A stretch of 64,000 nt of DNA from contig JANQNV010000184.1 in NCBI GenBank assembly GCA_028279425.1, forward strand, positions 1-64,000. Reading direction: 5' to 3'. Of the stretch, positions 1-64,000 are shown piece by piece. The notes under the pieces are model-generated. The model had not been told where the DNA came from, did not search any database, and saw only the letters and a list, made by a program, of their open reading frames with translations. Numbering within the stretch: position 1 is the first letter of the stretch; each line of letters opens with the position of its first letter. The position numbers and the translations under genes were made by a program. Source of the stretch: Longimicrobiales bacterium. Its GTDB lineage: Bacteria > Gemmatimonadota > Gemmatimonadetes > Longimicrobiales > Gaopeijiaceae.

Positions 1-140
1 GACAAGGTGACCGGACGCGGCTCGTCGGCGCCACCTGCCTCGGGCCCGGGTCCGGTGGCACAGCCACTCCAGACCGCGACCAGAACCCCACCGAGCAGAG
101 ACGCCGCACTGGGCATACGCCGAAACGTCGGTCGCTTCAC
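1..140 (-). CDS. Putative lipoprotein, N-terminal part only (runs off window start)
   Basis: Reverse strand from GTG at 140 (or ATG at 116) reads MKRPTFRRMPSAASLLGGVLVAVWSGCATGPGPEAGGADEPRPVTL with no stop; basic N-terminus, hydrophobic core, Cys in lipobox-like context; GGAG-type RBS upstream. Confidence 0.55.
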   Translation of the reverse strand, partial: MKRPTFRRMPSAASLLGGVLVAVWSGCATGPGPEAGGADEPRPVTL

Positions 141-180
141 CTCGACTCACTCCTGGAGTGTGCTACCTGGTTCATTCGCA

Positions 181-218
181 ACTTCGCCCGGACACGAACG
201 AACGTGCCCGGGCGAAGT
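181..218 (-). terminator. Stem-loop downstream of rpsA
   Basis: ACTTCGCCCGG-a-CACG-aacgaa-CGTG-c-CCGGGCGAAGT: nearly perfect inverted repeat between the rpsA stop and the next gene; no clear T tract. Confidence 0.5.
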
Positions 219-243
219 CGACCCGTCGACGAAGGCGCGAAGG

Positions 244-2340
244 TCAGTCCTCCACGGACTCCACGTCCTCCTCGGCGTCGCCGTCGTCGACGGCGACATC
301 CTCGGTCGGAGCATCCTCGCTTTCGTCGGACTCCACCTCTTCCTCGGGGACCGGCTGGTGCTCCGGCACCTCGAGAACTTCCAACACGATCCGGCGGTTC
401 ACCGCATCCGACTCGATGACGCGCAGGGACACCGAATCGCCCCCACGATAGTACTCCGCCAGGCGATCGGCATCATTGATGCCGGCATGCGAGCCGGGTA
501 CGTAGCCCTCGATGTCGTCGCCGAGATCGACCACCACGCCCTTGTCCTGGACCCGGACCACCCCTCCATCGATTTCGACGCCCGGGGTGAATCGGTCGGA
601 AATCGACGGCCACGGGTCGTCCTGGATCTGCTTCAACCCGAGGCTGATGCGCTTGTTCTCGGCGTCGACGTCGAGAACCATGATCTCGATCTCGTCACCC
701 TTCTGCACGATCTCGGACGGGTGCTCGACCCTCTTCGTCCACGACATGTCCGACACGTGGACCAGGCCGTCGATTCCGGGCTCGATCTCCACGAACGCAC
801 CGAACGAGGTCAGGTTGCGGACCACACCCTGGAGGACGGTACCGGTGGGGTACTTGACCGGCAGGCCGAGCCACGGGTCTTCCTCGATCTGCTTCATCCC
901 GAGCGAGATCTTCTCGTCGTTCGGGTCGACCTTGAGCACCACGGCCTCGATCTCGTCTCCGATCGCGACGAGCTTCGACGGGTGTCGAACGTTGCGCGTC
1001 CACGACATCTCGGAGATGTGGACCAGCCCCTCGACGCCCTTCTGCAGTTCGACGAAGGCGCCGTAGTTGGTGATGGAGACCACCTTGCCGCGCACACGCG
1101 AACCGACGGGGTACTTCTTGTCGATGTCCGTCCACGGATACGGCAGCAGCTGCTTGAGGCCGAGGCTGATCCGCTCGCGGTCCCAATCGATGTCGAGCAC
1201 CTTGATGTCGAGTTCCGACCCGATCTCGACGACCTCGGACGGATGGCCCACTCGGCCCCACGACATGTCGGTGATGTGGAGCAGTCCGTCGAGACCACCC
1301 AGGTCGATGAAGGCACCGAAGTCGGTGATGTTCTTGACCGTACCCTCGCGCACCTGACCGACCAGGAGCTCCTTGACGAGCGTCTTGCGCTTCTTCTCGC
1401 GCTCGCCCTCCAGGATCACGCGGCGCGACACCACGATGTTCCGGCGGCGCTTGTTGAGCTTGATGATCTTGAAGTTGTAGACCTCGCCGATGAGGTCCTC
1501 GATGTTCGGCACTCGGCGAAGGGCGATCTGCGATCCCGGGAGGAAGGCGTCGACGCCCATGATGTCGACCGTGACACCGCCCTTGATCTTGCGCACGAGG
1601 GTACCCTTGACCGGGCGATCCGCCTCGTGGGCCTCCTTGATCTTCTCCCAGACGCGCAGGAAGTCGGCCTTCTTCTTCGAGAGCACGACGATGCCGTCGT
1701 CGTCCTCGAGATGCTCGAGGAGTACCTCGACCTCTTCACCGGCAACCGGCGGGTCCTTGAACTCGTCGAGGTTGACCGAACCCTCCGACTTGAAGCCGAA
1801 CTCGAGGATGACGGCCGAATCCGTGACCGACAGGACGCGCGCGTTGACGATCTCGCCCTCGCGGATGTCCTGCAGATCCTGTCCGAACTCGCCGAGCAGC
1901 TGCTCGAACTCGGAGCGCGAGACGTCGAGCGCCTCCTCCCCGTACGGGTCCATGACGAGCTCGACCGAAATCCCCAGGCGCTCCGCCTGCTCGGCCGGCG
2001 TCTCCTGGTAGACCTCGCCCGTGGCCGCGTCGACCATCACGCTGGCCTCCTCGGCCAGCTCCTCGGCCGTGAACTCGTCTTCGGGAGCGATCGGCTCGTC
2101 GGCGTCCATGGCGGCCGCGGCGTCGGCCGTCTCATCGGCGGGCGCAGCAGCGTCCTCAGCGGCGGACTCGTCCTCACCCTCGGCGGCAGGGGCGTCTTCG
2201 GCGGCGGGCTGCTCGGAAGCCGCGTCGGCCTCGGCGGCGGGGGCCTCCGCGGGCGCTTCGGCTTCGGGAGTGGCGTCGGCGGCCGACTCTGCGTCGGCGT
2301 CGGCCACGGGAGGCGTCTCTTCTCGGTCGGAATCGGTCAT
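244..2340 (-). CDS. rpsA: 30S ribosomal protein S1
   Basis: Six recognisable S1 repeats (e.g. VREGTVKNITDFGAFIDLGGLDGLLHITDMSW); long acidic Ala-rich N-terminal extension. Confidence 0.97.
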   Translation of the reverse strand: MTDSDREETPPVADADAESAADATPEAEAPAEAPAAEADAASEQPAAEDAPAAEGEDESAAEDAAAPADETADAAAAMDADEPIAPEDEFTAEELAEEASVMVDAATGEVYQETPAEQAERLGISVELVMDPYGEEALDVSRSEFEQLLGEFGQDLQDIREGEIVNARVLSVTDSAVILEFGFKSEGSVNLDEFKDPPVAGEEVEVLLEHLEDDDGIVVLSKKKADFLRVWEKIKEAHEADRPVKGTLVRKIKGGVTVDIMGVDAFLPGSQIALRRVPNIEDLIGEVYNFKIIKLNKRRRNIVVSRRVILEGEREKKRKTLVKELLVGQVREGTVKNITDFGAFIDLGGLDGLLHITDMSWGRVGHPSEVVEIGSELDIKVLDIDWDRERISLGLKQLLPYPWTDIDKKYPVGSRVRGKVVSITNYGAFVELQKGVEGLVHISEMSWTRNVRHPSKLVAIGDEIEAVVLKVDPNDEKISLGMKQIEEDPWLGLPVKYPTGTVLQGVVRNLTSFGAFVEIEPGIDGLVHVSDMSWTKRVEHPSEIVQKGDEIEIMVLDVDAENKRISLGLKQIQDDPWPSISDRFTPGVEIDGGVVRVQDKGVVVDLGDDIEGYVPGSHAGINDADRLAEYYRGGDSVSLRVIESDAVNRRIVLEVLEVPEHQPVPEEEVESDESEDAPTEDVAVDDGDAEEDVESVED

Positions 2341-2424
2341 GTGTCTCGGCTCCCGGATGGGAGTAGGTGCCGGCCCCGTACAGCGTGCCGCGGTCGGGCG
2401 GGGGTCGGGTTAAGTGACAAAGAA

Positions 2425-2448
2425 GCCCCCGGGCACCACGCCGGGGGC
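2425..2448 (-). terminator. Rho-independent-type terminator downstream of cmk
   Basis: Minus strand GCCCCCGG-cgtggtgc-CCGGGGGC followed by TTCTTTG. Confidence 0.75.
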
Positions 2449-2484
2449 ACAGCAGAGATAAGGTATCCGACGCCTCTGGGGGCG

Positions 2485-3231
2485 TCAACGCGACGGGCGA
2501 CGCTTCCGAGCGAGGTCGACCACCCTCCCGACCTGCTCTTCGAAGTCGAGCGTCGTGGTGTCGATGACCACGGCGTCGGATGCGGCCCGAAGGGGCGCGG
2601 TCTCGCGCGTGCTGTCGATCTCGTCGCGCTCCGAAAGGCGCGACGCCGCGCGCCGAAGCTCGGCGTCGTCGGCCCCGTCCGAGCCCTGCTCGGTGAGCCG
2701 GCGTCGGGCGCGCTCTTCCAGGTCGGCGACGAGGAACACCTTGGTGCCGGCAGAGGGGAACACCACCGTGCCCATATCGCGCCCGTCCGTTACCAACCGG
2801 CCCAGCGCACCCAGCGCCCGCTGGTGCCCGAGCAACCACTCGCGCACGACCGGTAAGCGCGCCACGAGCGAGACGTGCGCGTTCACGCGATCCGTTCGGA
2901 GTTCGTCGGTCAGCCGACGCCCCCGATGCCAAAGCATGAGTGTGCCTGCCCCTGGCACCACCTCCACCGCAAGTCGGTCGAGCGTGTCGCGATCGAGCTC
3001 CGGCCAGCGGTCGGCCGGGACACCCTCGGCGAGCAACGCATGCGTCAGGGCCCGGTACAAGGCCCCCGAGTCGAGGTAGCGATAGCCGAGTCGTCGGGCC
3101 ACCTCACGGGCGGTCGTCGACTTCCCGGCACCCGCGGGGCCGTCGATCGTCACCACGGTCTCCTCGCCCGTCGGCCGCAACGGATCTGCGCCTTCGGGCC
3201 CGCGGGCGCGGCCGGAGTCTACCTCACCCAT
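2485..3231 (-). CDS. cmk: Cytidylate kinase
   Basis: VTIDGPAGAGKSTTAREVARRLGYRYLDSGALYRALT, DGRDMGTVVFP motifs. Confidence 0.95.
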   Translation of the reverse strand: MGEVDSGRARGPEGADPLRPTGEETVVTIDGPAGAGKSTTAREVARRLGYRYLDSGALYRALTHALLAEGVPADRWPELDRDTLDRLAVEVVPGAGTLMLWHRGRRLTDELRTDRVNAHVSLVARLPVVREWLLGHQRALGALGRLVTDGRDMGTVVFPSAGTKVFLVADLEERARRRLTEQGSDGADDAELRRAASRLSERDEIDSTRETAPLRAASDAVVIDTTTLDFEEQVGRVVDLARKRRPSR

Positions 3232-4516
3232 CCCGCAATCGCTCGAGCAGGGACCAGAATCCGGGGAAACTCACCTCGACGGACTCCTTGCCCGACACCT
3301 CGATGGTGTTGCCGGGCGCAGCGGCGAGCACCCCGAACGCCATGGCGATCCGGTGGTCGTCGAAGGCGTCGACCGCGCCCCGAAGGGCGGCCGTGGTCCC
3401 CGTCACGTCGAGCCCGTCGTCGTGCTCAGCCACCTCCACACCGACGGCGCGGAGGTTGACGACCAGAGCGCGGATCCGGTCCGTCTCCTTGACCCGCAAC
3501 TCCCGCGCCCCCCGAATCCGCGTGACGCCCTCCGCACGGACGGCGGCGACCGCCAGCGCGGGCAACTCGTCGATCGCCGTCGGCACGTCGGCTTCGGAGA
3601 CGGAGATCGCCCGCAGCGCCTCTCGGCCGACCTCGATGCGCCCGACCGGCTCGCCGGCGGCGTCTGGGCCCGGCACGACCTCGACTCGGAGTCCCATGCG
3701 ACGAAACAAGTCGACGATCCCATCGCGGGTGGGGTTCAGTCCCACCCCTTCGATCGCGACCGCTCCCGGGGTGACCCCGAGGGCACACGCCAGCAGCACG
3801 AAGGCGGCCGACGAGAGGTCGCCCGGCACATCGACGTCCAGCGGACGAAGCGACGGGGGCGGATCGCGCAGCTCGATGCGTCGCCCCGGCCCGCGCACAT
3901 GGGTGATGACCGACGCCCCGCAACCGCGAAGCATGCGCTCCGTATGGTCCCGCGAGGCGCCGGGCTCCGTGAGGCCCACCGGCACGCCGCCGACGAGCCC
4001 CGCGAGCAGGAGGGCACTCTTGACCTGCGCGCTGGCGACGGGAAGGTCGTAGTCGAATGCGGCGAGGGCGCCGCCATCCACACGCACCGGGAGACGACCC
4101 TCGTCTCCAAGCCACGAGAAGCGCGCGCCCATCTGCGCGAGGGGGTTGGTCACCCGAGCCATCGGCCGACTGCGCAGCGAGGCGTCGCCGTCGACGACCG
4201 CGCTCAGCGGCTGACCCGCGAGGACGCCGAGGAGCAACCTCGTCCCGGTCCCGCTGTTCCCCAGGTCGAGGGGAGCAGAAGGCGTACGCAGGCCGCGGAG
4301 TCCCCTGCCCTGCACCCGGATCTCGCTTCCATCGTTCGGCAGCTCCGGGATCCGCGCCCCGGCCGCACGAAGGGCCGCGGCGGTCGACCGCGGATCGGCC
4401 GAGGGCAGAAGCCCACGCAGACGACTCTCCCCCTCCGCCAGCGTCGCCAACAGCAGTGCCCGTTGAGAAATGGACTTGTCGCCCGGTACCCGTACCTCGA
4501 TCACAGCCGCCTCCAT
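3224..4516 (-). CDS. aroA: 3-phosphoshikimate 1-carboxyvinyltransferase (EPSP synthase)
   Basis: MEAAVIEVRVPGDKSISQRALLLATLAEG; LGNSGTGTRLLLG; internal ATG of the longer ORF 3224..5521 chosen. Confidence 0.95.
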   Translation of the reverse strand: MEAAVIEVRVPGDKSISQRALLLATLAEGESRLRGLLPSADPRSTAAALRAAGARIPELPNDGSEIRVQGRGLRGLRTPSAPLDLGNSGTGTRLLLGVLAGQPLSAVVDGDASLRSRPMARVTNPLAQMGARFSWLGDEGRLPVRVDGGALAAFDYDLPVASAQVKSALLLAGLVGGVPVGLTEPGASRDHTERMLRGCGASVITHVRGPGRRIELRDPPPSLRPLDVDVPGDLSSAAFVLLACALGVTPGAVAIEGVGLNPTRDGIVDLFRRMGLRVEVVPGPDAAGEPVGRIEVGREALRAISVSEADVPTAIDELPALAVAAVRAEGVTRIRGARELRVKETDRIRALVVNLRAVGVEVAEHDDGLDVTGTTAALRGAVDAFDDHRIAMAFGVLAAAPGNTIEVSGKESVEVSFPGFWSLLERLRDG

Positions 4517-5334
4517 GCGCGGGTCTGCTCCATGCGCGCCGCCAGCCCCCCGAGCTCGCCCTGGTCCAGCAGCTCGGCGAGCGCTGCGAGTTCGTCGGCG
4601 ACCGAGCGCAAGGCGGTCGCGACCTCGCCCCCCGACGATGCCAGAAGGTCGGTCCACATGGTCGGAGAGCTCGCGGCCAGCCGCGTCATGTCGCGTCCGC
4701 CCGGACCCAGATCGGCCGGCCGCACGCCCCGTCGGGCCATCACGGCGGCGAGGGCGTTGGCCACGACCTGTGGGAGGTGACTCGCGCCCACCATTCGCTC
4801 GTCGTGCTCCCCCGCGTCGATCCACTCTGGCTTCGCGTCGAGTGCCTTCCAGACGCTCACCGCGTCGTCGCGCAGACTCTGCGATGCGTCGTCGTGCGCA
4901 CTCAACCATACCCGCCCACCGACGTAGAGATCGTCGCGGGACGCCTCGAAGCCCGAGCGCTCGCTCCCGACCATGGGGTGGACCGAAATCAGCTCTGCCG
5001 CTCGACCGAGGTGGTCCGCCCAGGCCAGCGGGGGCCCCTGCAGCGAGGCGACATCCATGATCCCGGCGCGGGGCGGCGTGCCCGGCTCCGCAAGGAGGTG
5101 CTCGACCGCCGCCAAGGGGGTCGCCAGGATCCACCAGTCGACGCCGGACGACGTGTCGCGCGCCGCATCGCGGCCCTCGTCGATCGCCCCCGCCTCGATG
5201 GCCGCAGCCGTCTCGGCGGGATCGGGTGAGAACCCCACGACGCGCTCCGCACCGGCGTGCTTCAGGGCCCGAGACAGGGAACCGCCCATCACCCCCAGAC
5301 CCACGATCCCGAACGCGCGACCCGCGACCCCCAT
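4501..5334 (-). CDS. tyrA: Prephenate dehydrogenase
   Basis: Rossmann motif FGIVGLGVMGGSLSRALKHAG, HPMVGSERSGFEA; start chosen at internal ATG. Confidence 0.85.
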   Translation of the reverse strand: MGVAGRAFGIVGLGVMGGSLSRALKHAGAERVVGFSPDPAETAAAIEAGAIDEGRDAARDTSSGVDWWILATPLAAVEHLLAEPGTPPRAGIMDVASLQGPPLAWADHLGRAAELISVHPMVGSERSGFEASRDDLYVGGRVWLSAHDDASQSLRDDAVSVWKALDAKPEWIDAGEHDERMVGASHLPQVVANALAAVMARRGVRPADLGPGGRDMTRLAASSPTMWTDLLASSGGEVATALRSVADELAALAELLDQGELGGLAARMEQTRAWRRL

Positions 5335-5366
5335 GGACCGACCGTCCACTCCGTCGCGCGCCACGC

Positions 5367-5762
5367 TCACGCGGGTGTCTCGGCGGGTGCGCCGGGGCGC
5401 GCCGCAGACGACGGGTCCAGCCGAGGCGCGAACAGCACCACCATGGGTGAGGTCGACAGGAGTTGGTCGCGCCCGCACGCCGCGACGAACACCTCCTCGG
5501 CCAGGCGGTGGCGCTCCACATCCGAAAACGGCACCTCGAGTTCGAGGATCGCCCGAAGGCCGAGGGCGCCGCGCGATTGCACCAGCCGGGGCACGACCGT
5601 ACCGCCGAAGACCGCCTCGGCCATCTCGACGGCGCGCCATTGCATCGCCCGAAGCACCCAACGCTCCTGGGCCTCCTGCCGCATCGACGGGTCGAGGTAC
5701 CCCATCGGATCGGCGTCGTCGTCCGGGCGCGGCGGAAGGGGCGGCAGGAAGCCCGCGCTCAC
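5367..5762 (-). CDS. Hypothetical protein (131 aa)
   Basis: Intact ORF between tyrA and rnz on the same strand, overlapping rnz by 4 bp; no family recognised. Confidence 0.6.
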   Translation of the reverse strand: MSAGFLPPLPPRPDDDADPMGYLDPSMRQEAQERWVLRAMQWRAVEMAEAVFGGTVVPRLVQSRGALGLRAILELEVPFSDVERHRLAEEVFVAACGRDQLLSTSPMVVLFAPRLDPSSAARPGAPAETPA

Positions 5763-6682
5763 GGCTCGTCTCCGCGCAGGGGGATTTCGATGACCAGGCC
5801 GTCGTGGGCGGCCGTCGAAGCCGGGAAGATCGCCCGAGCCTCGGCTTCGAGCAGATGCGGCACCTCGGCATACCGGGCCGACAGATGCGTGAGAACGAGT
5901 CGCCCCACCCCCGCCTCGCGCGCGATCTCGGCCGCTTCCGCAGCGGTCGAATGCCCCGTTTCGCGGGCCCGCTCGGCGTCCTCGTGCAGGAAGGTGGCGT
6001 CGTGGATCAGCAGATCGGCACCGCTCACGGCGTCCACGACCGCCGGCGAAGGGCGCGTGTCGCCGGTGTAGGCGACGATTCGACCCGGCCGCGGTGGCCC
6101 GACCACCTCGTCGGCGGTCACCGGCCGTCCGTCGGCGGCTTCGACGGTTTCTCCCCGGTGCAGGCGACCGAAGGCCGGCCCCTCCGGTACGCCCAGTCGG
6201 CGCGCCAGCTCCACGTCGAAGCGCCCCAGCCGATCGTCTTCGCGCAACGCGAAGCCGACGGCACGGATGCCGTGGGTCACCTCGAAGGCTTCGACCCGCC
6301 AGCCGTCGAAGTCCACGCGGTCGCCCGGGTCCACCTCGCGAATGGTCACCTCGAAGGGCACCCGCTCGAGTCCCAGGTGCACCGCCCGCTCCAGGATCCG
6401 CCCGGCGCGGGCCGGACCGTAGATCGACAAGGGATCGGTGCGACCCTGCAGTCCCATGGTGCGCAGCAGCCCCGTCAGCCCGAGGAAGTGGTCGGCATGA
6501 ACGTGCGTGATGAACACCGACGACACGGCGAACCCCGTCGCGAAGCGCATCATCTGACGCTGTGTACCTTCGCCGCAGTCGAAGAGCATCAGGTCGCCCT
6601 CCCGCTGCACGGCGAGGCCACTGACGTTCCGTCCCGGGGTCGGCCGGGCCGCCGCGGTGCCGAGAAACGTGACCCGAATCAT
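5759..6682 (-). CDS. rnz: Ribonuclease Z
   Basis: MIRVTFLGTAAARPTPGRNVSG, THVHADHFLGLTGLL, VAYTGDTRPS, DATFLHEDAERA. Confidence 0.95.
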   Translation of the reverse strand: MIRVTFLGTAAARPTPGRNVSGLAVQREGDLMLFDCGEGTQRQMMRFATGFAVSSVFITHVHADHFLGLTGLLRTMGLQGRTDPLSIYGPARAGRILERAVHLGLERVPFEVTIREVDPGDRVDFDGWRVEAFEVTHGIRAVGFALREDDRLGRFDVELARRLGVPEGPAFGRLHRGETVEAADGRPVTADEVVGPPRPGRIVAYTGDTRPSPAVVDAVSGADLLIHDATFLHEDAERARETGHSTAAEAAEIAREAGVGRLVLTHLSARYAEVPHLLEAEARAIFPASTAAHDGLVIEIPLRGDEP

Positions 6683-7254
6683 GTCATCCGCAGGAAGTTG
6701 CCGAGAAGCTGCCGCCCCCCCTCCGAGAAGAGGGACTCGGGGTGGAACTGTACACCCCACACGGGCCACTCGCGGTGGCACATGGCCTGCACCTCGACCG
6801 ACGAACCGGAACGCGACCACGCGATCGGCTCGAGTACGTCGGGTAGGACGTCGGGGTCGGTGACGAGCGAGTGATACCGGGTCACCGTGAGGGGGCTCGG
6901 CAAGCCTTCGAACAGCCCCGTGCCGTCGTGTTCGATCGGGTCGGTCTTGCCGTGCATGACCCGGTCCGCCCGGATGGTCCGGCCTCCATACGCCTCACCG
7001 ATCGCCTGGTGTCCGAGACAGACGCCGAGCATCGGCACCGTCGACCCGAGCTCGCGCACGACGTCGATGCAGACGCCGGCCTCGGCCGGTGTGCAGGGGC
7101 CCGGCGACAACACGATACGCTCCGGATACAGATCGCGGATCTCGTCGACGGTTCGCTCGTCGTTGCGGATCACCTGCGGGTCGCCGCCCAGCTCCCCGAG
7201 GAACTGAACGAGGTTGAAGGTGAAGGAGTCGTAGTTGTCGAGAACGAGCAACAT
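6679..7254 (-). CDS. trpG: Anthranilate/aminodeoxychorismate synthase glutamine amidotransferase subunit
   Basis: MLLVLDNYDSFTFNLVQFLGELGG, SPGPCTPAEAG, GVCLGHQAIG, QFHPES; 4 bp overlap with rnz. Confidence 0.93.
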   Translation of the reverse strand: MLLVLDNYDSFTFNLVQFLGELGGDPQVIRNDERTVDEIRDLYPERIVLSPGPCTPAEAGVCIDVVRELGSTVPMLGVCLGHQAIGEAYGGRTIRADRVMHGKTDPIEHDGTGLFEGLPSPLTVTRYHSLVTDPDVLPDVLEPIAWSRSGSSVEVQAMCHREWPVWGVQFHPESLFSEGGRQLLGNFLRMT

Positions 7255-7388
7255 TGTGACGGATCTCTGTGGTGCAATGAAGGTCGCCCAACGTTGGGCA
7301 TGGCGCGGACCGAGGGGAAGGCCCGACATTTCAACACGAGGGGACCGGGCGCGATCGCGCTCGGTCGAGCCGCCCTGACGTACGGGGA

Positions 7389-8426
7389 GTGGGTGTGATT
7401 CGAAGTTGTCTCGTGTGCTCGATTCCGTTGCCCGAGAACGGCGTACTCGAACATCTGCCCTACGGATACCGTTTCGCCTTCGATCCTGAGCGTGGGCGCC
7501 TCTGGGTGGTGTGCTCGAACTGCCGTCGCTGGTCTCTCGTGCCCCTCGAAGACCGCTGGGAAGCGATCGAAGAGCTCGAGCGGGCCGCGCGCGACCGCGG
7601 GCGCCTCCTCTCGCAGACCGATACCATCGCCCTGGTGAAGGTCGGCCCCCTCGACGTCGTGCGCGTCGGGAACGCGAGCCGTACGGAGGAGGCGTGGTGG
7701 AGGTACGGTCGCGAGTTGGTTCGCCGGCGCACCTCGTACGGTCGACTCACCGTCGCGGCCGGAGCGGCGAGCGCCGCCGTCGTGGCCGGCGGCTGGGCGA
7801 CCGGCGGCATCTCCTTCTTCGGCGCGTGGTGGTTGTGGAGTCAGGCGCCAGACGGCATCAAACGCGGCGCGCGGTGGCTCCGGTTCGGATCCGCGGCGTG
7901 GCGGGGCCGCGAGCGCTGCGCGAAGTGCGGGTACGAGTTCACGGACGTGTCGTTCAAGGAGCGGCAAAACCTGGTGCTGCTGCCGGACTCGGAGCAGCCC
8001 GGGAATGTGGTGCTCGGCGCGCGGTGCCCTCGTTGCCAGGATCTGGCCGAGGGGGGACTTCGCCTCAAGGACCGCGCTGCGGAGCGCACGATCCAACGCG
8101 TGCTCGCCTACCATCACTTCGACGGCGCCTCCGAACAGCGGGTCCGTTCGGCGACCCGACTCATCGAAGAGGCCGGCTCCGCCCGCGACCTGACCCGCAT
8201 CCTGCTGCGCGACGGCCGACGAATGGGAGACCTCCAGCGTACCGGAGCCATCGCCCTCGAGATCTCTGCCAACGAGTCGTCGGAGCAACGGGCGCTCGAA
8301 ATGGAGGTCGCCGAGCTCGAGGCCGTCTGGCGAAAGGAAGAAGAGCTCGCGGCCATCATCGACGACGAGCTGACCGACGTTCCGTTGCTCGAGACGTTTC
8401 GGCGGCGGGTGCTGAAGAAGGGCTGA
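7389..8426 (+). CDS. Hypothetical membrane-associated protein with paired zinc-ribbon-like CxxC motifs
   Basis: CLVC / CSNC near the N-terminus, hydrophobic segment AAGAASAAVVAGGWATGGISFFGAWW, then CAKC / CPRC; 345 aa. Confidence 0.7.
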   Translation: MGVIRSCLVCSIPLPENGVLEHLPYGYRFAFDPERGRLWVVCSNCRRWSLVPLEDRWEAIEELERAARDRGRLLSQTDTIALVKVGPLDVVRVGNASRTEEAWWRYGRELVRRRTSYGRLTVAAGAASAAVVAGGWATGGISFFGAWWLWSQAPDGIKRGARWLRFGSAAWRGRERCAKCGYEFTDVSFKERQNLVLLPDSEQPGNVVLGARCPRCQDLAEGGLRLKDRAAERTIQRVLAYHHFDGASEQRVRSATRLIEEAGSARDLTRILLRDGRRMGDLQRTGAIALEISANESSEQRALEMEVAELEAVWRKEEELAAIIDDELTDVPLLETFRRRVLKKG

Positions 8427-8506
8427 GCCGATCTGGGACGAGTGCCTGAGGTTGGACAGAGCAACGGATCCGCCCCGCGCGTGTGGGCATCGGCGGACCG
8501 ATCGCC

Positions 8507-9724
8507 TCATGGCGCGTACTGCTCAACCCCCTGGGCGGCCGTCGCGGAACCCGCACTGACCTGGTACACGACGACCTGAGGAAATGGAGCTTCCTGGACG
8601 GCCAGAAGGTGACCACCGCGGCGATCGACGATGTGGGGGACCTCGAAACCGATGTACCAGCCCTCGCCCGAGGCGACGTCGAGAAGATAGGAGTCGACCG
8701 TGTGGTAGCGGAGCCCCAGTTCGCGAGACGTGTGGCGACTGCTGCGCCCAAACTGGACCAGCAGCACACCGTCACCCAGATCGACCACGCCGAGACCCAC
8801 GTCGAACTCGCCATCTTCAGGGAAGGTCGTGACGTTCTTTTCGCCCTCTACGACCGTGGCCAGGGGGCGGTGATTCGCGAACCGGACGGTCCAGACCGGT
8901 GCTCCAACCGTGGTGTAGGCGCGCACCTCCCCGATCGCACCGGCAAGGTAGGCGATCCGGTCGTCTCGCCGGATGCAGGCGACGTCCCCGAGGCTGTAGC
9001 TCATGAACAACCCCAGATCCACTAGACGGTAGGCCATTCCGAAATCCGCTCCGAGTTCACCGTCCACACGAAGTTCGAAGAGGACCGGTGGGAATGATCC
9101 ATCGGCCTCGGTGTCTCTGGGTGTCATCCTCGTATGTGCGTTCACGACCGCGCCCTCGTCGAACGAACAGATGGCAGATGGCTGCAGCGGTAGAGGCGCG
9201 GTGCGGCGGGTAAACGCCCACTCACCCTCAATGCGGGAGAAGCGATGGATAGACGGGACGTCCGCGACCCAGAGGGCCCCACTCCGCGTCACCGCGAGGC
9301 CCCGAGGATCGACGAGCTCGCCAGGACCCTGCCCCGCACCACCGAAGCGGGCCCGACTCGACCCGTCGAGGCCAAACTCGGACACGGACTTGTCTTGCCC
9401 GTCCAGGACGAGGAATGTGTCGTCGCCCAGAAAGGAAGCATCTCTGATCTCGCCGAACACGACGTCGCCATCTGCGGACCCGATGCTCCGCAGTGGAGTA
9501 AGTGAGCGGAGGTCTTCGAGGGTGCGCCGGAGGCTGGGGGGCAAGAGTTCAGCCTCAACCGGCGACGACGACACCGTGGTGAAGCTACCCTCCGGAGGCG
9601 CTCGGAAGTCCGGATGGGGGTGCTCGACCGACTCCACATCTCCCGGCCGCTCCTGCCGGGCGCTCTGATCGCAACTCATGGCGGTCAGCGCGAGGACCAC
9701 CGCCCAGAACACAGACCCGTTCAC
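8507..9724 (-). CDS. Six-bladed beta-propeller (NHL/6-bladed type) lipoprotein
   Basis: GTG start gives VNGSVFWAVVLALTAMSCDQS lipoprotein signal; DDTFLVLDGQDKSVSEFGLDGSSRARFGGAGQGPGELVDPRGLAV typical of 6-bladed propellers. Confidence 0.75.
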   Translation of the reverse strand: MNGSVFWAVVLALTAMSCDQSARQERPGDVESVEHPHPDFRAPPEGSFTTVSSSPVEAELLPPSLRRTLEDLRSLTPLRSIGSADGDVVFGEIRDASFLGDDTFLVLDGQDKSVSEFGLDGSSRARFGGAGQGPGELVDPRGLAVTRSGALWVADVPSIHRFSRIEGEWAFTRRTAPLPLQPSAICSFDEGAVVNAHTRMTPRDTEADGSFPPVLFELRVDGELGADFGMAYRLVDLGLFMSYSLGDVACIRRDDRIAYLAGAIGEVRAYTTVGAPVWTVRFANHRPLATVVEGEKNVTTFPEDGEFDVGLGVVDLGDGVLLVQFGRSSRHTSRELGLRYHTVDSYLLDVASGEGWYIGFEVPHIVDRRGGHLLAVQEAPFPQVVVYQVSAGSATAAQGVEQYAP

Positions 9725-9968
9725 CGAAGGGACGCGTGACAAAAGGGAATACCTCCAGAATCCGCCACCGAGTGCCCGCCTCAGTCCGCGCGAAGGGGTC
9801 TGCCTGCCCCGCGCTTTCTTCGAAGCCGCACGAGGGTCAGTCTTGACGGGACAATAAATCCGCACGAAGGATTGGGGTAGGTTTCTGGACATGCGGCTTC
9901 GAGCACCCCATCGATCGGGAGCGAGACACATGCCTGCATCTGCCGGCGACTTCGCCACCGCGCCGCTG

Positions 9969-10835
9969 ATGAGCCCCCGGACCCTCACCTTGATCGCCGC
10001 CTGCGTCGTCGCGCTGTCGCCCGCGGCCCCCCTCGCCGCCCAGGTCACATCGCCTGCGGACTCACTGGCTCCCGGGGTGCAGCGCATCGTCGGCACGCTC
10101 GTCGACGACGAGCGGCTGGCCCCCGTGGCTGGGGCTCGGATCACCGCATTGCTGATGGAGGGGCCCGACGATTCTGGCGACGGGATCGTCGCCGCACGGG
10201 CCACCACCGACGATGCCGGCGGGTTCACCCTCCCTCTGGACCACGGGGGCTTCTACCGGCTTCAGGCCCAGGCACTGGGGTACGCCCCAACGACGACCCA
10301 GATCGTGGAGGTGGCCGACGGCCGGATCCTAACCGTGGACTTCCGGATTCTCCCTGAAGCGATCCTCATGCGGCCACTGCTTGTCACCGCGCGGCGAGGG
10401 AGCGGCGAGGAGCTCTTCTACAAGAGGATGGAGGAGTGGGGCCAAGGCGTCTTCATGACACCGGACATGATCGACTCCATCGCGCCTCGCGTGCATCCAG
10501 CGGAGGTCTTCCGCGACCGGCAGGACACGTGGCTGTCATGGTCGGGTGGGAATCGATTCGGCGCCCCCATTCCCAACCTCCGGTCGTTTCGAGGGCAGGG
10601 CTGCCTCGGCGTCATGGTCGATCGAATCCCGGTGGTTCGCCGCCCGGGTGACCTGGGAACGATCTGGGAGAACTACCCACTGGATACACTTCTTCCGAAG
10701 GACATCGAAGCGGTCGAATACTACCGCTTCGTCGGGGAGGCCCCCCCGGAGCTTCGACGCTTCGCGAGACCACCCGATCCGTCGAACCCAAGGCAGTGTG
10801 GGCTCGTGGTGTTCTGGACCAAGGGCGGCTGGTAG
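9969..10835 (+). CDS. Carboxypeptidase regulatory-like domain protein with plug-like C-terminal segment
   Basis: Signal peptide MSPRTLTLIAACVVALSPAAPLAAQ; VGTLVDDERLAPVAGARITALL..DDAGGFTLPL..GYAPTTTQIVEV; C-terminal LPKDIEAVEYYR. Confidence 0.7.
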   Translation: MSPRTLTLIAACVVALSPAAPLAAQVTSPADSLAPGVQRIVGTLVDDERLAPVAGARITALLMEGPDDSGDGIVAARATTDDAGGFTLPLDHGGFYRLQAQALGYAPTTTQIVEVADGRILTVDFRILPEAILMRPLLVTARRGSGEELFYKRMEEWGQGVFMTPDMIDSIAPRVHPAEVFRDRQDTWLSWSGGNRFGAPIPNLRSFRGQGCLGVMVDRIPVVRRPGDLGTIWENYPLDTLLPKDIEAVEYYRFVGEAPPELRRFARPPDPSNPRQCGLVVFWTKGGW

Positions 10836-10853
10836 CGCCCCCGCGCCCAAACC

Positions 10854-12833
10854 TCAGTAGTCCACCGGCCGCAGGTAGAACGCCCCGATCGCCGACGACG
10901 AGAGCACCGCCACGGTCGGCCGTTCGCGCTTCCAGTGCGTCGACGACAGCCGCCCATCCACGCGTCGGACCTGCTCGGCATCGAAGCCGCTGCGAATCAG
11001 GTCGCCCGCCGTGTAACCCCGCACCAGCCAGAACAGGATCGGGTCGGCGTCGGGATAGGTGATCCCGAGTTCGTGCTCGTCGTGCACGCCCTGGACGAGA
11101 TCCGCCGACGCCGGCTTGTCGATGATCGGATCCGGTACGCCGAGGTGACGCGCCAGCGCCCACACCTGCGTCTTGAAGAGGTCGCCCAGGGGATTGATCG
11201 GGGGCGAGTCGTCGGCGTGCCAGGTATAGTAGCCCAGCAGTCGCTCGCTCTTGTTGCCGGTGCCGAGGGGGAGCGCACGCAGCTTGGCCGACTGGTCGAA
11301 GAGGACGATGGCCCGCATGCGCGCCATCACGTTGCCTCGCCGGAGCCCGTCGGCGTCGTCTTCGAATCCGGACAGGTAGCCGTCGACGGCCGCCGAGATG
11401 TCGATCGTGCGCTCGTGCGCCCCCGTATCGGCGAGCGCGAGCGCCGCGTGCTCGAGGCTGTCGGGGCTCGAGGTGCGGTACGGGAGACGAAACCCGTAGA
11501 CGTTTTCGGGCCCGAGCGCGCGACACGCCAGGTAGAGCGAGACCGCCGAGTCGACGCCGCCGGACACCCCGATGACGACCCGTTCGAACCCCCGGCGCTC
11601 CACCACCTCGTCGCGGATGAACCTGACGAGCGCCGTCTCGACCAACGCGAGGTCGAGGTCCATCCATCCCTCGCGATCTCGATCGATCGGTCCGGTGGGC
11701 GGGCCCCCGCCACGGAGTCCCTGGGTGTAGGCGGCGCCCCTCGTTTCTGCATCGCGGTCGGCAGGCTCCGCACTCCCGTCGCGTGCCGCCCCATCCGAGG
11801 CCCCCGCACTCGCGTCTAGGGCTCCTGCGCCACCTGTGCCCGCATCGAGGTTGGCGACCTCTACATCCGCCTGCTCGGCTCGTGCCCCGCGGCCCGGCCA
11901 CCGCTTCCCGCGGCCCCTCCGCGGCCCTCGCCCACCCCGGGCACCTCGCCCGGCCGCGCGCCTCACCGCCCGCTGGAGGTGAGGGAGCATTTTCTCCAGA
12001 TCCGCCAGCATGGGCGCGGTCGCCCGGGTGCGCTCGATCGCGACACCGTGGAGCGCCGCGGTCACCACCCCGGCGTCGAGGAGGGCGCCGCGCACCACGA
12101 CCTCGCCGTCGGGCGCCACCACGATCGATCCGCCCGGGAAGAGTTTGCCACCCTCCGATCCGACCAGCTGGGCAACCGCGACGAAGATGCCGTGCTCCTC
12201 GGCAGTCGAGGTGGCCAGTCGAGTCCAGCGCGCGAGGTTGGCGGGCTCTCCCGTGCCGCGATGGAAGTCGCGCGCGGGCGATGCGCTCGCGACCAGCAGG
12301 AGCTCCGCGCCGCCGAGCGCGAGGGCGGTCGCGGGCAAACCGTGCCAGAGATCCTCGCAGATCAGCAGTCCCACACGACCGAACCGGGTATCGACGCACC
12401 GAACGTCGCGTCCCGCCTCCACGAAGCGATCCTCATCGAACACCCCGTACGTCGGGAGGAAGAGCTTACGATGCACGTGGAGGGTGCGGTAGCCGTCGGG
12501 CGTCGCTTCGAAGTAGCCGACCGCGTTGTAGAGGCGGCGGCGCCACCGCTCGTAGAAGCCCACGACGACGTCGGGTGCGCGGTCCCCGCCGGGTCCGAGG
12601 CCGCGCGCCACATCGTCGGCCGTGCGCGCGGCTTCCGCGACGCCTCCCTCGAGGAAGTACCCCGAGAGCGCCGCCTCCGGGAAGGCGACGATGTCGGCCG
12701 CACCGTGGAGAGCCGACACCTGTTCGGCCACGCGCTCGAGGTTGCGATCGAAGCGCGCCTTCTCGGGGCGGAACTGGCAGATCGAGAGTCGCAGAGGAGG
12801 CGCACCCGCGTGGGGCGCAGATACAACGGCCAT
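10854..12833 (-). CDS. nadE: Glutamine-dependent NAD+ synthetase (nitrilase + synthetase domains)
   Basis: N-terminal nitrilase fold (LSICQFRPEKARFDRN, FPEAALSGY, GLLICEDLWHG), C-terminal VIGVSGGVDSAVSLYLACRALG, GTGNKSERLLGYYTWHADDSPPINPLGDLFKTQV; upstream ATG at 12914 also possible. Confidence 0.93.
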   Translation of the reverse strand: MAVVSAPHAGAPPLRLSICQFRPEKARFDRNLERVAEQVSALHGAADIVAFPEAALSGYFLEGGVAEAARTADDVARGLGPGGDRAPDVVVGFYERWRRRLYNAVGYFEATPDGYRTLHVHRKLFLPTYGVFDEDRFVEAGRDVRCVDTRFGRVGLLICEDLWHGLPATALALGGAELLLVASASPARDFHRGTGEPANLARWTRLATSTAEEHGIFVAVAQLVGSEGGKLFPGGSIVVAPDGEVVVRGALLDAGVVTAALHGVAIERTRATAPMLADLEKMLPHLQRAVRRAAGRGARGGRGPRRGRGKRWPGRGARAEQADVEVANLDAGTGGAGALDASAGASDGAARDGSAEPADRDAETRGAAYTQGLRGGGPPTGPIDRDREGWMDLDLALVETALVRFIRDEVVERRGFERVVIGVSGGVDSAVSLYLACRALGPENVYGFRLPYRTSSPDSLEHAALALADTGAHERTIDISAAVDGYLSGFEDDADGLRRGNVMARMRAIVLFDQSAKLRALPLGTGNKSERLLGYYTWHADDSPPINPLGDLFKTQVWALARHLGVPDPIIDKPASADLVQGVHDEHELGITYPDADPILFWLVRGYTAGDLIRSGFDAEQVRRVDGRLSSTHWKRERPTVAVLSSSAIGAFYLRPVDY

Positions 12834-12854
12834 GGGCGTCGTCCAGGGGAGTCG

Positions 12855-12938
12855 GGCGCGCGGCACGGGCACCCGGGCGTGCGGCACGGGCACCCGAGCG
12901 TGCGGGTTGGGCACCCGAGCGTGCGGGTTGGGAGCCGG
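12855..12938. repeat. Tandem 21 bp repeat, about 4 units, at the nadE 5' end
   Basis: Units ggcgcgcggcacgggcacccg / ggcgtgcggcacgggcacccg / agcgtgcgggttgggcacccg / agcgtgcgggttgggagccg. Confidence 0.85.
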
Positions 12939-13039
12939 AAAGGTACCATAGCTAAAGGGCTCGCGTCAGGACTCCGGAACGCCCTTCGCCTCCGAGGGGT
13001 TAGATCAGCGAGCCCCTTCGCCTCCCCAAGGAAACCCGA

Positions 13040-14689
13040 ATGCTTCGCCACAGCCAACTCGCTCGCGCCGCGTGCGGTCTCTCTCTGACTCTGCTGCTCG
13101 CTACGCCCGCCCTCGGCCAGAGCACGGCCTTGCGAGACCGTGGGTCCTCGACGGCTCCGGCCGCGGAGGAGCGAGAGGTGTTCGTGAGCGCCCTGGAGGC
13201 GATCTCACGGTTGCACATGAGTGCACCCAACGACTCGACCCTGTGGTCACGAGCCATCGACGGGCTGATCGCGTCGTTGGACGACCCCTACGCCGAGGTA
13301 TTCACCCCGCGCGAGGTCGAGGTTTTCGAAGAGCAGAACACGGGCAACTACGCCGGAATCGGGATCCAGATCACGCAGCTGAACGACATGGTCACGGTGA
13401 CCGCCGTGTTCAACAGTACTCCCGCCGAGGACGTCGGAATCCTCGAGGGCGACATCATCGTGGAGATCAACGGCGTCGATGCGCGGGACTTCACCACGGA
13501 CTCGGTGTCCAAGGTCGTTCGGGGGACTCCGGGTACGAAGGTCGACGTGAGCGTGGAGCGTGAGGGCTACGACCAGCCGATTCCCTTCAACATCACGCGA
13601 GCCGAGGTTCACGTCCCCACGGTGCGCGCGGGCTCGGTCGACGGTGGACTCACCTACGTGGTCATGGATCGGTTCGCGCGTGGCGCCATCACCGAGATGG
13701 ATTCGGTGCTGCGCGAGAACGACGGCATGAACGGCCTGATCATCGACCTGCGGGGGAACCCGGGCGGCTACCTGGACGAAGCCCTCATGCTGTCGGACCT
13801 CTTCCTGACCCCGGGGCAGAAGCTCGCCAGCACGCGGTCGCGCACCCCGGGTACGTCCGGTGATCCGACCGAAGAATCGTGGACGGATCGTGTTCCCCCG
13901 CGGATCCCCGATGTGCCCATGGTGGTGCTGGTCGATCGCTTCTCGGCATCGGCGTCGGAGATTCTCGCCGGGGCGCTCCAGGACCACGATCGGGCACTGG
14001 TCGTCGGTCAGCGGAGCTTCGGCAAGGGGCTCGTGCAGACCGTGATGCCGCTTCCACACGGCCGCCAGCTTCGGATCACCACGGGCGAGTGGCTGAGCCC
14101 GCTGGGCCGGTCGTTGCACCGGGCGCGGGCCTCCGACGGTCGCCCCCTCCCTGAAGACGTCGACACCTTCCCGACGATCCGCTCCGACTCGGGCCGTGAG
14201 CTCATCGCTGTAGGTGGCATCTTCCCCGACCTTACGGTCCGGGACGACACCCTGACGTTGGCCGAACGAGATCTGCTCCAGGGAGCGGTCGAGGCCGAGC
14301 TCCCCCTTCCCCTCCGGCTGGCCGAGTTCGGCTTTGCCCAGGCCCGGGCGTTGGAGGCGGCGGGCGAGCCGGCGCAACTCCGCGATGCGCCCTTCGAGGC
14401 GTTCCTCAAGGGCCTGGTCGACGAGGGACTGCCCGCCGAACTGCTGGAAGCCGACGGCGTGTCGGACTACCTGCGCTGGCGGGCGTCGATCAGCATCGCC
14501 GACCGTATGGACGACCTCGGTGCGAGGGCGGAGTTCTTGATGATGCGCGACCCCGTGCTGCGCGAAGCCGTCGGTCTCCTCCGAAGGTCGCCGACGCAGG
14601 ACGCGCTCTACGTGGCGGCCGCGGGTCGCGAGTCGAGCGACGAGGCCACGGGGGCCGCCGACTCCTCGTCGGGAGGCACTCCGCGCTAG
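13040..14689 (+). CDS. S41 family C-terminal processing peptidase with PDZ domain
   Basis: Signal peptide LTLLLATPALGQ; PDZ GIGIQITQLNDMVTVTAVFNSTPAEDVGILEGDIIVEING; GLIIDLRGNPGGYLDEA; VLVDRFSASASEILAGALQDHDRALVVGQRSFGKGLVQ. Confidence 0.93.
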   Translation: MLRHSQLARAACGLSLTLLLATPALGQSTALRDRGSSTAPAAEEREVFVSALEAISRLHMSAPNDSTLWSRAIDGLIASLDDPYAEVFTPREVEVFEEQNTGNYAGIGIQITQLNDMVTVTAVFNSTPAEDVGILEGDIIVEINGVDARDFTTDSVSKVVRGTPGTKVDVSVEREGYDQPIPFNITRAEVHVPTVRAGSVDGGLTYVVMDRFARGAITEMDSVLRENDGMNGLIIDLRGNPGGYLDEALMLSDLFLTPGQKLASTRSRTPGTSGDPTEESWTDRVPPRIPDVPMVVLVDRFSASASEILAGALQDHDRALVVGQRSFGKGLVQTVMPLPHGRQLRITTGEWLSPLGRSLHRARASDGRPLPEDVDTFPTIRSDSGRELIAVGGIFPDLTVRDDTLTLAERDLLQGAVEAELPLPLRLAEFGFAQARALEAAGEPAQLRDAPFEAFLKGLVDEGLPAELLEADGVSDYLRWRASISIADRMDDLGARAEFLMMRDPVLREAVGLLRRSPTQDALYVAAAGRESSDEATGAADSSSGGTPR

Positions 14690-14733
14690 TCGCGCCCGGT
14701 CGCGGTAGTCGCGGTAGGTCGAGGCGGGTCGCA

Positions 14734-15759
14734 GTGCTCGACAATCGCCCTCCGGCGCGGGCGGTCGTGTTCGGAGCGACCGGACTGATCGGTCGCCATC
14801 TCGTCGACCAGTTGCTCGCGCGGGGCACACGCGTCGTCGAAGCCGGCCGGCGGCCCAGCGGCGAGGGCGACGGGTCCGGCTTCAGGCCCGCCCGTGGGGG
14901 GGCCGAGGCTGGCCTGGAGACCCACGGTCGGGACGCAGAGGCTGATTGGGCGCGGCACCGGCCGGGCGCGGAGGCTGGGCTCGCTCCCGACGGCCGGAGC
15001 GCGGAGGCCAGCCGGGCACCCCACGACCGCGGCGCGGAGGCTGGCCGGGGTCCCGACGGCCGGAGCGCGGAGGCCAGCCGGGCAGCCCACGACCGCGGCG
15101 CGGAGGCCGGCCGGGGTCCCGACGACCGGGGCGCGGAGGCTGGCCGGGGTCCCGACGACCGGAGCGCGGAGGCTGGCCGGGCAGCCCACGACCGCGGCGC
15201 GGGCGCGCCTCCGACGAACTGGACGTTCGAGGCCGTGGACTTCGAGCGACTCGTCGAGGACCCCGACGCCGGGCCGGCCTGTCTTCGAGGCGACCCGGTC
15301 GTCTTCATCGCGCTGGGTACCACGCGGAAGAGCGCCGGCTCGCGGGAGGCGTTCCGCCGCGTGGATCTGACCTATGTGCGGGCTGCGGCCACAGCCGCGC
15401 GCCGAGCCGGTGTGAACCACCTCCTCGCGGTAAGCAGCGTGGGGGCGAAGCCCTCCGCCTCGACGTTCTACCTTCGGGTGAAGGCCGAAGCCGAGGAGGC
15501 CCTGATGGCCCTGGGCTTTCCGAGTCTCACCCTCGTGCGGCCGTCGCTGCTCGTCGGAGAACGGCCCCAGCCGCGCCCCGGGGAGCTGTGGTCAGCGAGG
15601 GCCATGGCGGTAGCTCGGCCATTCCTCCGCGGTCCCTTCGAGCGCTACCGACCGATCGAGGCCCGCGTTGTCGCGAGAGCCCTCGTGCGTCTGGCCGCCG
15701 ATCCACCCCACGGTGTGGCCGTGTTCGAGTCGCACCACCTCGCCTCGCTGGGAGCCTGA
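14734..15759 (+). CDS. NAD(P)H-binding (TIP30/HTATIP2-like) oxidoreductase with an internal tandem-repeat insertion
   Basis: RAVVFGATGLIGRHLVDQLLARGTRVV Rossmann start; after the insertion VVFIALGTTRKSAGSREAFRRVDLTY, NHLLAVSSVGAKPSASTFYLRVKAEAEEAL, LVRPSLLVGER. Confidence 0.8.
   Translation: MLDNRPPARAVVFGATGLIGRHLVDQLLARGTRVVEAGRRPSGEGDGSGFRPARGGAEAGLETHGRDAEADWARHRPGAEAGLAPDGRSAEASRAPHDRGAEAGRGPDGRSAEASRAAHDRGAEAGRGPDDRGAEAGRGPDDRSAEAGRAAHDRGAGAPPTNWTFEAVDFERLVEDPDAGPACLRGDPVVFIALGTTRKSAGSREAFRRVDLTYVRAAATAARRAGVNHLLAVSSVGAKPSASTFYLRVKAEAEEALMALGFPSLTLVRPSLLVGERPQPRPGELWSARAMAVARPFLRGPFERYRPIEARVVARALVRLAADPPHGVAVFESHHLASLGA
14902..15198 (+). repeat. In-frame 33 bp tandem repeat, 9 units (11 aa consensus AEAGRGPDDRS/G)
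   Basis: Translation AEAGLETHGRD AEADWARHRPG AEAGLAPDGRS AEASRAPHDRG AEAGRGPDGRS AEASRAAHDRG AEAGRGPDDRG AEAGRGPDDRS AEAGRAAHDRG; unit starts 14902 and 15166 are 8 x 33 bp apart. Confidence 0.95.
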
Positions 15760-15781
15760 ACGGGACGGGGCGCTCATCCCA

Positions 15782-15990
15782 GCTCGGACTCGTCGGAGGT
15801 CGAGGCGCTCCCCTGCCCGGCTCGGACGCGTCGGAGGTCGGCGCGGCCCCCTGTCCGGCTCGGACGCGTCGGAGGTCGGCGCGGCCCCCTGCCCGGTCCG
15901 GACGCGTCGGAGGTCGGGGCGGCCCCCTTTCCCCGGCCCGGACTCATGGGACGTCGAGGCGCCCCCTGCCCGGTCCGCTCGTCCGCTCGG
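15782..15990. repeat. Intergenic 37-40 bp (mostly 38 bp) tandem repeat, about 5 units
   Basis: Unit gctcggacgcgtcggaggtcggcgcggccccctgcccg; unit starts at 15782, 15820, 15858, 15896, 15936, 15973. Confidence 0.88.
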
Positions 15991-16040
15991 CGTGCGCCGG
16001 CGGGAGCACCGACCCGCGCCGGGCAGGAGCCACCAGAAGT

Positions 16041-16073
16041 CTCCACCATCTGGGCGAAATCTCGATGGTGGAG
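16041..16073. repeat. Inverted repeat bordering the 60 bp repeat tract
   Basis: CTCCACCAT-(15 nt)-ATGGTGGAG, 9 bp perfect arms. Confidence 0.7.
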
Positions 16074-16215
16074 GGTTGTGGTCGCTATGCGACCATTTGT
16101 CGCCCGCATCCGGCGCATCGCGGCGATCGTGGAGACTTGTGGTCGTATAGCGACCATTTCTCGCCAACATCGACCTGCGCCGCAGATAGTGGAGGGTTGT
16201 GGTCGTGGGGAAGCC
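16065..16215. repeat. 60 bp periodic repeat carrying a palindrome, about 2.5 units
   Basis: GGAG[GG/AC]TTGTGGTCG recurs at 16071, 16131 and 16191 (exact 60 bp spacing); palindromes TGGTCGCTATGCGACCA (16079-16095) and TGGTCGTATAGCGACCA (16140-16156). Confidence 0.85.
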
Positions 16216-16239
16216 CGCTCCCTCGGCGCCGCCCCACCC

Positions 16240-16480
16240 GACGCCGCCCTGCACCGCTTCCGCGCCGCCAAGCCCATGTGCCCCGCCACGTAGCCGTTTC
16301 CGCGCCGCTAACCGCCACGAAAGCGACTCCCCGCCACGTAGCCGCTGCCGCGCCACGTAGCCGTTCCGCGCCACCTCGCGTTCGCCCGCCGCGTAACCGC
16401 TTCCGCGCCGCCAAGCCCATGTGCCCCGCCACGAAAGCGTCTCCGCGCCACGCAAACGTCCCCCTCCCTGGCCCAACGTC
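16240..16480. repeat. Degenerate about 19 bp GC-rich repeat array (CGCCACGTAGCCGTTTCCG-like), including an exact 38 bp duplication
   Basis: Multiple CGCCACGTAGCCG / CGCCGCGTAACCG / CGCCACGAAAGCG units; accgcttccgcgccgccaagcccatgtgccccgccacg is identical at 16253-16290 and 16396-16433. Confidence 0.8.
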
Positions 16481-16538
16481 ATGGCGCCGCCCACGGCGAT
16501 CGACCGCCGCTTCATCTCCCCACCGAGCCGCCTCCCGG

Positions 16539-17762
16539 TCATCCCTCCCCGTCGACATCGCTCGGATCCGCGCCCATCGTCGCCCGCGGATGGTGGGCTC
16601 GGTGCACCTCCGTGAGATAGGTGCGGTCGACGTGGGTGTAGATCTGTGTCGTGGAGATGTCGACGTGGCCGAGGAGCTCCTGGACGGCGGCGAGGTCGGC
16701 GCCGCCCTCGAGCAGGTGGGTCGCAAAGGTGTGACGGAGGGTGTGCGGCGACACCTTGCGCTCGATACCCGCGGCCTCGGCGCTCCGCCCCACCAGCGTC
16801 CAGACGGTCTGCCGCGTGAGCGGTCGGCCGCGCACGCTGAGGAACACGCTGCCGCCACTCCCGCCGGACGGTAGCCCCGGCCGCACCTCGCGGATGTAGC
16901 GCTCCAGAGCTCGTGCGGCCGGGGCGCCCAGCGGCACGAGGCGCTCCTTCGAGCCCTTGCCCCGCACGAGCAGGACGCCCTCGTCGAGATCCACGCCGGT
17001 GAGTCGCAGATCGACTACCTCCGACACCCGCAGACCGGACGAGTAGAGGACCTCGAGAACCGCACGGTCGCGCCAGTAGAGCCGACCCTCCGACGCGGGG
17101 GCTTCGACGAGCCGCTCGACCTCGTCGCGCGAGAGGACGTCGGGCAGGGTGCGCCAGGTGCGCGGAGACTCGAGGCGCTCGGTCGGGTCCTCCTCGAGGA
17201 AACCCTCCTCCACCAGGAAGCCGAAGTAGGTACGCAGCGCCGACTGGGCCCGACGAATGGAGGTGGCCGCCAACCCCTCCTCCTTGAGCCGATAGGTGTA
17301 CTCCCGGAGATGCCGATGGTCGACTCGGTCGGGTCGCTCGACGGCTTCCTCCCGCAGGAAGGCGAGCAGGCGCACGAGGTCTCGGGTGTAGGCCTCGAGC
17401 GTGCGGCGGGCGAGCCCCTTCTCGAAGGCGAGGTAGTCGAGGAACTGCTCCAAACGAAACGCGCGTCGAGTGTCGTCCAGAGGCCCACTCGACCCATCGT
17501 CGGCCGCGCCGCTCAAACCGTCGTCGGCCGCGCCGCTCACAGGGTCGTCGGCGCCGCCGCTGACGACGTCTTCCGGCGCGCCGCTGACGAGATCGTCGCC
17601 CGACCCGCCGCGCACGCCGGCGGGCCTGCCGCTCACGTCGCCCGACCCGCCGCCCACGTCGCCCGGCCTGCCGCCCACGTCGCCCGGCCCGCCGCCCACG
17701 TCGCCCGGCCTGCCGCCCACGTCGCCCGGCCCGCCGCCCTCGCCGCCCGGCCCGCCGCTCAC
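16539..17762 (-). CDS. xerD: Tyrosine recombinase, XerD type, with repetitive N-terminal extension
   Basis: FLDYLAFEKGLARRTLEAYTRDLVRLLAFL, LYSSGLRVSEVVDLRL, KGSKERLVPLG, HTLRHTFATHLLEGGADLAAVQELLGHVDISTTQIYTHVDRTYL; sits in the fab/ispF/dedA run. Confidence 0.9.
   Translation of the reverse strand: MSGGPGGEGGGPGDVGGRPGDVGGGPGDVGGRPGDVGGGSGDVSGRPAGVRGGSGDDLVSGAPEDVVSGGADDPVSGAADDGLSGAADDGSSGPLDDTRRAFRLEQFLDYLAFEKGLARRTLEAYTRDLVRLLAFLREEAVERPDRVDHRHLREYTYRLKEEGLAATSIRRAQSALRTYFGFLVEEGFLEEDPTERLESPRTWRTLPDVLSRDEVERLVEAPASEGRLYWRDRAVLEVLYSSGLRVSEVVDLRLTGVDLDEGVLLVRGKGSKERLVPLGAPAARALERYIREVRPGLPSGGSGGSVFLSVRGRPLTRQTVWTLVGRSAEAAGIERKVSPHTLRHTFATHLLEGGADLAAVQELLGHVDISTTQIYTHVDRTYLTEVHRAHHPRATMGADPSDVDGEG
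17480..17762 (-). repeat. In-frame 24 bp and 21 bp tandem repeats at the XerD N-terminus
   Basis: Protein GGRPGDVGGGPGDVGGRPGDVGGGSGDV (7 aa units) and DDPVSGAADDGLSGAADDGSSG (8 aa units). Confidence 0.85.
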
Positions 17763-18379
17763 GAGCCCGGCTCCTCATCGTCGTGGCGGGTCTTCCACCA
17801 CCAGTACGCCAGGCCGGAGACCACGACGACGGCGATCACGAGCAGAGTGCGATTGGCGCTCCCGAGGAGCTCCTCCACGCGTTCGAGGTTCTGGCCCGCG
17901 GTGAGGCCGAGCCACACCAGACCTCCGTACCAGATCCCCGACGCCACCGCGACGGGGGCCGCCGTCCGCCAGAATCCCTGATGCGAAATGCCGGCGAAGG
18001 CCGGCACCACCGCTCTCAGCCCCGGCAGGAACCGGGCGAAGAAGACGGCGCTGGTGCCGAAGCGCCCATAGAACCGCTCGATGCGCCGCAACTGTCCCGG
18101 GCGCAACACCCAGCGACCCGCACCGAGCTCGAAAAACGACCGACCGTAGCGGTGCCCCATCTGGTAGACGACGAGGGCGCCGGCCACGTTGGCGGCCCAC
18201 GTCAGGAAGCCGGCGTAGAGAGGGTCGACGACCTGCCGGGAGGCGAGGAGGCCCGCCACGACCACGAAGGTATCCGCCGGAATCGGGGGTACGAGGTTTT
18301 CGATCGCGGCGCCGAGGGCGAGGAGGGTGTAGACGGCCCACCCCGGCAGTCCAGCCAGCAGGTCGAGGGCCTCTACCAT
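17759..18379 (-). CDS. DedA family membrane protein
   Basis: ENLVPPIPADTFVVVAGLLASR, GRSFFELGAGRWVLRPGQLRRIERFYGRFGTSAVFFARFLPGLRAVVPAFAGIS; 4 bp overlap with xerD. Confidence 0.92.
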   Translation of the reverse strand: MVEALDLLAGLPGWAVYTLLALGAAIENLVPPIPADTFVVVAGLLASRQVVDPLYAGFLTWAANVAGALVVYQMGHRYGRSFFELGAGRWVLRPGQLRRIERFYGRFGTSAVFFARFLPGLRAVVPAFAGISHQGFWRTAAPVAVASGIWYGGLVWLGLTAGQNLERVEELLGSANRTLLVIAVVVVSGLAYWWWKTRHDDEEPGS

Positions 18380-18400
18380 CGTTCGCTCGCCGCCTGCGCG

Positions 18401-18874
18401 CTACATCCGATCGATCAGAGCCACGGCATGCACGGCGAGCCCCTCGCCGGCCCCGATCCAGCCGAGCTTCTCGTTCGTCTTGCCCTTCACCGAAACGAAG
18501 TCGGGTCCAACGCGGAGAACCGTGCCCAGCCGTTCCCGCATCGCATCGACCCACGGTCCGATGCGCGGTGTCTCACAAACGACAGTGACATCGACGTTGA
18601 CGACCTGATAGTTGTCGCGCTCGAGAATGTCCACCGCCGTTCGGAGCAGCTCGATCGAGTCGGCTCCCTTCCAGCGATCCTCACTCGGCGGAAAGTGGGA
18701 ACCGATGTTACCGGCCGACGCCGCCCCGAGCAATGCGTCGGTGACGGCGTGGCACACGGCGTCGCCGTCGGAGTGACCGGCGAGACCCGCGTGGTCGGGT
18801 ATCGTCACCCCGCCCAGGATGAGCGGTCTGGACGAATCGAACCGATGGGAGTCGTAGCCCGTCCCGATCCGCAC
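18401..18874 (-). CDS. ispF: 2-C-methyl-D-erythritol 2,4-cyclodiphosphate synthase
   Basis: VRIGTGYDSHRF, LAGHSDGDAVCHAVTDALLGAASAGNIGSHFPPSEDRWKGADS, KGKTNEKLGWIGAGEGLAVHAVALI; GTG start at 18874 inferred. Confidence 0.95.
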   Translation of the reverse strand: MRIGTGYDSHRFDSSRPLILGGVTIPDHAGLAGHSDGDAVCHAVTDALLGAASAGNIGSHFPPSEDRWKGADSIELLRTAVDILERDNYQVVNVDVTVVCETPRIGPWVDAMRERLGTVLRVGPDFVSVKGKTNEKLGWIGAGEGLAVHAVALIDRM

Positions 18875-18875
18875 C

Positions 18876-20159
18876 TCAGGCCCCGTCCCACCTCCGGAGC
18901 GCGAGACACACGTTGTGCCCCCCGAACCCGAAGGAGTTGCTGAGGGCGAGGGCCACGGGGCGCTCGACCACGCCGCCGTGCGCATAGTCGAGATCGCAGG
19001 TGGGATCGGGTGTGGTGAAGTTGATCGTCGGAGGAATCCGCTCCTCCTTCATCACCATCGCGCACGCCACGGCCTCGACTGCGCCGGATGCGCCGAGAAG
19101 GTGGCCGGTCATCGACTTGGTCGAGCCGACGACGATCTCGTGCGCCCGAGCTCCGAGAACCGCCTTGATCGCGATGGTCTCGTGCTCGTCGTTCACCGGC
19201 GTCGACGTCCCGTGCGCATTCACGTAGTCGACCGCAGACGGATCGACCTCAGCGTCCTGCAGCGCCAGTCGCATCGCCTCCTGAGCCCCCACGTGCTCCG
19301 GAGGTGGAGAGGTGATGTGATATGCGTCGCCGGTAGCACCATAGCCGACCACCTCGCCGTGGATCGTGGCTCCGCGGGCCAGGGCGTGCCCGAGGTCTTC
19401 GAGCACCAGTGCACCCGCTCCTTCCCCGATCACGAAGCCGTCCCGTGTGGCGTCGAACGGTCGACTCGCGGTCTCCGGCTCGTCGTTGCGGGTGGTCATC
19501 GCCTTCATGGCCGCAAACCCCGCCACGCACATCTGCGTGATGGTCGACTCTGCCCCGCCCGCCAGCATCATGTCGGCGTCTCCGCGCGCGATTGCTCGGA
19601 ACGCATCGCCGATCGCGTGCGCGGACGATGCACACGCGGACACCGTGGCGTAGTTGGGACCCTTCGCGCCGAACCGGATGCTGATCAGTCCGGCGGCGAT
19701 GTCGGGGATGAACATGGGAATGAAGAAGGGACTCACCCGTCGGGGGCCCCGCTCCAGCATCGTGCGGTGCTGCTGTTCGAAGGTGTTGATCCCCCCGATG
19801 CCACTCCCGAATACGACCCCGAAGCGGGCCGGGTCGACCACGTCGCCCGGCCCGTCGGGGAGCCCTGCTGATGCCATGGCTTCGGCCGACGCGACCAGTC
19901 CGAACTGCGCGAACCGGTCGTAGCGTCGCATTTCCTTGGCGTCGATCACATGCGACGGATCGAAGTCCTTCACCTCGCATGCGACCTTGGTCGGAAGGTC
20001 TTCCGCAGGCTCGAACTGGCGGATGGGGCCCCCGCCGCTCGTGCCCGCCAACATGGCGGCCCACATGGCCGGCACGTCGTTCCCCACCGGGGTGACCGCG
20101 CCGAGTCCCGTGATCACGACGCGGCGCTCGGTGGCCGCGGATCCAGTCCTTCCCGTCAT
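18876..20159 (-). CDS. fabF: Beta-ketoacyl-ACP synthase II
   Basis: RRVVITGLGAVTPVGNDVP, VSACASSAHAIGDAFRAI, NAHGTSTPVNDEHE, KSMTGHLLGASGAVEA. Confidence 0.97.
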   Translation of the reverse strand: MTGRTGSAATERRVVITGLGAVTPVGNDVPAMWAAMLAGTSGGGPIRQFEPAEDLPTKVACEVKDFDPSHVIDAKEMRRYDRFAQFGLVASAEAMASAGLPDGPGDVVDPARFGVVFGSGIGGINTFEQQHRTMLERGPRRVSPFFIPMFIPDIAAGLISIRFGAKGPNYATVSACASSAHAIGDAFRAIARGDADMMLAGGAESTITQMCVAGFAAMKAMTTRNDEPETASRPFDATRDGFVIGEGAGALVLEDLGHALARGATIHGEVVGYGATGDAYHITSPPPEHVGAQEAMRLALQDAEVDPSAVDYVNAHGTSTPVNDEHETIAIKAVLGARAHEIVVGSTKSMTGHLLGASGAVEAVACAMVMKEERIPPTINFTTPDPTCDLDYAHGGVVERPVALALSNSFGFGGHNVCLALRRWDGA

Positions 20160-20177
20160 GCGTGACCTTCCGGGGGT

Positions 20178-20423
20178 TCAGGTAGCGTCAGCGGCGCGCT
20201 TGTTCATGTAGCTGATCGCGTCGCCCACGGTGCGCAGCGTCTCGGCATCCTCGTCCGGGATGTCGAACCCGAACTCCTCTTCGAAGGCCATCACGAGTTC
20301 GACGGTGTCCAGCGAATCGGCACCGAGATCCTCCACGAACGATGCGTCGTCCGTCACCTTCTCGGGCTCGACACCCAGCTCGTTGATGATGATCTCGCGG
20401 ACTTTGCTTTCGGCGTCGGACAT
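20178..20423 (-). CDS. acpP: Acyl carrier protein
   Basis: [52 protein letters not shown]. Confidence 0.98.
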
Positions 20424-20454
20424 CCCTTTCTCCTCTTGAGTTGCGTGGTCGGAA

Positions 20455-21201
20455 TCACATGACCATCCCGCCGTCGACGGCGAGAACCTGGCCGGTAATG
20501 TAGCGTGCCGAGGGTCCTGCGAGAAATCGCACGACTCCGGCGATATCTTCGGGCTCTCCGAGGCGTCCCATCGGGATGCTGGCCTGGAGAGAATCCGTAG
20601 CTCCGTCACCGAGATCAGCGGTCATATCGGTGCGGATGTAACCCGGTGCGATGGCATTGCACCGGATCCCTCTCGAGGCCAGTTCGCGGGCCACCGATTT
20701 CGTGAACCCGACCAGCCCCGCCTTGGAGGCGGCATAGTTGGCTTGTCCTGCATTCCCCATCAAGCCGACCACCGAAGTGATGTTGATGACGACCCCGGAG
20801 CGGGCCTTCATCATGCCTTTCGTGACCGCCTTCACCGTGTTGTATGCGCCCTTCAGGTTGACCGACATCACGGCGTCCCAGTCGTCTTCCTTCATGCGGA
20901 GGAGAAGGTTGTCGCGCGTGATGCCCGCGTTGTTGACGAGCAGCGACACGGGACCGGCCTCATCGGCGATGCGGCGCACCACATCGACGACGGCCTGGGC
21001 GTCCGACACGTCGCACGCCATGCCGAGGTGGCCCTCTCCCGGAAGAGCCCCGGCGACCTCGGCGGCCGCATCGCCGTTGCGCGCGACCACCACCACAGTC
21101 GCCCCGGCCTCGGCGAGCGACCGCGCGATGGCGCGGCCGATTCCGCGCGAACCACCCGTGACCAGCGCCACCTCGCCCGACAGCTCGCCTACGTCACTCA
21201 T
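20455..21201 (-). CDS. fabG: 3-oxoacyl-ACP reductase
   Basis: [65 protein letters not shown]. Confidence 0.97.
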
Positions 21202-22121
21202 GCCACCATCTCCAATCCCTGGATCTGCTCGACCGTGCCGACGCTGGTGCAGGGAACGCCTCGGGCGTTCCGCCGATGGAGGCCCCGAAGCACGTTGCCG
21301 GGCCCGATCTCGAGGAACGTGTCGGCCCCGGCGTCGATCATGGTCCGCACGCACTCCGACCAACGAACGGCGGCGGTCACCTGCTCGACGAGGAGGTCGC
21401 GGGCATCGAGGCCCCGCACCACCGGACGGGCCGTGACGTTGGAGATCACGGGAACCGCGGGGTCTGCGAACGTCAGGTCGGCGAGGAAGTCGGCCAATCC
21501 GAGGGCCGCCCCCTCCATGAGGGGGGAGTGGAATGCACCCGAGACCGGCAACCGCACGACCCGCATGGCCTCGGCCTCCTCTGCCCTGCGCATCCCCTCC
21601 ACGACACCGGCTTCGTCACCCGAGATGACGATCTGGCCCGGTGAGTTGAAGTTGGCGGGCACGCAGACCCCCGATTCGACCGCATCGCAGACGGCGCGCA
21701 CCACCTCGTCGTCGAGGCCGAGAACCGCTGCCATGGTGCCCGGTCTGGCGTCTCCCGCCTCCGACATCAGCTCTCCGCGCCGTCGTACCGCCCGGATCGC
21801 GGCCTCGAACGTCAGGGTGCCGGCCGCGACGTGAGCCGTGAACTCCCCGAGCGAGTGACCGGCCACCGTCGCGACCGTGCCGATCTCGGCTTCGATCGTG
21901 CGCAGAACGGCGATGGAGTGCAGCAGGAGGGCCGGCTGCGCGTTGCGGGTATCGGTGAGGGTCTCTTCAGGACCGTCGAACATGATGGTCGAGAGCGACA
22001 CTCCGAGCGCGTCGTCGGCCTCTTCGAACAAGGCCCGGGCACCGTCGAACGTGTCGTAGAGATCGCGGCCCATACCCACGAACTGCGAGCCCTGCCCCGG
22101 AAAGAGGAGAGAGAGAGTCAC
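21198..22121 (-). CDS. fabD: Malonyl-CoA-ACP transacylase
   Basis: LSLLFPGQGSQFVGMGRDLYD, AGHSLGEFTAHVAAGTL, GAFHSPLM; GTG start at 22121 inferred. Confidence 0.94.
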   Translation of the reverse strand: MTLSLLFPGQGSQFVGMGRDLYDTFDGARALFEEADDALGVSLSTIMFDGPEETLTDTRNAQPALLLHSIAVLRTIEAEIGTVATVAGHSLGEFTAHVAAGTLTFEAAIRAVRRRGELMSEAGDARPGTMAAVLGLDDEVVRAVCDAVESGVCVPANFNSPGQIVISGDEAGVVEGMRRAEEAEAMRVVRLPVSGAFHSPLMEGAALGLADFLADLTFADPAVPVISNVTARPVVRGLDARDLLVEQVTAAVRWSECVRTMIDAGADTFLEIGPGNVLRGLHRRNARGVPCTSVGTVEQIQGLEMVA

Positions 22122-22161
22122 GAGTGATTCCAGCGTATGGTGGAGGGAGGAGGCGAACCGC

Positions 22162-23151
22162 TCAGGTACGCCACACCATGGCACCCCAGGTGAGTCCTGC
22201 ACCGAAGGTTGCCGTGAGCACGTGCATTCCGGGTTCGACGATGCCCTGCTCGAGCGCCTCGTCGAGCGCCACCGGAATCGAGGCCGAGCTCATGTTGCCG
22301 TAGCGGTCGACGTTCACGAAGACGCGGTCCATGGGGATGCCCGCGTACTTCGCCGTCGCCTCGATGATGCGGATGTTGGCCTGGTGCGGAATCATGAGAT
22401 CGATCTCGTCGCCCGTCAGGCCCGCCTCTGCCAACGCGTGTTCACACGCTTCGGCCATCGAACGCACGGCGTTCTTGAAGATCTCGCGGCCCGACATCTT
22501 CATGAGATGTTCGCCCTGCTCGACAACGGCCTCACTCATGGGCATCCGAACCCCACCCGCGCGGCGGTACAGCAGCTCCGCCAACGTGCCGTCGGATCGG
22601 TGATACGACGACAGGATCCCACGCGAACCGTCGCTCGGGCGCACCACGGCCGCCCCGGATCCGTCGCCGAACAAGACACAGGTGGCGCGATCGGTCCAGT
22701 CGAGAATGTTGCTCATCTTCTCGGTGGCCACGACGAGGGCCGTGTCGCCACGACCGGCGGCCAGATACCCCTCGGCGACGGACAGCCCGTACAACCAACC
22801 CGAGCAGGCGGCCGAGACGTCGAACGCAAGGGCGTTGTCGCACCCGAGGAGCGCCTGCACGTCGCAGGCCGTGGACGGCAGGAGGCGATCGGGAGTGGCT
22901 GTGGAGACGACCACAATATCGACGTCGGCCGCCTCCAACTGGGCACGCTCGAGCGCCTGCGCGGCGGCGGCCCGACCCATCTCGGCAGCCAGCAGATCGG
23001 GCGGTCCAACGCGACGCTCACGGATCCCGGTGCGCGTGCGGATCCATTCGTCGTTGGTTTCGACGATCTCGGCGAGATCGTCGTTGGTCATGACGCGAGA
23101 GGGGAGGAAACGCCCGGTCGATGTGATCTCGACGATCGGGGTTGCGGTCAT
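22162..23151 (-). CDS. fabH: Beta-ketoacyl-ACP synthase III
   Basis: STGRFLPSRVMTNDDLAEIVETNDEWIRTRTGIRERR, DVSAACSGWLYGL, IPHQANIRIIEATAKY, GNMSSASIPVALDEA. Confidence 0.97.
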   Translation of the reverse strand: MTATPIVEITSTGRFLPSRVMTNDDLAEIVETNDEWIRTRTGIRERRVGPPDLLAAEMGRAAAAQALERAQLEAADVDIVVVSTATPDRLLPSTACDVQALLGCDNALAFDVSAACSGWLYGLSVAEGYLAAGRGDTALVVATEKMSNILDWTDRATCVLFGDGSGAAVVRPSDGSRGILSSYHRSDGTLAELLYRRAGGVRMPMSEAVVEQGEHLMKMSGREIFKNAVRSMAEACEHALAEAGLTGDEIDLMIPHQANIRIIEATAKYAGIPMDRVFVNVDRYGNMSSASIPVALDEALEQGIVEPGMHVLTATFGAGLTWGAMVWRT

Positions 23152-23172
23152 GGGTTCTCCGAAGAACGGGCT

Positions 23173-24147
23173 TTATGCGTCGAGTTCAGCGGCCATGTCG
23201 GCGACCATATCGCTTCGCACGGCCTGTGCGGCGACCCGGATCGCATTGCGAATCGCCTTCGGGGGTGAGCCGCCGTGGCAGATGATCGTAACACCGTTGA
23301 CCCCGAGGAGGGGGGCCCCGCCGTACTCGGAATAGTCGAGGAGGCGGGTCACGGAGTCGAGAGGCGGCGAATCGACCGTGTCGGCGAGCTCGTCGCGCAC
23401 CAACCCGAGGATGAACTGTGCGACGGATTCGTAGAACTTGAGGAGCACGTTACCCACGAAGCCATCCGCCACGAGCACGTCGCACGGTCCTTCCAGGACG
23501 TCGCGACCTTCGATGTTGCCCACGAAGTGCAGTCCTTCGTCTTCCTGGAGCAGGCTGAAGGTCTCCTGGGCCCGCTCGTCGCCCTTGGTCGGCTCTTCTC
23601 CGATGTTGAGCAGGCCGATGCGCGGGGACTCGACCCCGAGTACGTCGGCCATGTACACCCGCCCCAGATGGGCGAACTGAACCAACTGTCGGGGCTTGCA
23701 ATCGACGTTGGTGCCCGCGTCGAGGAGCAGCGTCGGGGATCGCCGGGTCGGGAAGAACGTCCCGACCGATGGACGTTCGACCCCGGGAAGCGGCCGCAAG
23801 ACGAACAAGGAGGCCGCCATGACCGCTCCCGTCGATCCCGCGCTCACGAAGGCATCGACGTCGCCCGCCTTGTGCAACTTCAGCCCGACCACGATCGAAG
23901 AGTCGGGCTTCTTGCGAAGCACGCTGGCCGGGGGATCGTCGGCGCTGACCCGCTGAGTCGCGGGGTGGATGGTCAAACGCGGCGTGTCGCTCGCCCCGTG
24001 CCGCTCGAGTTCTTCCCGGATTCGGTCGGGGTCGCCGACCAGAACGAGCTCGATGTCGTCTTCGAGTTCGTTCAACGCACGGAGGGCGCCCTCCACCTCG
24101 ACGGCGGGGGCGGCATCCGTGCCCATGGCATCGAGGGCGATGCGCAC
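23173..24147 (-). CDS. plsX: Phosphate acyltransferase PlsX
   Basis: MRIALDAMGTDAAPAVEVEGALRA, FVSAGSTGAVMAASLFVL, LLDAGTNVDCKPRQLVQFA, GLLNIGEEPTKGDE. Confidence 0.96.
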   Translation of the reverse strand: MRIALDAMGTDAAPAVEVEGALRALNELEDDIELVLVGDPDRIREELERHGASDTPRLTIHPATQRVSADDPPASVLRKKPDSSIVVGLKLHKAGDVDAFVSAGSTGAVMAASLFVLRPLPGVERPSVGTFFPTRRSPTLLLDAGTNVDCKPRQLVQFAHLGRVYMADVLGVESPRIGLLNIGEEPTKGDERAQETFSLLQEDEGLHFVGNIEGRDVLEGPCDVLVADGFVGNVLLKFYESVAQFILGLVRDELADTVDSPPLDSVTRLLDYSEYGGAPLLGVNGVTIICHGGSPPKAIRNAIRVAAQAVRSDMVADMAAELDA

Positions 24148-24160
24148 GGGTACGCCGCCG

Positions 24161-24343
24161 TCAGAGAACGTCGACTTCGATCACCGACTCACCACGGTAC
24201 CACCCGCAGCTCGGGCAGACCCGGTGGGGCTGCTTGGGGTCGCCGCAACGGGGGCACGTGTTGGTCGTGGGCGTCTCCGCCTTGTAGTGCGTACGCCGCT
24301 TCCGCTTCCGCTGTTTGCTGGTCCGCTTCTTCGGGACAGCCAT
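24161..24343 (-). CDS. rpmF: 50S ribosomal protein L32
   Basis: [51 protein letters not shown]. Confidence 0.97.
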
Positions 24344-24349
24344 GTCGCC

Positions 24350-24868
24350 TCACTCGGTCTTGAGCGCCCGGAGCGCATCCCATCGGGGATCCGGCTCATC
24401 CGAGCTGCAATCACACGTCATTTCGTTCAGGTTCACGCCGCACGACGGGCAGAGACCTTCACACTCCGCTCGACACACGATCCAACGATCCAACTCGAGG
24501 ATCAGCTCCTCGCGCAGAACGGGCCCGAGATCGAGGTCCACGGCGTCGGCCGCGACCACGCGAACCCCGCCGTCGTCCTCCTGCTCCTCCCGGGGCTCGC
24601 CGAAGACCCAGATGAACTCCAGGTCGATCGGCCGCTGGACCGTCTCCGCACATCGGCGACACTCCGCGAGCCGCCGGCCGGCAACCTCCACCCGGACGAC
24701 GAATTCCCCCGTTCCCGCAACGCTCGCCTGCACCGCCACTTCGACGCCCCCGTCGAACCGCAACCCGCTGTCGTTCCAAAGGGGGTCATCGCGCGAAACG
24801 GTGGCCTCGATCGACAGCGCGCCGTCTCGCTCGAGGCGCGGCAGGTCGAGCGTAAGCATAGCTGGCAA
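24350..24868 (-). CDS. YceD/DUF177 family protein
   Basis: CRRCAETVQRPIDLEFIWVF, ECEGLCPSCGVNLNEMTCDCSSDEPDPRWDALRAL; immediately upstream of rpmF. Confidence 0.88.
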   Translation of the reverse strand: MPAMLTLDLPRLERDGALSIEATVSRDDPLWNDSGLRFDGGVEVAVQASVAGTGEFVVRVEVAGRRLAECRRCAETVQRPIDLEFIWVFGEPREEQEDDGGVRVVAADAVDLDLGPVLREELILELDRWIVCRAECEGLCPSCGVNLNEMTCDCSSDEPDPRWDALRALKTE

Positions 24869-24870
24869 AG

Positions 24871-26091
24871 CTACCCACGGTCACCAACAGGGTCAACGGT
24901 TGCCAGGCGCTCCGTTTCGAGGGCAATGACGAGCTCTTCCCCCGCCCGAACCACCCCGAGAGCAACGGCCCCGGCGTGGAAGAATCCCTCGGCGCCCCCG
25001 ACGAGTTCACGGTTGGCCGACTCGTCGATGTCGATCCCGAAGAAGCCCAGGCCTTCCAGACATCGCGACCGGATGCTGGCGGCGTTTTGGCCGATCCCTC
25101 CCGTGAAACCCACGACGTCGATCCCACCCAGCACCGCTGCGAACGCGCCGATGTACTTCTTGACCCGATACGCGTAGACGTCGAGCGCCAGCGTGACCCG
25201 ATCCGACCCGACCTCCTCTTCTTCCAGCAGGTCGCGCATGTCGGACGACACGCCGCTCAGCCCCTGCAGCCCCGAGTGCTTGTTGAGCAGCGCCGTCGCC
25301 TCGGCGACCCCCAACTCCTCTCGGCCCATCACGTGCAACACGACAGCGGGATCCAGATCGCCCGACCGGGTGCCCATCACGAGCCCCTCGAGCGGGGTGA
25401 ACCCCATCGAGGTGTCGACCGAGCGGCCGTCCTTCACGGCGCAGGCGGATGCGCCATTCCCGAGGTGGATCGAAAGCACCCGCAGATCGTCGAGCGGCCG
25501 ATCGAGCATCTCGGCGACCCGCCGCGCAACGTACTGGTGGCTGGTGCCGTGAAACCCGTAGCGACGGATCCGATATCGCCGATACAGCACGTACGGGAGC
25601 GCATAATGGTAGGCGTGCGGCGGCATCCGGGCGTGGAAGGCCGTATCGAAGACCGCCACGTGCGGGACATCGGGCAATCGCTCTCGCGCAGCCGTGATGC
25701 CCGCGAGGTTGTGCGGATTGTGCAGAGGGGCCATCGCGATGAGGTCGCGGATGCGGTCGACGACCTCTCCATCGATCCGCGCCGCCCCCTCGAAGTCCTC
25801 CCCACCGTGCACGACCCGGTGTCCGACGGCCCCGATCTCGTCCATCGAGCCCACGGCTCCCCCGGATTCGTCGACCACGAGGTCGAGGATGGCCCGGATC
25901 GCATCGCGGTGGTCCAGGATGGGTGCCGACGATCGGATTCTCTCCCCGTCGGACATGCGTTCCTGGGTGAGCAGCGCTCCTCCCGCCCCGATGCGCTCCA
26001 CGACCCCCACCACGAGCGGTTGGTCGGTCATGGTGTCGATCAGCTGATACTTGACCGACGAGGAGCCGGAGTTGAGGACGAGAACCTTCAC
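24871..26091 (-). CDS. ackA: Acetate kinase
   Basis: MKVLVLNSGSSSVKYQLID, GHRVVHGGEDF, FDTAFHARMP, HLGNGASACAVKDGRSVDTSMGFTPLEGLVMGTRSGDLDP. Confidence 0.97.
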   Translation of the reverse strand: MKVLVLNSGSSSVKYQLIDTMTDQPLVVGVVERIGAGGALLTQERMSDGERIRSSAPILDHRDAIRAILDLVVDESGGAVGSMDEIGAVGHRVVHGGEDFEGAARIDGEVVDRIRDLIAMAPLHNPHNLAGITAARERLPDVPHVAVFDTAFHARMPPHAYHYALPYVLYRRYRIRRYGFHGTSHQYVARRVAEMLDRPLDDLRVLSIHLGNGASACAVKDGRSVDTSMGFTPLEGLVMGTRSGDLDPAVVLHVMGREELGVAEATALLNKHSGLQGLSGVSSDMRDLLEEEEVGSDRVTLALDVYAYRVKKYIGAFAAVLGGIDVVGFTGGIGQNAASIRSRCLEGLGFFGIDIDESANRELVGGAEGFFHAGAVALGVVRAGEELVIALETERLATVDPVGDRG

Positions 26092-27026
26092 GACGCGCCG
26101 TCGGTGGAACCGAGCACCGCGAGATCGGGTCGGGCGAGGTCGAGCTCGTGATCGTTCAGTCGATTCCCGGCCTCATCGTAACGATAGAACCCGCGTCCCG
26201 ACTTCTCTCCGTACCACCCCCGCGTCACCATCTGCCGAAGCAGCGGACAGGGACGATACTGGGGCAGCCCAAGCTCCTCCCAGAGCGACTGGAGGGCCCG
26301 AACGACCGAGTCCAATCCCATTTCGTCGCCGAGCGCGAACGGACCGTGGGTCCAGCCGAATCGCAGCTTCATCGCGCGGTCGATCGAGTCTCGCGTGCCC
26401 ACCCCCTCCATCAACGCATGCACGGCTTCGTTGATGAGGGCGAGCGTCAGGCGGGTGGTCACGTATCCCGGATACTCCGATACCTCGATCACCTCCTTCC
26501 CCAGCAGGCTCGCGATGCCACGGGCCTGCTCGAGGGCCCGATCTCCGGTCTCGCGCCCGCGTACGAGTTCGACCGCCGCCACCCGGGTCACCGGGTGAAG
26601 GAAGTGCAGTCCCACGAAGAAGGGCCTTCGTCGCGGAGCCAGCACCTCCGACAGCCCGCTGACCGACAGCGTCGACGTATTCGTGAGGAAGAGGGTATTC
26701 GCCATGCACACTCGATCCAGGAGGCGGAGGAGCGCCTCCTTGTCGCGGCGGTTCTCCTGGATGGCCTCGATGACGATCGGGAGCGACTGCACGGCATCGA
26801 TCGACACCCGACCCTTCACGCGTGCGAGGACCGCGTCCCGTTCGGCCTCCGTGATGGCCCACCGCCCGATGTCGCGATCCATCCCCTCCTTGAGGTTCTC
26901 GATCGCCACGGCCAGTCGCTGGTCGGACTTCTCCAGCAGCGTCACGTCGACCCCGGCCTGCGCCAGCACGCGGGCGATCCCCCGCCCCGCCGTCCCTCCG
27001 CCTACGATCCCGACCTGTTCCACCAC
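26088..27026 (-). CDS. 3-hydroxyacyl-CoA (3-hydroxybutyryl-CoA) dehydrogenase
   Basis: VGIVGGGTAGRGIARVLAQAGVDVTLLEKS, GLHFLHPVTRVAAVELVRG, PGYVTTRLTLALINEAV. Confidence 0.9.
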   Translation of the reverse strand: MVEQVGIVGGGTAGRGIARVLAQAGVDVTLLEKSDQRLAVAIENLKEGMDRDIGRWAITEAERDAVLARVKGRVSIDAVQSLPIVIEAIQENRRDKEALLRLLDRVCMANTLFLTNTSTLSVSGLSEVLAPRRRPFFVGLHFLHPVTRVAAVELVRGRETGDRALEQARGIASLLGKEVIEVSEYPGYVTTRLTLALINEAVHALMEGVGTRDSIDRAMKLRFGWTHGPFALGDEMGLDSVVRALQSLWEELGLPQYRPCPLLRQMVTRGWYGEKSGRGFYRYDEAGNRLNDHELDLARPDLAVLGSTDGAS

Positions 27027-27044
27027 GATCTACTCCCGGAACGA

Positions 27045-27077
27045 CCGCCGCTCGGGAGTGTGCCCCCCGAGCGGCGG
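27045..27077 (-). terminator. Stem-loop downstream of ndk
   Basis: CCGCCGCTCGGG / CCCGAGCGGCGG 12 bp perfect arms between ndk stop and hbd start. Confidence 0.6.
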
Positions 27078-27081
27078 CAGC

Positions 27082-27507
27082 TCATCCCTGAATGGCGAGC
27101 ACGTCGGACTCGGCGAAGAAGAAGGCGGCCTCGCGCGCGGCGTTGTCGTCGGAGTCCGAGGCGTGAATGGCGTTGCGTCCCTTCGACTCGGCGTACAGTC
27201 GGCGCACGGTGCCCTCCGCTGCCTCGGCCGGGTCGGTCGCCCCGATCACCTCCCGCAACTTCGGGACCGCGCCGTCGGCCTCCAGGATCATCGGCATGCA
27301 CGGCCCGGACGTCATGAACTCCACGAGCTCACCGTAGAACGGGCGCTCCCGGTGGACGGCGTAGAACTCTCCGGCCTGGGCGGCCGTGAGGCGGGTCAAC
27401 CGAAGGGCACGCACGGTGAAGCCGGCCGTCTCGAGATGGGCGAGGACCTTCCCGGCCTTTCCGGAAGCGACGGCGTCGGGCTTGATGATGGCGAGTGTAC
27501 GATTCAT
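27082..27507 (-). CDS. ndk: Nucleoside-diphosphate kinase
   Basis: [63 protein letters not shown]. Confidence 0.96.
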
Positions 27508-27544
27508 GAACGGTCTCGTATGGGGAAAACGTGTCTTCGAATGA

Positions 27545-28429
27545 TCAATCGGTCCCGTGCAGCGCACGCAGCACGGCCTGCCTCGTGAGGAACCCCACGA
27601 GCTCTCCCTCCCGAACGACCGGGAGTTCTTCGACGTCTCGGTTGACCATCATCGCCGCGGCATCCGCGAGCGCCTGGTCCTCCGACACACATAGCACCGA
27701 ACGGGTCATGACGTCGCGCGCGGTCCGCCCCTCCACGTCGAGCGGGGGCCCCCCCTCGCTAGAACGATGCCGGGGCAGCAGGTGGCGCAGGGCGTCGCCC
27801 GCGGTGATGACACCCAACACTTCGTGTTCCGAGCCCACCACCGTCACGGCGTGGAGGCCTCGTCGCACCATCAGATCGAGCACCTCCTTGGCCGGCGTAT
27901 CGGGATAGACCCGATAGGTCACCGCCGACATGGCCGAATCGACTCGGAGCCGGTCGCTCAACACGAGCTGGCCGAACCCCTCGAGCGCCAGGACCTCGTC
28001 CGGCGTCCGGCAGGCGATCAGCTGCGACGCGTGATCGCCCTCCCGCACCCACCGGCCGATCGAAGCAACCGCCTGGCCCCGAAACGCCGAGAGCTTGCCC
28101 GGCACCAGAAAGAGAAAGGCGGCACGCGCGACCCCGTCGTCGCCCGTGCCCTCGCCCGTAACCGCGAACGGCTCGTCGGTGATCGCGAGGCCCACCTGCG
28201 GATCGACGATCCCCTCCTGGACGTCGAGCACGAGCACGACGTCGTCGTGGAGCCGAACGACCTCCCCCTGGCTTCCGAAGGCGAGATCGCGCGCCCGCTT
28301 CGACCGCACGGTCGGCTCGAGTCGACCGTCGAGCATCGACGCGAGAAGCGAGGCGAGGGCCTCTTCGAGCGTGGCGACCGACGGCGGGACCCGAATGCTG
28401 TCGGCCGGGAGACGGTCGGCGAGGATCAC
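27545..28429 (-). CDS. PTS EIIA-like domain fused to a CBS-domain pair
   Basis: C-terminal CBS pair ([41 protein letters not shown] / [46 protein letters not shown]); N-terminal part resembles an EIIA type-2 fold (weak). Confidence 0.72.
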
Positions 28430-29329
28430 TCAGGCGACCGTGGAGCCCTGGAGCGCCTCGGCGACCAACTCCGCGATCTCGACGGGCCGCCGCGCCACGG
28501 CGATCCCATGCGCTTCGAAGGCCTCCATCTTCTCGGCCGCCGTACCGGCCGACCCGCTGATGATCGCCCCTGCATGGCCCATGCGCCGTCCCGGAGGCGC
28601 GGTCTGGCCGGCGATGAATCCCACGACCGGCACGTCGATGTGCTCCTGCACGTACGCGGCCGCTTCCTGCTCGTCGCTGCCACCGATCTCCCCGATCATC
28701 ACGATGGCGCGGGTGTCCGGGTCGTCCCGGAACGCCTCGAGGCAGTCGATGAACTTCGTCCCGATGAGCGGGTCACCCCCGATACCGACGCAGGTCGTCT
28801 GACCGAGACCCGCGTGTGTGAGGTGGTGCACCGCCTCGTAGGTGAGCGTGCCGCTCCGGGATACCAACCCGACCGGTCCGGGCGTCACGATCTGCCCGGG
28901 CAGAATGCCGACCTTGGACTTTCCGGGCGAGATCAAGCCGGGGCAATTGGGGCCGAGCACACGAGCTCCGCAGTCTCTGGCGAAGGCGTGGGCCCGCGCC
29001 ATGTCGAGCACCGGCACTCCCTCGGTGATCGCCACGATGAAGTCGACGCCGGCATCGGCGGCCTCCATCACGGCTCCGGCCGCAAAGGCAGGGGGGACGT
29101 AGACGACGGAGGTGTTGGCCTGCGTGGCCGCGACCGCCTCGTCCATCGCGTTGAAGATCGGCACCTGTACCCCACCGGGCCCTTCGAACACCTGCCCGCC
29201 CTTACCGGGGGTGACGCCGGCGACGACGTGCGTGCCGTACTCGATCATCTGACGCGTGTGGAACGACCCGTCCCGGCCCGTGATCCCCTGGACGACGAGC
29301 CGGGTGGATTCATCGATGAAGATGGACAT
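28430..29329 (-). CDS. sucD: Succinate-CoA ligase alpha subunit
   Basis: [72 protein letters not shown]. Confidence 0.97.
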
Positions 29330-29341
29330 CGTGTGGCTCCC

Positions 29342-30478
29342 TCAACCCTGAGTTGCGAGTTCGACGGCTCTTTCGACCACGGCGTCCATCGACGTGTAGG
29401 CCGAGAAGCCCGCCCCCTCCAGAATCTCCAGCGCCTTCTCTTCGTTGGTTCCCGTGAGACGGATGACGATGGGCACCTCGATGTCGATCTGCCGCGTGGC
29501 CTCGACGATCCCGTTGGCGACGTCGTCGGTGCGGGTGATCCCTCCGAAGATGTTGAAGAGGATGACCTTGACCGCAGGATCCGCCGTGATGATCCGAAGG
29601 GCGTTGACCACCTTCTCCGGGTTGGACGAGCCCCCGATGTCGAGGAAGTTCGCCGGCTCCCCGCCATAGAACTTGACCAGATCCATCGTGGCCATGGCGA
29701 GGCCCGCACCATTCACGCAGCAGCCGACGTTGCCATCGAGCTTGATGAAGGTCAGCCCCGCCTCGCGGGCGTCGGTTTCGGCCTGAGGCTCAGCCGCCGA
29801 GTCGCGGTAGGCCTCGATCGCGGGCTTCCGGAACAGCTCGTTGTCATCGATGCTGACCTTCGCATCGATCGCCTTCACTTCGCCCGACGGCGTGACGATC
29901 AACGGATTGATCTCCGCCATCGAAGCACCCGCATCGACGAACGAACGGTAGAGCTGGCCCATGATCTTGGCCGCTTGCTTGATCTGCGCCGGATCGTCGT
30001 AGAGGCTGTTGGCGAGCCAGAAGGCCTGGTGCGGCAGCAGCCCGTACCTCGGGTCGACCGACAACCTGCGAATGGCCTCGGGCTGAGAGTGCGCGACCTC
30101 TTCGATGTCGATCCCACCCTCCGACGACACCATGAACATCGGGGCCTGCGTGACCCGGTCGACCAGTACCCCGACATACGCCTCCGAGGCGATGTCTTCC
30201 GCGGGCGTGATCAGCACCTTCTCGACGGTGAGCCCGTTGATCTCCATGCCCAGGATCGCCTCGGCGTACGCCTCGGCCTCCTCGGGGGTCTTGGCCAACT
30301 TCACTCCGCCGGCCTTCCCTCGGCCCCCTGAATGCACCTGCGCCTTGACCACCACCATTCCGCCGAAGTCGCGGGCGGCGGCGGCAGCCTCCGAAGCATC
30401 GGTGACGACGGTGCCGGGCGGCACCGGCATCCCGTGGTCGCGGAAGATCTCTTTCGCCTGATATTCGTGTAGATCCAT
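29342..30478 (-). CDS. sucC: Succinate-CoA ligase beta subunit
   Basis: MDLHEYQAKEIFRDHGMPVPPG, VVKAQVHSGGRGKAGGVKLA, NGAGLAMATMDLVKFYGGEPANFLDIGG. Confidence 0.97.
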   Translation of the reverse strand: MDLHEYQAKEIFRDHGMPVPPGTVVTDASEAAAAARDFGGMVVVKAQVHSGGRGKAGGVKLAKTPEEAEAYAEAILGMEINGLTVEKVLITPAEDIASEAYVGVLVDRVTQAPMFMVSSEGGIDIEEVAHSQPEAIRRLSVDPRYGLLPHQAFWLANSLYDDPAQIKQAAKIMGQLYRSFVDAGASMAEINPLIVTPSGEVKAIDAKVSIDDNELFRKPAIEAYRDSAAEPQAETDAREAGLTFIKLDGNVGCCVNGAGLAMATMDLVKFYGGEPANFLDIGGSSNPEKVVNALRIITADPAVKVILFNIFGGITRTDDVANGIVEATRQIDIEVPIVIRLTGTNEEKALEILEGAGFSAYTSMDAVVERAVELATQG

Positions 30479-30577
30479 CGAGTCGAGTCGTCCCGGTAGA
30501 AAGGGCGGAAGGTGGGTGAAAAGCCAGCCCGAAACCTACGCCCGGCCGATGGGCGGATCAACCGGATCGCAGGCCTG

Positions 30578-33313
30578 TCAGAGCCCGCCCGAACCGCCCG
30601 TGCGGAGGCGTCGGCGCAACTGCTCCAGCGCCTCACCGAAGCCGGCCCAATCCCCGGACCGCAACCGCTCTTCGGCCCGGTCGAGCAGCTCGAGCGCCTC
30701 CTGCGACCATCCCTCACCACCGGGCTCCGCAGCCACCGCGGGATCGACCGGGTCGGTCGGGGCACCGTCGGCCACCGGCCCACCCAGCGCCGAAACCGCG
30801 GCCGCGAGCGTCTCCTCCATGGCCACGCGCTGGCCGTCGCTCACCACGAACCGACGAAGCTCGGGGATCGCGTCTTCTTCGGCCGCGAGAAAGACCGGTT
30901 CCATGTAGATCATCCGGTCTCCGACCGGCACGACGTGGAGATGGCCCGTCCAAACGCGGCTCCCGCCCGTGCGCCAGAGAGAGAATTGCTGGCTGATCTC
31001 CGGATCCTGCTCCACAAGCGCCTCGACCTGACGAGGACCCGGCACCTGGTTCTCGACCGGCACGTCGTACAGACGGAGGCGGGGCGAGCCGTCGGCCCGG
31101 AGTTCACCGGCGAGGATGGCCGTGAGGTTCTGTCGCCCGGCGGGCACGAAGGCGGTCATCAGGCGGAATTCGGCCTCCTCGTCGCCCGGCAGTCGAAGAA
31201 GCCCGTACTCCGGACGGTACGGCACGGGAGAGGTTCCCTGCGCGAGTTCCTGTGGGTTCTCCCAGACGTCCTGCTGCGCGAAGAAGGTCGCCGGTGTCTC
31301 CTGATGGTAGGCGAGGAGGACGTTGGCCTGCGTGGCGAGAAGATCCTGTGAGTAGCGAAGATGACGACGGATCCCCTCCGGCATCTCCGCCAACGGAAGG
31401 AACAGTCCCGGGAACGCCGCTGCGAAGGCGTCGCGCAGCGGGTCCTCGACGGGAACCGAGTAGAAGCGGATGTCGCCCGTGACGCCATCGACCGTCACCT
31501 TGACGCTGTTGCGCACGTAGGCCGTGCGCCCCATCGAGCTCGCCAGCGGGAAGTTGGCGGTCGCGGCCATGCCCTCGAGCACCCAGACCACACGACCCTC
31601 GTGTACGACGGCGTAGGGGGCCTCCGGGAAGGTGAGGAACGGCGCGATCTTCTGCACCCGCTCGAAGACGTTCCTGAACAGTACCAAGCGGCTGTCGGGG
31701 CCGATGCCCGACGCGAACAACACGTTGGCCTGCCGCAGGTACCACGCCAGGACCGCCTTGCGCAGGAAGCCGCCGAGCGCGATGCCCTCGGGCACGTCGA
31801 CACCCGGCACACCCGGTCCGCCATCCGCGGCTCGATACGCCGAGTCCGTGGGGGTGATCAGGGCGTAGGGCTGTCGGCGCGTCCCGAAGAACACGCTCTC
31901 GGACTCCAGCTGTAGCGCCGAGGGGGCATCCTGCGACATGACCGGTGGGAGCCCGGCGAGGAACGTACGCGGCCGACCTTCGGGAGTGCGCCCGGTGACG
32001 TCGACGGCCACCGCTCCGTTTCCAACGACGTAGCGCTCCCGGAGGTGGAGGTTCTGCCAATTGGGCTCGTCGATCTGGTTCGGATCGACCTCGCGCACCG
32101 CCAGGGCGACCGGCCGGGGGCGGCCCTCGGCATCGGGGTAGCGGTCGATCGTAACGCCGGGGAAGTCGTAGTACTGGAACCGGGCCTCGACCTCGCGGAA
32201 GGTCGTGAGGAGTGCCGACCGACTCCACACTGGAAGCCCTTCGAACTGTCGCGTCGCCTCACTCCAGTCGACCGGCCCACTCGTTCGCACCTCGAAGCGA
32301 TCGCGCTCGAGTTGGTCGAGCCCGAAGCCCAGCCGGGTGAAGTCGAGGTTGTGCTGGATGAAGGGAGCCTCCCGATCGAGCTCGTTGGGCACGACCTGGA
32401 AACGCTGGACGAGCGCGGGATAGACCTGCCCCACGAGCAGGGCTCCGAGCATCGCGACGCCGACCCCGGCGAGCGCCGGGAGGAGGCGATTGCGCCAGGC
32501 CCCGACCGCGACCCCGATGGCCCCCGCGAGCGTGAGCAGACCCTGCGCACGCAATCCCGGCAGCCGGGCGGCGACGTCGGTGTAGCCCACGATCCCCTGG
32601 ACGTCGGACGTACCGGCGAGCAGGAGCAGCGGCCGCCCTAGTCCCAACCTCGCGGCGAGGAGCGCCATGAACAGGGCGACGAGGAGGCCGAGGTGCTTGC
32701 GGGCCCCGTCGGTCAGGACCACCGCCCCGTCTCCCATGCGCAGCACGCCTGTGGTGGCATATCCGGCGGTCGAGACCGTGAACATCATGAAGACGACGAC
32801 CAGGGCGAACGTCACCGCAGCGCGCAGCACCGGGAGCGCGAACACGAAGAAGCTCACGTCGTGGCCGAGCAGAGGGTCGGCGAGCCCCCATTCGGGCACG
32901 GTCGTCCAGAACAGCGCGCCTCGCGCCACCGCCGATGTGATCGAGGCACCGAACCAAAGACCCAAGAGCGCCGAGAGCCCGAAGATGGTGCTCGTGACGT
33001 AGTGGGCCGGGAGCCGCTCGGCGATCTCGAGATTGCCGAACTTGCGGGGGATCTGAAGGGTGCCGGGGGTGCCGGCGACGCGGCGAAGGTTGAAGAACAA
33101 GCCCAGGGTGACCAACACGGCGGCCCCCCCGCGGATTCCCCACACCCACGCCATCTGCTTCCAGAAGACCGACGCGTAGCCGACCTCGCCGAACCAGAGC
33201 GCGTCCACGAACAGCAGCGTGAGCGCCCGACTCGCCACCAGGAGCATCAGCAACACGCCGACCGTGAGGATGGCCGCCCGCCCTCCGCGCAGACTACCGG
33301 CCAATCGGGTCAC
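30578..33313 (-). CDS. UPF0182 family membrane protein
   Basis: Multiple N-terminal TM helices (TLLFVDALWFGEVGYASVFWKQ) then AREVDPNQIDEPNWQNLHLRERYVVGNGAVAV, HLRYSQDLLATQANVLLAYHQETPATFFAQQDVWENP; GTG start at 33313 overlapping the upstream stop. Confidence 0.9.
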   Translation of the reverse strand: MTRLAGSLRGGRAAILTVGVLLMLLVASRALTLLFVDALWFGEVGYASVFWKQMAWVWGIRGGAAVLVTLGLFFNLRRVAGTPGTLQIPRKFGNLEIAERLPAHYVTSTIFGLSALLGLWFGASITSAVARGALFWTTVPEWGLADPLLGHDVSFFVFALPVLRAAVTFALVVVFMMFTVSTAGYATTGVLRMGDGAVVLTDGARKHLGLLVALFMALLAARLGLGRPLLLLAGTSDVQGIVGYTDVAARLPGLRAQGLLTLAGAIGVAVGAWRNRLLPALAGVGVAMLGALLVGQVYPALVQRFQVVPNELDREAPFIQHNLDFTRLGFGLDQLERDRFEVRTSGPVDWSEATRQFEGLPVWSRSALLTTFREVEARFQYYDFPGVTIDRYPDAEGRPRPVALAVREVDPNQIDEPNWQNLHLRERYVVGNGAVAVDVTGRTPEGRPRTFLAGLPPVMSQDAPSALQLESESVFFGTRRQPYALITPTDSAYRAADGGPGVPGVDVPEGIALGGFLRKAVLAWYLRQANVLFASGIGPDSRLVLFRNVFERVQKIAPFLTFPEAPYAVVHEGRVVWVLEGMAATANFPLASSMGRTAYVRNSVKVTVDGVTGDIRFYSVPVEDPLRDAFAAAFPGLFLPLAEMPEGIRRHLRYSQDLLATQANVLLAYHQETPATFFAQQDVWENPQELAQGTSPVPYRPEYGLLRLPGDEEAEFRLMTAFVPAGRQNLTAILAGELRADGSPRLRLYDVPVENQVPGPRQVEALVEQDPEISQQFSLWRTGGSRVWTGHLHVVPVGDRMIYMEPVFLAAEEDAIPELRRFVVSDGQRVAMEETLAAAVSALGGPVADGAPTDPVDPAVAAEPGGEGWSQEALELLDRAEERLRSGDWAGFGEALEQLRRRLRTGGSGGL

Positions 33314-34695
33314 AGCGCGACACCCTGCTCTCGAAGCCACCCCTCGAACACGCCCCGGATCTCGTCGAGGCGCTCCGGGGTGCGGGCCTCGTAGCGCGCG
33401 ACGAGGACCGGCTGCGTATTGGATGCCCGGATCAGACCCCATCCGTCGCCGAAGAGCACCCGGGCGCCGTCGACGTCGATTACGTCGTGGGTGGCCGCGA
33501 AGTGCTCCAGCGCCTTTTCCACGAGGGTGAACTTCGACTCCTCGGTCACGTCGATCCGGATCTCGGGCGTCGACACGAAACGGGGAAACGCGGCCACGCG
33601 TTGAGACAGGGGGACATCCGAGCGCGACACGAGGGCGATCAGGTAGCAGGCGTCGAAGAGCGCGTCGTCGAAGCCGAAGTACTCCTCCCCGCCCACGCAG
33701 ATGTGCCCGGAGAGCTCCCCGGCCAGAGCCGCGCCGGTTTCCTTCATCTTCTGTTTCATGAGCGAGTGGCCGGTCATCCACATGATCGGCTCACCGCCGG
33801 CCGCCCCGAACACATCGGGCAGCACCTGCGAGCACTTCACATCGAAGATGAGCTTCTCGGATCGCCCGGTCCGCTGCATGAGATCGAGCCCGAACAAGAG
33901 CACGATCACGTCTCCGCGCACGACGACACCATCTTCGTCGACGGCACCGATGCGATCGGCGTCGCCGTCGAAGGCCACGCCGAGGTCGGCTCCAGTCCGC
34001 CTCACCTCGGCGATGAGGTCGACCAGGTTTTCGTCGACCGTCGGATCGGGGTGATGGTTGGGAAACGTGCCGTCCGACGTGCAGTACAGCGGAATCACCT
34101 CCACACCGACCGCCTCCAGGAGGCGCTCGGCCACGAGGGCCCCCGACCCGTTGCCGCAGTCCACCACGACCTTCATGGGCCTCGCCAATTGGAAGCGACC
34201 CGCGAGATCGGCGATGTACTCGTCGTACACGTCGCGCCGCTCGACCGCTCCCACACCGTCGACGTAGTCGCCCTCGACGATCCGACGATAGATGGCCTGA
34301 ATGGCGTCGCCGAACACCGACCCGCCGGCCATCGTCATCTTGATCCCGTTCCACTCGGGCGGGTTGTGCGAGCCGGTGATCTGCACGGCGCCATCGAGTC
34401 CGAACACCTTCTCACCCCACCAGACCATCGGCGTCGGCACCGTACCGATGTCGAGCACATCGACGCCGCCGGCCGTGAGTCCGTCGATCAGCGCCGCAGC
34501 GAGATCGGGTGAAGTCGGGCGATTGTCGTGGCCGACGATCACCTTCGGCCGTTCGATCGACACGGCGCCGCGAAGCTCCGAGGCGTAGGCCCGACCGACC
34601 CCGTGGGCCACGCGTGGGTCGAGGTCCTTGCCGACGATGCCGCGGACGTCGTACTGCCGGAAGATGTGAGGTGCTGGAAAGGACATAACGCTCAT
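33310..34695 (-). CDS. Phosphomannomutase/phosphoglucomutase
   Basis: [74 protein letters not shown]. Confidence 0.95.
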
Positions 34696-35000
34696 GGATC
34701 CGCCGCACGTGGGAGACGTCGAGCGCTAGGTCGCATCGCCGTCGAAAGCGGGGAGGACACCGACGGAGCCCGGGAGTTCAGGCCGTTGGTCCGCTCAACG
34801 ATCTCGGAGAAGACACCCCCGGCACCCGTGCAACGTCCCGACACCGCAGACCCGAGCTTGTGAAATCGTTCACGAGAAATCGGCGAAGTGAAAGTTACCC
34901 GGCACACGAGATGAGTGTCAAGCAGGAAATACCCTTGCAGAACGGTGCTTTTCGTGCTCCTATCTTGGGTCCGTCACCTTCCCCACCACTCCCCCGCACC

Positions 35001-35555
35001 ATGCCCATCAAGAGCGACCGCTGGATCAAGAGGATGTCCGAAGAGCACGGAATGATCGAGCCGTTCGAGGCGGGTCAGGTGCGGGACGGGAGCATCAGCT
35101 ACGGACTCTCCTCGTATGGGTACGACATCCGCGTGAGTCCGGAGTTCAAGGTCTTCACGAACGTGCACAACGTGATCGTCGATCCGAAGAGCTTCGACGA
35201 CCGCTCCTTCGTGGACGTGCACGCGGACGAGTGCATCATCCCGCCCAACTCCTTCGCTCTGGCGCGCACGGAAGAGTACTTCCGGATTCCCCGCGACGTC
35301 CTGGTCGTCTGCGTCGGGAAGAGCACCTATGCGCGCTGCGGCATCATCGTGAACGTGACGCCCCTGGAACCCACGTGGGAGGGCTACCTCACGCTCGAGA
35401 TCAGCAATACGACGCCCCTCCCGGCGAAGATCTACGCCCGCGAGGGAATCGCACAGCTGCTGTTCTTCGAAGGCGACGAGGAGCCGGAGACGGCGTATGC
35501 GGAGCGGAAGGGGAAGTACATGAACCAAGTCGGCGTCACGTTGCCGAAGATGTGA
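35001..35555 (+). CDS. dcd: dCTP deaminase
   Basis: [89 protein letters not shown]. Confidence 0.96.
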
Positions 35556-35565
35556 TGGTTCTGGG

Positions 35566-35664
35566 CGGCGGGGAGGGCCCCGAGGGGGTCCCCTCCGCTG
35601 CCGACGCTTCGCTCGCCTTCGGCGATCGTCATCGGAGGGGACCCCCTCGGGGCCCTCCCCGCCG
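35566..35664. repeat. Perfect 32 bp inverted repeat (35 nt loop) immediately downstream of dcd
   Basis: CGGCGGGGAGGGCCCCGAGGGGGTCCCCTCCG (35566-35597) / CGGAGGGGACCCCCTCGGGGCCCTCCCCGCCG (35633-35664). Confidence 0.9.
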
Positions 35665-35709
35665 GCCGGCATCCCAGCCTTGGCACGCTCCTTTGGACAC
35701 CCTGGTGGG

Positions 35710-35810
35710 GCGCTCGCTGGCGCATCGCTGCCTGGGCCAGGCGCTCGCTTCGCATCGCGGCCCGCTCGGGCTCGCTTCGCATCGCTGCTACCGGCGCTCG
35801 CTGAGCCTTC
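35710..35810. repeat. Short interspersed GCGCTCGCTTCGCATCGC-type repeats, about 4 copies
   Basis: gcgctcgctggcgcatcgc, gcgctcgcttcgcatcgc, gggctcgcttcgcatcgc, gcgctcgctgagcc. Confidence 0.65.
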
Positions 35811-35826
35811 GTTGTGGGGCTGGCGG

Positions 35827-36294
35827 CTAGTGGGTGACGAGGAACAGCATCTGGGAGGGGGACCAGATGGCGTTGTCGCCTCGGTTGGCTTGCAGGGCTT
35901 TGGCCAGGTTGGAGTCGCTGGGGTAGCGTACCCAGACGACGCCGAGTTCGCGGCCCCAGATCGAGGTGCCCCAGAGGCGGAACGAGAGCCAGGTGTAGGT
36001 GACGTCGTCGTAGGCGAAGGGGAAGCCGTCGGGGAGGGCTTCCTCCATCTCGGTGGGGACACTGCCCGTGCCGCCCGAACCGGGGAAACGGCCCGTTTCC
36101 GCGAGGTAGTCGTGGGCCGCGAGGCGGATCGTGTTCACGTCTCCGAGCACTCGCGCCGCCTGCGCGCGACCGACGGCGTCTCGGAAGTGCGGGATGGCGA
36201 TGCCGGCGAGGATCCCGATCAGGGTCATCACCGTCAGCAATTCGATCAGCGTGAAGCCGCGTGGGCGACGGGGGCGACGAGGCGGGCGGTTCAT
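35827..36294 (-). CDS. Type IV pilin/type II pseudopilin-like protein
   Basis: Prepilin motif RGFTLIELLTVMTLIGILAGIAIPHFRDAVGRAQ. Confidence 0.9.
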   Translation of the reverse strand: MNRPPRRPRRPRGFTLIELLTVMTLIGILAGIAIPHFRDAVGRAQAARVLGDVNTIRLAAHDYLAETGRFPGSGGTGSVPTEMEEALPDGFPFAYDDVTYTWLSFRLWGTSIWGRELGVVWVRYPSDSNLAKALQANRGDNAIWSPSQMLFLVTH

Positions 36295-36791
36295 CCCTCG
36301 CCTCCTGGGAAGGTCGAGTCCGGCGGCGAGATGCCGAGGCCGATCAGGAAGTCGTCGACCACTTCACCCTTCTCGAATCGGACCGGCACACCGGCCTCGG
36401 TCGAGGTGATCGAGAAGCTGCCCCCTCCGACGGTGTAGACGAGGTGGGGGGCGTCGATTCCCGCTTCGGCGAGGCTGGCCGGAAACCGTCCATTGTGAGC
36501 CGCGAAGTCTTCGACCGCCTGTGTCGCGACGAACACGAGCACGCCCTCGGCCTGCTTGGTTTCGACCGCGGTCAACGGGGCCGGACCCGACCGGTACGAA
36601 GTGACGTTCCAGACCGCGACACCGGCGAAGACGATTCCGAGCAGGAGCGGAAGCACCAGCGATTGCTTCGGCGGCTCCTGCGTCTCCGGCTCGTCGTCCC
36701 GGATCGTGTCTTGAACCTCGTCGACCAACTCCTTGGCTGCCGACGCGAACCCGTCGTGCCGTGGGCTCGCAGGGCTGGGTGGCTCGGCCAT
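36291..36791 (-). CDS. Single-TM protein with pseudopilin-like C-terminal part, lacking a prepilin cleavage motif
   Basis: TM QSLVLPLLLGIVFAGVAVWNV, then VEDFAAHNGRFPASLAEAGIDAPHLVYTV; 4 bp overlap with the pilin gene. Confidence 0.65.
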   Translation of the reverse strand: MAEPPSPASPRHDGFASAAKELVDEVQDTIRDDEPETQEPPKQSLVLPLLLGIVFAGVAVWNVTSYRSGPAPLTAVETKQAEGVLVFVATQAVEDFAAHNGRFPASLAEAGIDAPHLVYTVGGGSFSITSTEAGVPVRFEKGEVVDDFLIGLGISPPDSTFPGGEG

Positions 36792-36968
36792 CGTCCGTCG
36801 CGTCTCCTCTGATGCAGGGTGCTCTCAGAGAAGCATCGGGCGGAACCCCGTGCGACCTTAGCCGCGCGTTTCAGTCCGGTGACCCGTCACGCGACGCGCC
36901 CGAAGCCGGCCGACGATCGCGAGCCGGGCGAACTCATCCCTACCCGAAGAGGCCAAACCATCCCCGGG

Positions 36969-37436
36969 TCAGACCGGAGGGTTGAGCTCGGTGAGGGTCA
37001 CCCGGTAGACCAGCACGGAGTGGGGTGGGATCTGATTCTGGCCCGCCGCCCCGTAGCCGAGGGCCGAGGGAATGACGATGAGACGGGTCTCATCCGGGAG
37101 CATGCCGAGCACCCCGAGGCGGAATCCTTCGATGGACTGGCCCGGCAAGAGGGTGAAGGGGAACGTACCGACCTGGACCTCCGTCCCATTCGGGAGCCAG
37201 AGCGTGTAGTCGACCACGACAGCGTCGCCGGCCGAGGCGGGCACACCCGTACCCGGGGTCAGCGTCTGGATGTACAGGCCGTTGCCCACGTCGGTCATAT
37301 CGGCCAGGACGACCCCGAGCGACGGATCGAAGGTGACGTCGTTGGCCGTTTGTGGGCCGGTCACGTCGTCGTCACACGCCGTCAGGGCGAGGGTGGCGAC
37401 GACGAGCGGAGCGAAGAAGCGACGGAAACGAAGCAT
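36969..37436 (-). CDS. FKBP-type peptidyl-prolyl isomerase, lipoprotein
   Basis: LVVATLALTACDDD lipobox; VVVDYTLWLPNGTEVQVG..LGVLGMLPDETRLIVIPSALGYGAAGQNQIPPHSVLVYRVTL. Confidence 0.9.
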   Translation of the reverse strand: MLRFRRFFAPLVVATLALTACDDDVTGPQTANDVTFDPSLGVVLADMTDVGNGLYIQTLTPGTGVPASAGDAVVVDYTLWLPNGTEVQVGTFPFTLLPGQSIEGFRLGVLGMLPDETRLIVIPSALGYGAAGQNQIPPHSVLVYRVTLTELNPPV

Positions 37437-37541
37437 GATTCGGCGGTGTCGAGGTCATGTGGTCGGGTGGGTCGACTCTGTTACGCCTTCGCGACGCCCG
37501 GGTTTCCTCCAACCCGCACGCCGCCGGGATCGCCGTTCGAC

Positions 37542-38033
37542 TCAGTTGGCGTCGAGCAGTTGGATCTCGAAGACGAGCACCGCGTTCGGGGGCACGAGTG
37601 GTTCGCGCCCTCTCGCGCCGTACCCGAGCCCAGGACGCACGACCAACCGGCGCCGCCCTCCCACCTTCATCCCCACCACTCCCTGATTCCAGCCTCGGAT
37701 CACCTCATCGCTACCCAGTTCGAACTGATAGGGCTCGCCGGTCAGGGTCGAGTCGAGCAACGTGCCGTCCGGGAGCCAGAGGATGTAGTGGATCCGCACT
37801 CGATCGCCGCGCATGGCGTTCTTGCCGAACCCTTCCTGGATCTCCTCGATGAAGAGCCCTGAACTCGTACGCTCCATCCGGGCGAGGTCGACCTCGGTGT
37901 CGGGCGCGTACGTCACCAATTCAGGGTCCGCCTCGGGACCCGCCGCGGCCGACGCACAGGCGGTCAGCACGCCCGCCGCCATGAGCGTGACCAGGCCACC
38001 GGCCGCCGTTCTCACCGCGCTACCCGATCTCAC
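37542..38033 (-). CDS. FKBP-type peptidyl-prolyl isomerase, second copy, lipoprotein
   Basis: LMAAGVLTACASA lipobox; VRIHYILWLPDGTLLDST..WNQGVVGMKVGGRRRLVVRPGLGYGARGREPLVPPNAVLVFEIQLL; GTG start. Confidence 0.88.
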   Translation of the reverse strand: MRSGSAVRTAAGGLVTLMAAGVLTACASAAAGPEADPELVTYAPDTEVDLARMERTSSGLFIEEIQEGFGKNAMRGDRVRIHYILWLPDGTLLDSTLTGEPYQFELGSDEVIRGWNQGVVGMKVGGRRRLVVRPGLGYGARGREPLVPPNAVLVFEIQLLDAN

Positions 38034-39826
38034 GATCTCTCTCCGTCGCGGCGGAAGACGATGCGGCCTCCCACGATCGTCAGGTCCACCTGCACATCCT
38101 TTAGAGCCGTGGGCTCCACGGTGAAGGGATCGACGGCCAGCACGGCGAGATCCGCGAGGAATCCCGCTCGCACCCGCCCTTTCCGGTCTTCCTCGCCCGC
38201 GACCCACGCATTGTTGACCGTGTACGCGCGCAGGGCGGTTTCGAGATCGATCTTCTCTTCGGGATTCCATCCACCCGCTGGCGTGCCGTCGAGTGTCTCT
38301 CGCGTCACCGCCGCATACATGCCCTGGAGCGGGTTCACCGTATACCAGGCCGCATTGGTACCCGGCCAGTCGCTACCGAACGACAGCAACACGCCCGCGT
38401 CGTGCAGCGTGCGGAAGGCGTACGCCCACCGACCTCGCCGGCCGCCGATACGCTCCTCCATCCACCGCATGTCGTCGATGGTATGGTACGGCTGCATCTC
38501 GGCGATGATCCCCATGGCCGCCTGACGCGCCGCCGTTTCCGGCCCGCGGATGACCTGGTTGTGGATGATCGCGAAACGCCGGTCGTCGCGCGGTCCGTTG
38601 ACCTCGGCGACGCGCTCGAACAGATCGAGGATCGAGTCGATCGCCTCATCGCCGATCGCATGCACGCGCGGGTTGAATCCGGCTGAATCGGCCCCGAAGA
38701 CCAGTCGCTCCATGTTCCCGGCCGGGTCCATCCCGGAGCCCTCTCCGGTCACGTAGCCCGTGTTGGTGGCATTGCGCCACCGCCCGCGCACTCCGGTGGT
38801 CAGGTAGGGCTCGTAGAACCTCGCTTGCGACGAACCCATGATCCCGTCGACGAACCCCTTCAGCCCCTGATAGCGAATCCAGTCGTCGCCGAAGCCTTCC
38901 ACGATGCCCGCATCCCGCATCTCGTCCCAGGTGTCGAGCACCATGCGCATGTTGACCCGGGCCGTGAGGTCGCCGGACTCACGCAGGTGTTCGTATACCG
39001 CCACCTGATGCGGGGGTGTGATGTCGAAGAAGGTCGTGACCCCGAACTGGGCCATGTCGGCGAGGGCGGCTTTGGCCTCGGCGATTCGTTGCTCGAAGCC
39101 GGTCGGGGGGACCGCGGCGGCGATGCGTTGTGCAGCGGCGCCTGAGAGGCGTCCGGTCGGAACCCCCTCCGCGCACTCCACGCCCTCCCACCTGCAGTCC
39201 GCGCCCGCCGCCTCGAGCGCGGCGCCGTTGGCGAGGTAGTGCGATCGATTCCAGTTCCACAGCAGCGCCGGGTTGTCGGGCGATACCTCGTCGATCACGC
39301 TCCGGTCAGGGTCGAACGGAGCCCGCGCGGCGGCGTCGTCTTCATCGCCGGTCGAACTCATCGCCCACTGCTCGTACGCGCCCCACATGCCGCCGGTCAT
39401 CCACCCTCCGCTGGGAAGGCGCTCGGCCGTGGCACCGACCTCACGCGCGAGCCCCTCGGCGTCGCTCACATCCAGAAGGTTGACCCCCAGGAGGAGCTCG
39501 CCCGCCCGATTGAAGTGCGTGTGGTTGTCGATGAACCCCGGCGCCACGAAGCGGCCGCCGAGGTCGAGCACCTCGGTGTCCGGCCCGATCCAGGCCGCGA
39601 TCTCGGCCGACGTGCCGCGCGCGACGATGTGGTCGCCCGACACCGCGACCGCCTCGTGTCGCACGCCGTCCTCTTCACCCGTCCAGACCGTCCCGTTCGT
39701 GAGTACGAGCGTGGCCCCACCCCCCGGGATGCCTCCGGGAGCGCCACACGCGGAAACGCCGACGGCGACGGCCACGAGGCCAGCGGCGATGCGACGTCGG
39801 TGCTGTGATGCTTCGGGGACGGGCAT
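38030..39826 (-). CDS. Amidohydrolase family protein (YtcJ-like), lipoprotein
   Basis: VAVAVGVSACGAPGG; LVLTNGTVWTGEED, GRFVAPGFIDNHTHFNRAGELL, RVHAIGDEAIDSILDLFE, FGSDWPGTNA. Confidence 0.9.
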   Translation of the reverse strand: MPVPEASQHRRRIAAGLVAVAVGVSACGAPGGIPGGGATLVLTNGTVWTGEEDGVRHEAVAVSGDHIVARGTSAEIAAWIGPDTEVLDLGGRFVAPGFIDNHTHFNRAGELLLGVNLLDVSDAEGLAREVGATAERLPSGGWMTGGMWGAYEQWAMSSTGDEDDAAARAPFDPDRSVIDEVSPDNPALLWNWNRSHYLANGAALEAAGADCRWEGVECAEGVPTGRLSGAAAQRIAAAVPPTGFEQRIAEAKAALADMAQFGVTTFFDITPPHQVAVYEHLRESGDLTARVNMRMVLDTWDEMRDAGIVEGFGDDWIRYQGLKGFVDGIMGSSQARFYEPYLTTGVRGRWRNATNTGYVTGEGSGMDPAGNMERLVFGADSAGFNPRVHAIGDEAIDSILDLFERVAEVNGPRDDRRFAIIHNQVIRGPETAARQAAMGIIAEMQPYHTIDDMRWMEERIGGRRGRWAYAFRTLHDAGVLLSFGSDWPGTNAAWYTVNPLQGMYAAVTRETLDGTPAGGWNPEEKIDLETALRAYTVNNAWVAGEEDRKGRVRAGFLADLAVLAVDPFTVEPTALKDVQVDLTIVGGRIVFRRDGERS

Positions 39827-39979
39827 TCGATTCCTCCGGTCGTTGCGGGTGAGGCGCACTGTACCGCGGGGCGACGAGGGCGGGCAAGCGACGGCCTCGC
39901 GGCCGAGCTCCGCCCCTGGCTGGAGTGAAGGAGACGACCTACCGTGCGCCGTCGACACGCCCCTCCTCTCCGCGGTCCC

Positions 39980-41758
39980 ATGAAGCAACTCCCCTGCCCT
40001 GAAACGCCCGCTACCGCCAGCGTGCCCTCGCGCCCTCCCCTGCCCGGATTCATCCCGAGCCGCGCGCGCCCCCTTCTCGTGTGCACCCTCCTTCTGGGCG
40101 TCCTGGTACCGAGCGCAACACCCACCCGCACTGCGGCCCAGGCGGACGCCGGCGACTCCGGATCGCGCTATGCGCTGATCCCATGGCCGAGCGAGGTCGT
40201 CGGCATGGACGGGCAGTTCGAGGTGCAGCCCGACACCGAGGTCCGGGTCAGTCCGTTCGATTCGGCGGCGGTGCTGGCCGCCGCGGCGGTCTGGGCCGAT
40301 CGCATGCGGGTCGTGTCCGGCTTTTCGCTGCCGGTGCGGCCGGGTGCCGCGCAGGGATCCGACCTGGACCCGTCGAACGACGGGGGTCACCTGACGTTTC
40401 GGCTGATCGACGACGCCTCGCTCTCGGCGGAGGGGTACCGGATCGAAATCGCTGAAGGGGGCGCCGTCGTCGAGGCCTCGACTTCGGCCGGGCTCTTCTA
40501 CGCGGCCCAAACGTTGCGGCAGCTCTCCCCCGTCGCGATCGAGCGGGGAGGACGACTCGCCGAGCCCCCGCCGGGCGGATGGACCCTCCCTGCGGTTCGG
40601 ATCACGGACCGGCCTCGCTTTTCGTACCGCGGACTCCATCTCGATGTGGCCCGACACTTCTTCGGCGTCGACCACATCAAGCGAACCCTCGATCGCATGG
40701 CGCAGTTCAAGCTCAATCGCTTCCACTGGCACCTCACCGAAGACCAGGGCTGGCGCATCCAGATCGACGCCTACCCCCGGCTCACCGAGGTCGGAGCGTG
40801 GCGGGACGGCACGCTGATCGGGCACTACTCCAATCGCCCCCACCGCTTCGACGGCCGCCGGTACGGAGGGTACTACACGGCCGACGACGTACGCGAGGTG
40901 GTGGAGTACGCGACGAAACGCCACATCACCGTCGTGCCGGAAATCGAGATGCCCGGGCACTCGAGCGCAGCCATCGCCGCCTACCCCGAGCTCGGCTGCG
41001 GAGAAGGGCCGGTCGAGGTGGCCCAGCTGTGGGGTGTCTTCGAAGACATCTACTGCCCGAGCGAGGCCACCTTCGAGTTCCTCACCACGGTCCTCGACGA
41101 GGTCATGGCGCTCTTCCCCGGTCCGTGGATTCACATCGGAGGCGACGAAGCCCCGAAGGCCCAGTGGGAGCGCAGTGCGCTGGCACAGAGCGTGATCGCG
41201 CGCGAGGGGCTCGCCGACGAACACGAACTCCAAAGCTGGTTCATTCGTCGGATCGAGCGACACGTGAACGGCGCCGGTCGGCGCCTGGTGGGGTGGGACG
41301 AGATCGTCGAAGGGGGTCTGAGTCCCACGGCGACGCTCATGTTCTGGCGAGACTGGAATCAGGAGGCGCTGTCGCTCGCTGCGCAGCAGGGGAACGATGT
41401 CATCATGACGCCCAACAGCGTGATGTACTTCGACCACTACCAGGGCGACCCCGCCGGGGAACCGGTCGCGATCGGCGGCCTCACCACGCTGGAGGACGTG
41501 TACGCCTACGAACCCGTGCCGGAGGTGTTCGGCCCGGAGTCACGGGACCGCATCTTGGGGGCTCAGGCCAACCTGTGGACCGAGTACATCGACTCGCCCC
41601 AGAAGGCCGAATACATGGCCTTCCCGCGCGCTCTCGCCCTGTCCGAGGTGGTGTGGTCGCGTGCCGGAGACCGTGACTTCGAGGCGTTCACGGTCCGGAT
41701 GGGCCCCATCCTCCAGCGGCTCGACCTCCTCGGTGTGCGCTACCGGCGACCGCGCTAG
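39980..41758 (+). CDS. Beta-N-acetylhexosaminidase, GH20 family
   Basis: FSYRGLHLDVARHFFGVDHIKRTLDRMAQFKLNRFHWHLTEDQGWRIQIDAYPRLTEVGAWR, PEIEMPGHSSAAIAAYPELGC, IHIGGDEAPKAQW. Confidence 0.95.
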   Translation: MKQLPCPETPATASVPSRPPLPGFIPSRARPLLVCTLLLGVLVPSATPTRTAAQADAGDSGSRYALIPWPSEVVGMDGQFEVQPDTEVRVSPFDSAAVLAAAAVWADRMRVVSGFSLPVRPGAAQGSDLDPSNDGGHLTFRLIDDASLSAEGYRIEIAEGGAVVEASTSAGLFYAAQTLRQLSPVAIERGGRLAEPPPGGWTLPAVRITDRPRFSYRGLHLDVARHFFGVDHIKRTLDRMAQFKLNRFHWHLTEDQGWRIQIDAYPRLTEVGAWRDGTLIGHYSNRPHRFDGRRYGGYYTADDVREVVEYATKRHITVVPEIEMPGHSSAAIAAYPELGCGEGPVEVAQLWGVFEDIYCPSEATFEFLTTVLDEVMALFPGPWIHIGGDEAPKAQWERSALAQSVIAREGLADEHELQSWFIRRIERHVNGAGRRLVGWDEIVEGGLSPTATLMFWRDWNQEALSLAAQQGNDVIMTPNSVMYFDHYQGDPAGEPVAIGGLTTLEDVYAYEPVPEVFGPESRDRILGAQANLWTEYIDSPQKAEYMAFPRALALSEVVWSRAGDRDFEAFTVRMGPILQRLDLLGVRYRRPR

Positions 41759-41763
41759 CCGCC

Positions 41764-42534
41764 TCAGGCCTCCTTCGCCTTCTCGACTGGACGCGATCGG
41801 AGGGTGGCCCGCACCAGGTCTCGATTGAGACGGGCGATGTAGTCCACGCTGATGCCCTTCGGGCAGGCGTTTTCGCACGCCCCGTGGTTGGTGCAGTTCC
41901 CGAAGCCCTCCTCGTCGTGTGTCTCGACCATGCCGAGCACGCGATCCCAGCGCTCCGTCTCTCCCTGCGGAAGCAACCCGAGGTGGGACACCTTCGCGCC
42001 GGTGAAGAGCATCGCCGATGCATTCGGGCACGCCGCGACGCAGGCGCCGCATCCGATGCAGGTCGCCGCGTCGAAGGCCTCGTCGGCGAACATCTTCGGG
42101 ATGGGCGTCGCGTTGCCGTCCGGAGCACTCCCCGTGCGGACCGAGATGTAGCCACCGGCTTGGATGATGCAATCGAACGCCCCGCGGTCCACGACCAGGT
42201 CCTTCAGCACCGGAAACGCCTTGGCCCGCCACGGCTCGATCCACACCTCGTCGCCGTCCTTGAACAGGCGCATGTGGAGCTGGCACGCCGTCGTCAGCTC
42301 CTGAGGGCCGTGCGGTCGGCCGTTGATGACCATCCCGCACGAACCACAGATGCCCTCGCGGCAGTCGTGCTCGAAGGCGATCGGATCTCCACCGTCGAGG
42401 GTGATCCGATCGTTGACGACGTCGAGCATCTCGAGAAACGACATGTGCTCGGAGACGTCGGGTGCCTGAAACGTCTCGAACCGGCCCGACTGATTCGGGC
42501 CTTCCTGCCGCCAGACGTGTAGAGTCAGCCTCAT
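41764..42534 (-). CDS. sdhB: Succinate dehydrogenase iron-sulfur subunit
   Basis: [61 protein letters not shown]. Confidence 0.96.
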
Positions 42535-42535
42535 C

Positions 42536-44449
<1,914 letters not shown>

Positions 44450-44498
44450 GTCGATACCACCTCGGTGGGGGTGCAGGTCGCAGCGGTGGTGCGTCGGA

Positions 44499-45194
44499 TC
44501 ACAGGGTCAGCATGCCCGTGACCACCAGGACCGGCGGCAGCATGAAGCCCACGAACACCACGAGCGCGTACCCGACCGCGAAGGGACGCCGAAGGTGGTT
44601 GTATCGCGGATGATTGGCGCCCAGCGTCTGGAAGACGCTCCAGACGCCGTGGAAGAGATGGAAGCAGAGGGCGGTCTGCGCGACGAGGTAGAAGGCGAAG
44701 ACCAGCGGGTTCTGGAAGGCGACGACGAAGTTCCGGTAGACCTCGCCCTTCACGAAATCGGCGTGCGCCTGCCCCGTGGTGAGATGCGCGATGTGGTACA
44801 CGATGAACAACGCGATGATGACACCACCCCAGCGCATGGTGCGCGAAGCGTACGAAAACGAAAGCGGCTGCTGCTTCTTGTAGGCCGCCCCGCGGGCCGC
44901 GCGACTCCGCTGTGACAGCTGGACCGCGGCAAGGATATGGATGCCGACCGCCGCGAGAAGCACGAGCCGGGCGATCCAGAGCACACCCTCGTGCGGGACG
45001 AGCGGATACCCGACGTCACGCAGGAACTCGGCATAGGCATCCATCGCGTAGACGCCCTCTTCGTTGCGACCGAAGAGCATCTTCAGATTGCCGACCATGT
45101 GAGCCAGGACGAACCCGAACAACACGATGCCCGACACGGCCATCATGGCCTTCTTGCCTACCGTGGATTGGTAGAGGGTTACGACGCGTCGCAT
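44499..45194 (-). CDS. sdhC: Succinate dehydrogenase cytochrome b subunit
   Basis: Adjacent to sdhA; multiple TM helices with conserved His ([43 protein letters not shown]). Confidence 0.9.
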
Positions 45195-45239
45195 TCAGAC
45201 TCCCGACGAGGGAAGCGGTTCAAGGGGGGCTCAAAGAAG

Positions 45240-45267
45240 CGGGGGAAGAGCCGCCGCTCTTCCCCCG
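45240..45267 (-). terminator. Rho-independent-type terminator downstream of mdh
   Basis: Minus strand CGGGGGAAGAGC-ggcg-GCTCTTCCCCCG followed by CTTCTTTGAG. Confidence 0.82.
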
Positions 45268-45273
45268 TCGTCG

Positions 45274-46206
45274 TCACGCGCCAAGTGAGGCCATGGTCTC
45301 TCGGACCGCGGCCGCGCTCGTGCGCAGCGCGGCCTGCTCACTGTCGGTGAGTTCGACCTGCAAGATCTCCTGCAGTCCCCCTTCGCCGAGCTTGCAGGGC
45401 ACACCGAGGAAGATGCCCTCCTCGCCGTACTCACCGGTGAGGTGGGCCGCGCAGGGCAGAATTCTGCGCTTGTCGCGCACGATCGCCTCGACCATCTGAA
45501 CGGCCGCGGCGGAGGGCGCGTAGTAGGCACTACCCGTCTTGAGGTATCCGACGATCTCGGCGCCTCCCTTACGGGTGCGCTCGATCAGCGCCTCGATGCG
45601 CTCCATCGGAAGAAGCTGCGTCAGGGGGATCCCCGAAATCGTGGTGTAGCTCACGAGCGGCACCATCGTATCGCCGTGACCTCCCAACACCAGCGCCTGC
45701 ACGTCTTCGACGCTCACATCCAACTCGAGCGCGATGAACGACCGATAGCGCGCCGTGTCGAGAACCCCGGCCATCCCGATCACGCGCTCGCGGGGGAATC
45801 CCGTCGTGTCGAGGGCCACCTGGGCCATCACGTCGAGCGGGTTCGACACCATGATGATGATCGAATCCGGCGCCACGCGAGCGATCTCACTCGACACACT
45901 GCGCACGATACCCGCATTGGTCTTCAGCAGGTCGTCCCGGCTCATGCCCGGCTTGCGCGCGATACCCGCGGTGACCACGAAGATCTCCGACCCGGCCGCC
46001 GCGTCGTAGGTCTGCGAACCGGTCACCCTCGAATCGAACCCTTCGACGGGGGCGCTCTCCCACTGATCGAGAGCCTTCCCCTGGGGAATTCCTTCGGCGA
46101 TGTCGATCATCACGACTTCGCGGGCGAGTTCCTTCTCGGCGAGGCGCTGGGCGCACGTGGCCCCCACATTCCCCGCTCCCACTACGGTGATTTTTTTGGC
46201 GCTCAT
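45274..46206 (-). CDS. mdh: Malate dehydrogenase
   Basis: [79 protein letters not shown]. Confidence 0.96.
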
Positions 46207-46376
46207 GAACCTGGATGTTGGCGCTTGAGACGTCACGAGACCGGCGGGTCGCCGGCGACGTGCGGAAGGTGAAAACCGGGCCCTCTGGCCACCCCGGCAA
46301 GCTATTCCGGACAGGTACCCGTGTCAACGCGACGCGACAGGGTTTTGGCCCCGATTGCGAGGGCGGATCCGACGGT

Positions 46377-47414
46377 TCAGCCGCCCGTCTGCGAGAGGGC
46401 CACGAGACCGCCCGAGCCCACGTCGGCTCCCTGCACGAGGTGGTGCCGCTCGGGCTTCACCCGGAGCGTCTCCCGAATGTGCGGAACCAGGGATTCACCG
46501 GCCCGCAGCGGAGTGCGCAGATCGGTCTGGAGATCTCCGAAGAGGCAGGGCCGCAGCTGGCCGTCCGCGGTGAGCCGCATGCGGTTGCACCGATCGCAGA
46601 AGTTGTGGCTCATCGGGGTGATCACGCCGATCGTGCCGGGGGCCCCCGGGAACCGGTAGTAGGTGGCGGGCCCATTGCCGGTGGGCCCTTCCACCGGCTC
46701 GAGCTCACCGAGCGCCCGAACCCGGCGGAGCGCCTCGGCGCACGAGACGTAGTTCTCGCGCGAAAGATCGAGATTGGCGGTGGTGGGCATCACCTCGATG
46801 AAGCGGATGTGCCACGGCCGCTCGCGTGTGATCGCCGCGAAGTCGGGAATCTCGTCGTCGTTCCTCCCGCCGATCAGGACGACGTTGATCTTCAGAGGCG
46901 CGAAGCCCGCGTCTTCGGCGGCCTGGAGGCCCCGCATGATCTTCTCGTGCGATCCCGGCCTGCGCGCGATCGCATCGACGCGGTCGGGACGGAGGGAGTC
47001 GAGCGACACGTTGACCCGGTTGAGCCCCGCCGCCTCGAGCGCGTCGGCCTCGTCGGCCAGGAGCACGGCGTTGGTCGAGAGCGACAGGTCCTCGATCCCG
47101 GGCACCTCGGCCACCATCCCGACGAGGCGCGCGAGGTCGCGCCGTACGAGCGGCTCGCCCCCCGTGAACCGCACCCGCTTCAGTCCCATGGGGGCCATCA
47201 CCCGCACCACCTCGACGATCTCCTCGTAGCTGAGCAGGTCGTCTCGCTTCAGCCAGTCGAGACCCTCCAGCGGCATGCAGTACACACACCGAAGATTGCA
47301 CTTGTCGGTCACTGAGATCCGCAGGTACTCGATGCGACGCCCGAACCCGTCGACCATGTCGCTGGAGTCCCCTCGGCCCGGACCGCCCGGCCCCGCAAAC
47401 CCAGCGCGGCTCAC
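46377..47414 (-). CDS. moaA: GTP 3',8-cyclase
   Basis: GRRIEYLRISVTDKCNLRCVYCMPLEGL, RFTGGEPLVRRDLARLVG; start could be ATG 47357 or GTG 47414 overlapping moaE. Confidence 0.94.
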   Translation of the reverse strand: MSRAGFAGPGGPGRGDSSDMVDGFGRRIEYLRISVTDKCNLRCVYCMPLEGLDWLKRDDLLSYEEIVEVVRVMAPMGLKRVRFTGGEPLVRRDLARLVGMVAEVPGIEDLSLSTNAVLLADEADALEAAGLNRVNVSLDSLRPDRVDAIARRPGSHEKIMRGLQAAEDAGFAPLKINVVLIGGRNDDEIPDFAAITRERPWHIRFIEVMPTTANLDLSRENYVSCAEALRRVRALGELEPVEGPTGNGPATYYRFPGAPGTIGVITPMSHNFCDRCNRMRLTADGQLRPCLFGDLQTDLRTPLRAGESLVPHIRETLRVKPERHHLVQGADVGSGGLVALSQTGG

Positions 47415-47860
47415 GGCGCCCCTCCGGACGGCACGGGAGGCACCCGCCCCTCCACCCAACGCGACGGCCCGTCGACGAAGTGCTCGTGCTTCCAGACCGG
47501 AAGCCGTTGTTTGATCTGCTCGATCACGTATCTCGATGCCTCGTAGGCGTCGGCACGGTGGGGCGTCGATACCGCGATCGCGACACTGGCCTCCCGAAGG
47601 TCGAGCTCTCCAGTCCGGTGAACGACCGCGATGCGGTCCGTGCCCCAGCGAGCCTCCACCTCGGCGACGATGTCGGCGAGAACCCCCACCGCCATTTCGT
47701 CGTACGCCTCGTACGACATTCCCGATACGGGGCGACCGTCGGCGTGGTTCCGTACGGTGCCGACGAACAGGATGACGGCCCCGTCGCCCTCGTCGCCCAC
47801 CCGCGCGAGTACGGTGGCCGCATCGATCGGCTCGGGCCCCACATGACTCCAGGTCGCCAT
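47411..47860 (-). CDS. moaE: Molybdopterin synthase catalytic subunit
   Basis: GAVILFVGTVRNHADGRPVSGMSYEAYDEMA, IAVVHRTGELDLREASVAIAVSTPHRADAYEASRYVIEQIKQRLPVWKHE. Confidence 0.94.
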   Translation of the reverse strand: MATWSHVGPEPIDAATVLARVGDEGDGAVILFVGTVRNHADGRPVSGMSYEAYDEMAVGVLADIVAEVEARWGTDRIAVVHRTGELDLREASVAIAVSTPHRADAYEASRYVIEQIKQRLPVWKHEHFVDGPSRWVEGRVPPVPSGGAP

Positions 47861-47862
47861 GG

Positions 47863-48108
47863 TCAGCCGCCGGCCACCGGGGGGATGAAGGCGACCACGT
47901 CGTCGTCCGTCAGCGGAGTACCCAGCGAAGCGTAGCGCTCGTTGACGGCGAGGACGGGCTCGGCCGGGAGTCGATCGAACGGCTCACCCCTGTCGCGCAG
48001 CGTACGCACGAGCTCACCCGCGGTCGCGCCGTCGGGGAGCGACAGCGACAGCCGTGCGCGATCGACGGCTTCGCGGTAGGAGGCAAAGAAGAGAGCGTGC
48101 ACCTTCAT
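47863..48108 (-). CDS. moaD: Molybdopterin synthase sulfur carrier subunit
   Basis: MKVHALFFASYREAVDRARLSLSLPDGATAGELVRTL..LAVNERYASLGTPLTDDDVVAFIPPVAGG; terminal GG. Confidence 0.93.
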   Translation of the reverse strand: MKVHALFFASYREAVDRARLSLSLPDGATAGELVRTLRDRGEPFDRLPAEPVLAVNERYASLGTPLTDDDVVAFIPPVAGG

Positions 48109-48162
48109 GCCCCAAAGAAAACCCGTCGGGTCGCGGCGCGACAAGGCCCGCGCACCGGCGGC

Positions 48163-48684
48163 TCACCACTCCGGGACGAGGGCGCCCCCCAGGCCGCCCC
48201 CTCCGCGGCCGCTACGACTCGCCGCGCCCGGACGCCCCCGGAGGTTTCGCACCCGTTCGCCGAACCGGTCTCGCAGCGTGTAGAAGCGCACGAGTTGGGG
48301 GGGAGACAGGATCTCGAGCAGAGCCGTCTGCTCCCGCTCCAGCAGCTCGAGTTCGTCTCGCTGCACGGCGACGACCTCGGCGAGGACGCGTTCGGCCTCC
48401 TCGGCGTCGAACAGGCTCCCCGAACTGCGCATGCGTCGGCGCAACTCGGTGCGGCGCTGCGAGAGCGCGGCTCGGTCTTCCGAGAAGCCGTCGACCGTCT
48501 CGCGCAGTCGCGTAGACGTCTCCGCGTCGATCCCGAGCTCCTCCTGGATGAGGGCCTCGAATCGCTCTCGAACCTGGCGCTCGAGGCGCTCCCGGGCCTC
48601 CGAGGGCGGCCCTCCCGGTCGCACCTGACCCTGCGCCGGCAGCCCGACCATCAGAAGTACGGCACACAACCATGCGCCCCTCAT
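48163..48684 (-). CDS. Exported coiled-coil protein, Spy/CpxP-like architecture
   Basis: Signal MRGAWLCAVLLMVGLPAQGQ; helical EALIQEELGIDAETSTRLRETVDGFSEDRAALSQRRTELRRRM; downstream of the ECF/anti-sigma genes. Confidence 0.65.
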   Translation of the reverse strand: MRGAWLCAVLLMVGLPAQGQVRPGGPPSEARERLERQVRERFEALIQEELGIDAETSTRLRETVDGFSEDRAALSQRRTELRRRMRSSGSLFDAEEAERVLAEVVAVQRDELELLEREQTALLEILSPPQLVRFYTLRDRFGERVRNLRGRPGAASRSGRGGGGLGGALVPEW

Positions 48685-49115
48685 CCTCCCATCTCCTCGA
48701 GCAGCAGTCTCAGATCGTCGTCGGTGAGATCGTCGAGCACGGGTTCTCCCCCCACCACGGCGGCATCGTCGTCGAGCCAGGGCGAGGGCAGTCGGTCCAC
48801 GACGGCCACCTCTACGGTGGGGTCGTCGACCACCGGGCCCGGCCGTTCCTGCATGCGGTCCATGAGCACCGGGGTCGCCACGGCGAGGACGAGGCCCGCC
48901 GCCGCGGCCAGCTGCCACGGGGGCATGCGTCGGCGACGTATCGGAGTGACCGCCGCATCGCCCGCACCGTCGCCGCCGAATTCCACCCGCACGGCCGCGA
49001 TCAGACGCGCCTCGAGGTCGCTCGGCACCGCCGGGGGGCCCGCCTTCCTGAGCAGGTCGACCATGCGGGCCTCCTCGGGGCTGTCGGTGTCGAATTCCTT
49101 TCGTGTCATGAGCAC
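48681..49115 (-). CDS. Probable anti-sigma factor (single TM)
   Basis: Follows and overlaps the ECF sigma gene; one TM (PPWQLAAAAGLVLAVATPVLMD). Confidence 0.65.
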   Translation of the reverse strand: MLMTRKEFDTDSPEEARMVDLLRKAGPPAVPSDLEARLIAAVRVEFGGDGAGDAAVTPIRRRRMPPWQLAAAAGLVLAVATPVLMDRMQERPGPVVDDPTVEVAVVDRLPSPWLDDDAAVVGGEPVLDDLTDDDLRLLLEEMGG

Positions 49116-49663
49116 ATCTTCTCCCGGAGTCGCCGGATCCCGTGGTGGTAGTTCACCCGGGCCGCTCCTTCGCTCGAGTCGATCAATTCGCCGATCTCCC
49201 TGAAACTCAGCCCTTCGTCGATACGCAACGTCACGGCGAGTCTTTGCTTTTCGGGCAAGGTCGCCACCATGCGCCGCGCGTGTTCGGCCTCCTCGCGAAC
49301 CGCCATGTCGTCGTCGACGCCGCGCCCGTCCTCGGCAATCGGCCCCACCGACTCGAGGTCGGACTCGCGCCGACGGCCGCGACGACGCAACTCGCCTCGC
49401 GCTTCGTTGAGCACGATGCTGAGCAACCAGGTGCGGAAGCGGGCATCGCCCCGAAAACGCTCGAGGCCACGAAAAGCCTTGATGAGTGCCTCCTGAACCG
49501 CGTCGGCCGCCTGGTCTTCGTCGCGCAGAACGCCGAGGGCCACCCGGAACATGACCGCGTGGTGTCGAGACACGAGCGCGTCGAGCGCCGACCTGTCGCC
49601 GGCGCGCGCCCGGGCGACGAGTGCTGCATCGCCATCATCTCCAGACCTCCGTTCGTCGTTCAC
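49106..49663 (-). CDS. RNA polymerase ECF sigma factor
   Basis: LVARARAGDRSALDALVSRHHAVMFRVALGVLRDEDQAADAVQEALIKAFRGLERFRGDARFRTWLLSIVLNEAR, LPEKQRLAVTLRIDEGLSFREIGELI. Confidence 0.93.
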   Translation of the reverse strand: MNDERRSGDDGDAALVARARAGDRSALDALVSRHHAVMFRVALGVLRDEDQAADAVQEALIKAFRGLERFRGDARFRTWLLSIVLNEARGELRRRGRRRESDLESVGPIAEDGRGVDDDMAVREEAEHARRMVATLPEKQRLAVTLRIDEGLSFREIGELIDSSEGAARVNYHHGIRRLREKMCS

Positions 49664-49732
49664 TGGCTCTGGGATGGCGGGTCAGCCGATTTCGTTAAAC
49701 GGCGACCGGCGCGGGTGGACCCGAAAAGAAGC

Positions 49733-49764
49733 GAGGCCCGACACGCCGGGGAGCGTCGGGCCTC
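49733..49764 (-). terminator. Rho-independent-type terminator downstream of the HU gene
   Basis: Minus strand GAGGCCCGACGC..GTGTCGGGCCTC followed by GCTTCTTTTCGG. Confidence 0.8.
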
Positions 49765-49826
49765 GTGGTGGCATCGCCGTTCGATCGTCCGCAGGCGACC
49801 CACGGCGCGTCGCACGTCCGGAGCGC

Positions 49827-50126
49827 TCAGTCGACGTCGCTCTGGGCGCGGGCCACACGGCTGCTGAAGTGCTTGGACGGCTTGAAGACCGGCACGTTGC
49901 GCGTCGGGACCTCCACGGGGTCTCCCGTACGGGGGTTCCGAGCCATCCGACTCTTCCGCCTCCGAACCTTGAAGGTGCCGAAGCCACGGATCTCGATGTT
50001 TTCGCCGTTGACCATCGCCCGCTTGACTGCGTTCAGGAAGCCGTCCACCACGAGAGCGCAGTCCTTCTTGGTGATGCCCGGGCCGATCGCTTCGGCTACC
50101 TGCTCCACGAGGTCCGCTTTCGTCAT
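49827..50126 (-). CDS. HU/IHF family DNA-binding protein
   Basis: MTKADLVEQVAEAIGPGITKKDCALVVDGFLNAVKRAMVNGENIEIRGFGTFKVRRRKSRMARNPRTGDPVEVPTRNVPVFKPSKHF. Confidence 0.96.
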   Translation of the reverse strand: MTKADLVEQVAEAIGPGITKKDCALVVDGFLNAVKRAMVNGENIEIRGFGTFKVRRRKSRMARNPRTGDPVEVPTRNVPVFKPSKHFSSRVARAQSDVD

Positions 50127-50292
50127 GCCGTTCCCTCCCGGTCGCGTGACTGCTTCATGAACCTTGGCCGGAGGCTCGCCTCCGACGTGCTGATCGGGCA
50201 CCGTACCACCCGGCCGTCCCGAGCGTCAAGGACGCATGTTGAGCGCCATGGCCTCCGTGCCCACCCGACAAGGCTCCCGGCCCCGGTACCGC

Positions 50293-51417
50293 TCAACCCT
50301 TCCGCGCCCCCGACATCTGCTCGATGAAGCGGTCGAAGAGGTACCGGCTATCGTGGGGACCCGGTGCCGCCTCGGGGTGATACTGGACCGCGAAGACGGG
50401 TCGAGACGTGTGCTCGACACCTTCTACGGTGCCGTCGTACAGGTTGAGGTGTGTGACGCGCAGGTCGGGCGCGCCCTCGATCGTCCCGTCGTCGCCGGCT
50501 CGGACCGCAAACCCGTGGTTCTGCGCCGTGATCTCGACGGTACCCCGTTCGAGGTGCTTGACCGGATGATTCCCCCCATGGTGGCCAAAGGGAAGTTTGT
50601 AGGTCGACGCGCCGAAGGCTCTCGCGATCAGCTGCTGGCCCAGGCAGATCCCGAACACAGGCACCCCACGACTCGACAGCTCCACGATCGCGGCCTCCGC
50701 GTGCGGTACCACCGCGGGGTCCCCCGGGCCGTTCGATACGAACAGTCCGTCGGGCTCCGCGGCGAGGATCTCGTCGACCGGGGTCGTGCCCGGGACGACG
50801 GTCACGCGGCACCCCCGCTCGGCGAGGAGCCGGGGCGAGTGGGCCTTCACACCGAAGTCGTAGGCGAGTACGTGAAACCGCTCTTCCCCGACGGCCGGCA
50901 CCTCGTAGCTCGCCTCGGTCGTCACCCCCTCGACGAGATTCAATCCCTCCATGAGCGGCTGCGCGAGAATCTCGGCCATGACCTCGTCGGAGCCGCGCGA
51001 AGCCGGGGCGATCGCTCCCCGCATCGCACCCTTCGACCGGATGTGACGGGTCAGCGCGCGCGTATCGACGTCCTGGATCCCGACGATGCCGTGCTCCACC
51101 AGATAGTCGTGGAGCGAAGCTCGTGACCTCCAGTTGGAGGGGCGCCGCGCGGCCTCGCGCACGATGAAGCCGGCCACCTGCGGCGCGTCGGACTCCTCGT
51201 CGTCGGCGTTCACGCCGTAGTTGCCCTGGAGGGGATACGTCATCGTCACGAGCTGCCCCGCGTACGAGGGGTCCGTGAGAATCTCCTGATAGCCGGTCAT
51301 CGACGTGTTGAAGACGACCTCGCCGAATGCGGTACCGTCGGCACCGAGGCCAGAGCCGTCGAATCTGCGTCCGTCCTCCAGCAGGAGGTAGGCGGTGTGG
51401 GTCAGGGCGAGCTCCAT
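50293..51417 (-). CDS. carA: Carbamoyl-phosphate synthase small subunit
   Basis: [108 protein letters not shown]. Confidence 0.97.
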
Positions 51418-51505
51418 GCGCGGGGGATCGGCCTCAAGCTAGAAGGGTGGCGCAGTGGGATCTACCTTTCGGGTGTCCCCCTTCCCTTTCTGTCTTTCGA
51501 GGCCC

Positions 51506-52072
51506 ATGCCCCTCGACTCCGTCCAGATTCACGCCGACGAATCCTGCCTCGGGAACCAGTTCCAGGACCGCGCCGCTCCCGGGGGGGCCGCAGGGCTGGT
51601 CGAGCTCTGGAGAGAGGGGCGCTGGATCCGCCGAGAATACTGGATCGCCGAGCCCGACACGACCAACAACCGGATGGCCATTCGGAGCGCCATCGAGCCG
51701 CTGCGGGCCCTCAAGAGGCGGTGCGCCGTGCGCTTCGTCTCCGACAGCCAGTATCTCGTAAAGGGGATGCGAGAGTGGATTCGGGGCTGGAAGGCCCGGG
51801 GCTGGAAGCGGCGCGCCGGCCCCATCGAAAACCTCGACCTCTGGCAGGCGCTCGATCACATCGCCTCGCGGCACGAGATGACGTGGGAGTGGGTCAAAGG
51901 ACACGCGGGGCACCCGAGAAACGAGTATGCCAACGACCTCGCGGTGGAGGCGGCTCGCGAACAGACGCAGTCCGGAGGGCTCGTCGATGCGCGCTTCGCC
52001 GAATGGTTGGAGGACCAGCGTGAGCGCGGACGCTACCTCGACTTTCACGAGTTCCTGCCGCCCACCACCTAG
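51506..52072 (+). CDS. rnhA: Ribonuclease HI family protein
   Basis: VQIHADESCLGN, TNNRMAIRSAIEPLRAL, VRFVSDSQYLVKGMREWIRGWKARGWKRR, WEWVKGHAGHPRNEYANDLA. Confidence 0.9.
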   Translation: MPLDSVQIHADESCLGNQFQDRAAPGGAAGLVELWREGRWIRREYWIAEPDTTNNRMAIRSAIEPLRALKRRCAVRFVSDSQYLVKGMREWIRGWKARGWKRRAGPIENLDLWQALDHIASRHEMTWEWVKGHAGHPRNEYANDLAVEAAREQTQSGGLVDARFAEWLEDQRERGRYLDFHEFLPPTT

Positions 52073-52205
52073 TGTAGTGTCGCCAAAGTCTGGTGACCGC
52101 CGAGGGTGCGGAGGCGCCGCGGGGGCGAGGCGGATAGTGCGGTCTCTCTGAGCTCCGGCAGCCGGCGCCTTCAGCGGTCACGGCCACGGTATGCCGTACT
52201 CGACG

Positions 52206-52841
52206 TCAGACGGCGGGGAGGTCGTGCCCGAACACCTCGGCGAAGGATCGGATCACCGCCGTCGTGACCTGCTCGGGATCCAGAGATCCGCCGCGTTCCC
52301 GCTCCAGAGAGCTCACCGCGCGGTCGGCGATCCCACACGGCACGATCGCGTCGAAGCCCGACAGATCCGCGGCGACGTTGAGGGCGAAGCCGTGCGACGT
52401 GATCCAACCCGATGACACCCGCACGCCGATGGCGGCGATCTTGCCTCCGTCGGCCCACACCCCCGTGAGACCCTCGACCCGACCCGCGGCCACTCCGAGC
52501 TCGGCGGCCGCGACGATCAAGACCTGCTCGAGGTCGCGAAGGTACCGATGCAGGTCCTGACGATCCGGCTTGAGGTCGAGGATCGGATACCCGACGAGTT
52601 GGCCCGGCCCGTGGAAGGTTACGTCGCCCCCGCGCCCGGCGTCGGCCACCTCGATGCCGCGGGCAAACAGTTCGTCGTCCGACAACAAGATGTTTTCCGC
52701 GTGCGCGCCGGTCCCCCTCGTGACGACGGGCGGATGCTCGAGCAGGATCAGGCGATCGACGATGGCGCCCACCCGTCGAAGGCGGACGGCTTCCGCCTGC
52801 ATGGCCAGCCCGTCGGCGTACCGCACGCGCCCGGGCTGCAC
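52206..52841 (-). CDS. lipB: Octanoyltransferase
   Basis: LILLEHPPVVTRGTGAHAENIL, GRGGDVTFHGPGQLVGYPILDL, VWADGGKIAAIGVRVSSGWITSHGFALNV. Confidence 0.96.
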   Translation of the reverse strand: MQPGRVRYADGLAMQAEAVRLRRVGAIVDRLILLEHPPVVTRGTGAHAENILLSDDELFARGIEVADAGRGGDVTFHGPGQLVGYPILDLKPDRQDLHRYLRDLEQVLIVAAAELGVAAGRVEGLTGVWADGGKIAAIGVRVSSGWITSHGFALNVAADLSGFDAIVPCGIADRAVSSLERERGGSLDPEQVTTAVIRSFAEVFGHDLPAV

Positions 52842-52850
52842 GACGTCGAG

Positions 52851-52880
52851 GGGCCGCCGGCGTGCGTTCGCCGGCGGCCC
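52851..52880 (-). terminator. Stem-loop between the E2 gene and lipB
   Basis: GGGCCGCCGGCG-tgcgtt-CGCCGGCGGCCC, 12 bp perfect arms; no T tract. Confidence 0.5.
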
Positions 52881-52915
52881 ACTCGTCGATTCAGCCTCGA
52901 TGGTGCACCGCCCCG

Positions 52916-54295
52916 TCAGGCGTCTTCCGGAAACTCCTCGAGCACGGCCTTGAGCCGGGCGAGGAAGCGGGCGGCGTCGGCGCCATCGACGACGCGGTGG
53001 TCGTAGCCGAGGCTGAACATCGACCGCTTGCGGATGGCCATCGAATCGGCGCCCGTCACGGGATCGGTCACGACCACCACGCGCTTCTCGATGGCGCCGG
53101 TCCCGAGGATCGCCGATGTACCCTTGGGGATGACGGGCATACCCGCGAAGGTGCCGAGGACACCGGGGTTCGTGATCGAGAAGGTGGCACCCTGGATCTC
53201 GGAGGGCTGGAGCTTGCGAGAGCGCGCGCGCTCGGCGAGGTCGATGATCTTCCGCCCAACCCCGACGAGAGAAAGGTCATCGGCGTCGTGGATCACCGGC
53301 ACGATCAGGCCCGGATCGAGGTCGACGGCCATCCCGAGGTTCACGGCGGAACGATAGATGATGTTGTTGCCCGACACCGCGGCGTTGACCATCGGGAATT
53401 CGCGCAGCACGCGACTGCAGGCCCACGCGACGAAGGCCGTGAAGCTCACCCGGGCCCCCTGCTCCGCCCAACGCTTCTTGTTGGCCACGCGGATCCGGTC
53501 GACCGCGGAGAAGTCGATCTCGATGAACGAGTGCACGTGGGGCGCCACCCGCTTGGCGACCACCATGTGCTCGGCCGTGAGGCGACGGATCTTGTCCATC
53601 GGCTCCACACGGTCTCCGTCTCGGACCGGGAACTCGGGGTGTTGCACCTGGCCGTAGAACGCCTTCCACAACTCCGAGGGCACCACCGACGCGGCGGGCG
53701 CAGCCGCCGGTGCAGGCGCGGGCCTGGGGGCCGTCGGCGCGGGGGCTGCGGGCGGTGCGGCCGGTGCGCCCCCCTCGATGAAGCCGAGGATGTCCTGCTT
53801 CGTGACGCGTCCCGCATGCCCGGTGCCCGGCACGGACGCGAGATCGACACCGTGCTCCTCTGCGATTCGTCGTACCACGGGCGTCGAGCGGGTCCGGAGA
53901 CGCTCCTCGGCCGACCCCGCCGGCGCGGCAGGGGTGGCCGGCGCGGGAGCCGCCGCCGCGGGCGCCGACACGGAGGGAGCAGGCGTCGGTGCCTCCTCCG
54001 CCGCCGCGGGGGCGGCTGCGGCGGGGGCGGCCGCCGGTGCCCCGCCCTCCGGATCGATGAAGGCGACGATCGTGCCCACCTCGACGGTTTCACCCTCCTG
54101 GACTTCGATCGCGACGAGGGTGCCCGAGGCCGGGGCCGGGATCTCGGCGTCGACCTTGTCGGTGGAAATCTCCAGAATCGCCTCGTCCCGCTCGACCGTG
54201 TCGCCGAGCGCCTTCAGCCACTTCGATACAGTGCCTTCGGCGATGGACTCACCCATCTGGGGCATGGGAACTTCGATGCGAGCCACGCTCGTCAC
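52916..54295 (-). CDS. 2-oxo acid dehydrogenase E2 component (dihydrolipoamide acyltransferase)
   Basis: Lipoyl domain LEISTDKVDAEIPAPASGTLV; PSBD TPVVRRIAEEHGVDLASVPGTGHAGRVTKQDIL; catalytic MFSLGYDHRVVDGADAARFL. Confidence 0.95.
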   Translation of the reverse strand: MTSVARIEVPMPQMGESIAEGTVSKWLKALGDTVERDEAILEISTDKVDAEIPAPASGTLVAIEVQEGETVEVGTIVAFIDPEGGAPAAAPAAAAPAAAEEAPTPAPSVSAPAAAAPAPATPAAPAGSAEERLRTRSTPVVRRIAEEHGVDLASVPGTGHAGRVTKQDILGFIEGGAPAAPPAAPAPTAPRPAPAPAAAPAASVVPSELWKAFYGQVQHPEFPVRDGDRVEPMDKIRRLTAEHMVVAKRVAPHVHSFIEIDFSAVDRIRVANKKRWAEQGARVSFTAFVAWACSRVLREFPMVNAAVSGNNIIYRSAVNLGMAVDLDPGLIVPVIHDADDLSLVGVGRKIIDLAERARSRKLQPSEIQGATFSITNPGVLGTFAGMPVIPKGTSAILGTGAIEKRVVVVTDPVTGADSMAIRKRSMFSLGYDHRVVDGADAARFLARLKAVLEEFPEDA

Positions 54296-54406
54296 TCCAG
54301 GATTAACAGAGGTGGGGAAGGTCGGAGGGTCGGCGACGACCGCCTGAGTTTACCCGAACGGATGCGATAGGCAAGTCGTCCCGTGCCCCCCTCGGGACCA
54401 ACGGGT

Positions 54407-55426
54407 TCAGTAGCGCGCGAGATAGCGAGCCGCCTCGACGATATCGTCGACGGAGGGGAGGAAATACGCTTCGAGAACCTTGGCGTACGGCACCGGTGCA
54501 TCGATCGCCGTCACCCGCACGATGGGCGCATCGAGCCACTCGAAGACGAGCTCGTTGATCCGCATCGAGATCTCTCCCGCGATGCCGCCGGTCCGGGTGT
54601 CCTCGTGGACGATCAGGGCCCGACCGGTACGCTTCACCGCATCGGCGATCGCGTCGTCGTCGAGCGGAAGGAGGGTGCGGAGATCGACCACGTGAAGAGA
54701 GATGCCGTCGTCGTCGGCCAGCCGCTTCGCGGCCTCCAGGGTGCGATGCACCATCAGCCCGTAGGTGATCACGGTGACGTCGGTGCCTTCCCGGGCGGTA
54801 CGAGCGACGCCGAGGGGGATCACTTCGTCATCGTCGGGAAGTACCTCCCGGAGAGAGGGTGCCCGGTAGAGGCCTTTGTGCTCCTCGAAGATGACCGGCG
54901 ACTCGTCTCGAATCGCCGCCTTGAGCAGCCCCTTGGCGTCGCGGGGGGTGCTCGGGTAGACGATCTTCAACCCCGGCGTGTGGAAGAAGGCCATCTCCAC
55001 GTTCTGCGAGTGGAACGGGCCGCCCCCGTTGCCACCACCGACCGGGCCACGAATCACCAACGGGAGGGGGCCCGCGCCCCGATATGCGCTCGTGGCGATG
55101 TAGTTCGTGAGCACGTCGTACGCCGGCGAGATGAAGTCCATGAACTGCATCTCGACGACGGGCTTGAGCCCCATGTGCGCGGCACCGGCTGCGGCGCCGG
55201 TGAACCCCCCCTCGGAGATCGGCGTGTCGATGACCCGCGACTCGCCGAAGACGTCGAGAAACCCACGCGTCACCTTGAACGCTCCCCCGTACACACCGAT
55301 GTCCTCACCCATGAGGAACACGTCCGGATCGCGCTGCATCTCTTCGAACAGGGCCTCGGCGATCGCCTCGAGCAGGGTCACCGGCTCGCGGCGGGCGGTG
55401 CGCGTCACGTGATCGGGCGCCGACAC
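54407..55426 (-). CDS. 2-oxo acid dehydrogenase E1 beta subunit
   Basis: VTLLEAIAEALFEEMQRDPDVFLMGEDIGVYGGAFKVTRGFLDVFGESRVIDTPISEGGFTGAAAGAAHMGLKPVVEMQFMDF; GTG start inferred. Confidence 0.94.
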   Translation of the reverse strand: MSAPDHVTRTARREPVTLLEAIAEALFEEMQRDPDVFLMGEDIGVYGGAFKVTRGFLDVFGESRVIDTPISEGGFTGAAAGAAHMGLKPVVEMQFMDFISPAYDVLTNYIATSAYRGAGPLPLVIRGPVGGGNGGGPFHSQNVEMAFFHTPGLKIVYPSTPRDAKGLLKAAIRDESPVIFEEHKGLYRAPSLREVLPDDDEVIPLGVARTAREGTDVTVITYGLMVHRTLEAAKRLADDDGISLHVVDLRTLLPLDDDAIADAVKRTGRALIVHEDTRTGGIAGEISMRINELVFEWLDAPIVRVTAIDAPVPYAKVLEAYFLPSVDDIVEAARYLARY

Positions 55427-55428
55427 AC

Positions 55429-56334
55429 TCAAGGGGATTCCTCCGTGGCAGGGGCAACAGGGAGCGCGGGATGGATCGGCGCGTACAGGTCGTCGACGCT
55501 CGCCGGAGCAGCCGAGGCCGCGGCCGCCGCCGCCCGGCGAGCCTCTACATCGGCGGCGGCTCTGAGATCGTGCAGACGTTCCGCGAGCGCCGGGTCCAGG
55601 CGCGCAAGATGCGACACGGGATCGTCGGGCGCGCGTGCCGCGACCTCGACGAGCTGGGTGCCGTCGCCGGCCCGTGCACGCTCGGCCGACACCGCGATGG
55701 CGTCGAGCACCAGGTGGGGATCGTCGCCCTCGACCCGCACGGCTCGGATGCCATATGCCGGTGCTCGCGCCGCGAGTCGGTCGACGGCTGCGCTCAGCGG
55801 ATGACGTCGGGCGCCGTCGACGACCAGAACGAGCGGCGCCTTCTGCACGGCGGCGAGATTGAGCCCCTCGTGCCAATACCCCGACGCGGAGGCGTCGAAG
55901 GTATCGACCAGAATCGCGGCGCGCGCCTCACCCCGGAGGCGGAAGGCGAGCGCCACGCCGGCCATCACCTCGACCATGGTACCCGGCGGGTCGACGGCGC
56001 CGAGAAGCCGGGGCCCGAGGACGCCGGGGACACCCGACGGACTGCGACCGCGGGCCGACGCCTCGGCGTTGCCGATCGCTTCGTGGGCGAGCTCCACCGC
56101 GGACAGACCGAGCGCGAGCGACGCGGCGGGCGAGTGGCCCGAGAGACACAAGACGTCGGGCTGGGAACGGTCGGAGCGGGAAGCCACGATCGCGGCCTGG
56201 ACACCCGGCGATACGGGGAGAGGACCGCGCACCCGCCCGGGAAGGCCCTGCGGCCGCAGCCGGCTGAGTTCGAACTCGACGGCCTGCGCACGAACGAGGA
56301 GGCCGACCAGGTCGTCGAGGTCGGGCTCACTCAA
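55429..56334 (-). CDS. Divergent E1-alpha-like protein (2-oxo acid dehydrogenase)
   Basis: Position upstream of E1beta-E2; VMAGVALAFRLRGEARAAILVDTFDASASGYWHEGLNLAAVQKAPLVLVVDG aligns by eye to the E1alpha GDG...HEALNLAA...NN region but the motif residues are changed. Confidence 0.75.
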   Translation of the reverse strand: MSEPDLDDLVGLLVRAQAVEFELSRLRPQGLPGRVRGPLPVSPGVQAAIVASRSDRSQPDVLCLSGHSPAASLALGLSAVELAHEAIGNAEASARGRSPSGVPGVLGPRLLGAVDPPGTMVEVMAGVALAFRLRGEARAAILVDTFDASASGYWHEGLNLAAVQKAPLVLVVDGARRHPLSAAVDRLAARAPAYGIRAVRVEGDDPHLVLDAIAVSAERARAGDGTQLVEVAARAPDDPVSHLARLDPALAERLHDLRAAADVEARRAAAAAASAAPASVDDLYAPIHPALPVAPATEESP

Positions 56335-56348
56335 GGCGGCGTCTCCGC

Positions 56349-56756
56349 TCAGTTCCCGCCGGGGTCGCCGGCCGGATCGCCCGAACCCGTCGCATCACCG
56401 CCCGCGGCTCCCCCCGTCGCGTCGCCACCCGCAGCCGGCGGCGCGTCGTCCTGCAGCCCCGGGAGGACGGGAGCCGGCGCGGTGGCCGGGGCGTCGGGGC
56501 GGAGGATCGACGTGGGCGCCGAGGACCGCGACGACATGATGCTGAGAACCAGCGACAGCACCATGAAGGCGGTCCCGGAAATCCACGTGGCCCGCGTGAG
56601 CACCGTCGTGGCCTGGCGGCCGCCGAGGATACCGTCGGTCGCCGCCGCTCCCCCGCCCATCGCCGCGAGCCCTCCCCCCTTTCCGGACTGGAGAAGGATC
56701 ACGACGCTCAGGAAGAGCGCATCGAGAATCAGGATGGCGAGCAGGAAACCGTACAT
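56349..56756 (-). CDS. secG: Preprotein translocase subunit SecG
   Basis: ILILDALFLSVVILLQSGKGGGLAAMGGG, TRATWISGTAFMVLSLVLSIM; next to tpiA-pgk. Confidence 0.93.
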   Translation of the reverse strand: MYGFLLAILILDALFLSVVILLQSGKGGGLAAMGGGAAATDGILGGRQATTVLTRATWISGTAFMVLSLVLSIMSSRSSAPTSILRPDAPATAPAPVLPGLQDDAPPAAGGDATGGAAGGDATGSGDPAGDPGGN

Positions 56757-56846
56757 GGCCTACGCTGTGGGGTGGGACGATCCAAAGCACGGTAACGTCG
56801 CTCGGGACGGCCCGACATGTCAATGCAGGAACGTTGGAGAATACCC

Positions 56847-57578
56847 TCAAGCGGCCTCGATGATCGCTCGAAACGACTCGGCGGCGAGCGAGGCCCCACC
56901 GACCAGCACGCCGTCGACCTCGTCGGCGTCCATGAGGTCTGCGGCGTTGGCAGGCTTGACGCTGCCCCCGTACAAGATCGGCGCCTGTCCGCCGGCCTCG
57001 CCGTGACGCGCCCGCATGCGCTCTCGCAACAGGGCGTGGGCCTGCGCAGCGTCGGCCGGTGTCGCCGTCTCGCCCGTGCCGATCGCCCAGACAGGCTCAT
57101 AGGCGATCATGTACGGCGCACCGGGGTCGAGGGCCTCCAGAGCCGCCGAGATCTGGGTCTCCAACACCTCTTCGAGGCGGCCCGCCCGCCGTTGTTCGAG
57201 GGTCTCCCCCACACATACGCACGGTTCGAGGCCTGCGGCGCGAGCCCGCCGAATCTTGGCCGCGACGTCGGCATCGGATTCCCCGAACAGGTGTCGGCGC
57301 TCCGAGTGCCCGATCAAGACGAGCGCGGCGCCCGTCTCCCGTGCCATGGAGGCCGACGTCTCGCCCGTGAAGGCTCCCGACTCGGCGGCGTGGATGTTCT
57401 GGACGCCGAGTTCGACACCCTGCGCCGATGCGACCGACGACGCGAGGCTCACGACAGGGGGGAAGACGACGACGCGCGGCCCCGACGGCACCGCACCGAG
57501 CGCATCGAAGAAGCGCCGGGCCTCGGCCGGGCCATGGTTCATCTTCCAGTTGCCAGCCACCACTCTCCGAACGCTCAT
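56847..57578 (-). CDS. tpiA: Triosephosphate isomerase
   Basis: RRVVAGNWKMNHGPAEA, IGHSERRHLFGESDADVAAK, YEPVWAIGTGETATP, ILYGGSVKPANAADLM. Confidence 0.97.
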   Translation of the reverse strand: MSVRRVVAGNWKMNHGPAEARRFFDALGAVPSGPRVVVFPPVVSLASSVASAQGVELGVQNIHAAESGAFTGETSASMARETGAALVLIGHSERRHLFGESDADVAAKIRRARAAGLEPCVCVGETLEQRRAGRLEEVLETQISAALEALDPGAPYMIAYEPVWAIGTGETATPADAAQAHALLRERMRARHGEAGGQAPILYGGSVKPANAADLMDADEVDGVLVGGASLAAESFRAIIEAA

Positions 57579-58792
57579 CCAGCTTCTCCTTGCGAAAGGG
57601 CTGCAATGCCCGGCAATGCGGCTCCTGCGAGATAGGCGAGCGACGCGCCCCCGCCCGTCGAGATGTGGGTCAGACGATCCGCCACGCCCGCCACCTCGGC
57701 CGCCGCGGCCGAGTCGCCGCCGCCCAGGACGGTCATGGCGCCACCATCGGCCGCCTCGGCCACCGCGCGGGCCACCGACACGGTGCCTCCACGGAAGGGG
57801 GTCATCTCGAAGACGCCCATGGGTCCGTTCCAGACCACCGTCTTCGCAGCGAGCACCTCGGCGGCGTAGGGGCGCTCGGTGGCGGGGCCGATGTCGGCGG
57901 TTCGATCGGCGGGTCCGACGGCGACTCGAGCCGACACCCCTACCGAGGCCGACCCGGTGATGTCGGAGGCGACTCGGACGTCGACGGGTAGCAGGATCCG
58001 GTCACCGGCCCGATCCATCAGGGCACGCGCCATCTCGACGCGGTCCGGCTCGACGAGCGACGCCCCCACACCGTAGCCCATCGCGAGCAGGAAGGTGTTG
58101 GCCATGGCTCCCCCGACCAGCAGGCGATCGACGCGGGGAAGAAGCGCCTCGACCACATCGATCTTACCCGAGATCTTGGCCCCACCCAGGATCGCGACGA
58201 ACGGCCTCTCTGGATCCGCGAGAGCATCACCGAGGAAGCGCAGCTCGCGCGCCACGAGCTCCCCCGCGACCGCCTGCCCACCGGCATCGCGAATCCGCTC
58301 GGCGACCCCCGCCGTCGAGGCGTGGGCGCGGTGGGCGGTGCCGAAGGCGTCGTTTACGAAGAGATCGCCGAATCCCGCGAGGTGCGATGCGAGATCGGGG
58401 TCGTTCGCCGTCTCGCCCGCCTCGAAGCGTGTGTTCTCGAGGAGGAGGACCTCGCCCTCGCCGAGAGCGGCTACGGCCGCAACGGCCCGTTCACCAGCGA
58501 GATCGGGAACGAACCGTACCGGGGCATCGAGGGCGGCCGCCAACACCCCCCCGACCGGTGCGAGCGAGAAGGCCGGATCGGGGCTTCCCTTCGGACGCCC
58601 GAGATGAGACAGCAGCACGACGCGCGCGCCTGCGGAGGTCAGCCGCCGCAGCGTCGGGATCGAGGCGCGAATCCTGGTGTCGTCGGTCACGGTACGCTCG
58701 GCGTCGAGCGGCACGTTGAGATCGGCCCGAACGAGCACCCGGCGCCCCTTCAGATGGGCGTCGGAAAGGTCGGAGAGAAGGGACGTCGGCAT
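57575..58792 (-). CDS. pgk: Phosphoglycerate kinase
   Basis: LKGRRVLVRADLNVPLDAERTVTDDTRIRASIPTLRRL, LLSHLGRPKG, FVAILGGAKISGKIDVV, VWNGPMGVFEM, GGGDSAAA. Confidence 0.97.
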   Translation of the reverse strand: MPTSLLSDLSDAHLKGRRVLVRADLNVPLDAERTVTDDTRIRASIPTLRRLTSAGARVVLLSHLGRPKGSPDPAFSLAPVGGVLAAALDAPVRFVPDLAGERAVAAVAALGEGEVLLLENTRFEAGETANDPDLASHLAGFGDLFVNDAFGTAHRAHASTAGVAERIRDAGGQAVAGELVARELRFLGDALADPERPFVAILGGAKISGKIDVVEALLPRVDRLLVGGAMANTFLLAMGYGVGASLVEPDRVEMARALMDRAGDRILLPVDVRVASDITGSASVGVSARVAVGPADRTADIGPATERPYAAEVLAAKTVVWNGPMGVFEMTPFRGGTVSVARAVAEAADGGAMTVLGGGDSAAAAEVAGVADRLTHISTGGGASLAYLAGAALPGIAALSQGEAG

Positions 58793-58846
58793 GTCGTCGC
58801 GGTTCGAGACGGAACGGAGAAGGACAGCCTCGAAGGTAGCGGCGAA

Positions 58847-61708
58847 TCAGCCGTCCTGCATCCTCATCGGACGCAATTCCAACTCGTCGGAAGACGGGAG
58901 ACCGGGGTGCATGAGCGTGACCCCACCGAGCTGCTCGACGATCTCACTCCCCTCGTCGAAGTCGACGACGACCCGCAAGGTATACGCACCTGGATGGAGG
59001 CCGTCCAGATCGAGGGTGAGATACTCCACCGCACGCCCCTCCTTCCCGGCCGGCTTCCTCGTCCACTCGGTCCCGAACAGGTTCTGCCCGGCGGGTCGGA
59101 AGGCGATGTCGTGCGACTCGCCCGACGACTCCGACCGGGCCTCGACACGAATGCGATAGTACGGCGAATCGCTCTCGGGCAGGTCGTACAACTCGAACAT
59201 GATGCCGACCCGACTGTCGTCGACCCGGTCCTGACGAACCAGCGGCCGCACCCAGCGGTCGGCCCGACCGATGTCGCGATCGAGCGGCAGCGCCGCGCTC
59301 ACCAGCATCAGATCCGAAATCCGCTGGTCCACGCCGACGACGCGACTGCGCAGCGCCGTCGCGCGCACCGCGGCCGCTTGGCGCGTGCGGCGATTGTAGA
59401 GCTCCACGACGGCGCCAACGGCGTCTTCGTCGACCAGGGTGCGAAGGCGGATGGAGTCACCCGCGATCCGCCGCCGCGTGGCCGACGTCGTGCTGCCGTC
59501 GGCCGCGATGAGGTAGAGACCGAGGTCGAGCGAGTCGCCCGCGAAGGTTTCGAGGGCCTGGGGAATCTCGAAGTGGACCTCCAACTCACCGGCGCCGGCC
59601 TCGAGGCCCCGGAAGCGAGCGGTCTGCGCCGGGAGGGAGTACAGCGAGCGTGCTCGCGTCCCGTACCAGTGCGGGAACGCCTCCCGAAGATCGTCGAGGT
59701 AGGTCTCGGCCTCTGGGGTGTACGACCGGACGTCGGCCGTGGCCGGCCTCGACAGAGTGAGGTCGGGCCCCTGCCCGTAGTCCCAGAACTCGGTCCGGAG
59801 ATCGGCCGTTCCGAAGGTTCGCACCGCATCGGGGCGCCCGTAGCGAAGCCAGAGTTGGGCGGCATCGTTGTCGAGGGCGCCGAAACGGAGGTAGGCGTAG
59901 GCCGCCCGGGCGAGGTGTTCGACCTCGCGCTCGTTGACCTCGGTGTTGAGGATCGGATCCAGACCGATCCAGAACTCGTCCGCCCGGTCGCCGGGGTCGG
60001 AGGTCAGCCCCGCGACGTCCCGGAGCTGCTCCTCGACGTCGTCACCGAGCACCCCGAACGCCTGTTCGAAGTCGGCCAGGGCCTCCTCCGATCGCCCGAG
60101 CCGCTGAAGCGCGAGCCCCGACAGCAAGAAGCTGTACGGGTGTCCGCTGGTCGCCCACGCGAAGCGCCGGCTGCGGTTGAGAAGGTCGAGCCACAACTCT
60201 TCATCCGCGAGTCCGAGGAGGATCGCGACGTTGGCTGCGACGTGTCCGGGGAACACCTCGACGGCGTCTTCGAGGAGTTCGTGCATCGCGGCGCGATCGG
60301 CTTCCCCGCGCGGATCGGGCTCGAACGATTCATCCAAGGTGGCCCCCAGTTCGGTGGGGCACACGTAGTTCAGCGCGACCAGCGTCTCGAGGTCGGTTCC
60401 CCCCGGGCGCCGCATGCACGGGGTCCCGGCCAAAGCACCGTCGGGGAGTACGCCGAGGGACGCCCAGGTAAGCCAGGACTCACGAACGATGTCGGCCAAC
60501 TCGTACTTCAGCTCGGCGACCAGCCTCGGGGATACGGGCCGGATCCCACGCTTGGCCCGTGCCACCCCGCGTTCGTACAGGGTGCGAGCCTCGGCGCGCA
60601 GCCCCTGCTTGCGTCGGATGCGGGCGAGGGCGAGCACGGGCGCCGGGTTTTCCGGGTCCCGCGCCATGGCTCGTTCCAGTTCGCTTGCCGCATCGCGTCG
60701 CCAGGCGAAGGGATTCGCCCCCGCCGGAGGGTCTCCAGCGAGCAGACCGTCGAGGGGGCCGAGGCGGGACTCGATCTCGTCGCCTGTGCGTCCCATCGCG
60801 ACGCCGAGCAGCTCCTTCGCCTCGATCCGGATCGGGGCGGGGATCGCGAGCGTGAGGGGCCCGTCCTCCGACAACTCGTACTCGAAGCCGTCGGGGAGCT
60901 CGGGGTCGCCCACGGGGAATACGACGGGCGGAGTCCATTCGTCGTCGGCGGGCTCGAAGACCAGGTCGAACTCGACCCACGTACCGACCGGCTCACCGTC
61001 GTACGACGCCGGATCGAACCGGAGTGAGCGGGCACCCTGCATCGCGGCACGATCGAGAGCGGGCACCCCCGAGTTGCTCCGAGTCTGAACGTTGTCGACC
61101 GATCCGTCCTCGGCGACCCACAGCAAGAGGCGAACGGTCCCGCCCACGCCGGCCCGCTGCAGGTCCGGGGGGTAGTGTCGGCGAATCAGATCCCGCTCGG
61201 CCTCCGGGTCGGCCAGCGTCGGGTACGTGACGGGCGACGCCTTGAAGGGTGGCAACTCGTCGACGACCTCGGCGGTCGCCACCGCGGCCGACGCCGCCGG
61301 ATCAGGCGGAGGCAGATCGGGCGGTGCCTGGATCGCCATGTCTCGGCCCGCGGGCGGATCGAGCGCCGGCGCCTCGGGGAGATCGACCGTGGGGCGCGCC
61401 ACCTGCGGCTCCTGGAACGCGTCGATCAGGCGGTTCAGCCCCGTGATCAGCGAAGCGCGCGCGGGCGGCACGGCCATACCCGTCAGGACGAGAGCCGCCG
61501 CCGTCGCCACGACGGCCCGTCGCGCCCGAACGAATCGAGAGCTCCTCCCCGGCCCCCGGGTCCAGGCCGACTGCAGCTCCGCTTCCAACTCCGGGGCGAA
61601 TGAAGACCGCTCCGCGGCCGAGAACATCGACAACTCCGCATCGAGTTCCACCAGCTCGGGCGGCAGCTCGAAGGCGTCGTCGTGAAGCGGGGTCATGAAG
61701 TCGCTCAT
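58847..61708 (-). CDS. Large membrane-anchored protein: anti-sigma-like N-terminus, TonB C-terminal domain, TPR-like region, GWxTD-like domain
   Basis: One TM near the N-terminus; RRHYPPDLQRAGVGGTVRLLLWVAEDGSVDNVQTRSNSGVPALDRAAMQGARSLRFDPA (TonB C-terminal); LWLRYGRPDAVRTFGTADLRTEFWDYGQGPDLTL (GWxTD-type); 4 bp overlap with the ECF sigma gene. Confidence 0.8.
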   Translation of the reverse strand: MSDFMTPLHDDAFELPPELVELDAELSMFSAAERSSFAPELEAELQSAWTRGPGRSSRFVRARRAVVATAAALVLTGMAVPPARASLITGLNRLIDAFQEPQVARPTVDLPEAPALDPPAGRDMAIQAPPDLPPPDPAASAAVATAEVVDELPPFKASPVTYPTLADPEAERDLIRRHYPPDLQRAGVGGTVRLLLWVAEDGSVDNVQTRSNSGVPALDRAAMQGARSLRFDPASYDGEPVGTWVEFDLVFEPADDEWTPPVVFPVGDPELPDGFEYELSEDGPLTLAIPAPIRIEAKELLGVAMGRTGDEIESRLGPLDGLLAGDPPAGANPFAWRRDAASELERAMARDPENPAPVLALARIRRKQGLRAEARTLYERGVARAKRGIRPVSPRLVAELKYELADIVRESWLTWASLGVLPDGALAGTPCMRRPGGTDLETLVALNYVCPTELGATLDESFEPDPRGEADRAAMHELLEDAVEVFPGHVAANVAILLGLADEELWLDLLNRSRRFAWATSGHPYSFLLSGLALQRLGRSEEALADFEQAFGVLGDDVEEQLRDVAGLTSDPGDRADEFWIGLDPILNTEVNEREVEHLARAAYAYLRFGALDNDAAQLWLRYGRPDAVRTFGTADLRTEFWDYGQGPDLTLSRPATADVRSYTPEAETYLDDLREAFPHWYGTRARSLYSLPAQTARFRGLEAGAGELEVHFEIPQALETFAGDSLDLGLYLIAADGSTTSATRRRIAGDSIRLRTLVDEDAVGAVVELYNRRTRQAAAVRATALRSRVVGVDQRISDLMLVSAALPLDRDIGRADRWVRPLVRQDRVDDSRVGIMFELYDLPESDSPYYRIRVEARSESSGESHDIAFRPAGQNLFGTEWTRKPAGKEGRAVEYLTLDLDGLHPGAYTLRVVVDFDEGSEIVEQLGGVTLMHPGLPSSDELELRPMRMQDG

Positions 61709-62313
61709 CGGGCCGTACTCTCGACCGCGTCCTTCAGTCGCTTGAGGGCACGATGAAGCCGCACGGCGACGGCGTTGTGACTGATCCCCAGCGCCTCGGC
61801 GATCTCACGGTTGCCGAGACCGGCCCCGTAGCGCAGCGAAAGGATCTCCTGATCGGCTCGACGCAGCGTCTGCGTACCGTTCAGGAGCTTCTGGATCCTC
61901 TCCTGCCGAAGCACACGCTCGTCCTGCGACGGGACGTCGGCCACGAGATCGGGCACGCGGTCGAGCGACACATGCAGCGACCCTCGCCTCCGGAGCGCCC
62001 GGAGATGGTCGGTCACCGCATTCCGCGCGATCCGGAGAAGCCACGTGCGCGGAGAGGCCAGATTGGCATCGTAGCGGTGAATCGAGCGGAGGGCCTTCAT
62101 GAAGACGTCCGAGGTTACGTCTTCTGCGGCTTCTCGTGTCGCGACCCGGAAGCGGACATATCGATAGACCACCGAACGGTGGCCGTCGTACCATGCCTCG
62201 AAGTCGTGGGGTACTCGGCCCGGCCTGCCCTCTCGGTCCCCACGCTTCCCCGCCCCATGCGCTGGGGCGGCCACGTCGGAGCGGACCGTCGGAGCTGCTT
62301 CGTGAGATGCCAT
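61705..62313 (-). CDS. RNA polymerase ECF sigma factor
   Basis: FEAWYDGHRSVVYRYVRFRVATREAAEDVTSDVFMKALRSIHRYDANLASPRTWLLRIARNAVTDHLRALRRR, LGNREIAEALGISHNAVAVRLHRALKRLK. Confidence 0.93.
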   Translation of the reverse strand: MASHEAAPTVRSDVAAPAHGAGKRGDREGRPGRVPHDFEAWYDGHRSVVYRYVRFRVATREAAEDVTSDVFMKALRSIHRYDANLASPRTWLLRIARNAVTDHLRALRRRGSLHVSLDRVPDLVADVPSQDERVLRQERIQKLLNGTQTLRRADQEILSLRYGAGLGNREIAEALGISHNAVAVRLHRALKRLKDAVESTAR

Positions 62314-62359
62314 GTTCCCTCTTACGCGCGCGCCCGGGCCGAGTTACACCCCTCGCCTT

Positions 62360-63379
<1,020 letters not shown>

Positions 63380-64000
63380 TCAGGGGTGAAACGTAGACGA
63401 CGATCCAGCGACCGGAATCGCGACAGGCCGCGGGAGCGTGCGAGCGAATACCACGAAGATAACCGATTTCGCGCCGAGGCCGGCCAGTGCCGACGCGGCG
63501 GCACCTGCGGTCGAGCCGGTGGTGAGGACGTCGTCCACGAGGATCAGTTGGGGATAGTGGGCGACCCGCGAGGCCGCGGGGCCGGGGCCGAACGCCATCT
63601 GGACGTTAGCCTTGCGCTCTTCCGCCTGCAAGGCGACCTGACTCGGCCCGGAGGGCCTTCTCGCCAGGGCCTCGATGAGGGGAGATCCCAGCTCCCGAGC
63701 GACGATCCGAGCCAGTCGCTCCGCCTGGTTGTACCCCCGCGTGCGCACTCTCGCCGGGGTCGTCGGAACGGGCACGACGGCGCAGCGCGGCGCGCTGAAG
63801 TCGACCTCGGGCATACGACGGAGGCGATGCACCATACGCCGTCCCATCGGAGCCGCGGCAACGTCCCACCCTCCGTACTTCAGGGCCTGCACGAGCGCAT
63901 CGGCGGGGGGCGCGAGAGCCACCGCCGCGACCGCCCGCGACAGAACCGGAGGCCAATCGTTACAGCGTCCGCACAGAACGGGCCGATCGGGGCCGGTCCC
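63380..64000 (-). CDS. comF: ComF family phosphoribosyltransferase, 5' end beyond the window
   Basis: ORF continues open to the window end (..DRPVLCGRCNDWPPVLSRAVAAVALAPPADALVQALKYGGW..); PVPTTPARVRTRGYNQAERLARIVARELG; LILVDDVLTTGSTAGAAASAL. Confidence 0.92.
   Translation of the reverse strand, partial: GTGPDRPVLCGRCNDWPPVLSRAVAAVALAPPADALVQALKYGGWDVAAAPMGRRMVHRLRRMPEVDFSAPRCAVVPVPTTPARVRTRGYNQAERLARIVARELGSPLIEALARRPSGPSQVALQAEERKANVQMAFGPGPAASRVAHYPQLILVDDVLTTGSTAGAAASALAGLGAKSVIFVVFARTLPRPVAIPVAGSSSTFHP

Follow-up and report, generated by a model that had tools for sequence, protein, structure and literature searches.

The window, i.e. the whole stretch of 64,000 nucleotides that was analysed, belongs to a genome (G000) of 5.4 Mb in 339 contigs, with 90% completeness and 5.8% contamination; its nearest named relatives place it in the phylum Gemmatimonadota. 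Its closest relative, a congener with a 20-contig assembly, is referred to as G001. A zone of 4.9 kb around nadE, ctpA, ross and xerD holds several tandem arrays and one copy of a palindromic element; a dedA-like gene and ispF, both identified by Pfam, are further genes of the locus. The features are given below with coordinates and strand.

10854..12833, minus strand: nadE, glutamine-dependent NAD synthetase (Pfam); likely ATG start at 12833
12856..12926, no strand: 21-bp minisatellite in the divergent nadE/ctpA spacer (TRF score 107), 3.1 kb from the element; missing in G001
13040..14689, plus strand: ctpA-like PDZ/S41 protease (Pfam)
14682..14732, no strand: weak 19/10-bp array (TRF score 52)
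14734..15759, plus strand: ross, NAD(P)-binding (NAD_binding_10/Epimerase) protein, convergent with xerD (Pfam)
14962..15202, plus strand: 33-bp in-frame array in ross with 66/99 higher order (TRF), inside an insertion of about 100 residues after GRRP; missing in G001
15777..15977, no strand: left flanking minisatellite, 38-bp unit with a 76-bp higher order (TRF 234/277); stops 50 bp before the element
16027..16209, no strand: three-module palindromic element, window copy, in the ross-xerD spacer (blastn and covariance model R1; 152 bits, matches both strands)
16031..16049, plus strand: half-site 1, left arm of module 1 (alignment A1, columns 7-25)
16065..16083, minus strand: half-site 2, right arm of module 1 (alignment A1, columns 42-60)
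16084..16090, no strand: linker 1, GCTATGC here, usually GCTATAC (alignment A1)
16091..16109, plus strand: half-site 3, left arm of module 2 (alignment A1)
16126..16144, minus strand: half-site 4, right arm of module 2 (alignment A1)
16145..16151, no strand: linker 2, GTATAGC, which is the usual linker 1 inverted (alignment A1)
16152..16170, plus strand: half-site 5, left arm of module 3 (alignment A1)
16186..16204, minus strand: half-site 6, right arm of module 3 (alignment A1)
16312..16451, no strand: right flanking minisatellite, degenerate 37/19-bp (TRF 95); begins 103 bp past the element; C-rich on the plus strand, i.e. G-rich toward the element
16539..17762, minus strand: xerD, housekeeping tyrosine recombinase (Pfam Phage_integrase, 3.1e-49); GTG start overlaps the dedA stop
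17496..17771, minus strand: 24-bp, then 21-bp in-frame arrays directly behind the start codon of xerD, an insertion of about 86 residues that G001 lacks; TRF carries the array 9 bp beyond the xerD start

Tandem arrays of the zone and the locus in relatives

The original prediction described at least six minisatellite families stacked within about 5 kb, with almost no repeats in the rest of the window. Arrays of score at least 70 occupied 1,064 bp of the zone as against 141 bp of the remaining 59 kb, and 0 bp in 100 dinucleotide shuffles. Density was also compared across about 985 kb of G000, i.e. the window and 80 stretches (921 kb) picked by contig number regardless of content. With 5 arrays of score at least 90, the zone was the densest 5-kb stretch in this sample; the next-densest stretches, with 3 arrays each, were found at two places, both of which carry the same dispersed element as the zone. 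The cluster of tandem arrays is thereby confirmed. The arrays were recovered by TRF with one reservation, that the 60-bp family (60-61-bp periodicity at 16063-16206) is a copy of the dispersed element.

Filtering of coding arrays for reading frame had been predicted and was supported. Of 18 coding arrays in the same 985 kb, 16 had a period divisible by 3; among 21 non-coding arrays, the number was 8 (p=0.0013). The two coding arrays of the zone are in frame relative to G001. These arrays bear on a possible assembly artefact, for which the fragmentation of the G000 assembly could be held responsible. The arrays are, however, degenerate and resolvable, the coding ones keep frame, and the same architecture is present in the 20-contig assembly of G001 and in other genera. 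An artefact is given hardly any credence.

The order nadE-ctpA-(ross)-xerD-dedA-ispF-fabF-acp is kept in nearly all relatives examined. G001 has the whole gene set and no arrays at the locus. Its ross-xerD spacer is about 48 bp long, with neither array nor element, as against 777 bp in G000; its ross is without the approximately 100 residues of repeat, and its xerD product shares the start VSGG with that of G000 and is without the repeat of about 86 residues. Both coding differences are in frame. Most of the repeats of the zone were therefore gained in the G000 lineage (or lost in G001). In G002, larger and different arrays are seen: one with a 382-bp unit lies beyond nadE, on its far side, and another, of 36 bp, separates nadE from ctpA.

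A part played by the Xer recombinase, or by closeness to dif and the terminus, had been raised earlier and was not upheld. Purely local slippage of this kind has physical proximity alone in its favour. The neighbours of xerD are the same in nearly all relatives examined, which are mostly array-free; proximity to Xer is inherited gene order. Other element loci of G000 lie on different contigs beside unrelated genes. The position of the locus relative to dnaA is not conserved either, as xerD is found at about 76% and about 19% of the dnaA-to-antipode distance in two complete congeners, and hence not regularly close to the terminus. The probability of such an origin is negligible.

A dispersed three-module palindromic element

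When the ross-xerD spacer was used as a blastn query, 30 further matches were obtained in G000, nearly all to its middle and on both strands. The matching sequence is an element of 183 bp made of three palindromic modules of about 54 bp at a period of about 60 bp. Its six inverted half-sites of about 19 bp are separated by fixed spacers of 15-16 nt and linkers of 7 nt. The 16 aligned copies have the layout H1-GCTATAC-H2-GTATAGC-H3, and the whole element is therefore an overall palindrome, with ends that are themselves inverted half-sites. From 96 arms, the half-site consensus G-A-C-C-A-m-A-A-s-y-C-k-C-C-A-c-c-A-T was derived (19 positions, two invariant).

Covariance model R1 and blastn located at least about 20 element loci in G000. 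In an iterative profile search nearly all of these places consisted of exactly three units of about 60 bp, and one (C46) had nine modules. The reading of 16027-16209 as a 60-bp minisatellite was rejected on this account. The statement in the original prediction that the repeats are not one element spreading does not hold for this member of the six, which is a copy of an element found at about 20 loci, and arrays are concentrated beside the copies. A second candidate, a Xer/dif site, was also rejected; dif has a 28-bp core in single copy near the terminus, as against about 20 loci of different architecture.

In G001, a few loci were detected with model R1 and at least about 20 with a sequence-only model built from G000 and G001. 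The latter gave at least about ten loci in G047, which belongs to another genus, and weaker loci in G021, G030, G034, G052 and G054; in 50 other relatives no element was present among the matches listed. A wider draw of the phylum added one genome with an element among the matches listed. Diverged relatives of the element occur in seven other Gemmatimonadota. When diverged elements were sought solely through the geometry of their palindromes, the result did not exceed noise at the chosen threshold. Each genome has its own version of the half-site, e.g. CGCCCCCAAnTCTCCACAAC in G001 and GCGACCACAAGTCTTCACCG in G047, from which co-evolution with a trans-acting protein is suggested.

All 18 G000 copies examined are intergenic. 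Among the 28 sites of G000 and G001 that were classified, using a simple codon-usage gene caller, 13 were convergent, 15 tandem and none divergent (0 of 13 in G000, 0 of 15 in G001), as against 99 divergent spacers among 315 in the G000 sample. At three loci (the window, C78 and C92) the orthologues of the flanking genes are adjacent in G001, and the element is missing in 3 of 3. Element positions therefore turn over.

Covariation between the arms was absent: paired cells amounted to 72.8% observed and 72.9% after shuffling, with covariation scores of 0.115 and 0.113, respectively. The pairing of the arms is just what a shared consensus gives. RNA structure, either as three hairpins or as one long hairpin, was rejected, as no covariation was seen in either fold. 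The arms vary independently, as expected of protein sites and not of a folded RNA or single-stranded DNA hairpin. No curated Rfam covariance model matched at the gathering threshold, and further matches were only at chance level.

The element could be taken for a member of the REP/BIME/REPIN family, whose non-autonomous palindromes depend for their spread on a RAYT (Y1 HUH) transposase, as it is intergenic, is built of alternating palindromic units, lies at gene 3' ends and has many copies with a species-specific consensus. Its units are, however, 54 bp long and not 20-40 bp. Published BIMEs keep the palindrome through complementary changes (PMC2817692), whereas compensatory pairing is absent in the element arms. 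Y1_Tnp (PF01797) was found in 0 of 7 genomes, G000 and G001 included, as against 5 of 14 control genomes. The lack of both compensatory covariation and a Y1/RAYT transposase thus indicates that the element is not a REP/REPIN, and membership of this family is very improbable.

Phage, viral and plasmid records gave no match to the element. As regards the features of a MITE, the 25 commonest Pfam families in 55 genes flanking the copies included no transposase, no obvious target-site duplication was seen at copies without arrays, and the element ends are inverted half-sites. In the open-access subset of the literature, no description of such an element was found, nor any report of an intergenic mosaic element in Gemmatimonadota. 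Judged against this literature, it adds a new type to the intergenic mosaic elements, one that has neither a RAYT nor covarying hairpins.

Minisatellites beside the element

In the 80 stretches of G000, the density of arrays of score at least 100 was 7.1 per 10 kb in DNA up to 1 kb from an element and 0.30 elsewhere, a 24-fold difference. Arrays were present in 5 of 7 element-bearing spacers and in 10 of 172 element-free spacers of at least 200 bp (p=4e-5), or 4 of 6 and 5 of 82 when spacers of at least 350 bp were considered. They covered 41% of the spacer bases with an element and 1.6% of those without. At 14 of 19 G000 copies, an array lies 6-103 bp away. Array coverage around the 19 copies was 30% at 1-100 bp, 43% at 101-200 bp, 8% at 201-400 bp, 2% at 401-800 bp and 2-4% further out, over a background of 0.7%; 20 of 37 flanks of 300 bp held an array, as against 1.4% of shuffles. 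In G001, arrays took up 25% of the 100 bp nearest to elements, and 140 kb of control DNA contained none. Flanking arrays were also found at some copies in G054, G030 and G021 and were not seen at copies in G034 and G052. No adjacent array was present at 5 of 19 G000 copies and at about 7 of 15 G001 loci. Across several genomes, arrays are concentrated on either side of the element, up to about 300 bp from it. The earlier proposal that a local process forms the repeats was borne out.

The array units were informative about the order of events. At three G001 loci (L307, L308 and L314) the units include element-end sequence, which is the terminal half-site at L314. Whole elements are tandemly repeated at L312, L316 and L317 of the same genome, and module 3 is repeated at C70 of G000. 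As array units contain the element end, their sequence argues that the element would have come first and that the array probably grows from its edge. The reverse order would be expected if a mobile element inserted into or beside pre-existing minisatellites. The difference in element positions between species, with 3 of 3 compared sites element-free in G001, is compatible with such a preference, and at L245 both flanks share a direct repeat (88% over 66 bp). At the remaining loci that have an array on each side, however, the left and right units differ, whereas insertion into one array would leave identical units. Several units contain an element end or a whole module and so are younger than the element, and at the window site G001 has a 48-bp spacer without an array. 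Target preference is, on this evidence, distinctly unlikely.

The flanks of the element are polar. In G000, on either side of the element, the strand whose 5' to 3' direction leads to it is rich in G, with a skew of +0.195 on the left (p=1e-4) and -0.165 on the right (p=2e-5). GGGCGG was found 62 times in the orientation toward the element and 4 times away from it, and several flanks from different loci are alike in the toward-element orientation. The units of the arrays differ in sequence, as had been predicted; they are not wholly unrelated, in that the non-coding arrays beside elements share this polar G-rich bias. The polarity is the same for convergent and for both tandem gene orders, and is therefore set with respect to the element, not the direction of transcription. 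It agrees in G054 and G030 and is absent in G001 and G047, and a double-ended step is therefore not general. Mirror symmetry would not be given by a one-way replication fork. The two-sided polarity, seen mainly in one genome, would be better explained by a break that leaves a 3' tail on each side than by the stalling of a one-way fork.

These results also bear on the possibility that elements and minisatellites are independent junk that has built up in shared spacers, free of constraint, at the 3' ends of genes. None of the classified element sites is divergent, i.e. they lie in the spacers of lowest constraint, as this would require. Arrays were, however, infrequent in element-free spacers of either length class and absent from the G001 control DNA; moreover, element ends are found inside array units, and the strand polarity follows the element and not the genes. 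Neutral tolerance is already weakened and appears unlikely.

The coding arrays and the 21-bp array of the zone lie 0.8-3 kb from the element, beyond its usual range. Owing to this distance and the weak enrichment there, a link of the element to these arrays is only suggested; the same applies to the element as the cause of the arrays inside ross and xerD, which lie at a distance of 0.8-1.5 kb.

A proposed mechanism and comparison with known systems

The hot zone is probably one of the places at which a 183-bp element, dispersed between genes, seeds minisatellites in adjoining DNA; we hold this explanation with moderate confidence. The half-sites would be occupied by a putative DNA-binding protein specific to the lineage. 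Replication or repair to either side may be disturbed repeatedly by this complex, or by a nick or break made at this place, and the adjoining DNA, when re-synthesised out of register, would acquire tandem duplications, which could then grow. A double-ended event, i.e. a break with 3' tails on both sides, would account for the two-sided G-rich polarity. The coding arrays in ross and xerD would survive because the frame is kept. A more far-reaching reading, to which only a small chance is given, is that the element might be a dedicated chromosomal site for regular cleavage or for a large nucleoprotein assembly, with the flanking arrays as polar guides of the Chi or KOPS type. It would then represent a new class of bacterial site for chromosome maintenance or recombination, one that generates the very minisatellites it uses.

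The origin of bacterial minisatellites is usually ascribed to chance slippage. Here, their birthplaces are predicted in several genera by a defined dispersed sequence; their birth can be tied to a definite sequence and is hence testable. Strand polarity separates the models of a two-sided break and a one-way fork stall, and arrays in coding sequences are kept mainly in frame, as shown here.

Among known repeats, the element is like BIME/REP sequences in its dispersed intergenic palindromic units of alternating orientation, located at the 3' ends of genes rather than between divergent promoters, and in a consensus that changes between species. It differs in its fixed three-module layout of 183 bp with 54-bp modules, in the lack of covariation and of RAYT, and in flanking minisatellites built from adjoining unique DNA. 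Thus, it shares the layout and location of BIMEs and fails three defining REP/BIME features. RIME/ABC of rhizobia, BOX of pneumococcus and NIME of Neisseria are likewise modular intergenic mosaic repeats with several palindromes, a resemblance in layout; none of them is known to form flanking minisatellites. The res sites of serine resolvases have three dimer-binding inverted-repeat subsites in a row. The subsites of the element are about twice as long as those of res sites and equally spaced, with no linked recombinase. Chi sites and KOPS are polar G-rich motifs that point to a special site from both sides. The polarity described here resides in minisatellites within about 300 bp of some 20 sites, has no single fixed octamer and is absent in G001; it is a resemblance only. 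The flanking arrays themselves are ordinary degenerate minisatellites of 15-76 bp, like bacterial VNTR and MIRU loci, from which they differ in their non-random placement: the arrays of spacer hot spots mostly begin within about 100 bp of the element.

Tandem repeats in the source genome and around nadE of a congener

In the source genome (G000), a large tandem repeat was seen at 38-2395 of stretch C200 (L043); its period of 372 bp is divisible by 3, and the gene call places it in coding sequence. In G002, a congener without the dispersed 183-bp element, arrays were present on both sides of the NAD synthetase gene nadE, whose tblastn match in this stretch (L052) is confined to the C-terminal part. 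Downstream of it, at 5554-7087, lies a 382-bp repeat of 3.6 copies holding sub-repeats of 20, 29 and 32 bp, and a 36-bp array is located upstream (8370-8476).

Repeated modules at element copies of the source genome

A hot spot sister to the window zone was found at copy C70 (L075, 2257-2939). Here an 11-copy array of 24 bp lies 19 bp ahead of the element, and the third module of the element is itself repeated, giving a 64-bp array. At C46 (L238, 1501-2050), nine consecutive modules, equivalent to three elements, are arranged in a row, and no further array adjoins it.

Surroundings of element copies in the closest congener

In G001, at L308 (1605-2018), the element is 13 bp from a gene with a weak match to GIY-YIG nucleases, under the curated cut-off; recurrence of this gene was not observed at other element copies. 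At L314 (2015-2893), two near-identical element copies in direct orientation are separated by a segment of ~500 bp. This segment carries a single small ORF (170 aa), for which a weak DUF4440 match was the only one obtained. The arrangement of the pair with the enclosed segment resembles that of a composite unit.
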